Virus record (IMG/VR): IMGVR_UViG_3300031803_000005
Coordinates: 1 to 33,242 of that record
DNA from: a virus
Strand: one strand, 5' to 3'
DNA length: 33,242 nt
Below are positions 1 to 33,242 of this stretch, piece by piece. A program made the translations under genes and the position numbers. The notes under the pieces were generated by a model. That model ran no database searches. It was not told the origin of the DNA and saw only the letters and a program-made list of their open reading frames with translations. Numbering within the stretch: position 1 is the first letter of the stretch; every line of letters begins with the position of its first letter.

Positions 1-159
1 ACCGAGCAATACGTCCTCATCATCTGCCTGTCGACCCTGTCGGGATTAGGTGGATCGGCAATCATTGATTTTGCGTTCGGCCTTATCAAATTATGGGCAA
101 GGAATACGTACGGGAATGGCAACGGGAATGGCAACGGGAATGCAAAGCGCGGACGATAA
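1..159 (+). CDS. C-terminal end of a membrane protein (cut by window edge)
   Basis: Reading frame 1 is open from the first base to TAA at 157-159, giving 52 residues with no start in the window. The visible part has a long hydrophobic stretch (from YVLIICLSTL to IIDFAFGLI) that would span a membrane, then a basic, low-complexity tail of alternating Gly and Asn ending in AKRGR. The Gly-Asn tail is encoded by a 12-bp tandem repeat at about 109-142. The next gene starts inside this tail. I do not recognise the family. Its place just before the packaging genes suggests a late-module gene, but no function can be claimed. Confidence 0.5.
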   Translation, partial: TEQYVLIICLSTLSGLGGSAIIDFAFGLIKLWARNTYGNGNGNGNGNAKRGR

Positions 160-436
160 ATTAGCAGCCGACCATACCGACGCGACGGATGTGGACGATC
201 CGGATTGTTGGCCGGCGCGCACCTATACATACTACTGCGTGCTCATGATCGTAAACGATCACATCCTCATCGAGACAACCTCGATTGCCAAGGCAGCCGA
301 CACGTGGTTCCGCGGCACGTGTTACGGGCAGGGCCGCACACAAAGGCTTGCACGATTGCAAGCGAAGACGCGAGCGAACGCATTTAGGCACAACGCGGCA
401 CGCCATGTTAGACGACTTGGAAAACAAAACAGATAA
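140..436 (+). CDS. Hypothetical small protein upstream of the packaging genes
   Basis: This open frame gives 98 residues from ATG 140. Two more in-frame ATGs lie at 116 and 128, one per copy of the 12-bp repeat, so the start is uncertain; I chose the last because the others lie deep inside the upstream gene. The protein has an acidic N-terminus (ADDKLAADHTDATDVDD), a central hydrophobic strand-like part (YYCVLMIVNDHILIET) and a strongly basic C-terminus rich in Arg and Lys, which would suit nucleic-acid binding. It ends 11 bases before the next gene. I do not recognise the family. Confidence 0.5.
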   Translation: MQSADDKLAADHTDATDVDDPDCWPARTYTYYCVLMIVNDHILIETTSIAKAADTWFRGTCYGQGRTQRLARLQAKTRANAFRHNAARHVRRLGKQNR

Positions 437-447
437 GCAGGTGTAAT

Positions 448-780
448 ATGGTAGCAGCACAAAGAACGTGGACGATCCTAGAGGACGGTGGCGACGCGCC
501 GAACGTGATCGAAGTCGTGGCCGGTACACACGACGCGAATTATGCCGTCAGCTTTGCCAACATCCTGGACACGGGCGAAACGTTGTCCAGCGTGACTAGC
601 GTCGCGGTTGTGTCTGGATCGGCAATGACGATCGGCGCTGGCACCGTCGACACCGCGACGACTGGCGTGGAATTTGTCATAACGCACAACGCCAACATGG
701 GCGAGCGAAAGATCCAGGTGATTGCCGACACCAGCGAAAATAACACGCTGATAGGCCAAGCACTATTGGTGATCGTATGA
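448..780 (+). CDS. Probable beta-sandwich structural protein (Ig-like, adaptor or decoration type)
   Basis: The product is 110 residues, rich in Val, Thr, Ser and Gly with almost no Lys, a composition typical of all-beta phage structural domains. The pattern around residues 35-90 (F.NILDTGETLSSV, then VDTATTGVEFVITHNANMGERKIQVIADTSENN) resembles small Ig-like phage proteins of the fibre-tail adaptor or capsid decoration kind. This is a resemblance by eye, not a confirmed family. The stop overlaps the HNH gene start (ATGA at 777-780), which indicates translational coupling with the packaging genes. The position before terminase is unusual for a tail adaptor and fits a head-associated protein about as well. 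Confidence 0.55.
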   Translation: MVAAQRTWTILEDGGDAPNVIEVVAGTHDANYAVSFANILDTGETLSSVTSVAVVSGSAMTIGAGTVDTATTGVEFVITHNANMGERKIQVIADTSENNTLIGQALLVIV

Positions 781-1067
781 CCGAGCGGGCGCGGATACTA
801 AGACGACCACGTAGCCGGTGGAAGCCGACGGCACCGCGGTGGCGCAATGATGCCGAGGCGCAAAAGTTGTACCGGTCAACAACGTGGCGAGCTATAACAA
901 GGCAGTATCTCGATCGAAATAGGCAATGCGTGACATGTGGCGACCCGGCAACACAGACGGATCACATCGTGCCCCATCGGAACAATCTCGATCTGTTTTG
1001 GGATCCCGATAACCTTCAGTCGTTGTGCGGGCGCTGCCATGCGAAGAAGACAAGGCGCGGTGAGTGA
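777..1067 (+). CDS. HNH endonuclease (packaging-associated)
   Basis: The 96-residue protein shows a full HNH layout: C51xxC54 and C84xxC87 as zinc-binding pairs, the catalytic D62-H63 pair (TDHIVPH), N79 (DPDNLQSL) and H88 after the last Cys. The N-terminus is very basic and should contact DNA. HNH proteins next to terminase and portal genes are common in HK97-like phages, where they help the terminase cut concatemeric DNA during packaging; that role is inferred from family and position. The gene starts inside the stop of the previous gene (ATGA). About 116 bases without a gene follow, holding only a G-rich stretch at 1084-1099. Confidence 0.88.
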   Translation: MTERARILRRPRSRWKPTAPRWRNDAEAQKLYRSTTWRAITRQYLDRNRQCVTCGDPATQTDHIVPHRNNLDLFWDPDNLQSLCGRCHAKKTRRGE

Positions 1068-1183
1068 TAAAATGAGACGGCCGAGGGGGGAGGGGGGCCG
1101 GATTTCTGCCGTTTTGGCCGCCCCGTTATCGTTGCCATAGGCGCGCACATTTTTCCACAGTTAGAACTGACAGGGGCTAGACC

Positions 1184-1666
1184 ATGAATAGGCCGATCCC
1201 GACAAAGATCCAAGAGGCGAAAGGCGCTTACAGAAAGAATCCGCAGAGGCGCAGGACCAACGAACCGATCGCTCCGGCCGGCCGTCCAGACATGCCGAAG
1301 AATCTGAAACCACACGCGAAGAAAGCTTGGACGCGGACCATTCAGGCAATGGAGACGCTTGGCATTTTATCGTCGGTCGATTGGGCGGCTTTGGAAGTGT
1401 ACGCCGCAGCGTATCAGACGTTCAAGGAATGTCAGGCGTCAATTGAGAAGCGAGGCACGACGCTATGGAGTACGAATAAAAACGGCGAACAGTATGCGGC
1501 GAAGAATCCAGACGTAACCGTCATGGCCGAAGCCGTCAAGACAATGTTTCGATCCTGGGCTGAGTTCGGGTTGTCGCCTTCGGCTCGCACCAGATTGTCT
1601 GTGACCGGTACGAAAAAAAAGGATCCGCTAGACGCGATATTCGCGGCGCGCGGGCAGAATAATTGA
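1184..1666 (+). CDS. terS: Terminase small subunit (P27 family)
   Basis: This 160-residue protein matches the P27-type small terminase pattern. It has a basic N-terminus with a short segment on the order of PAGRPDMPKNLKPHAKKAW, then a helical core with DWAALEVYAAAYQTF and a C-terminal segment near FGLSPSARTRLSV, a hallmark of the family. The small subunit recognises the packaging site on phage DNA and loads the large terminase. It sits directly before the large subunit and its TGA overlaps that gene's TTG start (TTGA at 1663-1666), so the two are likely translated in a coupled fashion. The start ATG at 1184 follows a short intergenic spacer. Confidence 0.9.
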   Translation: MNRPIPTKIQEAKGAYRKNPQRRRTNEPIAPAGRPDMPKNLKPHAKKAWTRTIQAMETLGILSSVDWAALEVYAAAYQTFKECQASIEKRGTTLWSTNKNGEQYAAKNPDVTVMAEAVKTMFRSWAEFGLSPSARTRLSVTGTKKKDPLDAIFAARGQNN

Positions 1667-3420
1667 TCGCCAACGCAACACCATTAGAACAGTTCGACCA
1701 GTACGTCGATGACGTGCTAGCCGGTCGCGTTGTGGCTGGCGAGTTAATCAAGCAGGCGTGCAAGCGTCACCTACGCGACGTCAAGCGGAGCAAGACAAAG
1801 AAATTCCGCTACCGCCTAAGCGAGGATCACATCAACGACGCGGTTCGATTCTTCCGGATCCTTGAGCATACGACCGGATCCTATGACGGCGAGCCGTTCG
1901 AGTTGTATCCGTGGCAGATCTTTTGTGTAGGCTCGCTACTCGGTTGGGTCGACAAGAAGTCCGGCTTTCGGCGATTCCGTCAGGGATTAATCGAGGTGGG
2001 CCGCGGCAACGGAAAATCGCCACTGGCGGCTGGGCTTGGCTTGAAGCTGTACGCCGCAGACTACCCTGTCGAGCCGCGGGCGGTCGCCTACTCGGTGGCG
2101 ACGAAGCGGGATCAGGCCAAGATCATATTCGAGGAAACAAAGCGCTTCGTGTCGCGTTCTGAGCCGCTCGGAAAGATGATTCGCACGTTACAGCACAATC
2201 TGTTTATCCCGGCCAACCATTCGCGATTCGAGCCGATATCATCCGAGGGCAAGACGGCCGACGGCTTGATCCCGCACGTTGTCTTGCTGGATGAGTTTCA
2301 CGCGTGGCAACACGAACATAGGACGTTATGGGATCGGCTGGTGACCGGAATGAGCAAGGGCGGCAGGCTCCAACCCATGCTTCTCATAGTAACCACCGCC
2401 GGAGATGACAAATCGGACTTATGGCTAACCTACTACGACTACGCGACCAGCGTCGTGGATACTCGCAGCGACATTGACGACGACAGGCTATTCGTGGCGA
2501 TCTATGAAATCGACGACAAAGACGACGAGCTGGACGAACGGGTCTGGCCAAAGGCTAATCCCATGCTGGAGCACGGCGTCGTTGACATCGAAGGGTTACG
2601 GATGCTGGCCGCTAAGGCCAAAAAGGATCCCGCCTCCAAATCGCAGTTCCGCAGATTCCACGCAAACAAACTGACAACGTCGCTCAATAAACCGATCACG
2701 GCGGAAATGTGGAAAAAAGGCGACCAGCCCATGCCAGAGCTTGAGGGGCTGACGTGCTACGCCGGATTCGACTGGGGTTGGAAAGATGACCTGGCTGCAA
2801 TGAGTTATGTGTTCCCGCTCGGCGATGTGGAAGTTGAGCGGACCAGCGAGGACGAAGACGGCAACGTGATCACCGCCATGGTGGCTGCCAAACAGTACGC
2901 GATCCAGGTTGACGCGTGGTGCCCGCGATACGGCCGGCGAGACTTGCGGCAGGAGCCTTTGGCGTCGTTTATCGCCGACGGCTGGCTGACTCCGACGCAT
3001 AGCGAATCGACTGACATAGCGACGATACATCAATCCTTCGACGCGGCCATCGAGAGATATAGCATACTGTCCATTGCCATCGATCAACACAATTGCCGGG
3101 AGTTCGCCACCAAGCTCGAGAACGAGTACGCGTTAACCTCGGTGGTATTCGCGCAAACGCCAGCCAGATACAACGAACCCCTACGGGAATTCCTGCAGGC
3201 GTTGCAAGAGGGGCGGATAATCCACGGTGGCAACCCGCTATTGGAGTGGTCCGCGAAGAACATGGCAATAAAAACCAATTCGCAGGGTTACCGTATGCCC
3301 GAAAAAGAGCGGTCGTCAGACAAGATCGACCCGATCGTCGCGGTTATTATGGCCCTGAGTGAGGCCATGTTCGCGACAGAGCAAACCTTGATAACCGACG
3401 ATACGCCAACTTATATATGA
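1663..3420 (+). CDS. terL: Terminase large subunit (ATPase and nuclease)
   Basis: The 585-residue protein is the packaging motor. Its ATPase half shows Walker A GRGNGKS at residues 113-119 and Walker B VVLLDE at 206-211 (HVVLLDEFHAW). The nuclease half shows the RNase H-like acidic residues D370 (AGFDWG), D474 (AIDQHN) and D556 (DKIDPIVAVIMAL). This fits the HK97-like large terminase family in length and layout. The start is a TTG overlapping the stop of the small subunit by 4 bases; the next in-frame ATG lies well inside the conserved part. The stop (TGA 3418-3420) overlaps the start of a tiny membrane protein. Confidence 0.95.
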   Translation: MIANATPLEQFDQYVDDVLAGRVVAGELIKQACKRHLRDVKRSKTKKFRYRLSEDHINDAVRFFRILEHTTGSYDGEPFELYPWQIFCVGSLLGWVDKKSGFRRFRQGLIEVGRGNGKSPLAAGLGLKLYAADYPVEPRAVAYSVATKRDQAKIIFEETKRFVSRSEPLGKMIRTLQHNLFIPANHSRFEPISSEGKTADGLIPHVVLLDEFHAWQHEHRTLWDRLVTGMSKGGRLQPMLLIVTTAGDDKSDLWLTYYDYATSVVDTRSDIDDDRLFVAIYEIDDKDDELDERVWPKANPMLEHGVVDIEGLRMLAAKAKKDPASKSQFRRFHANKLTTSLNKPITAEMWKKGDQPMPELEGLTCYAGFDWGWKDDLAAMSYVFPLGDVEVERTSEDEDGNVITAMVAAKQYAIQVDAWCPRYGRRDLRQEPLASFIADGWLTPTHSESTDIATIHQSFDAAIERYSILSIAIDQHNCREFATKLENEYALTSVVFAQTPARYNEPLREFLQALQEGRIIHGGNPLLEWSAKNMAIKTNSQGYRMPEKERSSDKIDPIVAVIMALSEAMFATEQTLITDDTPTYI

Positions 3421-3590
3421 GGGGACTGTCAGCAATAGCCGGGCTAGCGCTGGTCGGATACGGCACATATAGAATAGACGAAACGTTATGTTGTCTGGTT
3501 GTAGGCGGTATAATGCTCGCGATTGGACTTTTAGCGGCCGTGGTCGCAAGGACGGATATACATGCTAGAGACAGCAAACCGGATAGTTGA
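3417..3590 (+). CDS. Small membrane protein between terminase and portal
   Basis: A 57-residue frame starts with ATG at 3417, overlapping the terminase stop (ATGA), and ends with TGA at 3588-3590, 29 bases inside the portal gene. It encodes two hydrophobic segments (SAIAGLALVGYGTY and TLCCLVVGGIMLAIGLLAAVVA) split by a short charged turn, then a polar tail. Without this gene there would be a 141-base gap in an otherwise gapless operon, and both ends overlap neighbours as expected of a coupled gene. Small membrane proteins between terL and portal are seen in several HK97-like phages, but their role is not known to me. Confidence 0.65.
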   Translation: MRGLSAIAGLALVGYGTYRIDETLCCLVVGGIMLAIGLLAAVVARTDIHARDSKPDS

Positions 3591-5217
3591 TTCGCTGTTC
3601 GCGAGGTCGTTGGAAAATCCGTCGGTTCCACTGTCGGGCGCTCATGCCGCTGACTACGTCGGCATGGGCACCACCACGACGTCGGGCCTGCAGTTGAGCA
3701 ACTTAGACGCTCTGACATATTCGCCAGTCTGGGGCGCGGTAGACATGATATCAGGCGACTTGTCGACAATGCGTCTTATTACGTACCGCCGCACCGAGGA
3801 CGATAGGGGCAAGGTCAAGGCGAAGGAACACGGCGCCTTTAATCTGCTGCGGAGCTGGACTGGCGAGCTGACATCAAATCTGTGGATCCAATCGATGATC
3901 GCTACTGGTCTTCTGTACGGAAATTCCTACTCGCGAATATATCGCGGGGGACCTGATCGGCACCCAACGAAACTGGAGTTCATCCCGAGCCACCGAATGC
4001 GGCGCGTGGAGAGGAACAACGTAGGGCGTGTCTACACCTATACGGACCGTGTAGGTAATGAGCAACAATCAGGTGAGATGGACATCTTCCATTTACCGGG
4101 GCTTATGTTATCCGACCTCGGCGGGATTAGCCTGGTGGACTTCGCGCGAAACACGGTAGCTCGTTACCTGTCAGCCGGCCATTACTCCGATGAGTTTTTC
4201 GCAAACGGCGCTAAGACTAGCGGAATGCTGAAGGGCCGAGCCTTCCAAAAACCTGAGGCGATGACGGAGTGGATCACGAAATTCAGGGCGGACACAACCG
4301 GACCAGGAAACAGGCACCGTATTCCGTGGTTACCGGAGGGGCTGGACTGGGTCGAAACGTCCGTGAATCCCAAGGACGCTGTTCTCGTTGACATGCTGGA
4401 TCTAGGACCCAGGGACGTGGCCAACTTTTTTAAGATACCGAGCCATAAGGTCGGGGACACGTCGAAAACGTCCTACAACTCTATCGAGCAAGAAAACCTA
4501 AGCTATTACATTCAATGTTTGCTGTACTGGGCAACCCGGATGGAATACGAGGCAAACCACAAGCTATTCCGCGAGGACGAGAAGAAGGATTATTTCGCCG
4601 AGTTCAATGCCGATACTTTTTTGAGGACCGATGCCAAGACACGGGCCGAGGTCGATAACGTCGGGATCCTTAATGGCTCGATCCTCCGCAATGAGGCACG
4701 AAGCCGGCTTAATCTAAATCCTATCGACGGACTTGACGAGCCATTGCAGCCGCTGAATATGGTGACGCCAAGCCAGGCCGACGCGGCTACTATAGAGGCC
4801 GACAGCGACGGCCAGACGGACCGATCGGCAGGCCAGGCCACATTGGTCGCCTTGCGGGATCTACTGTCAGAGAGGCTGTCGCGAGGCATGCGGCTGATGT
4901 GCAACGAGGCCAAGCGAGCGGCCGGCAAGCCAGCTAAGTTCGGTGCATGGCTGAACGACAATCAAGGTAAGTACCGCCATGCGTTTGAGAGTGAGACGCG
5001 GGACGTTGTCCGGGTCCTAGACTCGCTGGGAATAGTGACCGACGATATAGCCGTCCGGGCACTGGAGGCCGGCCGAGAAGGCATATTGGCGGCAAGCGAA
5101 GTCCAAGAGGATCAGCTTGCCGAAAGCGTATCGCTGGCAATGGAGGGACTGACGGCCGACTGTTTGAAGATTGCAACCACGACCATTTTCGGAGGCGACA
5201 ACCATGAAGATCCCTAG
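3562..5217 (+). CDS. Portal protein (HK97 type)
   Basis: The 551-residue product matches HK97-family portal proteins. It has an N-terminal region with SNLDALTYSPVWGAVDMIS, the typical ATGLLYGNSYSRIYR strand, HLPGLMLSDLGGISLVDFARN, a helix with HYSDEFFANGAKTSGMLKG, and the DVANFFKIPSHKVGD...SYNSIEQENLSYYIQCLL segment that precedes the long central helix. The C-terminal 150 residues are polar and variable. The portal forms the dodecameric ring at one capsid vertex through which DNA is pumped. The gene begins within the preceding small gene and its end overlaps the protease start by 14 bases. Confidence 0.95.
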   Translation: MLETANRIVDSLFARSLENPSVPLSGAHAADYVGMGTTTTSGLQLSNLDALTYSPVWGAVDMISGDLSTMRLITYRRTEDDRGKVKAKEHGAFNLLRSWTGELTSNLWIQSMIATGLLYGNSYSRIYRGGPDRHPTKLEFIPSHRMRRVERNNVGRVYTYTDRVGNEQQSGEMDIFHLPGLMLSDLGGISLVDFARNTVARYLSAGHYSDEFFANGAKTSGMLKGRAFQKPEAMTEWITKFRADTTGPGNRHRIPWLPEGLDWVETSVNPKDAVLVDMLDLGPRDVANFFKIPSHKVGDTSKTSYNSIEQENLSYYIQCLLYWATRMEYEANHKLFREDEKKDYFAEFNADTFLRTDAKTRAEVDNVGILNGSILRNEARSRLNLNPIDGLDEPLQPLNMVTPSQADAATIEADSDGQTDRSAGQATLVALRDLLSERLSRGMRLMCNEAKRAAGKPAKFGAWLNDNQGKYRHAFESETRDVVRVLDSLGIVTDDIAVRALEAGREGILAASEVQEDQLAESVSLAMEGLTADCLKIATTTIFGGDNHEDP

Positions 5218-5833
5218 GGTGTACGATTTTGACCACCAGGCCGAGTTTCGCGGTGAGGACAGTGAATCTCCTCAGATTGGGGGCGTCGGGTCCGTGTTTT
5301 ACGACGGCACGCCAGCAACGGAATTTCGGATTTCGGAAGGGATGCGCGAGCGGATCATGCCGACAGCGTTTGATCGAGCTGTCATAGAGGACGACGTGAG
5401 AGGACTCGTTGACCACGACGGGACCAAGATCCTAGGCCGGACAAAATCGGGCACAATGCGACTCCGCACGATCGAGCGCGGGTTAGATTTCACGATCGAT
5501 CCGCCCGATACTACGGCGGCGCGCGACATCATGGTGAGCATGAAGCGTGGGGATGTGACTGGATCTAGCTTCGGATTTCTCCCGAGACCTGGCGGCGTGC
5601 GCTGGCGTAGGGACGGCAATCTGGAAATCCGCGAACTAACCGACGTCTGGCTGCGGGATGTGTCCGTGGTCACCTACCCTGCATACGAAGCGGCCGAGAG
5701 TGAGCTGCGCAGTAAGATGGCGGTCGAGTGCTTCGATCGCCACATCGAGGAATCCGACCACCACCGCAATGAGCTGGTCGCCGTCGACTTGGAGAAGGCG
5801 AAACGCAGACTACAGCTAGCACTCACACGTTAG
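5204..5833 (+). CDS. Prohead (capsid maturation) protease, HK97 type
   Basis: The 209-residue protein fits the HK97 prohead protease (S78-like) family. The N-terminal half holds GVGSVFYDGTPATEF and ERIMPTAFDRAV, followed by the probable catalytic His in GLVDHD and the catalytic Ser in GSSFGF, then the WLRDVSVVTYPAYEAA block close to the end of the domain. It removes the N-terminal delta domain of the capsid protein during head maturation. An upstream TTG at 5171 is in frame, but GGAGG at 5191-5195 is well spaced for ATG 5204, so I start there. It ends before a 245-base gap carrying a strong hairpin. Confidence 0.92.
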   Translation: MKIPRVYDFDHQAEFRGEDSESPQIGGVGSVFYDGTPATEFRISEGMRERIMPTAFDRAVIEDDVRGLVDHDGTKILGRTKSGTMRLRTIERGLDFTIDPPDTTAARDIMVSMKRGDVTGSSFGFLPRPGGVRWRRDGNLEIRELTDVWLRDVSVVTYPAYEAAESELRSKMAVECFDRHIEESDHHRNELVAVDLEKAKRRLQLALTR

Positions 5834-5949
5834 TCGCTTGACAAAGCAAAACCGCGACCCTAACTTCGACCTGACAACTTAAAACTCGCCGCCTCGACGG
5901 AAACGCTTTAGCGTTAAGCAGGTGGAATTGAAACAGACCAAGTCCTTTT
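5834..5949 (+). other. Non-coding leader between protease and capsid genes
   Basis: No gene is visible from here to 6078. A small perfect hairpin, AACGC-TTTA-GCGTT, lies at 5902-5915, upstream of the long hairpin at 5950-6010. Together these make an untranslated stretch of about 245 bases in front of the capsid gene, the most expressed gene of such phages. A regulatory role is inference. Confidence 0.4.
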
Positions 5950-6010
5950 AAGGGCGGCCGTTTGTCGGATTGGAAAACAACTCCAGTCCGGTGGGCGGAC
6001 GCCCTTTTTT
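5950..6010 (+). terminator. Long hairpin with T-run before the capsid gene (terminator or attenuator)
   Basis: Left arm 5950-5974 (starting AAGGGCGGCCG) pairs with right arm 5982-6006 (ending GGACGCCCTT) around a 7-base loop, AAACAAC. Counting G-T wobbles there is a single mismatch in about 25 base pairs. The right arm runs into a T-run at 6005-6010. This has the form of an intrinsic terminator, here placed between protease and major capsid genes. It could set the ratio of capsid to upstream proteins, or act as a processing site that stabilises the capsid transcript. The +strand orientation is supported by the T-run. Confidence 0.7.
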
Positions 6011-6078
6011 CGTGCCTATCCGACGAAATCATGAGCGTTTGCGAATTGCCTGCCGGGCGCTAATCAGGATTCACAAAC

Positions 6079-7437
6079 GTGACTACATCAAAGGAACTGC
6101 TTGAGCAACGCGCTGTCGTTGTCAAGAACATGGACGACATGCACAAGCTTCGCGAGGAGCAAGGCGAATGGACGGGAGAAGATCGGTCGGCTTGGGAGAA
6201 AATGGTTGACGACGTGGAAAGCCTGAAGACCCGCGCCGACATGACACACCAGCTCGAAATTGCCAAGCGGGCAAATAACGACGCGTCTTATGGCCAAGAG
6301 GATCTGATTCCGGACGGCGGCGGCGACGGCTGTGACGGTCTTGGCAACGAGCAAGCGCTGACCTATCGGCAGCGATCCAACGCCTTTACGAGCTGGGCAC
6401 TCGGCACGACCGGGCGCGTTTCTACCGACGATCTTGCCAACTCGCGGCGTGCCGGATACGCCGTCCAGCAAGACCGAATCGCAATTGACATGCGGACAGC
6501 TCGGCACGGAATGGATCGTCCGCTAACCCTGCACGACGCCCACAAGCGAAGCACGGAGTACCGGGCGCAATCCGTTGGGACCGCGACGGCCGGCGGGAAT
6601 CTGGTGGCCGATTCGATCATGGCCGCCATCGACATCGCCATGCTTCAATTCGGCGGAATGCGCAACGTTTCGACGATTGTTTCCACGGACACCGGGGCGG
6701 ATCTGCCGGTGCCAACGTCAGACGACACCAGCAACAAAGGTGCAATCCTCACGGAAAACACCCAAGCCGGCGAGCAAGACCTGACGGTCGGGCAAACCGT
6801 GCTGGGAGCATACAAATACTCGTCGCTTGTCGTGAGAGCGAGTTTTGAATATATCCAGGATTCAAATACCGACGCGAATTCCTTTATTGGAAGCATGCTT
6901 GGCGTGCGACTGGCGAGAATCCAAAACGAGCACGCCACGACAGGTACGGGAACGTCACAACCAACGGGAATCGTGGCCGCGACCGGCGGAGCGGCTAATT
7001 CCAGCGTGACGGCTGCGGCGGGTGCGGCGCTGACGTTTTCCGAGATCCTGCAGCTCAAGCATTCGGTGGATCCGAGTTACCGCGGGCCTGGCTCCGGCTT
7101 CATGGGAAACGACACGACCCTTCGTATAATGAAAGAGATCTCTGATTCCCAAGGCAGACCGCTCTGGCTTCCCTCCTTGCAAGCCGGTGAGCCTGATCTA
7201 TTTGACGGTCACCCGTTGCAGGTCAATCAGGATATGCCAAGCGGCACCGGGACTAAGGCGCTGATTTTCGGACAGCTCGACAAGTATATGCTGCGAGAAG
7301 TATCGGGGATCCAGATCCTTCGATTGATCGAGCGATACGCCGATTTCGGGCAGGTCGGATTTATCGGATTCATGCGGTTCGACGGCGCCCTTATTGATGC
7401 TGGCACCAACCCGGTGCAGTATCTGACAATGGGTTAA
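6079..7437 (+). CDS. Major capsid protein (HK97 fold)
   Basis: The 452-residue product has the layout of HK97-type capsid precursors. Residues 1-70 are highly charged and predicted to form a coiled coil (the delta or scaffolding domain), followed by a variable linker and the capsid core. The core shows family features such as GTATAGGNLVADSIMAAIDIAM, STDTGADLPVPTSDDTSN, the T=number fold segment YKYSSLVVRASFEYIQDS, and GLVAATGG-like GTSQPTGIVAATGG. The delta domain should be removed by the protease encoded upstream. The start is GTG at 6079 with a weak AGGA upstream; no ATG offers a complete delta domain. It follows the terminator-like hairpin. Confidence 0.94.
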   Translation: MTTSKELLEQRAVVVKNMDDMHKLREEQGEWTGEDRSAWEKMVDDVESLKTRADMTHQLEIAKRANNDASYGQEDLIPDGGGDGCDGLGNEQALTYRQRSNAFTSWALGTTGRVSTDDLANSRRAGYAVQQDRIAIDMRTARHGMDRPLTLHDAHKRSTEYRAQSVGTATAGGNLVADSIMAAIDIAMLQFGGMRNVSTIVSTDTGADLPVPTSDDTSNKGAILTENTQAGEQDLTVGQTVLGAYKYSSLVVRASFEYIQDSNTDANSFIGSMLGVRLARIQNEHATTGTGTSQPTGIVAATGGAANSSVTAAAGAALTFSEILQLKHSVDPSYRGPGSGFMGNDTTLRIMKEISDSQGRPLWLPSLQAGEPDLFDGHPLQVNQDMPSGTGTKALIFGQLDKYMLREVSGIQILRLIERYADFGQVGFIGFMRFDGALIDAGTNPVQYLTMG

Positions 7438-7501
7438 TTTCCGGCCGACACAACGAGGTTAACAAATGGGCTACTGAAGCCTGATCGTACTCCCACTTTA
7501 C

Positions 7502-7545
7502 CACCTGGCGGCCGTGGCAACGGCTGCGGCCGCTGGGTGTTTATT
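7502..7545 (+). terminator. Hairpin after the capsid gene (weak terminator)
   Basis: Arms CACCTGGCGGCCG (7502-7514) and CGGCCGCTGGGTG (7527-7539) pair over 13 positions with two G-T wobbles, around a 12-base loop. They are followed by TTTATT. The tail is interrupted by an A, so termination may be partial, which would reduce downstream expression relative to capsid. The ~120 bases from 7438 to 7557 contain no gene. Confidence 0.5.
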
Positions 7546-7557
7546 ACGAGGCACATC

Positions 7558-7800
7558 ATGAAAATCAGAGCGAAAGAGGATTGCGACGGGTTGACGCACA
7601 TCATGAAAGCGGGCCGCGTTTACGACGTTACAGAAAACATCGGCCGTCATCTGTGCGACGAGCGTGGCGTCTGCGAGCGATGCGAGGATGAGCCACCGCT
7701 CGTCGATGATCTGGAGACGGAAACGGCGATCGCTCCACCTGTCGAGACGGCGACCGCCCGAAAGCGAACACCGCGAAAAAAACCGTCAGGGGATAAGTAA
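7558..7800 (+). CDS. Hypothetical small head-region protein
   Basis: The 80-residue protein starts at ATG 7558 behind ACGAGG; an upstream GTG at 7537 lies in the hairpin and is less likely. The N-terminal half (MKIRAKEDCD, then MKAGRVYDVTENIGRHLCD) looks like small phage proteins placed between capsid and connector genes that begin with a short beta strand and a GxxYDV motif. It contains three Cys (CDERGVCERCEDE), which could bind metal. The C-terminal 35 residues are acidic, then basic (RKRTPRKK), and probably disordered. Its TAA overlaps the next ATG by one base. Function is unknown. Confidence 0.65.
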   Translation: MKIRAKEDCDGLTHIMKAGRVYDVTENIGRHLCDERGVCERCEDEPPLVDDLETETAIAPPVETATARKRTPRKKPSGDK

Positions 7801-8396
7801 TGCTGGTTCGGACGGCTGAACCTGTCGGGTTCCCTGTTACGCTGGCGGACTTGCGCCGCGACGTGGCAACAGTCGGCAGCGAGCAGGATCTGACGTTACG
7901 CAACGACATGCTCGCGGCCACGCGATTGATCGAGGACTCGCTAGGCGTTGCGTTCAACTTGACCACGTTCACATGGTCGTTCGAGTGCTGGCCTGAGACG
8001 GGGCGGGTTCTAACGCTTCCCCGCGGTCCATTCTCGTCGGTAACCTCGGTCGAGTATTACGCCAGCGGCGGAACCGATACGCAACCACTAACGACGTGGT
8101 CGACGACAAACTACCGCACGCACCACCGAGGCGACCTAGCGGGGCAGATCGAAATGTTTCGTTCGCAAACGTGGCCAGCCCTGGACGATCGGCAAGACGC
8201 GGTCGTAATTGAGTTCATCGCCGGATACGGCGACCAGCCAAGCGAGATACCAGAGAAGGCCGCTAAGGCGGTCCGAATGCTAGTCAAGCATTGGTGGGAC
8301 CATCCGGAGTCGACCGGGAAATTGTCGGACGCGATAGAGTGGTCGCTTAATGGATTGCTTGAAGGACTGCACGCTGGCCACTACATAGGCGCGTGA
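7800..8396 (+). CDS. Head-tail connector (adaptor) protein, gp6/gp8-like
   Basis: The 198-residue protein has the typical plan of head-tail adaptors that dock below the portal. It has an N-terminal helical pair (VTLADLRRDVAT.....LTLRNDMLAATRLIEDSLGVAF), a beta section with FTWSFECWPETGRVLTLPRGPFSSVTSVEYY, the WPALDDRQDAVVIEFIAGYG strand motif, and C-terminal helices (IPEKAAKAVRMLVKHWWDH). The LPRGPF and FIAGYG elements are characteristic of the gp6-like/phiE125 gp8 connector group. It follows the small head gene with a one-base overlap and precedes a head-closure protein, the expected order. Confidence 0.88.
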   Translation: MLVRTAEPVGFPVTLADLRRDVATVGSEQDLTLRNDMLAATRLIEDSLGVAFNLTTFTWSFECWPETGRVLTLPRGPFSSVTSVEYYASGGTDTQPLTTWSTTNYRTHHRGDLAGQIEMFRSQTWPALDDRQDAVVIEFIAGYGDQPSEIPEKAAKAVRMLVKHWWDHPESTGKLSDAIEWSLNGLLEGLHAGHYIGA

Positions 8397-8397
8397 T

Positions 8398-8718
8398 ATG
8401 CCGAAGCGACCACCAAAGAGAACCTATGTTGCAATCGAAGAGGAAACACTGCCGCCGGACGACTTCACCGCGTGGTCGGAAACCTGGACTCGGGTCACCT
8501 ACGCGTACGCGGGGATCCGGCCAATGGTTGGCAGGGAACTGGAACTGGCAAGGCAGATCCACGCAGAGACAACGCACAGCATCGAGGTGGGATATGACAA
8601 GCGGATCAAGCCAGATATGCGGCTGAATAAACAGAGCGTCTATTATCACATTATGTACGTTTTAAACGAGAACGAAGAAAACAAAAACATGATCTTGCAT
8701 TGCAAAAAGGATCAGTAG
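8398..8718 (+). CDS. Head closure / head-tail joining protein
   Basis: The 106-residue protein fits the small stopper family (SPP1 gp16-like, head-tail joining). It shows a WSETWTRVTYAYAGIRPMVGRELELARQIHAETTHSIEVGYDKRIKPDMRL block, in which W..V....GxE...A.......H.....Y...I...MR is the usual pattern, then a YYHIMYVLNENEENKNMILHCKK tail matching the common Y.I..V.N..E.N..M.L.C.E ending. The stopper closes the connector channel after DNA filling. It starts one base after the previous stop and is followed after two bases by the next gene. Confidence 0.88.
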   Translation: MPKRPPKRTYVAIEEETLPPDDFTAWSETWTRVTYAYAGIRPMVGRELELARQIHAETTHSIEVGYDKRIKPDMRLNKQSVYYHIMYVLNENEENKNMILHCKKDQ

Positions 8719-8720
8719 CG

Positions 8721-9206
8721 GTGGCTAAGGCTTCAACGAAATTACCGGGAGCGATAATCATAACAGGCGACAAAGAAACCAATCTCGCGTTGTCGCTGAT
8801 GCCCACGACGTTACAAAAAAAGGTGATAAAGAAAGTCCAGCGTGAGATTGGCAAGGGGATTGTGATACCAGCGGCAAGGCGGAATCTCTCGGCGCACAGC
8901 CGAACAGGCGCCCTGGCCGCGTCCATGAAAACGAAAGCCGTTAAGAGAAGTCGTAAACAATTTGGCGTTGCCGTTAATTCAGTATTTAAAAAGTCAGACA
9001 AGAAGTTTTATGGGCCGTTCGTCGAGCTGGGGACCAAATACATTCGGCCGGTGCGGTATTTACGCAACGCGTTGTGGGCGAACGAATCGCAAATCCGCGC
9101 ACGATTCGCGGCACTGTTAAAGGCCGGGTTGAGAGGCGCCGCAATAACTGCCAGGGAAATCGCGAAGGCTAAAAACCTCCCGAGAGGATTGAGGGTTGGC
9201 AGTTGA
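8721..9206 (+). CDS. HK97 gp10-like tail-completion protein
   Basis: The 161-residue protein is strongly basic. It contains the motif RTGALAASMKTKAVKRSRKQFGVAVN...KFYGPFVELGTKYIRPVRYLRNAL, in which FVE-GT..., then P.R(Y/F)LR.AL is the signature of the HK97 gp10 family, a component joining tail tube to head. The start is GTG 8721, three bases after the previous stop and ten bases after AAGGA; a TTG at 8700 lies within the previous gene. The stop TGA overlaps the next gene's TTG (TTGA at 9203-9206), the same junction seen at the terminase genes. Confidence 0.86.
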   Translation: MAKASTKLPGAIIITGDKETNLALSLMPTTLQKKVIKKVQREIGKGIVIPAARRNLSAHSRTGALAASMKTKAVKRSRKQFGVAVNSVFKKSDKKFYGPFVELGTKYIRPVRYLRNALWANESQIRARFAALLKAGLRGAAITAREIAKAKNLPRGLRVGS

Positions 9207-9661
9207 TCGAAAAACAGCTACGGTTTTATTTGCTCGCACAAGCAACCGTTTCGGCGGTGCTGGGAACGAAGCACATTTACGCCGGCCGGATACCGCAAAA
9301 GGTCGCGGATGATAGCACGTACACCGTCGCACTTGTCCTCACGCGATCTAATACGACTCGCTATTACGACTTGCCTGGTGAAGACACGATCGTGCAATCG
9401 AATATTGATTTTGAGTTTCGCGCGTCGCAAGGCACGCCGCCAGCAACGATAGACGCGGCGTTTGAAGCGGTGCGGTTAGTGCTGAGCGGATACCGTGGAG
9501 ACATGGGCGACGTTGGCGACGTGGTCAAGGTGCATGGTTGCACCATTGAACGAGACCTGATGCCCGAGCCGGTCAAACTAACTGACGGATCCGATAGATG
9601 GACCTACACATACTCCGCGGACTTTCTAATAACACATGCACAAGCAGCGACCACAGTTTAA
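9203..9661 (+). CDS. Tail terminator / tail-completion protein (DUF3168-like)
   Basis: The 152-residue protein resembles tail terminators of the DUF3168/gpU-like type. It has an N-terminal helix (IEKQLRFYLLAQATVSAVLG), then IYAGRIPQ, a beta core with YTVALVLTRSNTTRYYDLPGEDTIVQSNIDFEFRASQGTPPATIDAAFEAVRLVLSGYRG and a final strand with DRWTYTYSADFLITH. Such proteins cap the tail tube and bind the connector. The TTG start overlaps the previous stop by 4 bases, so translation is probably coupled. Position between gp10-like and tail-tube genes supports the call. Confidence 0.85.
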   Translation: MIEKQLRFYLLAQATVSAVLGTKHIYAGRIPQKVADDSTYTVALVLTRSNTTRYYDLPGEDTIVQSNIDFEFRASQGTPPATIDAAFEAVRLVLSGYRGDMGDVGDVVKVHGCTIERDLMPEPVKLTDGSDRWTYTYSADFLITHAQAATTV

Positions 9662-9672
9662 GGAGCTTATAA

Positions 9673-10098
9673 ATGGCTAGCGCAACGGGTAATGGTGTAA
9701 TTATTGTATTCAGCACAGCTCCGATCTCGGCAACGGTCGTCAGTATTGGCGACATGGATTTTACGAGACCGCGCATTGCTGATTCAAATTTGGCGTCAAC
9801 TAAATTTGAGGAGTACATACCCGGCGATTTAGTCGACCACGCCGAGGTTGAGGTGTCGATTGTGATTGATCCGGAGCTGATGGATACCGATTTTAACGCG
9901 GCGTCAGGAACACCGATTTTCGTAAATGGCGCTGCCGATACATGCACAATTACATTCGCGAATGCGGCGGCGTCAACGCTAGTTGGAACCGCCTTCCTTA
10001 CCGGATGGAAGATTGGCGCAATAGAAAACAACACCCGCGTTGAAGGATCTTTCACGTTTAGCTGGGATGGAAAAACGGAACCGACTTGGGTCGATTGA
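9673..10098 (+). CDS. Major tail tube protein
   Basis: The 141-residue product is an all-beta protein with the usual tail-tube pattern: an N-terminal strand block with DMDFTRPRIADSNLASTKFEEYIPGDLVDHAEVEVSIVIDPELMD, an inserted strand pair (TCTITFANAAASTLVGTAFLTGWKIG), and a C-terminal VEGSFTFSWDGKTEPTWVD. The phrase for the change ATTY...DLV...V...D is shared with siphophage tube proteins. GGAG at 9661-9664 is spaced suitably before ATG 9673. Length and location between tail terminator and assembly chaperones match expectation. Confidence 0.85.
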   Translation: MASATGNGVIIVFSTAPISATVVSIGDMDFTRPRIADSNLASTKFEEYIPGDLVDHAEVEVSIVIDPELMDTDFNAASGTPIFVNGAADTCTITFANAAASTLVGTAFLTGWKIGAIENNTRVEGSFTFSWDGKTEPTWVD

Positions 10099-10100
10099 TA

Positions 10101-10373
10101 ATGAGCGAAATCGTATTCAAACCACATACTGACATCACGGAACAGGTCTGGGTCGACGGCCAAAAAATCGGCTATTGCAACACGCTGCCGCAGGCCGCGT
10201 GCGTATGCATCAAACAGCTGTCTGAATCACAGAAGGCGGAAGTGGCTGCAGCCATGGATGATCGCTACGGCTCCGACATGGCGACCCCGGCGAAACCTCG
10301 TCTGGTCACGGACGCCCCACCGCCACTAATAGATCCCGACGAAGAAGAGGAAAGCGAGGACGACGAAGAATGA
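10101..10373 (+). CDS. Hypothetical tail-region protein
   Basis: The 90-residue protein begins at ATG 10101, two bases after the tube stop. The N-terminal 60 residues (EIVFKPHTDITEQVWVDGQKIGYCNTLPQAACVCIKQL) look like a small mixed alpha-beta fold, and the C-terminus is a run of Glu and Asp (PDEEEESEDDEE), giving a very acidic tail. Its stop overlaps the next start (ATGA at 10370-10373). It sits where other phages carry a small tube-associated or chaperone-like protein. I do not recognise the family. Confidence 0.6.
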   Translation: MSEIVFKPHTDITEQVWVDGQKIGYCNTLPQAACVCIKQLSESQKAEVAAAMDDRYGSDMATPAKPRLVTDAPPPLIDPDEEEESEDDEE

Positions 10374-10741
10374 GCGATGGCAATGGATACGCCGGACGGG
10401 ATACGTTTTTCGCGAAAAGCGAGAGACGGTGGACGGATCACGTTCAGGAGGATTTCGGGACCCTGTGCTTGCGAAATATGACCGCGAGACAATGGTCGTC
10501 AATTGAAGCGGACGGGCAAGACAACAAGCTAAGCCGCAAGGATCGCATTGCCCGACTCAAGGTCCATTCGATTATAGCAACGGCCGTTGACGGGCCGGAA
10601 ACGGACAATCTGTTGTTCACGGAAGATGACGCGGACCGATTACTTGATCTGGACGCTGGCGTGATTGATTCGATTTGCAATGCAATTGTGAAGTTTTGCG
10701 GACTCGGTGGCTCGGCCATTGATGACGCTGAAAAAAACTAA
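10370..10741 (+). CDS. Tail assembly chaperone, short product (gpG-like)
   Basis: The 123-residue protein lies directly before the second chaperone frame and the tape measure, the fixed location of tail-assembly chaperones in long-tailed phages. It is helical and polar, with NMTARQWSSIEADGQDN, DRIARLKVHSIIATAV and EDDADRLLDLDAGVIDSICNAIVKFCGL, in keeping with gpG-like proteins that regulate tube subunits around a metal-free chaperone core. Just before its TAA it carries the heptamer A AAA AAC in the zero frame, followed by a hairpin, so a fraction of ribosomes should shift to -1 and make a fusion with the next gene. Confidence 0.85.
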   Translation: MSDGNGYAGRDTFFAKSERRWTDHVQEDFGTLCLRNMTARQWSSIEADGQDNKLSRKDRIARLKVHSIIATAVDGPETDNLLFTEDDADRLLDLDAGVIDSICNAIVKFCGLGGSAIDDAEKN

Positions 10742-10776
10742 TGCGGCAGCCGCTACGCCAATTCGCGTATCGGCTG
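10732..10776 (+). promoter_or_regulatory. -1 programmed ribosomal frameshift signal (tail chaperone)
   Basis: Slippery heptamer A AAA AAC (10732-10738) is read in the zero frame as GAA AAA AAC, immediately before TAA 10739-10741. Eight bases downstream, CAGCCG (10747-10752) pairs with CGGCTG (10771-10776), with an inner stem TACG/CGTA (10754-10757 and 10766-10769) after a 1x1 mismatch. The -1 frame continues as gene 10741-11094, giving an expected fusion of about 241 residues. This is the canonical arrangement for G/GT tail chaperones. Confidence 0.88.
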
Positions 10777-11094
10777 GCTTATAAACTTGGCTGGATAAAC
10801 GTCGATGAAATGCTGGATTCGATACCCGCTGGAATGCTCGCTGATTGGATCGCAATGGCGAGGATTGGACTTGATCTTGATGGCTGGCGGCAAGCGGGCA
10901 CGATCGCAGCAACCGTCCACAATGAAATTACTTCCGCCCGCTACGACTGGACCACAAAAGACATGCCAAAAGACGCGATCCAAGACGAAACAAGCTACAT
11001 GCCTATCGAGCAACAGGCTAAGCCAAAACGAAGCAAGGTGAACCAGGGTTCCATCGATTCATATATGGCAATGGCGAAACGGAAATATAAGTAA
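10741..11094 (+). CDS. Tail assembly chaperone, frameshift extension (gpT-like)
   Basis: This 117-residue frame is in -1 relative to the preceding chaperone and is reached by frameshifting at 10732-10738, so it is probably mainly made as the C-terminal part of a fusion. An ATG overlaps the upstream stop (TAATG at 10739-10743), so independent initiation is also possible. The first half has the pattern LAYKLGWINVDEMLDSIPAGMLADWIAMARIGLDLDGWRQA, frequent in gpGT-type chaperones that recruit the tape measure to the tube, and the second half ends in IDSYMAMAKRKYK. The stop overlaps the tape-measure ATG by one base. Confidence 0.85.
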   Translation: MRQPLRQFAYRLAYKLGWINVDEMLDSIPAGMLADWIAMARIGLDLDGWRQAGTIAATVHNEITSARYDWTTKDMPKDAIQDETSYMPIEQQAKPKRSKVNQGSIDSYMAMAKRKYK

Positions 11095-12968
11095 TGGCGA
11101 CAATCGGAACACTCGCCGTCAATGTTGTGGCTCGAACGGGGGCGCTAAATAGCGGTCTATCTCGCGCGCGCGGATCTGTGTCTCGATTCGCGTCGGCTGG
11201 TAAGTCGGCGTTTTCTTCGTTTGGCATTGGCGCGCTATCGGCTGCGGGTGCGCTGGGTGCGCTTGTCCGCGAAAATGAGGGACTTGAGCGAACCATGAAT
11301 CGCTCGCTTGCCATAATGTCCGGCGTGTCAAAGGTGATGCGTGAGGATATGACGGCAGCCGCCATTCAGGTCGCGAAAACAACAACATTCTCCGCAACAC
11401 AAGCGGCCGAGTCCTACTTCTTCTTGGCGTCGGCTGGACTGACGGCGGCCGAATCACTAAAGGCCATGCCAACGGTGGCGCAGTTCGCGATGGCTGGAAA
11501 TTTCGATCTGGCTCTCGCGACTGATTTACTGACAGATGCACAGTCCGCGCTAGGGCTGACGTCCAAGGACGCCGCCAAGAACCTGGAGAACATGGCCAGA
11601 GTTGGTGACGTGCTGGTGAAGGCGGGCACGTTGGCAAATGCTACCGTCCAGCAATTTAGCGAATCGCTGACCAATAAGGCTGGGGCTGCATTGCGGCGAA
11701 TGAACATTAGCCTTGAGGAGGGCGCGGCGGCGCTCGCTATTTTCGCGGACCAGGGAGTCAAGGGATCGGACGGAGGAACCGCGCTATCCATTGTCCTCCG
11801 TGAGCTGTCCAATAAAGCCATAACGTCGGGCAGCGCGTGGAAGGAAGCCGGCCTGGCTGTTTTCGATGCCAACGAGAGTTTCCGTGGGATAGCGCCAATC
11901 ATTGAGAGTTTGACGGATAAGCTGGGAGACATGACCGACAAGCAGAAAACGGTCACCCTTCTCAATCTTGGTTTCCAGGCTAAATCCGTGGGTTTCATTT
12001 CATCGCTTCTCGGCACGTCCGAGGCCATGCAGGAGCATAATGAAAAGTTGGATGCGGCCGGCGGAATAATGGACACCGTGGCCAGCAAGCAGATGACGAA
12101 TCTGGAGAAAGCCTTTGCGCAGTTTAAAGGCAAGTGGACCGACATGGCGGACGGCGTGGGTGTTCTAAACCAGGCTTTTGTTTTGTTGGTTAAGGGTGGA
12201 ACCGGAGTTCTTGGTTTTTTTGACTTTCTAAACAAAAAACTCAACGCCGCTGCGGACAGACTGGGGGTGATTGTCACTGACCTAACCAGCGAAGAGTTGC
12301 TGCGCGCACTCAATGAGAGAGACCCTAAACGATTCAACTTTGGCCGCGGTGCGATAACCGCCGAGGAACGATCCGGCTTCGTGGGGCTTGGCCAATACCC
12401 GCAGCCGCCACCGCCTCCTAGAGCACCTGGCACCCCTGGGTCGCTTGTTGGCCGTGATTTATTTGCCGAACGAACTGCGGAAAATATAGCCGCGAAGTTG
12501 GCTAAGGTTACAGACTTGCGAGGCGGGCCATTAAGGGCAGCGATGGACGAGCGTATGTTCGGTGATATGTTTGAGGATATCCCAAGCATCATCGAAGATA
12601 TGTCGGTGGATATGCTAACGGGGGGGGGGAGTTTGCTTGAGAGTGATCTCTTGTCTGCGGCGGCGAATGGGTTGGCTGATCGCATGGGTACATGGCTCAA
12701 GAGCGTGGACTTAGATATCAGTTCGGCCATTCGCGGCGCTAAGCCGAAGAAGGCGGCGACAGGAGCCTCGCTAGGGCTTACTGAGGGCGGTACGGCGGAT
12801 GCATTCACGGCTCTCAGGAGGAACTTGAGCGGCTCACCGATCGCTGTCAAGCAACTCGCCGAAGCCAAGAAGCAGACTGTTTTATATCGCCTTTTTTTGC
12901 GTCAATTGCAGCTAGGTCAGTCTCCACTTGACCAGCCGGATCTGCAAACCGCTCCGGGGGTTGGCTGA
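11094..12968 (+). CDS. Tape measure protein
   Basis: The 624-residue protein is Ala-, Gly- and Ser-rich and largely helical. The N-terminal region (residues 1-70) has the LAVNVVARTGALNSGLSRARGSVSRFASAGKSAFSSFG layout, and residues 75-330 match the core of TP901-type tape measures (FSATQAAESYFFLASAGLTAAESLKAMPTVAQFA, then the GAALRRMNISLEEGAAALAIFADQGVKGSDGGTALSIVLRELS block). It sets tail length; at about 1.5 angstrom per residue the tail would be near 94 nm, an inference. Hydrophobic LVKGGTGVLGFFDFL near residue 370 may insert in membranes. A run of ten G at 12620-12629 lies within the coding region. Confidence 0.93.
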   Translation: MATIGTLAVNVVARTGALNSGLSRARGSVSRFASAGKSAFSSFGIGALSAAGALGALVRENEGLERTMNRSLAIMSGVSKVMREDMTAAAIQVAKTTTFSATQAAESYFFLASAGLTAAESLKAMPTVAQFAMAGNFDLALATDLLTDAQSALGLTSKDAAKNLENMARVGDVLVKAGTLANATVQQFSESLTNKAGAALRRMNISLEEGAAALAIFADQGVKGSDGGTALSIVLRELSNKAITSGSAWKEAGLAVFDANESFRGIAPIIESLTDKLGDMTDKQKTVTLLNLGFQAKSVGFISSLLGTSEAMQEHNEKLDAAGGIMDTVASKQMTNLEKAFAQFKGKWTDMADGVGVLNQAFVLLVKGGTGVLGFFDFLNKKLNAAADRLGVIVTDLTSEELLRALNERDPKRFNFGRGAITAEERSGFVGLGQYPQPPPPPRAPGTPGSLVGRDLFAERTAENIAAKLAKVTDLRGGPLRAAMDERMFGDMFEDIPSIIEDMSVDMLTGGGSLLESDLLSAAANGLADRMGTWLKSVDLDISSAIRGAKPKKAATGASLGLTEGGTADAFTALRRNLSGSPIAVKQLAEAKKQTVLYRLFLRQLQLGQSPLDQPDLQTAPGVG

Positions 12969-13930
12969 TGGTCGCTGAGCCCCGGAGCAGATGCAACCTA
13001 ATGGACGTCACGCTGACCGAAACCGGGTTTGATCGCGTCTATAACGTCACCTGGAAGTTTAACGCTAGTGCAGCGCAAAGCATATATAACCCGGCCGCAG
13101 CGCTTAAAGCGGCTCGTAATACCAATCCGCACAAAGTGCCAGCGCACCTGGCAACGTTAAACATAGCCGGCAACACCGTAGATAATTCCGCGTACCTCCG
13201 CACGGTTAGCGTGACTCGACAGGATCCAAACGAAAGCCGACATCAGTGGACAATCAACGGCAAGTTCGAAACGATTAGAGCGGGTGAGACCCTTGGGGAG
13301 CTCAAGTCAATCAGCCCATTGCTGAGACCCGCAGAATTCTGGCTTGAAACCGACACGGTCACGGAAACTATAGAGGAAGGTTGGATAGAGACTGCCCTCA
13401 CTTCAATTGACGCAAAAAAAGGCGATAAACTCCCGATTGTAAATGCGGCCGGCATCGCATTCGACACGCCACTAATGAGGGATCGCGAGCGGACAATACT
13501 CGCGATCAAAAAAAACGTACGCGCCCTAAGTTCCATTGTTGGCATTATCAATGAATTTGATAACACGACCAACGAGGAATTTTATTACGGGGCGCCACAA
13601 GATCACGCCGCCTACCTACACACCGAAACCGGGGAATACACGGAAGAGGACGGCGTTCGTTTTTACACAATGGTCGTACGCGTCTTGATGTCCGGTGAGC
13701 CGATTTATCGGCACGTCGTCAACGAAGGCTATCGGCATTTTTCTGAAGCGCCTGCAGTCCCAGCCGGATTTGACGATCAGCTAGTGATCGCAACCGAGGG
13801 CGGGGAACCGACCCCGGATCCCGTGCTACTCGCAATGGACGGAACGCGATTGGAAAAAGGCAAGATCGGTTTCACGATTCCATATCGCACACGTCGACGC
13901 GTCAGCTATCAAGGATTGGTTTTTTCATAA
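12968..13930 (+). CDS. Tail-tip / distal tail structural protein (unassigned)
   Basis: The 320-residue product starts on the ATG overlapping the tape-measure stop (TGATG). It is beta-rich, with strands such as MDVTLTETGFDRVYNVTWKFNAS, VDNSAYLRTVSVTRQDPNESRHQWTINGKFETI, SISPLLRPAEFWLETDTVTETI and DGVRFYTMVVRVLMSGEPIYRHVVNEGYRHF. Position right after the tape measure is that of distal-tail or minor tail proteins. I do not recognise a named family and there is no obvious enzymatic motif. It overlaps the next gene by one base (TAATG), so the tip genes form a coupled block. Confidence 0.7.
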   Translation: MVAEPRSRCNLMDVTLTETGFDRVYNVTWKFNASAAQSIYNPAAALKAARNTNPHKVPAHLATLNIAGNTVDNSAYLRTVSVTRQDPNESRHQWTINGKFETIRAGETLGELKSISPLLRPAEFWLETDTVTETIEEGWIETALTSIDAKKGDKLPIVNAAGIAFDTPLMRDRERTILAIKKNVRALSSIVGIINEFDNTTNEEFYYGAPQDHAAYLHTETGEYTEEDGVRFYTMVVRVLMSGEPIYRHVVNEGYRHFSEAPAVPAGFDDQLVIATEGGEPTPDPVLLAMDGTRLEKGKIGFTIPYRTRRRVSYQGLVFS

Positions 13931-15183
13931 TGCCGCTAACTCCCAACATGGCGAAACGCCTGATCGGCAAATACAGGAGGGATCGTGGACGAACGCGATC
14001 AATGGGTGATCCTCCAACGAAGACCCGACACGTCCGCGTAACGCCGACGACGTGGAAGCCGTCATTTACGTTTGGCGGTACGACTAATCATGGAATATTG
14101 CCCTATGGAGTTGGGATCCTTTGGGCGGTCCGCACCTCAGAGTCTAAGCCAACTGATCGTCCAAAGACGACTCATTATCTTGCCATGCCCGTCGAATCCA
14201 CCAGCCAGGATCCACAATGGAATTTCAACGCGCCTTATCTAATTCGCGACAGTGCCGAGACAACCGGAACAAAACCCGGATTCCAAGACGGAAAAACTAT
14301 CCTGTCGGCCACGCTGGCATATGATGAGCCAGCCTGGGCGAGAGTTCATATGCCGCGAGCCGATAGCAAAATTACAACGGGTCAAACATTTGGTCCGGTG
14401 GCTAATACAGGTGGAACGTTGTATCCGGGTTTACCTGGGTTTGTTGCCGTATGGGATCAGCTTACGCGGGCTCAGTCCGCGATAGCATTAGACGACGGTG
14501 GCCATGCGGCGATGTTCGTGCAGCCATCGCAGGCAATGCATACAATCACCTGTCGGGCTGTTTCTAAGTGGACACCGCAAGGCGGCGATCCGTATTATGT
14601 CAACGGTAGTTTTTCGCAAGCAACGCATAACCGATGGTGGGGCACGGTCGAGTGCGAGGCACTGCATCCTTATACATTCGAGCCATACGACGGGCTAGCT
14701 AGCTGGCGCCCGAGGGTGCACTTTATTGCATATCTACACTTTTCAAATACGCGACAACCAAACATTGTAATCGGGCAAAAAATAGACGTTGTCATTCGAG
14801 CTGATTCGCGATGGCAGCCGGTTGCAACCGGTTCGGAATGGTTAGACGATCCGGTTGGAACAATCAAACAACACGTTTTCTACAACGCCGACGGCGCATA
14901 CTTGCGGGACAACATGCCGCAGGGATGGGCGCTGTGCAACGGCACCGACAACAGCGTAGCTAATTTCGGAAGTGGTGTGAATCTAGTCGATCGAATGATG
15001 ATCGGGGCTGGGACTGTGAGTGATCTCGCGGAGGTGCGAGAGGTTGTTAGTAATTATTCCGATCTCCGTTCGGCAGGCGGTGGAACCAATCGCGATGCTG
15101 TGGGGATTTCTCTAATTGAGAGAATTGACAACAGCAAAGATCAGGCAATTTTCAATAGAGCAGATGTAACGCTGATAAGGTAG
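13930..15183 (+). CDS. Tail-tip protein with a collar-like C-terminal motif
   Basis: The 417-residue protein has a basic N-terminus (about residues 1-40), a long beta-rich middle with many Trp and Tyr, and at residues 329-361 a sequence MPQGWALCNGTDN...VNLVDRMMIGAG. This follows the phage tail-collar pattern, P.GW..C(D/N)G...P.L..R...G.G, usually found near the tip of fibres or in collar proteins. It therefore is likely a fibre- or tip-associated structural subunit. The rest, including 140-260 (TYSW-like WGTVECEALHPYTFEPYDGLASW), resembles no family I can name. The gene starts on the overlapped ATG after the previous stop. Confidence 0.75.
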   Translation: MPLTPNMAKRLIGKYRRDRGRTRSMGDPPTKTRHVRVTPTTWKPSFTFGGTTNHGILPYGVGILWAVRTSESKPTDRPKTTHYLAMPVESTSQDPQWNFNAPYLIRDSAETTGTKPGFQDGKTILSATLAYDEPAWARVHMPRADSKITTGQTFGPVANTGGTLYPGLPGFVAVWDQLTRAQSAIALDDGGHAAMFVQPSQAMHTITCRAVSKWTPQGGDPYYVNGSFSQATHNRWWGTVECEALHPYTFEPYDGLASWRPRVHFIAYLHFSNTRQPNIVIGQKIDVVIRADSRWQPVATGSEWLDDPVGTIKQHVFYNADGAYLRDNMPQGWALCNGTDNSVANFGSGVNLVDRMMIGAGTVSDLAEVREVVSNYSDLRSAGGGTNRDAVGISLIERIDNSKDQAIFNRADVTLIR

Positions 15184-15189
15184 AGTAAT

Positions 15190-16512
15190 ATGGCGACGCG
15201 AAAATGGGGGCCAAATGCGGCGGATGTAGCGGAGACGCAAACGCTGACTGTTGCCGGGACGTGGATCGCGGGCGAGATTATAACGCTCACCGTGGGTACA
15301 AAGGACATCGTAATAACTGTCGGATCGGATCTCACGCCGGCGGATATCGCGGAAATCATACAGCTTACTTGGAGCGGCGGCGCGCTAAAGAACGACGAGT
15401 TGAGAACGACAACTGGCGATCTTGAGGGGGAATTTTCCGAGATCGAGGCGACGTGGGCGGCCGCGACTTCCGTTGTTAATCTTACCGGACCGGTTGGCGT
15501 AGCAGTGACAATCGCGGAGGGCACCAGTTCGGTGTCCGGCACCATTGTCCTCGCGATTACGCAAGCGGCAACCGGGAAGAATTTTTGGGGCGATGCCGGG
15601 AATTGGGACACCGTCCCACTTGAAGACGATGTGATGGAATTCAAGGATACTGACGTATCCGTGCTCTACGGGATGCCGACAACTATCGCCGGATTGAATG
15701 TCCAGGAATGGGCGACATTCACGGGCGACATCGGCCTGCCGGCAATCAATCCAGGATCCGACAGTCAAACAGGGGCGTCGGTTCCTTATACTGAATACCG
15801 CACGCGATATATGCCCTGTGGCGGCGGCGGTGAGATGGGCATTGGTAATGGACCATCCGGAGGGTATCGTTTCATATCTCTCAATGAGGCGGACGCACCA
15901 CCGACGGTCACGATTAATAAGACCGGCGCCCAGAAATTCGCGGCACACGCTGCGGTAACGTTGGTGGGACTGGCACCCCCCGCCGATCCACCGAGTCCAA
16001 ACGTCGTAAAGATTCGCGGTGGGGTTGTCGGTATTGAGAACGACAAGGCCTACACACCAGCGGCGTCGAGTACGCCAGATCTCCACATTTCTGGCGGCGC
16101 CACCGTTTTCATAGGGGCAAATTGCATTCCGAACGAAATCAATAACCTGAATGGGACGGTATCGACTGAGACCGATGTTTCCGAGATCACGCAAGACGGC
16201 GGAACGCTGACTGTTAATGGTGACATCCTCGTTGCAACCACAAGTGTGATACGCGGCGGTCGTTTCAAGTTCAATGGCGGGTCCGTGACGGGCGATCCGC
16301 TGACAATTTCCGCGCCAGGGATCCTAGATTTATCAGAAAACACGAACCCCTTACTCGTCATGACTGGTAATGTGAAACGAGTCGGCAACGCGGAGATCAA
16401 GGATCCTGGGGGGCTCATTATCAGCGGGGGTGCCGGCATCAACTTTGTGGGCTCGACAAGTTTAGCCAACGTTGATCTCGGGAGTGCGGATTTCACCGTA
16501 GACTTAGAATAA
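15190..16512 (+). CDS. Tail fibre-like protein with GNWD..P motif and beta-repeat C-terminus
   Basis: This 440-residue protein begins with a beta domain (residues 20-125, TWIAGEIITLTVGTKDIVITVG and IVLAITQAATGKN) and then carries FWGDAGNWDTVPLEDDVMEF at 132-151. The W...GNW...P...DDV.F pattern is typical of secreted adhesin or autotransporter-like repeat proteins, and in phages of tail appendages. The second half contains repeated short strands with Gly and Asn turns (INNLNGTVSTETDVSEITQDGGTLTVNGDILV, LISGGAGINF), consistent with a beta-helix or stacked repeats. Its likely role is host contact. A weak GAG lies upstream of the ATG, six bases after the previous stop. Confidence 0.7.
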   Translation: MATRKWGPNAADVAETQTLTVAGTWIAGEIITLTVGTKDIVITVGSDLTPADIAEIIQLTWSGGALKNDELRTTTGDLEGEFSEIEATWAAATSVVNLTGPVGVAVTIAEGTSSVSGTIVLAITQAATGKNFWGDAGNWDTVPLEDDVMEFKDTDVSVLYGMPTTIAGLNVQEWATFTGDIGLPAINPGSDSQTGASVPYTEYRTRYMPCGGGGEMGIGNGPSGGYRFISLNEADAPPTVTINKTGAQKFAAHAAVTLVGLAPPADPPSPNVVKIRGGVVGIENDKAYTPAASSTPDLHISGGATVFIGANCIPNEINNLNGTVSTETDVSEITQDGGTLTVNGDILVATTSVIRGGRFKFNGGSVTGDPLTISAPGILDLSENTNPLLVMTGNVKRVGNAEIKDPGGLIISGGAGINFVGSTSLANVDLGSADFTVDLE

Positions 16513-18212
16513 TGTTGACTGGCTTCAAGGAAAAACGCCTCCCTCGCGGGTACGATGCACGCCGCTATTACCAGGCATTGTATCGCTATTCTGGCTCGAT
16601 TTTTTACGAGGATTGGAGTACGTACGGGGCTCGCCGCACGCTATCGTCTGGTGAGCCTGTATTCGCCAAGGCGCTCCACAGGGACTCCACGGGCGTGTTG
16701 TGGGCGATGGTTGAGGATCGGCCGGCCGTCAAGCTGGAGCTGTACACGTCAACCAACGGTGCGCTGACGTGGACGCTGTACGATACGGTGCTGTCAGTGA
16801 CGGTTGCCAACCAGCCGGATTGGACATGGACGACGGACGACAACTTCACCGTTGTCTACGTCGATACCGATGACGATTTAGAATCGTTTGATTACACCGT
16901 AGCCACCAAAACGACCTCGGCATCGCGCCAGATTGTATCCGGGACAATCACCGATCCTGTCATCCTTGTGAGGCCTGACGGTGTTTGGTGGGTGATCTAC
17001 GGAGACCGTGACGGGTCCAATGTTTACGTGAGACAGAGCTTTACGACTGACGGCGCCAATACGGTCGATTCAACAGCCACGCTGTTCACTCGCACCAAGG
17101 TCGGCGGTGGCCACGTCGTCGAGGATTTAGGCGCGATCAATTGCAATGGCAATGACGCTGTCGTCCTATTTGAGGACGAGGAGATCAACAAGTCAACGAG
17201 CTCGGTGAAACAACTTTACTGGGATGATTCGCTGACGACCTGGACCGATACCACCGTGATCCCATCGAGCGGGACAATAGACTATGAGGGGGCCGCACCG
17301 TTTGGAGATCCCGCGGGCGATCCGGATACGTTCTACTTTATCGTAGCGCATAACGGAGCCGGCGGAAACACGTACGATAAGAACCAGCTCTATCTCTACA
17401 AGTCGACCGACAACGCCTTGACGTGGTCGCTGTCGCGCACGCTACTGAGCGAGCACTCACATGTGGAGTACGGCGTCTATATCATGCCTGACAAGTCGAT
17501 TCTGATTCGCGACAATCGGAACTTCCAAGTGGACGCCATTGGTGCTACCGACGCGGATAAGCCGGCCCAAATCATTCACATGTCATCAATCAACAGTGGC
17601 GACGTGTTTGACATATGGGAAGACTCGGGAGAAGTGACGATCGTCGTTGACGACGGTTTCGCGATCATGCACGACGAAGGCAGCGAGCGCGGATTTTTGC
17701 CACGCGAGGCTGATCGCCTGACAAACATTGCGTTTACGGCAAATTTGCAGGCAGGCGGATCAACAGTTGATCTGCGCCTTGGCTGGGGCTACGAGGACGT
17801 TGACAACCACTTTCTGCTGATACTAAAGGATACAACGGCCACGATCTACGAACGCACGGCGGGCACATACGCGCAAATCGGATCAGCCGCAACTAGTCTC
17901 GGCCCGTACACGACGCGGACGTGGTATGAAGTTAAAGTTCAGTTTTCCGAGGTAACCTCCGGAAACTACAAACACGCCATCTACGTGGACGGAGCCCTGG
18001 TTTTGTCGGTCGATGATGCGACGGCGCCAGCTGGCACAAAAGTCTGTATATCGTGCGGGAACAACCATGGCGATCACCAGCCGGTATTGATCGGTGTCGC
18101 TAAGTGCCAAAGATTAACGGCGACGGCTTTTTCCGCTGACAAAATCGTGCTGGAAACGGGTGGCGATATTCTATTGGAAACGGGCGGCTCGATCGAAAAA
18201 GAGGTGACATGA
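16512..18212 (+). CDS. Receptor-binding protein with sialidase-like propeller and lectin-like domain
   Basis: The 566-residue product has two Asp-box motifs, STNGALTW at about residues 80-87 and STDNALTW at about 298-305, that sit on the turns of blades in sialidase-type beta propellers. Regular repeats of Asp-Gly-x-x-W strands from 50 to 380 agree with a propeller. The C-terminal half (about 390-540: LTNIAFTANLQAGGSTVDLRLGWGYEDVDNHFLLIL...TRTWYEVKVQFSEVTSGNYKHAIYVDGALVLSVDD) looks like a concanavalin-type jelly roll that would bind glycans. A short tail contains a repeated ETGGDILLETGGSIEK motif. A host-surface binding role is likely; enzyme activity is not shown, because Asp boxes alone do not prove sialidase. 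Confidence 0.72.
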   Translation: MLTGFKEKRLPRGYDARRYYQALYRYSGSIFYEDWSTYGARRTLSSGEPVFAKALHRDSTGVLWAMVEDRPAVKLELYTSTNGALTWTLYDTVLSVTVANQPDWTWTTDDNFTVVYVDTDDDLESFDYTVATKTTSASRQIVSGTITDPVILVRPDGVWWVIYGDRDGSNVYVRQSFTTDGANTVDSTATLFTRTKVGGGHVVEDLGAINCNGNDAVVLFEDEEINKSTSSVKQLYWDDSLTTWTDTTVIPSSGTIDYEGAAPFGDPAGDPDTFYFIVAHNGAGGNTYDKNQLYLYKSTDNALTWSLSRTLLSEHSHVEYGVYIMPDKSILIRDNRNFQVDAIGATDADKPAQIIHMSSINSGDVFDIWEDSGEVTIVVDDGFAIMHDEGSERGFLPREADRLTNIAFTANLQAGGSTVDLRLGWGYEDVDNHFLLILKDTTATIYERTAGTYAQIGSAATSLGPYTTRTWYEVKVQFSEVTSGNYKHAIYVDGALVLSVDDATAPAGTKVCISCGNNHGDHQPVLIGVAKCQRLTATAFSADKIVLETGGDILLETGGSIEKEVT

Positions 18213-20032
18213 TGAACGGACTGAAGACATTTCCCCTGGCGTTTGCGTTGCTGGTTAGTGCAACAATCTACTCGCAGGATTTAAAAATTACCGAACTTGA
18301 CGACGACGCCACCCCGGTGCTGACGGACCTTTTATTGTCAGTCTCAGATCCGACTGGAAGTCCCGTGAATAAAAAGGTACAGATCGGGAATGTATTGGCC
18401 GGCGCTGGCATTACCCTAGACAGTTCTGGTGACACCACGTTCGCCGGCGATATCTCAGCGGTGGACACAATCACCGTTTCTGGCACTGGCAACACTGCAT
18501 CCCACATAACGAGCACCAGCAACACTGGATCGGACAATGCCTTGTTGACGTTCAAAAAGCTTTCGGCCGACTCCGGGGCCACCGCGAACAACGAAGACCT
18601 CGGGGAGATTACCGCCTCCGGGTGGGGCGGCAGTACCGAGATAGTTGGCGCCAGAATTTTCTTTCAGGCCGACGAGGCGTGGTCTGAGTCGACCGCTAGA
18701 ACGGACATGGCCATTGGGTTAACTCCCGCCAGCGCTACGGCTCCGGTCGATGTGTTTTTCTTGAACAGTACTGGGAACCTCGGACTCGGTGTTGATCCGG
18801 GAAACGGAACAAACTTCCTCAAGTTGGAACGAGCTGACGATTTCCGGGTCGCCCTGTTTTGCACGTCTAACACAACAGCCGATGCGGCTAGTGTAGTTTT
18901 CCAGAAGCAACCTGGGGATGCGGTGGCAATGACTACCGGCGAGCTACTAGGTGAGATTACATGGATCGCCCATGATGGTACGGCCGTGGGTGATGCGGCC
19001 CATATTGTCGTCGACGCAGCGGGCACATGGGCAGTTGGAGACCATCCGACCAATATGCAATTCTGGACATGTCCGGACGGTAGCGCAACAGAATTAAAAC
19101 ACCTAGAAATAGATTCGACTGGTGATGTGGTCGCGACTAATGACCTGCACTTGCAAAATCTTCGTTTCGATGAAACCGGTGCACGAGTGGCAACCATCGA
19201 GGCGTCGTACATAACCTTTAACGTCAACGGCGGTACAAGATGGCACATGGACTACTCAGGGCATCTTGTCCCAGGGACGGATTCCTCTGTCAATATCGGG
19301 TCCACAGGCCAGCGAGTTGCCACGACATGGACGGATGCCATCAATGGCGACATCGATCTGACGACGTCGGGCGTCGTGGAACTTTCGGGAAACGTCGGCG
19401 TGAACACGTCGACGTTTGACGGATCAGCTGCGGGAGTTATTGCCGTAGCGAACGGCACGGCGCCCGCTGCCGGTACGGCCGATCAATCCTACTTGTACGC
19501 GAAGGACTTCGGGGGGAATTCTTTTTTACATGCCATGGACGAACTTGGCAACGAGGAACGGCTCACCCCTCATATGGATGCGGACACGCTACGAGACTAT
19601 GGCATCACGGTGAACGCTGATGATCCCATGCCACGCATCTCGATCACAAAAAATAGATTTATCGGCGTGACGCAAATCAGCTACAACGACCCCATCACGA
19701 ACATCACCACGACGGTTCACAAATACCTGGCAGACGACGAGATGGTCGACTGGGACGACAACCAAGAAGAATACGCTGTCAAAGCGGATGCCAAGCGAGC
19801 GATCTGGCAAGCCGAAAAAGATCAGCACGATGCCGATAGAGTGGCACGCGATGCACAGATCGCGGCGTGGGATGTCAGCAAAGCGGCTGATCCGGACTTA
19901 GCAGAACCACGTCCGGAATCAATTGGTGAATTCGATGTTCCGCAGCCGCCAGCCTACACGAAAAAAGCCGCGCCGCATTATGTCACGCGTGGGCGGGCTA
20001 TCAGGGACAGGCTCGCGCCTGATCGATTGTAA
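18212..20032 (+). CDS. Tail-fibre-like protein with an N-terminal signal-peptide-like segment
   Basis: The 606-residue product starts at ATG 18212 (7 bases after GAGG 18201-18204; an ATG at 18209 overlaps the previous stop). The first 25 residues are a Lys followed by FPLAFALLVSATIYS and QD, the shape of a signal peptide, unusual in a phage fibre. The body shows the phage-fibre repeats LKITELDDDATPVLTDLLLSVSD, ITLDSSGDTTFAGDISAVDTITVSG, LGLGVDPGNGTNFLKLE and IDSTGDVVATNDLHLQN. The C-terminal 110 residues are charged and helical (AKRAIWQAEKDQHDADRVARDAQ) and may trimerise the fibre or act as a chaperone. It closes the tail module. Confidence 0.75.
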   Translation: MNGLKTFPLAFALLVSATIYSQDLKITELDDDATPVLTDLLLSVSDPTGSPVNKKVQIGNVLAGAGITLDSSGDTTFAGDISAVDTITVSGTGNTASHITSTSNTGSDNALLTFKKLSADSGATANNEDLGEITASGWGGSTEIVGARIFFQADEAWSESTARTDMAIGLTPASATAPVDVFFLNSTGNLGLGVDPGNGTNFLKLERADDFRVALFCTSNTTADAASVVFQKQPGDAVAMTTGELLGEITWIAHDGTAVGDAAHIVVDAAGTWAVGDHPTNMQFWTCPDGSATELKHLEIDSTGDVVATNDLHLQNLRFDETGARVATIEASYITFNVNGGTRWHMDYSGHLVPGTDSSVNIGSTGQRVATTWTDAINGDIDLTTSGVVELSGNVGVNTSTFDGSAAGVIAVANGTAPAAGTADQSYLYAKDFGGNSFLHAMDELGNEERLTPHMDADTLRDYGITVNADDPMPRISITKNRFIGVTQISYNDPITNITTTVHKYLADDEMVDWDDNQEEYAVKADAKRAIWQAEKDQHDADRVARDAQIAAWDVSKAADPDLAEPRPESIGEFDVPQPPAYTKKAAPHYVTRGRAIRDRLAPDRL

Positions 20033-20061
20033 ATTACTCGACCGGTTGCTACGCTTTGAAA

Positions 20062-20301
20062 ATGGCAACTATCAGTAATCAGTTTTTGCATAATTTCAAT
20101 TCATTACTCGATAGCCGGGGGCGCGGGGCTCGCGTTGCCTTATCGATCCATCTTGGTTGTTCACGGTCCTTCGTGTCTCACCTAGCGAACGGGCGAAGGG
20201 TCCCAAATCTCGAAACGCTAGGACTCATCGCGGAGTTCTTTAACGTATCTCCACAGCGATTGATCGAAACTAATCTCCAAGTTGTCAACGACCAGGGTTG
20301 A
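20062..20301 (+). CDS. XRE-type helix-turn-helix regulator
   Basis: The 79-residue protein is a single small DNA-binding domain. Residues 20-65 (RVALSIHLGCSRSFVSHLANGRRVPNLETLGLIAEFFNVSPQRLIE) match the XRE/Cro helix-turn-helix pattern, with the recognition helix SRSFVSHLANG and the following ANGRRVPNLETLGLIAEFF segment conserved in the family. ATG 20062 is chosen over an in-frame TTG at 20056. It stands alone after the tail genes and just before a probable promoter (20298-20326). A repressor or Cro-like role in late or early gene control is inferred; no matching repressor partner is visible. Confidence 0.8.
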   Translation: MATISNQFLHNFNSLLDSRGRGARVALSIHLGCSRSFVSHLANGRRVPNLETLGLIAEFFNVSPQRLIETNLQVVNDQG

Positions 20302-20326
20302 CGGTGATTTACCCGGGCGTTAAGTT
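20298..20326 (+). promoter_or_regulatory. Candidate sigma70-type promoter
   Basis: TTGACG (20298-20303) and TAAGTT (20321-20326) are 17 bases apart. The -35 matches five of six consensus positions; the -10 keeps only its first, second and last bases. Transcription would begin near 20333, just upstream of the three-way-junction RNA and the csrA-containing operon. Confidence 0.4.
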
Positions 20327-20363
20327 CCTTTTCGTAGTCCATGTGTTACGGTTCCCCCCGTGA

Positions 20364-20437
20364 CCCCGGTGGCTCATGCGAGCCTGCCCGCGTGAGCGAT
20401 GTTCTATTTGGCAAGTGCCCTACGCGGGCAACCGGGG
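20364..20437 (+). promoter_or_regulatory. Structured 5' RNA: perfect three-way junction covering an RBS
   Basis: Three stems pair without unpaired joints: P1 CCCCGGT/ACCGGGG (20364-20370 with 20431-20437), P2 GGCTC-ATGC-GAGCC (20371-20384) and P3 TGCCCGCGT/ACGCGGGCA (20385-20393 with 20422-20430) closing a 28-base loop. The only purine-rich ribosome-binding-site candidate for the next gene, GGGGA at 20434-20438, is in the 3' strand of P1, nine bases before ATG 20447. A competing hairpin is available: TGCCC at 20416-20420 can pair with GGGCA at 20426-20430, so the element may switch. Function as a cis-regulatory RNA is inferred. Confidence 0.6.
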
Positions 20438-20446
20438 ACTTTTGCA

Positions 20447-20764
20447 ATGAGAAACTACAGCCAAGAAACACCGCGAGTAACGCTCAACGGTCGGGACTAT
20501 TTTATGTCAATGGATTCGACGATCTGGTTTTGGGCCGCCTATGGGATCAGGGGCCGGAGACAAGAGGTGTTGGGCCATAGCGAAGCGGTGTCGGTCCTGC
20601 AGAGGTGTACATGCCAGCGGTCAACCGACTGGCTCCGGGAAGTCGAATTAAAACATTCGGCCAGCGAGAAAAGCAAAACGCAGAAGAGCAGACAGGCCAA
20701 CATAACGCAGCCCTTGCCGCCGCGTAAAGGGCCGGGAAGTTTTGGGAATATGGATCTAGATTGA
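20447..20764 (+). CDS. Hypothetical protein downstream of the structured RNA
   Basis: The 105-residue frame starts at ATG 20447 and ends at TGA 20762-20764, 21 bases before csrA. The N-terminal half has a short aromatic block (LNGRDYFMSMDSTIWFWAAYGIRG) and the C-terminal half is strongly basic (ELKHSASEKSKTQKSRQANITQPLPPRKG). There are two Cys (QRCTCQR). I do not recognise the family. Start choice is supported by the preceding GGGGA in the hairpin; the same stretch is a candidate for translational control. Confidence 0.5.
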   Translation: MRNYSQETPRVTLNGRDYFMSMDSTIWFWAAYGIRGRRQEVLGHSEAVSVLQRCTCQRSTDWLREVELKHSASEKSKTQKSRQANITQPLPPRKGPGSFGNMDLD

Positions 20765-20785
20765 CAAGTGACACGGAGGTCAATG

Positions 20786-20995
20786 ATGCTCGTTTTATCA
20801 CGCAAGAAATCGCAAAGAATCCTCATCGGAGATGGCACCACGGCCGACGCGATAACGATAACCGTGGTTGAGACCGGCGGCCGTTGGGTACGTATCGGGA
20901 TCGACGCGCCACCGGAATACCACGTAATCCGTGAGGAATTGAAGGATCGACCACGCATAGCCAGGAATGGCCGCACGGAGGCGAAGGATGATTGA
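20786..20995 (+). CDS. csrA: CsrA/RsmA-like RNA-binding regulator
   Basis: The 69-residue protein matches CsrA over its full core: MLVLSRKK at the start, ILIGD, VRIGIDAP at about residues 35-42, and YHVIREEL at about 45-52. R49 corresponds to the key RNA-contact arginine (R44 in E. coli CsrA) after a small insertion near residues 17-22 (GTTADA). CsrA dimers bind GGA-containing sites in mRNA leaders and change translation or stability. ATG 20786 is six bases after ACGGAGG (20773-20779); another ATG lies at 20783. Its last eight bases overlap the next gene. A role in re-tuning host translation or its own operon is inferred. Confidence 0.92.
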   Translation: MLVLSRKKSQRILIGDGTTADAITITVVETGGRWVRIGIDAPPEYHVIREELKDRPRIARNGRTEAKDD

Positions 20996-21836
20996 ACTAC
21001 TCGCGGGGATGTCAAACAAGGATTACCACGCGCTTCCTCAGTGGTCCCGATCGCAGCTAGTCGATTACATCGAATCGCCCGAGCTGTTTTTCGGTCGGTA
21101 CGTGTCACAGGAAATCGAACGCAAGCAAGCGACGCCCGCAATGGATTTCGGGATTCTCGTCGATGAATTCCTGACCGAGGGCAAGTTGCCAGATCCGGAG
21201 ATCCCCCGCGACGTCGCTATCATTCCACAAGGAGTGTTAAGCAAGAGCGGATCGCGAGCCGGTAAAACATACAAGGACTGGATGGCGGAAAACGTCAAGC
21301 CGGACCAGGAATCGAAAACGCCGAAGCAATGCCAGGAGTATCGAGAGATCCAGGGGCGCAAGGCGTCGGTCTGCATGCGGATCCAAGAGCAGATCGGGCG
21401 CCATAGGCTGGCCGCGAATCTACTACTCCAAGGCGAGCGGATATTCCAGGGATCGCTAGTGGATGGCGTGATGCGGTCACGGCCGGATCTGATTAGGCCG
21501 GGCCATTGTATCGTCGACGTCAAAACGTCGGCATCGGTGCACGAAGAGCATTTTGCGAGGCAATCGCTAAGCTTTGGATATGACATCCAAGCGGCGATGG
21601 CGTCCGATTTATGGTACGTCCTTAAAGCCGAAATGCTGACGGTCGTCTTCGTGGTAATCCACAACGAGCCGCCGTATGAAATCGCTACATATGAATTCGA
21701 TTCGGCATTCATGGATTATGGGCGACAGCGATACCAGCAGGCGGTCAAAGGGATTACCAGCCGGCGTTTTTTGCCGGACGGTCACGGCGAAGGAAAAGTG
21801 GTACATCTACCCAGGTGGACAAAGGAAATCACATGA
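20988..21836 (+). CDS. RecE-like PD-(D/E)XK exonuclease
   Basis: The 282-residue protein fits the RecE/exonuclease VIII-type nuclease family (DUF3799-like). It has the N-terminal Tyr-rich start (NKDYHALPQWSRSQLVDYIESPELFF), the MDFGILVDEFLTEG block at 52-66, and the catalytic core SRPDLI...CIVDVKTS, where D167, D177 and K179 should coordinate metal and cleave DNA, followed by SFGYDIQAAMASD at 195-207. Such enzymes degrade one strand to create 3' overhangs for annealing. GGAGG at 20977-20981 is suitably placed for ATG 20988, overlapping the csrA stop by 8 bases. The stop overlaps the RecT-like start (ATGA), a common RecE-RecT order. Confidence 0.86.
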   Translation: MIELLAGMSNKDYHALPQWSRSQLVDYIESPELFFGRYVSQEIERKQATPAMDFGILVDEFLTEGKLPDPEIPRDVAIIPQGVLSKSGSRAGKTYKDWMAENVKPDQESKTPKQCQEYREIQGRKASVCMRIQEQIGRHRLAANLLLQGERIFQGSLVDGVMRSRPDLIRPGHCIVDVKTSASVHEEHFARQSLSFGYDIQAAMASDLWYVLKAEMLTVVFVVIHNEPPYEIATYEFDSAFMDYGRQRYQQAVKGITSRRFLPDGHGEGKVVHLPRWTKEIT

Positions 21837-22732
21837 CCACAGAATTGGCGACGGTGAGCGGTGGGATAGTCGACGCTCCGACAACGGTAGGACTTGATAC
21901 AATCCCAGGTTTCGAGCTGGCGCAACGCATTGGAATCATGCTCTCGAAATCTTCAATGGTGCCAAAGGACTACCAGGGGGCGGCGGGCGTGTCCAACTGC
22001 ATCATCGCGCTGAATATGTCTCACCGGACGGGTGCCGACGTTCTGCAGATTATGCAGAATCTTTACATGGTACACGGCCGGCCGGGCTGGAGCAGTCAAT
22101 TCCTAATTGCCACGTTCAACACTTGCGAACGCTACACATCGATCCGCTATCGATTTACCGGCGACAAGGGGACCGATTCTTGGGGCTGTGTTGCCTATGC
22201 TCGCGAGAAGATAGACGGCGTGATCGGCGATTTAATTGAGGGGACCGAAGTAACGATTAAGATGGCCAAGGATGAGGGCTGGCACGGCAAAAGCGGGTCG
22301 AAGTGGAAGACAATGCCCGAGCAGATGCTTAGCTATCGGGCGGCGGCGTTTCTCGCACGGATCTACGCTCCTGAGCTGTCGATGGGGCTACACGCTGCCG
22401 ACGAGCTGCACGACGCGCACGCGGCGCCCGAGGCGACCGTGCACACGGTAACGGTGCAAGAGACGACACCGCATCGCGACGTTCAACGGATGCGGGCGGT
22501 ACTCGTCGATCCGCTGGAGGATGAGGAAATTTCGGACCCTAAATTCGCGGAGATGGATCCGCTATCTATGATCGAGCAATTCCAGCAGGCCGCAGCGAAA
22601 CAAACAACCCGCGAGGGGCTTCGGGATCTTTGCCGTCAATACGAGGAGGATTTTCCGGAAGCTGCTACGGCGCTGGGGGAAGTGTACGCCGATCTGGACG
22701 GCCGATTCAGGGCCGAAGCCGAAAGCGAGTAA
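21833..22732 (+). CDS. recT: RecT-family single-strand annealing protein
   Basis: The 299-residue product has the RecT signatures: an N-terminal LAQRIGIMLSKSSMVPKDYQ segment, NCIIALNMSHRTGADVLQIMQNLYMVHGRPGWSSQFLIATFNTC, a WGCVAYA strand, WKTMPEQMLSYRAAAFLARIYAPELSMGL and the following DELHDAH. These correspond to the annealing core that coats ssDNA and pairs complementary strands. The C-terminal 100 residues are acidic and probably flexible. ATG 21833 overlaps the upstream nuclease stop and has AAAGGA before it. Gene order nuclease-annealing protein and overlap indicate a two-component recombination module for phage DNA replication and repair. Confidence 0.88.
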   Translation: MTTELATVSGGIVDAPTTVGLDTIPGFELAQRIGIMLSKSSMVPKDYQGAAGVSNCIIALNMSHRTGADVLQIMQNLYMVHGRPGWSSQFLIATFNTCERYTSIRYRFTGDKGTDSWGCVAYAREKIDGVIGDLIEGTEVTIKMAKDEGWHGKSGSKWKTMPEQMLSYRAAAFLARIYAPELSMGLHAADELHDAHAAPEATVHTVTVQETTPHRDVQRMRAVLVDPLEDEEISDPKFAEMDPLSMIEQFQQAAAKQTTREGLRDLCRQYEEDFPEAATALGEVYADLDGRFRAEAESE

Positions 22733-22737
22733 CACGG

Positions 22738-23136
22738 ATGGTCAAGAAAACAAAGCGGATGCTCGCGGCTGAAATTTTGTGGAATGAGATCGACGCGGCC
22801 GGCCTGGAAATTGCGGACCCGCTTTTTGAGCTGGCGTTTCTGGACGAGAGAAACTGGCGATTCGACCTGGCGTGGCCCCTAATTTTACTAGCCATTGAAT
22901 GCGACGGGCTCGGGATGGCGGGCCGACCCGGCGGCCATCAAAACCCAAAGGGGATCCGCAATCAAAACGAAAAACGCAACGCGGCGATCGAAGCCGGTTG
23001 GCGCGTGCTGGTCTATCCGTCGGATCAGATCACCCAAAACAAAAAACGGCGGCACCGAATCGCGCATCAAGTGATCCGCGTGATCTGCGGTGCTTCTTCC
23101 CCGGGACAGTCTGCGCACGTACTAACAGGGGATTGA
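22738..23136 (+). CDS. Small PD-(D/E)XK-type endonuclease (Vsr/DUF559-like)
   Basis: The 132-residue protein resembles the Vsr/DUF559-like endonuclease fold. The core is RFDLAWPLILLAIECDGLG at residues 41-59, giving D43 and the E54-C-D56 cluster, followed by N-rich HQNPKGIRNQNEKRNAAIEAGWRVLVYPSDQI at 67-98, where the Lys in NEKRNA and the GWRVLVY strand are typical. Proteins of this kind in phage recombination modules act as nucleases, here probably on branched or nicked DNA, but the substrate is not evident. It lies two genes after the exonuclease, with ATG 22738 six bases after RecT. Confidence 0.78.
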   Translation: MVKKTKRMLAAEILWNEIDAAGLEIADPLFELAFLDERNWRFDLAWPLILLAIECDGLGMAGRPGGHQNPKGIRNQNEKRNAAIEAGWRVLVYPSDQITQNKKRRHRIAHQVIRVICGASSPGQSAHVLTGD

Positions 23137-23195
23137 GCGCGGACAAGATCGCGAAATACTTCGGGATGCGTTTGACCAAACCAAAACAAGTCTGA
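23133..23195 (+). CDS. Possible 20-residue microgene or remnant
   Basis: A TTG overlapping the nuclease stop (TTGA at 23133-23136) opens a 20-residue frame ending in TGA 23193-23195, reading like SADKIAKYFGMRLTKPKQ. The piece looks like the front of a helix-turn-helix and the same TTGA overlap is used elsewhere in this genome. It may be a small coupled gene or a remnant. Evidence is weak. Confidence 0.2.
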   Translation: MSADKIAKYFGMRLTKPKQV

Positions 23196-23306
23196 AGCAC
23201 CTTCGGCCGTTACCTAGGTAGGGCTGAAATGGCATAATGAAACAACTCACGCGGTCTAGGGTCGCCCCTGAAAAGCCGGCAACCTGATCCGGCCTGACCG
23301 CCGTTT
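23196..23306 (+). other. Intergenic region with weak promoter candidate
   Basis: No gene is seen here. A possible promoter, TTACCT (23210-23215) and CATAAT (23233-23238) with a 17-base spacer, has a good -10 but a poor -35. It could read toward the iteron array. Confidence 0.3.
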
Positions 23307-23480
23307 TTTTTCCGCACTTTTCCGCAACGGAGGCGGGGATCGTTCTGGGGATCGACGGAATCCGGCTCGTCAGTTTTCCGCACTTTTCCGCACTTTGCGG
23401 AAACGTCGGCGGGGATCGTTCTAGGGATCGACGGAATCCGGCTCGTCAGTTTTCCGCACTTTTCCGCACTTTGCGGAAAC
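23307..23480 (+). repeat. Iteron array: two 76-bp repeats with TTTTCCGCAC units (candidate replication origin)
   Basis: Unit 1 (23332-23407) and unit 2 (23408-23480, last three bases diverged) are almost identical over 73 bases, with one substitution (TGGGG/TAGGG). Each ends in two adjacent TTTTCCGCAC decamers (23374-23393 and 23450-23469) and an inverted copy TTTGCGGAAA (23394-23403 and 23470-23479). A partial third set, TTTTCCGCACTTTTCCGCA, sits at about 23307-23325. Repeats with inverted flanks just upstream of a replication initiator gene are typical of origin iterons. Each TTTCCGC-ACTTT-GCGGAAA is also a perfect small hairpin. Confidence 0.6.
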
Positions 23481-23529
23481 TAAAAACAATCTTTCTAGCT
23501 CAGAGAAAACGGAGCGGCTTGTACGCTCA

Positions 23530-23559
23530 TTGACGGCCGGGCCGGCGGCGAGGTATGAT
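23530..23559 (+). promoter_or_regulatory. Strong sigma70-type promoter before the replication gene
   Basis: TTGACG (23530-23535) and TATGAT (23554-23559) each match five of six consensus bases, with an 18-base spacer. It lies between the iterons and the initiator gene and would give a leader of roughly 115 bases. The leader carries GC-rich inverted arms (GCCCCG and CGGGGC). Confidence 0.55.
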
Positions 23560-23682
23560 GCGGAAGCCAAAAACACACCTACACGCAAAACCAGAAACCG
23601 CGAATCGATGGCCCCGCAAGGGACCGGCCGAGTGTGTGCCGGGGCAACTATCGTTACGCGGTTTTTTCGTGGAGTTACGGAC

Positions 23683-24669
23683 ATGGCGGCGAAATACCGC
23701 AAGATAGACCCTCGGATCTGGAACGATGAGGTGTTCGACCAGCTCAGCCCCAGCGAGAAATTATGTACTCTCTGGCTACTGTCATCCAACGCGGTCAACC
23801 GGGCCGGCGTGGCCGTTTTTCGGATTGGCGAAGGGGGCGATTACTGGCACTGTGAGACCTACGATCACGCGTGGGATTTGCTTGTTAGCGTCTGCGCTAA
23901 ATTTGCCTGGCCGGTCCAGAAATTGGGCCGATCCAACTGTATTGTGATTTTTCCGAAGTGGTTCCGTTATAACCCCCCAAACAACCTAAAACACCTGAAG
24001 GGTATGCTGTCAGACCTGGCGGATGTGCCGAAATGCGACATTCTCGATACGGTATATCCGACGCTAAAACACTATCTTCCTAGGGTTTTCCACGAACAAT
24101 TTAACGTGTACATTTATACCGTATGGGGGTCGGCTAGCGATACAGTATCGAGAGAAATCGCTAGTTTCTCTCGATATCAGGAACAGGAAACAGAAACAGA
24201 AACAGAAACAGAAACAGCACAACAGGAGGGGCGGGAGCAATCGCCGCAAGCGGCTAAGCCTGTGCCCGACTGGAGTCGGGTTGTGTCTTCTTTGAAGGAC
24301 TTGGATGTTGGTGGCGTCGACGCTTTGATCGCGGATATCCGCCGAAATCGCTGGACGCCGGATTGTGCGGCCGCGGTGGTCGACCATTACCGGACTCTCC
24401 GAGGGGTCAGCCCTGGAGCGCTCTACAAGCGACTGAGAGACTTCCAGCCGGACGACCTGCCCGTTGCTAAGGGCTGGCCGAAACCGGCGCCAGGGACGTC
24501 TAGGGCGAAGCCACGGCCAGATCCTGCCTATCGGGCGGAGTTGCGCCGCTACGCGTACCGCCAGCAGTTGCGGAACAACCAGGATGCCCCCCTGACGGGC
24601 GATGCATTGCTAGATGCCATGGAGAAATATGATTCTGAGGTTCGCGTAGCGCCAGCAGCAACGGATTAA
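23683..24669 (+). CDS. Replication initiator-like protein (winged-helix N-terminus)
   Basis: The 328-residue product opens with AAKYRKIDPRIWNDEVFDQLSPSEKLCTLWLLSS, the usual start of phage replication proteins with an N-terminal winged helix, and continues with IVIFPKWFRYNPPNNLKHLKGMLSDL. A spacer of alternating Glu and Thr at about residues 169-178, encoded by five exact GAAACA repeats (24187-24216), joins it to a basic C-terminal part (TSRAKPRPDPAYRAELRRYAYRQQL) that ends acidic. The start ATG 23683 has GGAG at 23671. It sits directly after the iteron array, so it may bind it. A separate helicase loader is not visible. Confidence 0.72.
   Translation: MAAKYRKIDPRIWNDEVFDQLSPSEKLCTLWLLSSNAVNRAGVAVFRIGEGGDYWHCETYDHAWDLLVSVCAKFAWPVQKLGRSNCIVIFPKWFRYNPPNNLKHLKGMLSDLADVPKCDILDTVYPTLKHYLPRVFHEQFNVYIYTVWGSASDTVSREIASFSRYQEQETETETETETAQQEGREQSPQAAKPVPDWSRVVSSLKDLDVGGVDALIADIRRNRWTPDCAAAVVDHYRTLRGVSPGALYKRLRDFQPDDLPVAKGWPKPAPGTSRAKPRPDPAYRAELRRYAYRQQLRNNQDAPLTGDALLDAMEKYDSEVRVAPAATD
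24187..24216 (+). repeat. Hexanucleotide tandem repeat (GAAACA)x5
   Basis: Five exact GAAACA copies encode an alternating Glu-Thr linker in the replication protein. Unit length is a multiple of three, so copy-number change would lengthen or shorten the linker without shifting the frame. Confidence 0.75.
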
Positions 24670-24713
24670 GATGGGTCCACTGTGTGGCCAAGTTGTGGTG
24701 ATGGTTGAGGCTA

Positions 24714-24731
24714 TTCATGAACGTTCATGAA
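24714..24731. promoter_or_regulatory. 18-bp perfect palindrome (possible operator)
   Basis: TTCATGAACGTTCATGAA reads the same on both strands. A partial further copy, CATGAACG, follows at 24738-24745. It is 45 bases after the replication gene in non-coding DNA and has the size and symmetry of a repressor or regulator operator. Binding partner unknown; the XRE protein at 20062 and the winged-helix protein at 29905 are candidates. Confidence 0.45.
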
Positions 24732-24755
24732 CGGAGACATGAACGATGCTAATTT

Positions 24756-24795
24756 TTTGGGCTGACAATTCCCAAAAGCTAATTGTCAGCCCAAA
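24756..24795. repeat. Inverted repeat A of a three-member family
   Basis: TTTGGGCTGACAATT (24756-24770) and AATTGTCAGCCCAAA (24781-24795) form a perfect 15-bp inverted repeat around the 10-base loop CCCAAAAGCT. Copy C at 24896-24927 has nearly the same sequence with one compensatory pair change. A conserved hairpin or protein-binding dyad is implied. Confidence 0.7.
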
Positions 24796-24799
24796 TCCG

Positions 24800-24834
24800 A
24801 ATGTCAATTCTGACGAACCCCCTTAATTGACATT
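24800..24834. repeat. Inverted repeat B of the family
   Basis: AATGTCAATT (24800-24809) and AATTGACATT (24825-24834) are a perfect 10-bp inverted repeat with a 15-base spacer. The core TGTCAATT/AATTGACA is the same as in copy C, but the spacer and flanks differ. Confidence 0.55.
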
Positions 24835-24859
24835 TGACAGTCGAAAAAAAAGAAATGAA

Positions 24860-24894
24860 AAGCCTCGGGCCGCAACGGCTTGAGGCTTTTTTTT
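24860..24894 (+). terminator. Strong intrinsic terminator
   Basis: AAGCCTC (24860-24866) pairs with GAGGCTT (24882-24888), with an inner GCCG-CAA-CGGC stem, followed by a T-run to 24894. An A-run at 24844-24851 upstream would make it work on the minus strand as well. It lies between inverted repeats B and C and probably ends the replication transcript. Confidence 0.85.
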
Positions 24895-24895
24895 G

Positions 24896-24927
24896 GGCTG
24901 TCAATTCCCGAAAGCTAATTGACAGCC
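24896..24927. repeat. Inverted repeat C of the family
   Basis: GGCTGTCAATT (24896-24906) and AATTGACAGCC (24917-24927) pair around CCCGAAAGCT. Compared with copy A the arm base A has become T and its partner T has become A, so pairing is kept; the loop differs at one base. Confidence 0.7.
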
Positions 24928-25000
24928 GAAATCCGTGGTCCAAATGGTCCTCCGGCGGGGCCTGCAGGGCGGAGTTACGATGAATGGTAGAAAGCACCGT

Positions 25001-25048
25001 GGGGTGTACCTGGGGTATACCTGGGGTTTTCCTGGGGTTTTCCTGGAC
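25001..25048 (+). repeat. Four 11-bp tandem repeats with a G-quadruplex motif
   Basis: Four 11-base units of the form TNTNCCTGGGG (25005-25015, 25016-25026, 25027-25037, 25038-25048, the last ending GGAC) follow a first GGGG (25001-25004). Together they give four runs of four G (25001, 25012, 25023, 25034), each separated by exactly seven bases. This fits the common four-tract quadruplex pattern on the + strand. The 24935-25222 stretch otherwise holds CCTGCAGGGCGGA twice (24961-24973 and 25064-25076) and CCCC/GGGG hairpin arms, and I see no convincing gene in it. Confidence 0.6.
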
Positions 25049-25153
25049 GATCCCCCGACGCCTCCTGCAGGGCGGATGATCCCCTGCCGGGGCCTGCACG
25101 GCTGGACGGGAAAAAAAAACGAGAAATACTTGGGTTCTTTTTTGAAAAGAGGG

Positions 25154-25181
25154 TTGACGACATTCCGTAGGATGCTAGAAT
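25154..25181 (+). promoter_or_regulatory. Sigma70-type promoter
   Basis: TTGACG (25154-25159) and TAGAAT (25176-25181) each match five of six consensus bases with a 16-base spacer. It precedes the first of the two duplicated genes by about 40 bases and could drive the helicase-methyltransferase segment. Confidence 0.55.
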
Positions 25182-25190
25182 TAGGATATC

Positions 25191-25353
25191 ACGACAATCA
25201 AACAACATACGGGAGAAAAACGATGACAACCAACAACACAGAGGAACACGACAGACTCTACAACATCCTACAGCACCAAGGATTTCACGAAGACACAATC
25301 GACGAGATGACCATTGAGCAGATGCGGGAATTTTCCAGTACCGACGTGATCAA
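25191..25353 (+). repeat. Direct repeat, copy 1 (163 bp; 149 bp exact)
   Basis: Copy 2 begins at 25675, exactly 484 bases downstream. The first 14 bases differ at three positions, then 149 bases (25205-25353) are identical. The repeat holds the RBS (GGGAG), start codon and the first 44 codons of a small gene. Confidence 0.95.
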
Positions 25354-25396
25354 GCTGCAGCGGTTGGTTTTCGAGATGGATTTTATTTCTGGCTAG
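25223..25396 (+). CDS. Duplicated small protein, copy 1
   Basis: The 57-residue protein starts at ATG 25223 behind GGGAG, a few tens of bases after a good promoter. It is acidic and helical (HDRLYNILQHQGFHEDTIDEMTIEQ, MREFSSTDVIK), and ends with LQRLVFEMDFISG. Its first 43 residues are identical to copy 2 because the DNA is duplicated; the C-termini then differ. No family recognised. Small acidic early proteins of this sort often bind host factors, which is speculation here. Confidence 0.7.
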   Translation: MTTNNTEEHDRLYNILQHQGFHEDTIDEMTIEQMREFSSTDVIKLQRLVFEMDFISG

Positions 25397-25468
25397 GAAT
25401 TTGGAGATCACCGACACCTTGTTGAACTACTAACCTATTTGCGTGACCCGCACACGAAAGGCGAGACC

Positions 25469-25675
25469 ATGAAAACTACTGAAATGAAAGCGACGGTGTT
25501 CTTTGACGCGAGAGCTAACGCATTCACCGGACATGGGACCCGAAGCCACAGATTTTGCGTGGAGCCGGATGGATGCATTTATGTCTGGGATTCGATTTCG
25601 GGCCATTACACGGTGTGCCACCAACTAGGCGAGCACGCCCAACGGCGGATTCGCAAGCTGGCCACCCAATCCTGA
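25469..25675 (+). CDS. Hypothetical protein between the duplicated genes
   Basis: The 68-residue protein starts at ATG 25469, preceded by AAAGGCGAG. The sequence reads MKATVFFDARANAFTGHGTRSHRFC, VEPDGCIYVWDSISGHYTVCHQLGEHAQRR, a small beta-like part followed by a basic helix. Similar to small phage proteins with a YVWDS(V/I)SGHYT core, but I cannot name a family. It lies inside the 484-base segment that recombination between the direct repeats would delete. Its TGA abuts the start of copy 2 of the repeat. Confidence 0.65.
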   Translation: MKTTEMKATVFFDARANAFTGHGTRSHRFCVEPDGCIYVWDSISGHYTVCHQLGEHAQRRIRKLATQS

Positions 25676-25837
25676 CGACGACCAAACCACATACGGGAGA
25701 AAAACGATGACAACCAACAACACAGAGGAACACGACAGACTCTACAACATCCTACAGCACCAAGGATTTCACGAAGACACAATCGACGAGATGACCATTG
25801 AGCAGATGCGGGAATTTTCCAGTACCGACGTGATCAA
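25675..25837 (+). repeat. Direct repeat, copy 2 (163 bp; 149 bp exact)
   Basis: This copy carries the same RBS and first 44 codons as copy 1 but then joins a different C-terminal sequence that overlaps the helicase start. The exact match of 149 bases indicates a recent duplication or ongoing gene conversion. Confidence 0.95.
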
Positions 25838-25883
25838 CTGGAATATCGTAATCGAGTCACTCGGGAGGAACGGAAATGACTGA
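25707..25883 (+). CDS. Duplicated small protein, copy 2
   Basis: The 58-residue frame begins at ATG 25707 behind the same RBS as copy 1. Residues 1-43 are identical to copy 1; the tail is instead INWNIVIESLGRNGND, compared with IKLQRLVFEMDFISG. The stop TGA 25881-25883 overlaps the helicase start (ATG 25876) by 8 bases. The tail therefore couples this small protein to helicase translation, and GGGAGG (25863-25868) inside it serves as helicase RBS. Confidence 0.7.
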   Translation: MTTNNTEEHDRLYNILQHQGFHEDTIDEMTIEQMREFSSTDVINWNIVIESLGRNGND

Positions 25884-27363
25884 AATCCTACTGGACGTTG
25901 ATTCGGTGGACGATTACAGGATGTTTTTGAAAATTAAAGCGTTGCCATCGTATTCAATCCGCGGCCGGCTTGCTTCGTTCCCCGATGAGTATGCAGCCAG
26001 TTTGGGGATTAAGACAAAGCCGGATCGGGTTATCAACTGGAAACCTTCGGGATTCATGTTTGATTACCAGCAGGCCATTACGGACCTGGCGATCAAGAAA
26101 CGGAAATATGCTGTCTTCGCGGATTGCGGATTGGGCAAAACGCTAATCCAATTAGAATTTGCCCAGGCAGCAATGCAATCACTCAATCAGGAAAACAAGG
26201 GATTCTTGATTGTAGCGCCGTTGATGGTGGTCGCGCAAACCTTATCAGAGTCGGCCAAGTTTTACCCGGACATGGAGATTGAGCAAGTCGGGGCGGCTGG
26301 CCTGCAATCGTGGCTCGACGACTGCGGCGGACGCATCGGGATCACAAACTACGAAGCAATAAAAGACGTAATGAGCCGCGGCCTGCTTGGCGGACTATTA
26401 CTAGATGAATCGTCAATGCTTAAAAGCCATTACGGAAAATGGGGGACGCGGCTAATACAGCTTGGCGCGGGCCTGGACTATAAGCATTGCGGGACTGGCA
26501 CGCCAGCACCAAACGATCGTATTGAGTATGCGAATCACGCCGTATTTCTAGACGCATTCCCAAACGTCAACGCATTCTTGGCTACCTACTTTATTAACCG
26601 AGGACAGACACAAGAGCGATGGGCATTGAAAGATCACGCGTTGCGGCCCTTTTATCGTGCGTTATCGCACTGGTCGATCTTTCTCAGCGATCCGGCTGTG
26701 TATGGCTGGAAAGACAATTGTGATACGGTGCCGCCGGTCCACGTACACTACCATCCGGTCGACTTGACCGATGAGCAGCGGCGGTTAGTTGCCAGCAAAA
26801 CGGGCCAGCTGTTTGCGACCGATCTGGGGGGAATAGGATCACGCGCACAAATGGGGCAAATCGCCAAAGGCCACTACAAAGGAAAATCGGTTGCAACAAA
26901 CAAGCCAGCCAAGATTGCCGAGCTGGTCTCGTCGTGGCCAGAGGAGTCCACGATCATATGGTGTCTGTATAACGAGGAGCAAAACCAGCTCGCTAAGCTA
27001 TTTCCAGATGCGGGTAGTATCACCGGGGCAACTCCGATCGAAAAGCGAATCGAATACATCGATGAGTTCAAATCCGGCAAACGAAAAATGCTAATCACGA
27101 AACCGAAGATCCTCGGATTCGGACTCAACCTCCAGGTTGCCACGCGGCAGATATTCAGCGGGCTGCAAGATTCCTACGAGCAATTCTATCAAGCGGTCAA
27201 GCGGTCCAATCGCATTGGCTCAACTCGACCGCTCAACGTGCACATACCATTGACGGACATCGAAGAGCCAATGGTGCAAAACGTCATGAGGAAAGCGCAT
27301 CAAATAGAGCATGATACTATTGCCCAACAATCCCTGTTCCAGGAGATGCGTAATGCTAAGTGA
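25876..27363 (+). CDS. SNF2/superfamily 2 DNA helicase
   Basis: The 495-residue product is an SF2 helicase of the small phage SNF2-like type. Visible motifs are a Q-like segment FMFDYQQAITDLA before Walker A ADCGLGKT (82-89), FLIVAPLMVVAQ, the DExx-like LLLDESS (177-179 DES), GTGTPAPND near 206-214, STIIWCLYNEEQ, the GLNLQVA segment and an arginine-finger motif QAVKRSNRIGSTRP near the C-terminus. Such proteins translocate on duplex DNA. In several phages this helicase is paired with a DNA methyltransferase, as here (11-base overlap), so they may act on the same replicating DNA. A strong GGGAGG precedes the ATG. Confidence 0.9.
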   Translation: MTEILLDVDSVDDYRMFLKIKALPSYSIRGRLASFPDEYAASLGIKTKPDRVINWKPSGFMFDYQQAITDLAIKKRKYAVFADCGLGKTLIQLEFAQAAMQSLNQENKGFLIVAPLMVVAQTLSESAKFYPDMEIEQVGAAGLQSWLDDCGGRIGITNYEAIKDVMSRGLLGGLLLDESSMLKSHYGKWGTRLIQLGAGLDYKHCGTGTPAPNDRIEYANHAVFLDAFPNVNAFLATYFINRGQTQERWALKDHALRPFYRALSHWSIFLSDPAVYGWKDNCDTVPPVHVHYHPVDLTDEQRRLVASKTGQLFATDLGGIGSRAQMGQIAKGHYKGKSVATNKPAKIAELVSSWPEESTIIWCLYNEEQNQLAKLFPDAGSITGATPIEKRIEYIDEFKSGKRKMLITKPKILGFGLNLQVATRQIFSGLQDSYEQFYQAVKRSNRIGSTRPLNVHIPLTDIEEPMVQNVMRKAHQIEHDTIAQQSLFQEMRNAK

Positions 27364-28231
27364 GATCCAGGATTTTGACATTGTCAAAGAAGATTGTATT
27401 GAGCACATGGCGACGCTCCCGGATGCGTGCTTCGATTTCTCAGTGTTCTCGCCACCGTTTCCGTCCCTCTATTCCTATACCGACAGCGAGCACGACATCG
27501 GCAATAGCGAGGATTTAAAGGGCGATGCGAAACTCCATCTATCATTCTTCTATCGCCAACTGGCTAGACTAATCAAACCGGGTCGGGCTGTATGCGTCCA
27601 CGTAATGCAGATTCCACGTCTGAAGCGATCGGGTGGCGTTGGGCTGTGCGATTTCCGCGGATTGAATATCCGATTGGGCGAGCGATCCGGACTCATCTAT
27701 GAATACGATTGGAGCATACGAAAGAATCCACAAGCCCAAGCGATCCGTACAAGATCACGTGAGCTACAATTCTCCGGACTGGAAAGCGATCGGGCCGGGA
27801 GCCGTGGCGCATTGCCGGATTACATTATCAAGTTTCGCGTGCCGGGGGATAATGCGGTAAGGATCCAGAGCGATTGCGTGAGCCGCAACGATTGGATCGC
27901 GATGGCCGAGCATCATTGGACGGACATCAAAGAGACGGACACGCTCAACGTAGCGGCCGGCCGTGATGAAAAGGACACGAAACATATATGCCCGTTACAG
28001 CTAGGTCTGATACGTCGCCTTGTGTTGCTGTTTAGTTTGCCCGGCGAGATTGTATTCTCTCCGTTTGCTGGCATCGGAAGCGAGGGATACGGCGCCCTCA
28101 AGGAATATCGCAGGTTCTATGGCTGCGAGATCAAGGACACCTACTTCGCGGCCGCGCATGACAATTGCCGGCGAGCAGTATCGAATCGCAAACGTCAGAT
28201 GGACCTATTTGACATGAAGGAAACTGGATGA
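27353..28231 (+). CDS. DNA methyltransferase, beta class (N4-cytosine or N6-adenine)
   Basis: The 292-residue protein has the catalytic motif IV SPPF at residues 33-36 in DFSVFSPPF and the SAM-binding motif I FAGIGSEG at 238-245 in FSPFAGIGSEG. Motif IV precedes motif I, which is the beta-class order. The SPP(F/Y) form is often seen in N4-cytosine methyltransferases but also in some N6-adenine enzymes, so base specificity is open. The ATG 27353 overlaps the helicase stop by 11 bases, with GGAG just upstream. No companion endonuclease is next to it, so it is likely an orphan enzyme that protects phage DNA. Confidence 0.88.
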   Translation: MLSEIQDFDIVKEDCIEHMATLPDACFDFSVFSPPFPSLYSYTDSEHDIGNSEDLKGDAKLHLSFFYRQLARLIKPGRAVCVHVMQIPRLKRSGGVGLCDFRGLNIRLGERSGLIYEYDWSIRKNPQAQAIRTRSRELQFSGLESDRAGSRGALPDYIIKFRVPGDNAVRIQSDCVSRNDWIAMAEHHWTDIKETDTLNVAAGRDEKDTKHICPLQLGLIRRLVLLFSLPGEIVFSPFAGIGSEGYGALKEYRRFYGCEIKDTYFAAAHDNCRRAVSNRKRQMDLFDMKETG

Positions 28232-28449
28232 CCCATTCGATCATCGCTGGCCACAGAGGGCGGGAGCAACACGGCGCAGGCGGTTACACGACGGAGCCAG
28301 ACAACATCCACGGGATGCTGACGTGTATCGAGTGCGTCGCCAATGGAGGGAGCGGCGATCGGATTCAACAATTTGCAATCCGAGAGATCGAAACGCTTTA
28401 CACTAAAATCTATTATGCAACGTTTTATGCTCAGGGTGACGTGTCGTGA
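28228..28449 (+). CDS. Hypothetical protein after the methyltransferase
   Basis: The 73-residue frame starts with an ATG overlapping the methyltransferase stop (ATGA 28228-28231). It has a His- and Gly-rich start (IIAGHRGREQHGAGGYTT), a middle with MLTCIECVANGGSGDRI and a helical aromatic tail (REIETLYTKIYYATFYAQ). There are two Cys spaced CIEC. The overlap supports a real gene, the family is unknown. It ends at 28449, and about 130 bases without a gene follow. Confidence 0.55.
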   Translation: MTHSIIAGHRGREQHGAGGYTTEPDNIHGMLTCIECVANGGSGDRIQQFAIREIETLYTKIYYATFYAQGDVS

Positions 28450-28581
28450 CCCCCCGGTGGGCCGACGTAGGCCCTGCTTGTGTTGTTGTGTTTTTTTGAT
28501 TAGTACTCAGATTGCCAAAAACACGGGCAGCCGGTGGGTTTCGGTGTTGACGCGTCCGAAAAGAATCCGGAAAGTAGACGC
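28450..28581 (+). other. Intergenic spacer with hairpin and T-run
   Basis: GGGCC-GACGTA-GGCCC near 28462-28477 forms a small hairpin, but the T-run (28492-28498) is 14 bases further, so termination is uncertain. No strong promoter stands out; TTGACG at 28547-28552 lacks a good -10. Confidence 0.35.
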
Positions 28582-28770
28582 ATGACAAGAGGTGGAGCAC
28601 GACCCGGCGCCGGCCGGCCCAAATCGCCAGACTCAAAAATCGTTTTCTCCACGAAAATCCACCCAAAAGTGCGTGCATATCTAAAATCCTGCGATAATCA
28701 AGCCAAGACCGTCGAGTCGGCTATCCGCGGGTCTAAGGGGTTTCGGGACTGGGCGGCGAGCACAGGATAG
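28582..28770 (+). CDS. Small basic protein with GARPGAGRP N-terminus
   Basis: The 62-residue protein begins TRGGARPGAGRPKSPDSK, a common opening in phage and mobile-element DNA-binding or regulatory proteins, followed by IVFSTKIHPKVRAYLKSCDNQAKTVESAIRGSKGFRDWA. The second part resembles a ribbon-helix-helix domain, with KIHPKVRAYLKS as strand and first helix, and TVESAIRGSKGFRDW as second helix. It is probably a small DNA-binding regulator. Start ATG 28582 is preceded by GGAAAG. No target is known. Confidence 0.65.
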   Translation: MTRGGARPGAGRPKSPDSKIVFSTKIHPKVRAYLKSCDNQAKTVESAIRGSKGFRDWAASTG

Positions 28771-28834
28771 CATTGACGGCTAAATCTGGTGGCCTTAAAA
28801 TCCGGACGTTCTCAACATCACGAAGGTAGGCATC

Positions 28835-29449
28835 ATGGCAACAGCAATTGCGACAACGACGCGTCTAGAAATATTAGAGTCGGAAATAAACACAGAGGCG
28901 TTCGAGGCCTTCTATCACATTGGCCAGAAGCTTCTGGAAATAAAAAAGGGGAGGCTATACGAAAATGCGGGATTCAAGGCGTGGGGTAGTTACTGCGCTT
29001 CTGGGCGAATTGATTATGGAAAGGCTCAATCGGATTGCTACATCCGCGCAAGCGAACTAAGACCAAAAATGGATGCTCCTAGCATCCATCATGAATTCAG
29101 CGTCAAAGAAATGTTGGAGCTTTGCAAATGCGAAACCGACAATGATGCAAAACGAGTGGCAAAAAAGGCGATCGCTCTCGCGAAAAAAACCGGCGAGCGG
29201 GTGACTGCCAGAATGATTGCTCAGGTACGTGACGGCCTGGACGAGTCGGGCGCAGAGAATAAACAGCTGGAGGCTGCTCTGGACGATGCTTCGTTAGCCG
29301 CACACCTTGAAGAATTATCTGACATCCTCGTCGAATGGAGAATCTCGCTCGAACAGGTCGACCTTGAGCAGTGGAGTGATCTGCGCCCGGTCGTCTTGAC
29401 GCGAGTTAAGGCCGAGGCTAGGAAGCTTCTTAAATTTCTGGAGAGTTGA
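28835..29449 (+). CDS. Phage protein with DUF3102-like N-terminal region
   Basis: The 204-residue product opens with a helical region containing EAFYHIGQKLLEIKKGRLYENAGFKAWGSYCASGRIDYGKAQSDCYIRASELRP, a pattern (G..L.EI......Y...GF..W..YC) often seen in phage proteins of the DUF3102 or ParB-like helical type. The C-terminal half is a long helical section (NKQLEAALDDASLAAHLEELSDILVEWRISLEQVDLEQW). It may bind DNA and regulate late replication, which is inference. A good AAGGTAGG lies before ATG 28835. Its stop is one base before the next gene. Confidence 0.62.
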   Translation: MATAIATTTRLEILESEINTEAFEAFYHIGQKLLEIKKGRLYENAGFKAWGSYCASGRIDYGKAQSDCYIRASELRPKMDAPSIHHEFSVKEMLELCKCETDNDAKRVAKKAIALAKKTGERVTARMIAQVRDGLDESGAENKQLEAALDDASLAAHLEELSDILVEWRISLEQVDLEQWSDLRPVVLTRVKAEARKLLKFLES

Positions 29450-29450
29450 G

Positions 29451-29786
29451 ATGACTATTACGTTCGATCAGTTGTTGGAGCAGGCGAAAGTTTCCCTGGC
29501 CCCCAACGGTCTCTGGCTGGCCAAGCAGGATCGTACATGCGAAAGCATGTCGAGGGTGTTTGTAGCTATTCGTGCGTTGATCGATTCGGTCAACGACTCG
29601 GAAACAAAGATCAGTCGGGAGCATGCGGCATTGTCGAAGACCAACAGCCGACTGGCTGCTGACAATTCTGAGTCGCAGAAGGAAATCACACGTATCACGA
29701 AAACCGCGATCGCTCGCGGCCTGGAGAGTGTGCCAGAGGTGTCTGACTCGGCCCGGAATCGTATCTTGTCAGTGAACGGCGGATAG
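29451..29786 (+). CDS. Hypothetical coiled-coil protein
   Basis: The 111-residue product starts one base after the previous stop, with GAG as weak RBS. Residues 1-30 include TFDQLLEQAKVSLAPNGLWLAKQDRTCESMSRVFVAIRALID, and 45-90 form a heptad-rich coiled coil (SETKISREHAALSKTNSRLAADNSESQKEITRITK). Such a protein could pair with the gene before it. It is followed by a spacer with a strong hairpin. No family is recognised. Confidence 0.6.
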   Translation: MTITFDQLLEQAKVSLAPNGLWLAKQDRTCESMSRVFVAIRALIDSVNDSETKISREHAALSKTNSRLAADNSESQKEITRITKTAIARGLESVPEVSDSARNRILSVNGG

Positions 29787-29817
29787 TCCCGCCGGTAACC
29801 TGAGAACTTACCGTTGA

Positions 29818-29847
29818 GCCATCCGCCAACCTACCCTGGCGGATGGC
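29818..29847. other. Perfect 11-bp hairpin without a T-run
   Basis: GCCATCCGCCA (29818-29828) and TGGCGGATGGC (29837-29847) pair perfectly around an 8-base loop, ACCTACCC. No T-run follows on either side, so this is not a clear intrinsic terminator; it may stabilise the 3' end, act in rho-dependent termination, or be an operator. Confidence 0.5.
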
Positions 29848-29866
29848 GAGCGGGTTCGATTGCCTA

Positions 29867-29899
29867 TTGACATATCGACTAGAAACGCTCACGTTCTAG
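29867..29899 (+). promoter_or_regulatory. Candidate promoter -35 with overlapping inverted repeat
   Basis: TTGACA (29867-29872) is a full -35 consensus, though no good -10 is at the right distance. ACTAGAAACG (29878-29887) and CGTTCTAGT (29891-29899) are near-perfect inverted arms with one extra base, placed between it and the start codon. The arrangement is that of an operator-controlled promoter and could be autoregulated by the next protein. Confidence 0.35.
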
Positions 29900-29904
29900 T
29901 TGCA

Positions 29905-30201
29905 ATGGACATTCTCGTATACCTCGGATGGATCCTAGTTCGGCACATCATACCGATTGTGCTCGAGCTACTCTCGTCGCTTGGCGCTGATTCGGTGATC
30001 GTCGAGTCTGACATCCAGAGAGAAATCAGAGCGGAACACGGGCGTGAGGCGTCGCGAAGACAACTGGGCCGCGCTCTTCGGTATTTGGAATCTGCCGGGG
30101 CCATTCATCTCACGTACCCTATGGGACGATTTTGCATTTCGCGCGCCCCTGGTTTCGTCGCGTGTCGCGCGGAGTCCATTCCAGCGGCAATAGACCCATA
30201 G
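29905..30201 (+). CDS. Winged-helix-like regulator
   Basis: The protein is 98 residues from ATG 29905 (an in-frame TTG at 29860 would add 15 residues; RBS support is weak for both). It has a hydrophobic N-terminus (MDILVYLGWILVRHIIPIVLELLSSLG) followed by ADSVIVESDIQREIRAEHGREASRRQLGRALRYLESAGAIHLTYPMGRFCIS, which reads as a winged helix with the recognition helix at SRRQLGRALRYLESAG. The strand-wing IHLTYPMGRFCIS completes the fold. It probably regulates neighbouring phage genes; nearby inverted arms may be its target. Confidence 0.6.
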   Translation: MDILVYLGWILVRHIIPIVLELLSSLGADSVIVESDIQREIRAEHGREASRRQLGRALRYLESAGAIHLTYPMGRFCISRAPGFVACRAESIPAAIDP

Positions 30202-30209
30202 AGGTACAC

Positions 30210-30425
30210 ATGCCAGATACTCCCGGCGCACCAAGTTATATCGCCCCGGAGCGATTCTACACGCTGCAGGGATTCAAAACCGCGGCTGGGATCGGCGACA
30301 CGCTGATTCGGCACGCTCGTCTCGGCGGTGTCCAGATCCCAGCCAAACGAATAGGCCGTCGCAAGTTTATCCGTGGCGATGACGGTATTCGATACCTCGA
30401 GCAAGTTGCGAGGTTACAACCATGA
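30210..30425 (+). CDS. Small helix-turn-helix protein (excisionase/MerR-like)
   Basis: The 71-residue protein contains RFYTLQGFKTAAGIGDTLIRHARLGGVQIPAKRIGRRKFIRGDDGIRYLEQVARL, matching the small HTH group with a recognition helix and a wing (IGRRKFIRGDDGIRYLE) used by excisionases, Torso/AlpA-like and related regulators. GAGG at 30201-30204 gives a fitting start at ATG 30210. An excisionase role is unlikely without an integrase in the window. Its stop overlaps a 20-residue mini-frame (ATGA at 30422-30425). Confidence 0.65.
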   Translation: MPDTPGAPSYIAPERFYTLQGFKTAAGIGDTLIRHARLGGVQIPAKRIGRRKFIRGDDGIRYLEQVARLQP

Positions 30426-30484
30426 ATCGTCTTGCACTCGGAAAAAAACAGGCTCATCGAATATGCTCAATCTGCGAAGAATAA
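30422..30484 (+). CDS. Possible 20-residue leader microgene
   Basis: ATG 30422 overlaps the stop of the HTH gene and reads a short basic frame with C..C (CSICEE), ending at TAA 30482-30484, 19 bases inside the holin-like gene. It could be a coupling leader that guides ribosomes to the holin-like start. No other support exists. Confidence 0.2.
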   Translation: MNRLALGKKQAHRICSICEE

Positions 30485-30717
30485 TTGTAAACTGGAAAAC
30501 GTCGCTAGGCGGACTGGCCGCGATACTTGCCGCCGTGAAGCTATTGATGGGCTATCTATCGCCAGCCTGGGATGACGACCCGGAAACGATGGTCAATTGG
30601 AATATGGTTTTAGAATCGCTCGGCGTGCTAGCGGCTGGCCTGGCTGCGCTGTGGGCACGCGATAACGACAAGTCGAGCGCCGACAATGCAATCACGCCAG
30701 GTGGATCGGGTCGATGA
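30463..30717 (+). CDS. Holin-like protein
   Basis: The 84-residue protein from ATG 30463 has two membrane segments, at about residues 14-33 (LGGLAAILAAVKLLMGYLS) and 47-65 (VLESLGVLAAGLAALWA), and a short polar C-terminus that begins ARDNDKSSADN. This two-TM plan with an ARDN-type cytoplasmic tail resembles small phage holins of the type preceding endolysin genes. Its stop overlaps the next start (ATGA at 30714-30717). Position before the peptidase gene supports a lysis role, but membrane topology is only read by eye. Confidence 0.65.
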   Translation: MLNLRRIIVNWKTSLGGLAAILAAVKLLMGYLSPAWDDDPETMVNWNMVLESLGVLAAGLAALWARDNDKSSADNAITPGGSGR

Positions 30718-31022
30718 GGATTTCCGACTGGATAGCGATCGGTGCCGTTGTGGTTGGCGCGCTTGCCTACGTGGTTCCCGGGCTGGTGTCCAATCTGCGG
30801 GGCCTGGTCGGACGCCTAACGACGACTTCGCCAATTGACGACGTTGACGTCGTGCCGATCGTTGGTGTTGTCGACCGCCACCAGGCGGTCGACGCACTAT
30901 GCACGATTGAGCAGTGGGGCAAGGGGCTGAACAATCCGGAATTCAACGAGAGCTTGCAAGGGCTTTGTAGACAATTCCTAGTTCGATACGACGAGACCGA
31001 TGAGCAAGATAAAACTGATTAA
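30714..31022 (+). CDS. Membrane-anchored protein of the lysis region
   Basis: The 102-residue product has an N-terminal membrane helix (DWIAIGAVVVGALAYVVPGLV, residues 4-24) and a soluble part with HQAVDALCTIEQWGKGLNNPEFNESLQGLCRQFLVRY, which reads as a helical bundle with two Cys. Small phage proteins with one N-terminal helix downstream of the holin often act as antiholins or spanin-like partners, a possibility only. It overlaps the holin stop by 4 bases and the following gene by 23. Confidence 0.55.
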   Translation: MRISDWIAIGAVVVGALAYVVPGLVSNLRGLVGRLTTTSPIDDVDVVPIVGVVDRHQAVDALCTIEQWGKGLNNPEFNESLQGLCRQFLVRYDETDEQDKTD

Positions 31023-31419
31023 ATTATGTAGGCTCGTCGTCATTGCCTGGGCTGTTGTGCGAGTCGGTGAGCTGATCGCATGCCAAGCCGCTGGGATAAT
31101 CCCGGCGATCGTGGATCCGATCCCGGTAGATGTCGATTGCTTGACAGTCATCATCGTCCGCGAGACAGGCAAGCACGGCACGACCAGCACCGCGCAGCTA
31201 AACGCAATGCAATCCGTCTTGCTTGAGGAGGCGATCGAAGACGCTGGCGGTGAGCTCAGGAAATTCGATCCGGACCAGGCCCCGCCAGGCCATTGGGCGC
31301 CGATCGCAGGCCGGGCTGGCGATCTACCGTGGTGGGGCGTGTATGGGACGCGTTGGGTCGAGGGGGCGTTCCCGAAGAACTTAGAGCAGGCGCTTAAAGT
31401 TGTGGCGGAGTGCCGGTAA
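31000..31419 (+). CDS. Hypothetical protein with N-terminal membrane segment
   Basis: The 139-residue product starts at ATG 31000 inside the previous gene (23-base overlap). The N-terminus (LIKLCRLVVIAWAVVRVGELIACQAAGIIPAI) is hydrophobic. The soluble part contains VDVDCLTVIIVRETGKHGTTSTAQLNAMQSVLLEEAIEDAGG, GHWAPIAGRAGDLPWWGVYGTRWVEGAFPKNLEQAL, a thioredoxin-like or peptidase-inhibitor-like arrangement I cannot place. The stop overlaps the peptidase ATG by one base (TAATG at 31417-31421), so it is probably co-translated with the peptidase. Confidence 0.6.
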   Translation: MSKIKLIKLCRLVVIAWAVVRVGELIACQAAGIIPAIVDPIPVDVDCLTVIIVRETGKHGTTSTAQLNAMQSVLLEEAIEDAGGELRKFDPDQAPPGHWAPIAGRAGDLPWWGVYGTRWVEGAFPKNLEQALKVVAECR

Positions 31420-32225
31420 TGGCCACCCTTGACGGAATCCCGATCATCGACGAATCCAACTATCGATCATATGTTTCGGAAATCGAAACCGAGGGATTCG
31501 GAACCGGATACATCCCCCGGGATTACGACGCGATGCCCGAGGGGAGTCTTGGATTCGCCGACCCATTCGACTTGCCTGTCATACCGCGGGACCAATGGGC
31601 CGAGCGGATTAAGGCGCGGGAAGTTTCGCATTCGCGGATCAGCGATTGGCAACGAAGGAAAAAAGTGAAAGTAAATAGCCAAGGACAGACATCGTTTTGC
31701 TGGGCGCACGGCACGGTCAAAGCCATGGAATTATCCTACGCCATGAGCGGGCACGACTACACGGAGCTGGCACCGGAATCGATCGCGGCACCGATCAAGG
31801 GCTTTCGCAGCCAGGGCGGAAACACGCCAGAGGCGATCCGGTGGCTATCAGCAAAGGGCTGCTGTGAGCGGCAATACTGGCCGAGAAATTCGTACAGTCG
31901 CAGTAACTACACCGACCAGGTTAAGCAAAACGCAATGCTTTGGCGATTGTCTGAATGGCTGGAGTTGTCGCGGAATCGGTTTGATCAGCTAGCGACGTGT
32001 TTATTGTTGGGCTTGCCCGCGGGGATCGGTCTAAAGTGGTGGCGCCACCTTGTGTGTGCAATGGATCTCGTCAAGACGGGCGCCAATTCCTACGGCGTGA
32101 TGATTCTCAATTCATGGGGGCCGGGCTGGGGCGATAACGGCCGCGGGATATTAGAAGAATCGAAGGCGAAAGCGTTTGATCAATACGCTTGCCGGACGGG
32201 GACTTTGCGGGGGCTGGCCGCGTGA
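31419..32225 (+). CDS. Papain-family (C1A) cysteine peptidase
   Basis: The 268-residue protein has a complete C1A active site. The oxyanion glutamine is Q88, six residues before the catalytic C94 in the segment QGQTSFCWAH (papain has the same Q-to-C spacing), H210 lies in LKWWRHLVCAMDLV, and N231 in LNSWGPGWGDNG. It has no signal peptide, so release across the membrane would need the holin. It starts on an overlapped ATG. As no lysozyme, amidase or CHAP gene is seen, this peptidase is the best endolysin-like candidate, attacking the protein part of the envelope; its substrate is an inference. Confidence 0.85.
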   Translation: MATLDGIPIIDESNYRSYVSEIETEGFGTGYIPRDYDAMPEGSLGFADPFDLPVIPRDQWAERIKAREVSHSRISDWQRRKKVKVNSQGQTSFCWAHGTVKAMELSYAMSGHDYTELAPESIAAPIKGFRSQGGNTPEAIRWLSAKGCCERQYWPRNSYSRSNYTDQVKQNAMLWRLSEWLELSRNRFDQLATCLLLGLPAGIGLKWWRHLVCAMDLVKTGANSYGVMILNSWGPGWGDNGRGILEESKAKAFDQYACRTGTLRGLAA

Positions 32226-32749
32226 TCCACAAAACAAATGACACCGTCGCTTTTCGTGGTGTTGCGCTCATCGTCGGCGGGTGGGTTCTCGCTGCCGTCA
32301 GCTACATGGCTGGGGTTTTCATCGAGCGGAACCGATCGCAAATCGAGCCGCCTGAGTCCGCCAAATTAGGCGGCGCGGAATTGGCCGATTTGTTTGGCGA
32401 AACGGAGCAGATGCAACCGATACCATTGGCCGATCCGACCGACTACGAGCGGGGGATGCTACCCGACTTCGACGACTTAATCGCGAAGCCAGCGGATCCA
32501 CGACCAACCATAGCCGATCCACACCCTGACGTTGACTGGGAGCCAATCGACGGCAAGTCTGGCTCTGTACCAGCACAACGACGGGGTGATCGGCACTGGG
32601 TGCAATACGCCTGCAAGAATGGCTTATGTTGTCCAGCTGAACGGGCGCCGGTCGGTGCGGTTGGAAGGGGAAGCGACGGCTACTATCACTGGAAATGGCC
32701 AGACGGAGTCTTCAGGCCGTACACGTCAGACGGCCAGCGTTCATTTTAA
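32222..32749 (+). CDS. Membrane-anchored protein after the peptidase
   Basis: The 175-residue product begins at GTG 32222, overlapping the peptidase stop (GTGA at 32222-32225). Residues 12-31 (RGVALIVGGWVLAAVSYMAGVF) form a membrane segment, followed by a long acidic linker (EPPESAKLGGAELADLFG, EQMQPIPLADPTDYERGM) and a C-terminal compact part with QYACKNGLCCPAERAP and YYHWKWPDGVFRPY, which has three Cys. The anchored linker and cysteine end recall envelope-spanning proteins, but it has no lipobox and no family is recognised. The overlap suggests joint expression with the peptidase. Confidence 0.55.
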   Translation: MIHKTNDTVAFRGVALIVGGWVLAAVSYMAGVFIERNRSQIEPPESAKLGGAELADLFGETEQMQPIPLADPTDYERGMLPDFDDLIAKPADPRPTIADPHPDVDWEPIDGKSGSVPAQRRGDRHWVQYACKNGLCCPAERAPVGAVGRGSDGYYHWKWPDGVFRPYTSDGQRSF

Positions 32750-32762
32750 AAAGAGGCGTATC

Positions 32763-33242
32763 ATGCGAATATTACTTTTCGTTTTGTTCTGCGGCGGATT
32801 CTGTTTTTGTGATTATCTCGAGCGCGACACGATCGAACCGGGATCGATTGCCCATGCTGTCGGCGACGATCAGACGTATCCCGTTCGCATTCTCCGGCGG
32901 TTGCGGCAACGTTGGCTCAACAATCGGGCAGGCGTCTACAACGCTTGGGGTGGCTCAGTGGGAGCCGGATACGACGGATCTAGCTACTCCATCCAGCGGT
33001 CGGCTATACCCGACCCGTCTAGCTATTCCTACAGCTGCAAGCCTGGGCCTGTTGGCGCCGGTGCTTGCCCGCAGCGCAACGCCTACGCCGACACGGGTGG
33101 CCAGGTTGACGCGTATGGCTCGATAATAGCAACAGCAACCACATTGAGCGTGGAGGAGATAGAACAGCTTATTGACGAGCTAACCAATCTGGTCAATTCA
33201 GCTCGCGGCGACATGCGAGACGCCAGACTGATAAGCGTGCGT
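32763..33242 (+). CDS. Secreted protein, partial (runs off the right edge)
   Basis: ATG 32763 opens a frame of 160 codons that is still open at the last base. The first 16 residues (MRILLFVLFCGGFCFC) form a strong signal peptide, with a Cys-rich cleavage zone. The rest is Gly-, Ser- and Tyr-rich and contains WGGSVGAGYDGSSYSIQRS, SSYSYSCKPGPVGAGACP and an acidic helix SVEEIEQLIDELTNLVNSARGDMRD at the end. The frame has no stop to the edge. GAGG (32752-32755) precedes the start. A secreted protein in a lysis or envelope region; function unknown. Confidence 0.6.
   Translation, partial: MRILLFVLFCGGFCFCDYLERDTIEPGSIAHAVGDDQTYPVRILRRLRQRWLNNRAGVYNAWGGSVGAGYDGSSYSIQRSAIPDPSSYSYSCKPGPVGAGACPQRNAYADTGGQVDAYGSIIATATTLSVEEIEQLIDELTNLVNSARGDMRDARLISVR

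Follow-up and report, generated by a model that had tools for sequence, protein, structure and literature searches.

We describe a pair of related RNA structures in the genome of an uncultured bacterial virus, each a three-way junction with no base between its stems, and, leaving its partner aside, we are confident that they form a real two-copy cis-acting RNA element. The window, by which we mean the whole stretch of DNA analysed, is a virus record of 33,242 bases, and all the genes followed in it lie on the plus strand. The element is most likely a cis-acting RNA shape in early transcripts. Its two copies are laid out as follows:

20364-20437, plus strand: copy 1 of the element, 74 nt, a three-way junction without linker bases
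20364-20370 (CCCCGGT) paired with 20431-20437 (ACCGGGG), plus strand: stem A of copy 1, 7 bp
20371-20375 (GGCTC) paired with 20380-20384 (GAGCC), plus strand: stem B of copy 1, 5 bp, loop ATGC
20385-20393 (TGCCCGCGT) paired with 20422-20430 (ACGCGGGCA), plus strand: stem C of copy 1, 9 bp
28452-28536, plus strand: copy 2 of the element, 85 nt, a covariance-model match that also folds independently
28454-28458/28530-28534, 28459-28463/28470-28474 and 28475-28484/28520-28529, plus strand: copy 2 stem A (core), stem B and stem C

The original prediction had described copy 1 as three stems of 7, 5 and 9 base pairs joined without an unpaired base; its coordinates are exact, and both the predicted fold and the shuffled controls agree with it. 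A tenth pair, G20394.T20421, is possible in stem C (20385-20394/20421-20430), and there are 0 unpaired bases between the stems of 7, 5 and 9 (10 with the G.U) pairs. The minimum free energy of the 74-mer 20364-20437 is -41.9 kcal/mol (ViennaRNA), with arms A, B and C each formed at a probability of at least 0.96 in all flanks tried, and folding of the 121-nt region around it (20330-20450) recovered the three-way junction with z = -3.2. When RNA was folded at growing lengths, an alternative hairpin at 20372-20397, absent from the original prediction, was favoured only transiently. A scan for perfect Watson-Crick junctions with zero linkers placed copy 1 first in the window with 21 pairs, while 100 dinucleotide-shuffled versions of the window gave at most 18; once G.U pairs were admitted and each 1-kb block kept its composition, the score of copy 1 was reached in 0 of 400 shuffles. 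The structured RNA at 20364-20437 is very probably real.

Copy 2, which the original prediction had overlooked, was found using cmsearch with a covariance model (R1) built from copy 1 alone. The match scored 28.7 bits, with an E-value of 0.0003 for a search of the window only with filters off and of 0.009 when 1.05 Mb was searched, whereas the best score outside this genome, in about 1 Mb of other phage DNA, was 21.2 bits. Folded alone, copy 2 adopts the same three-way junction (z = -3.8), and no shuffle equals it. Of 42 stem letters the two copies share 32, whereas 1500 shuffles gave at most 22, and because of this identity we take 28452-28536 as a real second copy, on structure and stem sequence combined. 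A match on the minus strand at 20364 was set aside as a mere reflection of the palindromic arms of copy 1, and no third copy was found.

The stems of the two copies carry 12 differences, and even so they retain 21 of their 22 pairs. Fourteen of these 22 aligned pairs are identical, 3 have changed on one side to G.U, 4 have changed on both sides and still pair, and the sole broken pair falls in the outer part of stem A; the stored alignment, which omits the tenth pair of stem C, holds 3 double changes on 21 pairs. Keeping as many pairs has a P of about 0.0005 under a simple random-substitution null, a value biased by the discovery of copy 2 with a structure-aware model that rewards pairing and so favours paired changes. 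Shifting the partner by one column lowers pairing from 98% to 50% or less, and a column-shuffle control (62/500) is weak with an alignment of two rows only. The covariance-model alignment was used throughout, MAFFT having placed the arms out of register. The original prediction had looked to related phages for covariation; base-pair covariation is indeed present, but its source is a second copy in the same genome, and all the conservation evidence comes from these two copies. Given differences that preserve pairing, the fold probably matters. Sequence is also conserved around stem A and the junction (CCGGTGG ... GGGCARCCGG), the letters kept being CCCCGGTGG on the 5' side and CGGGCARCCGG on the 3' side.

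The features around and between the two copies are these:

up to 20032, plus strand: terminase, major head protein and other genes, upstream of copy 1
20056-20301, plus strand: HTH regulator, just upstream of copy 1
20447-20764, plus strand: orphan 105-codon gene immediately following copy 1, with the SD candidate GGGGA at 20434-20438
20783-20995, plus strand: csrA (CsrA family, PF02599, E 4.8e-18), the second gene behind copy 1
20988-21836, plus strand: exonuclease VIII-like gene in the same block behind copy 1
21830-22732, plus strand: RecT-like annealing protein in the same block behind copy 1
23249-23316, plus strand: int-alpA RNA (Rfam RF02996; score 37.8 bits, cut-off 35.8), with a T8 tail near 23304 and no integrase or alpA gene noticed next to it
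24859-24894, plus strand: strong intrinsic-terminator-like hairpin with T8 (-22.6 kcal/mol), between the two copies
25154-25181: promoter-like site, TTGACG-16-TAGAAT with a TG extension, a good match
28582-28770, plus strand: small gene (MTRGGARPGAGRPK...), 45 nt behind copy 2, with the SD GGAAAG (28569-28574) not occluded

Copy 1 occupies a gap of 145 nt, and genes for an SNF2-type helicase and a methyltransferase lie on the plus strand further downstream of its block, while the gap that holds copy 2 runs from a small gene ending at 28449 to ATG 28582. Both copies are intergenic, on the same strand and ahead of a gene block, with 9 and 45 nt separating their ends from the start codon that follows, and both sit in the early or replication half of the phage genome. 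The hairpin at 24859-24894 followed by the promoter-like site at 25154-25181 is, to judge from the sequence, likely to mark a transcription-unit boundary. The promoter that had been proposed at 20298 does have a TTGACG box, but its -10 box is poor and it fails the scan; near both copies there are only weak promoter-like boxes, as expected by chance.

Several other features of the window deserve mention in their own right. Long direct repeats with TTTTCCGCACTTTTCCGCAC and GATCGACGGAATCCGGCTCGTCAG occupy about 23304-23480, ahead of an ORF at 23608, and this region looks iteron- or origin-like. There is also a near-identical duplication of about 145 nt (about 25206-25352 and 25690-25838) which holds the start of a small ORF (MTTNNTEEHDRLYNILQHQGFHED...), its copies diverging after TDVI, and the plus-strand phage gene at 31410-32225 has a papain-family cysteine protease domain (PF00112, E 8.8e-07).

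A search of Rfam 15 gave no family at or above the gathering cut-off and only a chance-level match to RNase MRP (E 2.3), which upholds the original view that no known class has this layout. Models R1 and R2 gave no credible match in related-phage loci totalling about 1 Mb or in about 50 whole records, and two degenerate pattern scans of viral contigs returned 40 and 104 matches, none with the junction. By model, pattern and BLAST, no orthologs of the element were found among close and distant phage relatives, an absence that is not strong evidence. The 105-codon protein likewise has no relatives in viral contigs, bacterial and archaeal genome contigs, phages, Pfam or PHROGs. Two candidates were rejected. 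The L155 match is antisense inside an ORF of 817 codons, and its fold is no better than those of shuffled sequences; a 25-nt match in Streptomyces phage JustBecause does not have the junction and is next to a YrlA-like RNA. That YrlA-like (Y RNA) match, sub-threshold and located at L259 1527-1597 on the minus strand, adjoins genes for a Ro-like protein and an RNA ligase, and is plausibly an unannotated phage Y RNA.

As to what the element does, antitermination in the manner of put or nut is the reading we tentatively put forward, by analogy. The folded RNA would be recognised as a shape while leaving RNA polymerase, with the nascent element binding the elongation complex by itself or with a phage or host factor as intermediary. 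The polymerase carrying it could then read past early-region terminators, among them the T8 hairpin at 24859-24894 and the T8 tail that ends int-alpA near 23304. At copy 1 the same fold would additionally throttle translation of the adjacent 105-codon gene. Read-through would be a sensible function because these strong terminator-like signals separate copy 1 from the helicase and methyltransferase genes. Against this, transcription of the downstream genes could start at the good promoter-like site at 25154 and need no antitermination, and the promoters predicted upstream of the copies are at chance level.

Readings as an operator, or as an RNase III site or stabilising leader, fit almost as well as antitermination. 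It is possible, and we hold this with caution, that a phage or host protein recognises the junction in mRNA leaders and controls the translation or stability of the next genes, acting at copy 1 through locking or unlocking of the ribosome-binding site. Both copies do precede genes and the sequence of the junction and stem A is conserved between them, but no candidate protein was identified. The original prediction placed the SD of ATG 20447 in the 3' strand of the closing stem; the GGGG of GGGGA does lie inside stem A, predicted to be almost fully paired except for its last G, but the A (20438) lies outside. Opening the ribosome footprint of this ATG has a computed cost of 19.6 kcal/mol, whereas seven other genes in the window require 6.7-14.1. 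The occlusion behind the proposed translational switch is supported at copy 1 but not at copy 2, where the site is open, the footprint of ATG 28582 having a computed opening cost of 9.2 kcal/mol and its SD lying beyond the element. Because copy 2 leaves its SD free, occlusion is a trait of copy 1 and not of the element, which tells against an operator of this kind.

The two refinements of that switch, sensing of the phage CsrA and bistability, were not borne out. CsrA is the sole RNA-binding regulator seen, but the single GGA of copy 1 falls within its SD and copy 2 lacks this motif altogether; inspection of the sequence found no CsrA-type GGA (ANGGAN) in loops near the SD in either copy. The competing helix between TGCCC and GGGCA is present in the sequence of copy 1, but its equilibrium probability is near 0, and in copy 2 the alternative is worse by about 10 kcal/mol or more (-17.9 against -28.3 for the bare junction or -35.1 for the minimum free energy fold). 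We rejected a bistable riboswitch, as two folds of similar stability are not conserved between the copies. Since copy 2 lacks occlusion, GGA and a competitive fold, a CsrA-responsive or bistable switch of the ribosome-binding site is not what the copies have in common. Separately, csrA and the exonuclease gene share an SD context, CACGGAGG...ATG (20772-20788 and 20974-20990), which fits the CsrA core ANGGAN, and autoregulation by the phage CsrA is possible through it.

We think it rather unlikely that the element is an RNase III processing site or a stabilising 5' leader, in which the long irregular arm C would be cut or would protect early mRNA. The intergenic position on one strand suits such a role, as does arm C itself, which in both copies is an irregular hairpin (about 10 + 3 + 2-4 pairs). 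The distal sequences of the arm differ between the copies, but its outline is shared: a ten-pair helix, a small internal loop, a three-pair helix, a small bulge and a short helix of 2-4 pairs. An RNase III site, however, needs neither the conserved zero-linker junction nor the conserved sequence of stem A.

An element acting at the DNA level, such as a mobile short palindrome (MITE/REP-like), a structured origin or a protein-binding palindrome duplicated in the genome, appears improbable. The two intergenic copies are each preceded by CGTGA and a run of C, and copy 1 ends in a terminal inverted repeat (CCCCGGT/ACCGGGG), but that repeat carries one mismatch in copy 2 and no transposase was identified. 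Moreover, four pair cells are G.U solely when the plus strand is read as RNA and become A.C mismatches on the opposite strand; the pairing of copy 2 is kept through G.U on the plus strand. This asymmetry speaks for an RNA made together with the downstream genes rather than for a DNA palindrome, and because of it a mobile palindrome fits less well. Finally, it is very unlikely that the second copy arose by chance and that copy 1 is a lone stable leader which does no more than brake translation of the 105-codon gene. Judged by structure score alone, 25 of 400 shuffled windows contain a junction that equals copy 2; when stem sequence is counted as well, none of 1500 shuffles comes close, and the model score of copy 2 clearly exceeds any in 1 Mb of other phage DNA.

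With two copies, compensatory-mutation tests are straightforward. Even as a translational or processing element, this would still be an RNA layout absent from Rfam, and its two natural variants would reveal which parts must pair. The fuller claim of a new class of phage cis-acting RNA, with a zero-linker junction, two members per genome and antitermination by a fold other than put or nut, strikes us as doubtful.

Among known systems, purine and TPP riboswitches, in which unpaired conserved bases bind the ligand, resemble the element in having three stems in an mRNA leader with possible control of the ribosome-binding site; they differ in that the junction here has 0 unpaired bases and no Rfam match. 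T7 has several early RNase III sites, irregular hairpins that lie between early genes on the coding strand; these are simple hairpins, in contrast to the conserved three-way junction described here. Lambda nut consists of a linear boxA and a 15-nt boxB hairpin; it shares with the element the presence of two transcribed cis elements in early operons, but no boxA/boxB layout is seen here and no N-like protein was identified. The closest parallel is with the put RNAs of HK022 (putL and putR), two RNAs of about 70 nt and similar sequence downstream of early promoters. Each forms two adjacent stem-loops arranged as a V, whose fork holds a G35-A9 pair, and they suppress termination with no need for a phage protein (PMC9378689). 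Antitermination by put is factor-independent and works through the zinc-binding domain of the RNAP beta' subunit. As with put, there are two sequence-related elements in the phage genome on the same strand, of 74 and 85 nt here; unlike put, which has two stems and no closing stem, both copies are predicted to have a third, closing stem. Model R2 found nothing at E <= 1 in the HK022 early region (24000-36000). Because of the closing stem, the lack of an HK022 match and the weak promoters ahead of the copies, the likeness is an analogy and is not membership. If it acts on transcription, the element would solve, with an unrelated fold, the same problem as HK022 put and lambda nut, and would do so in a phage far removed from these model systems.
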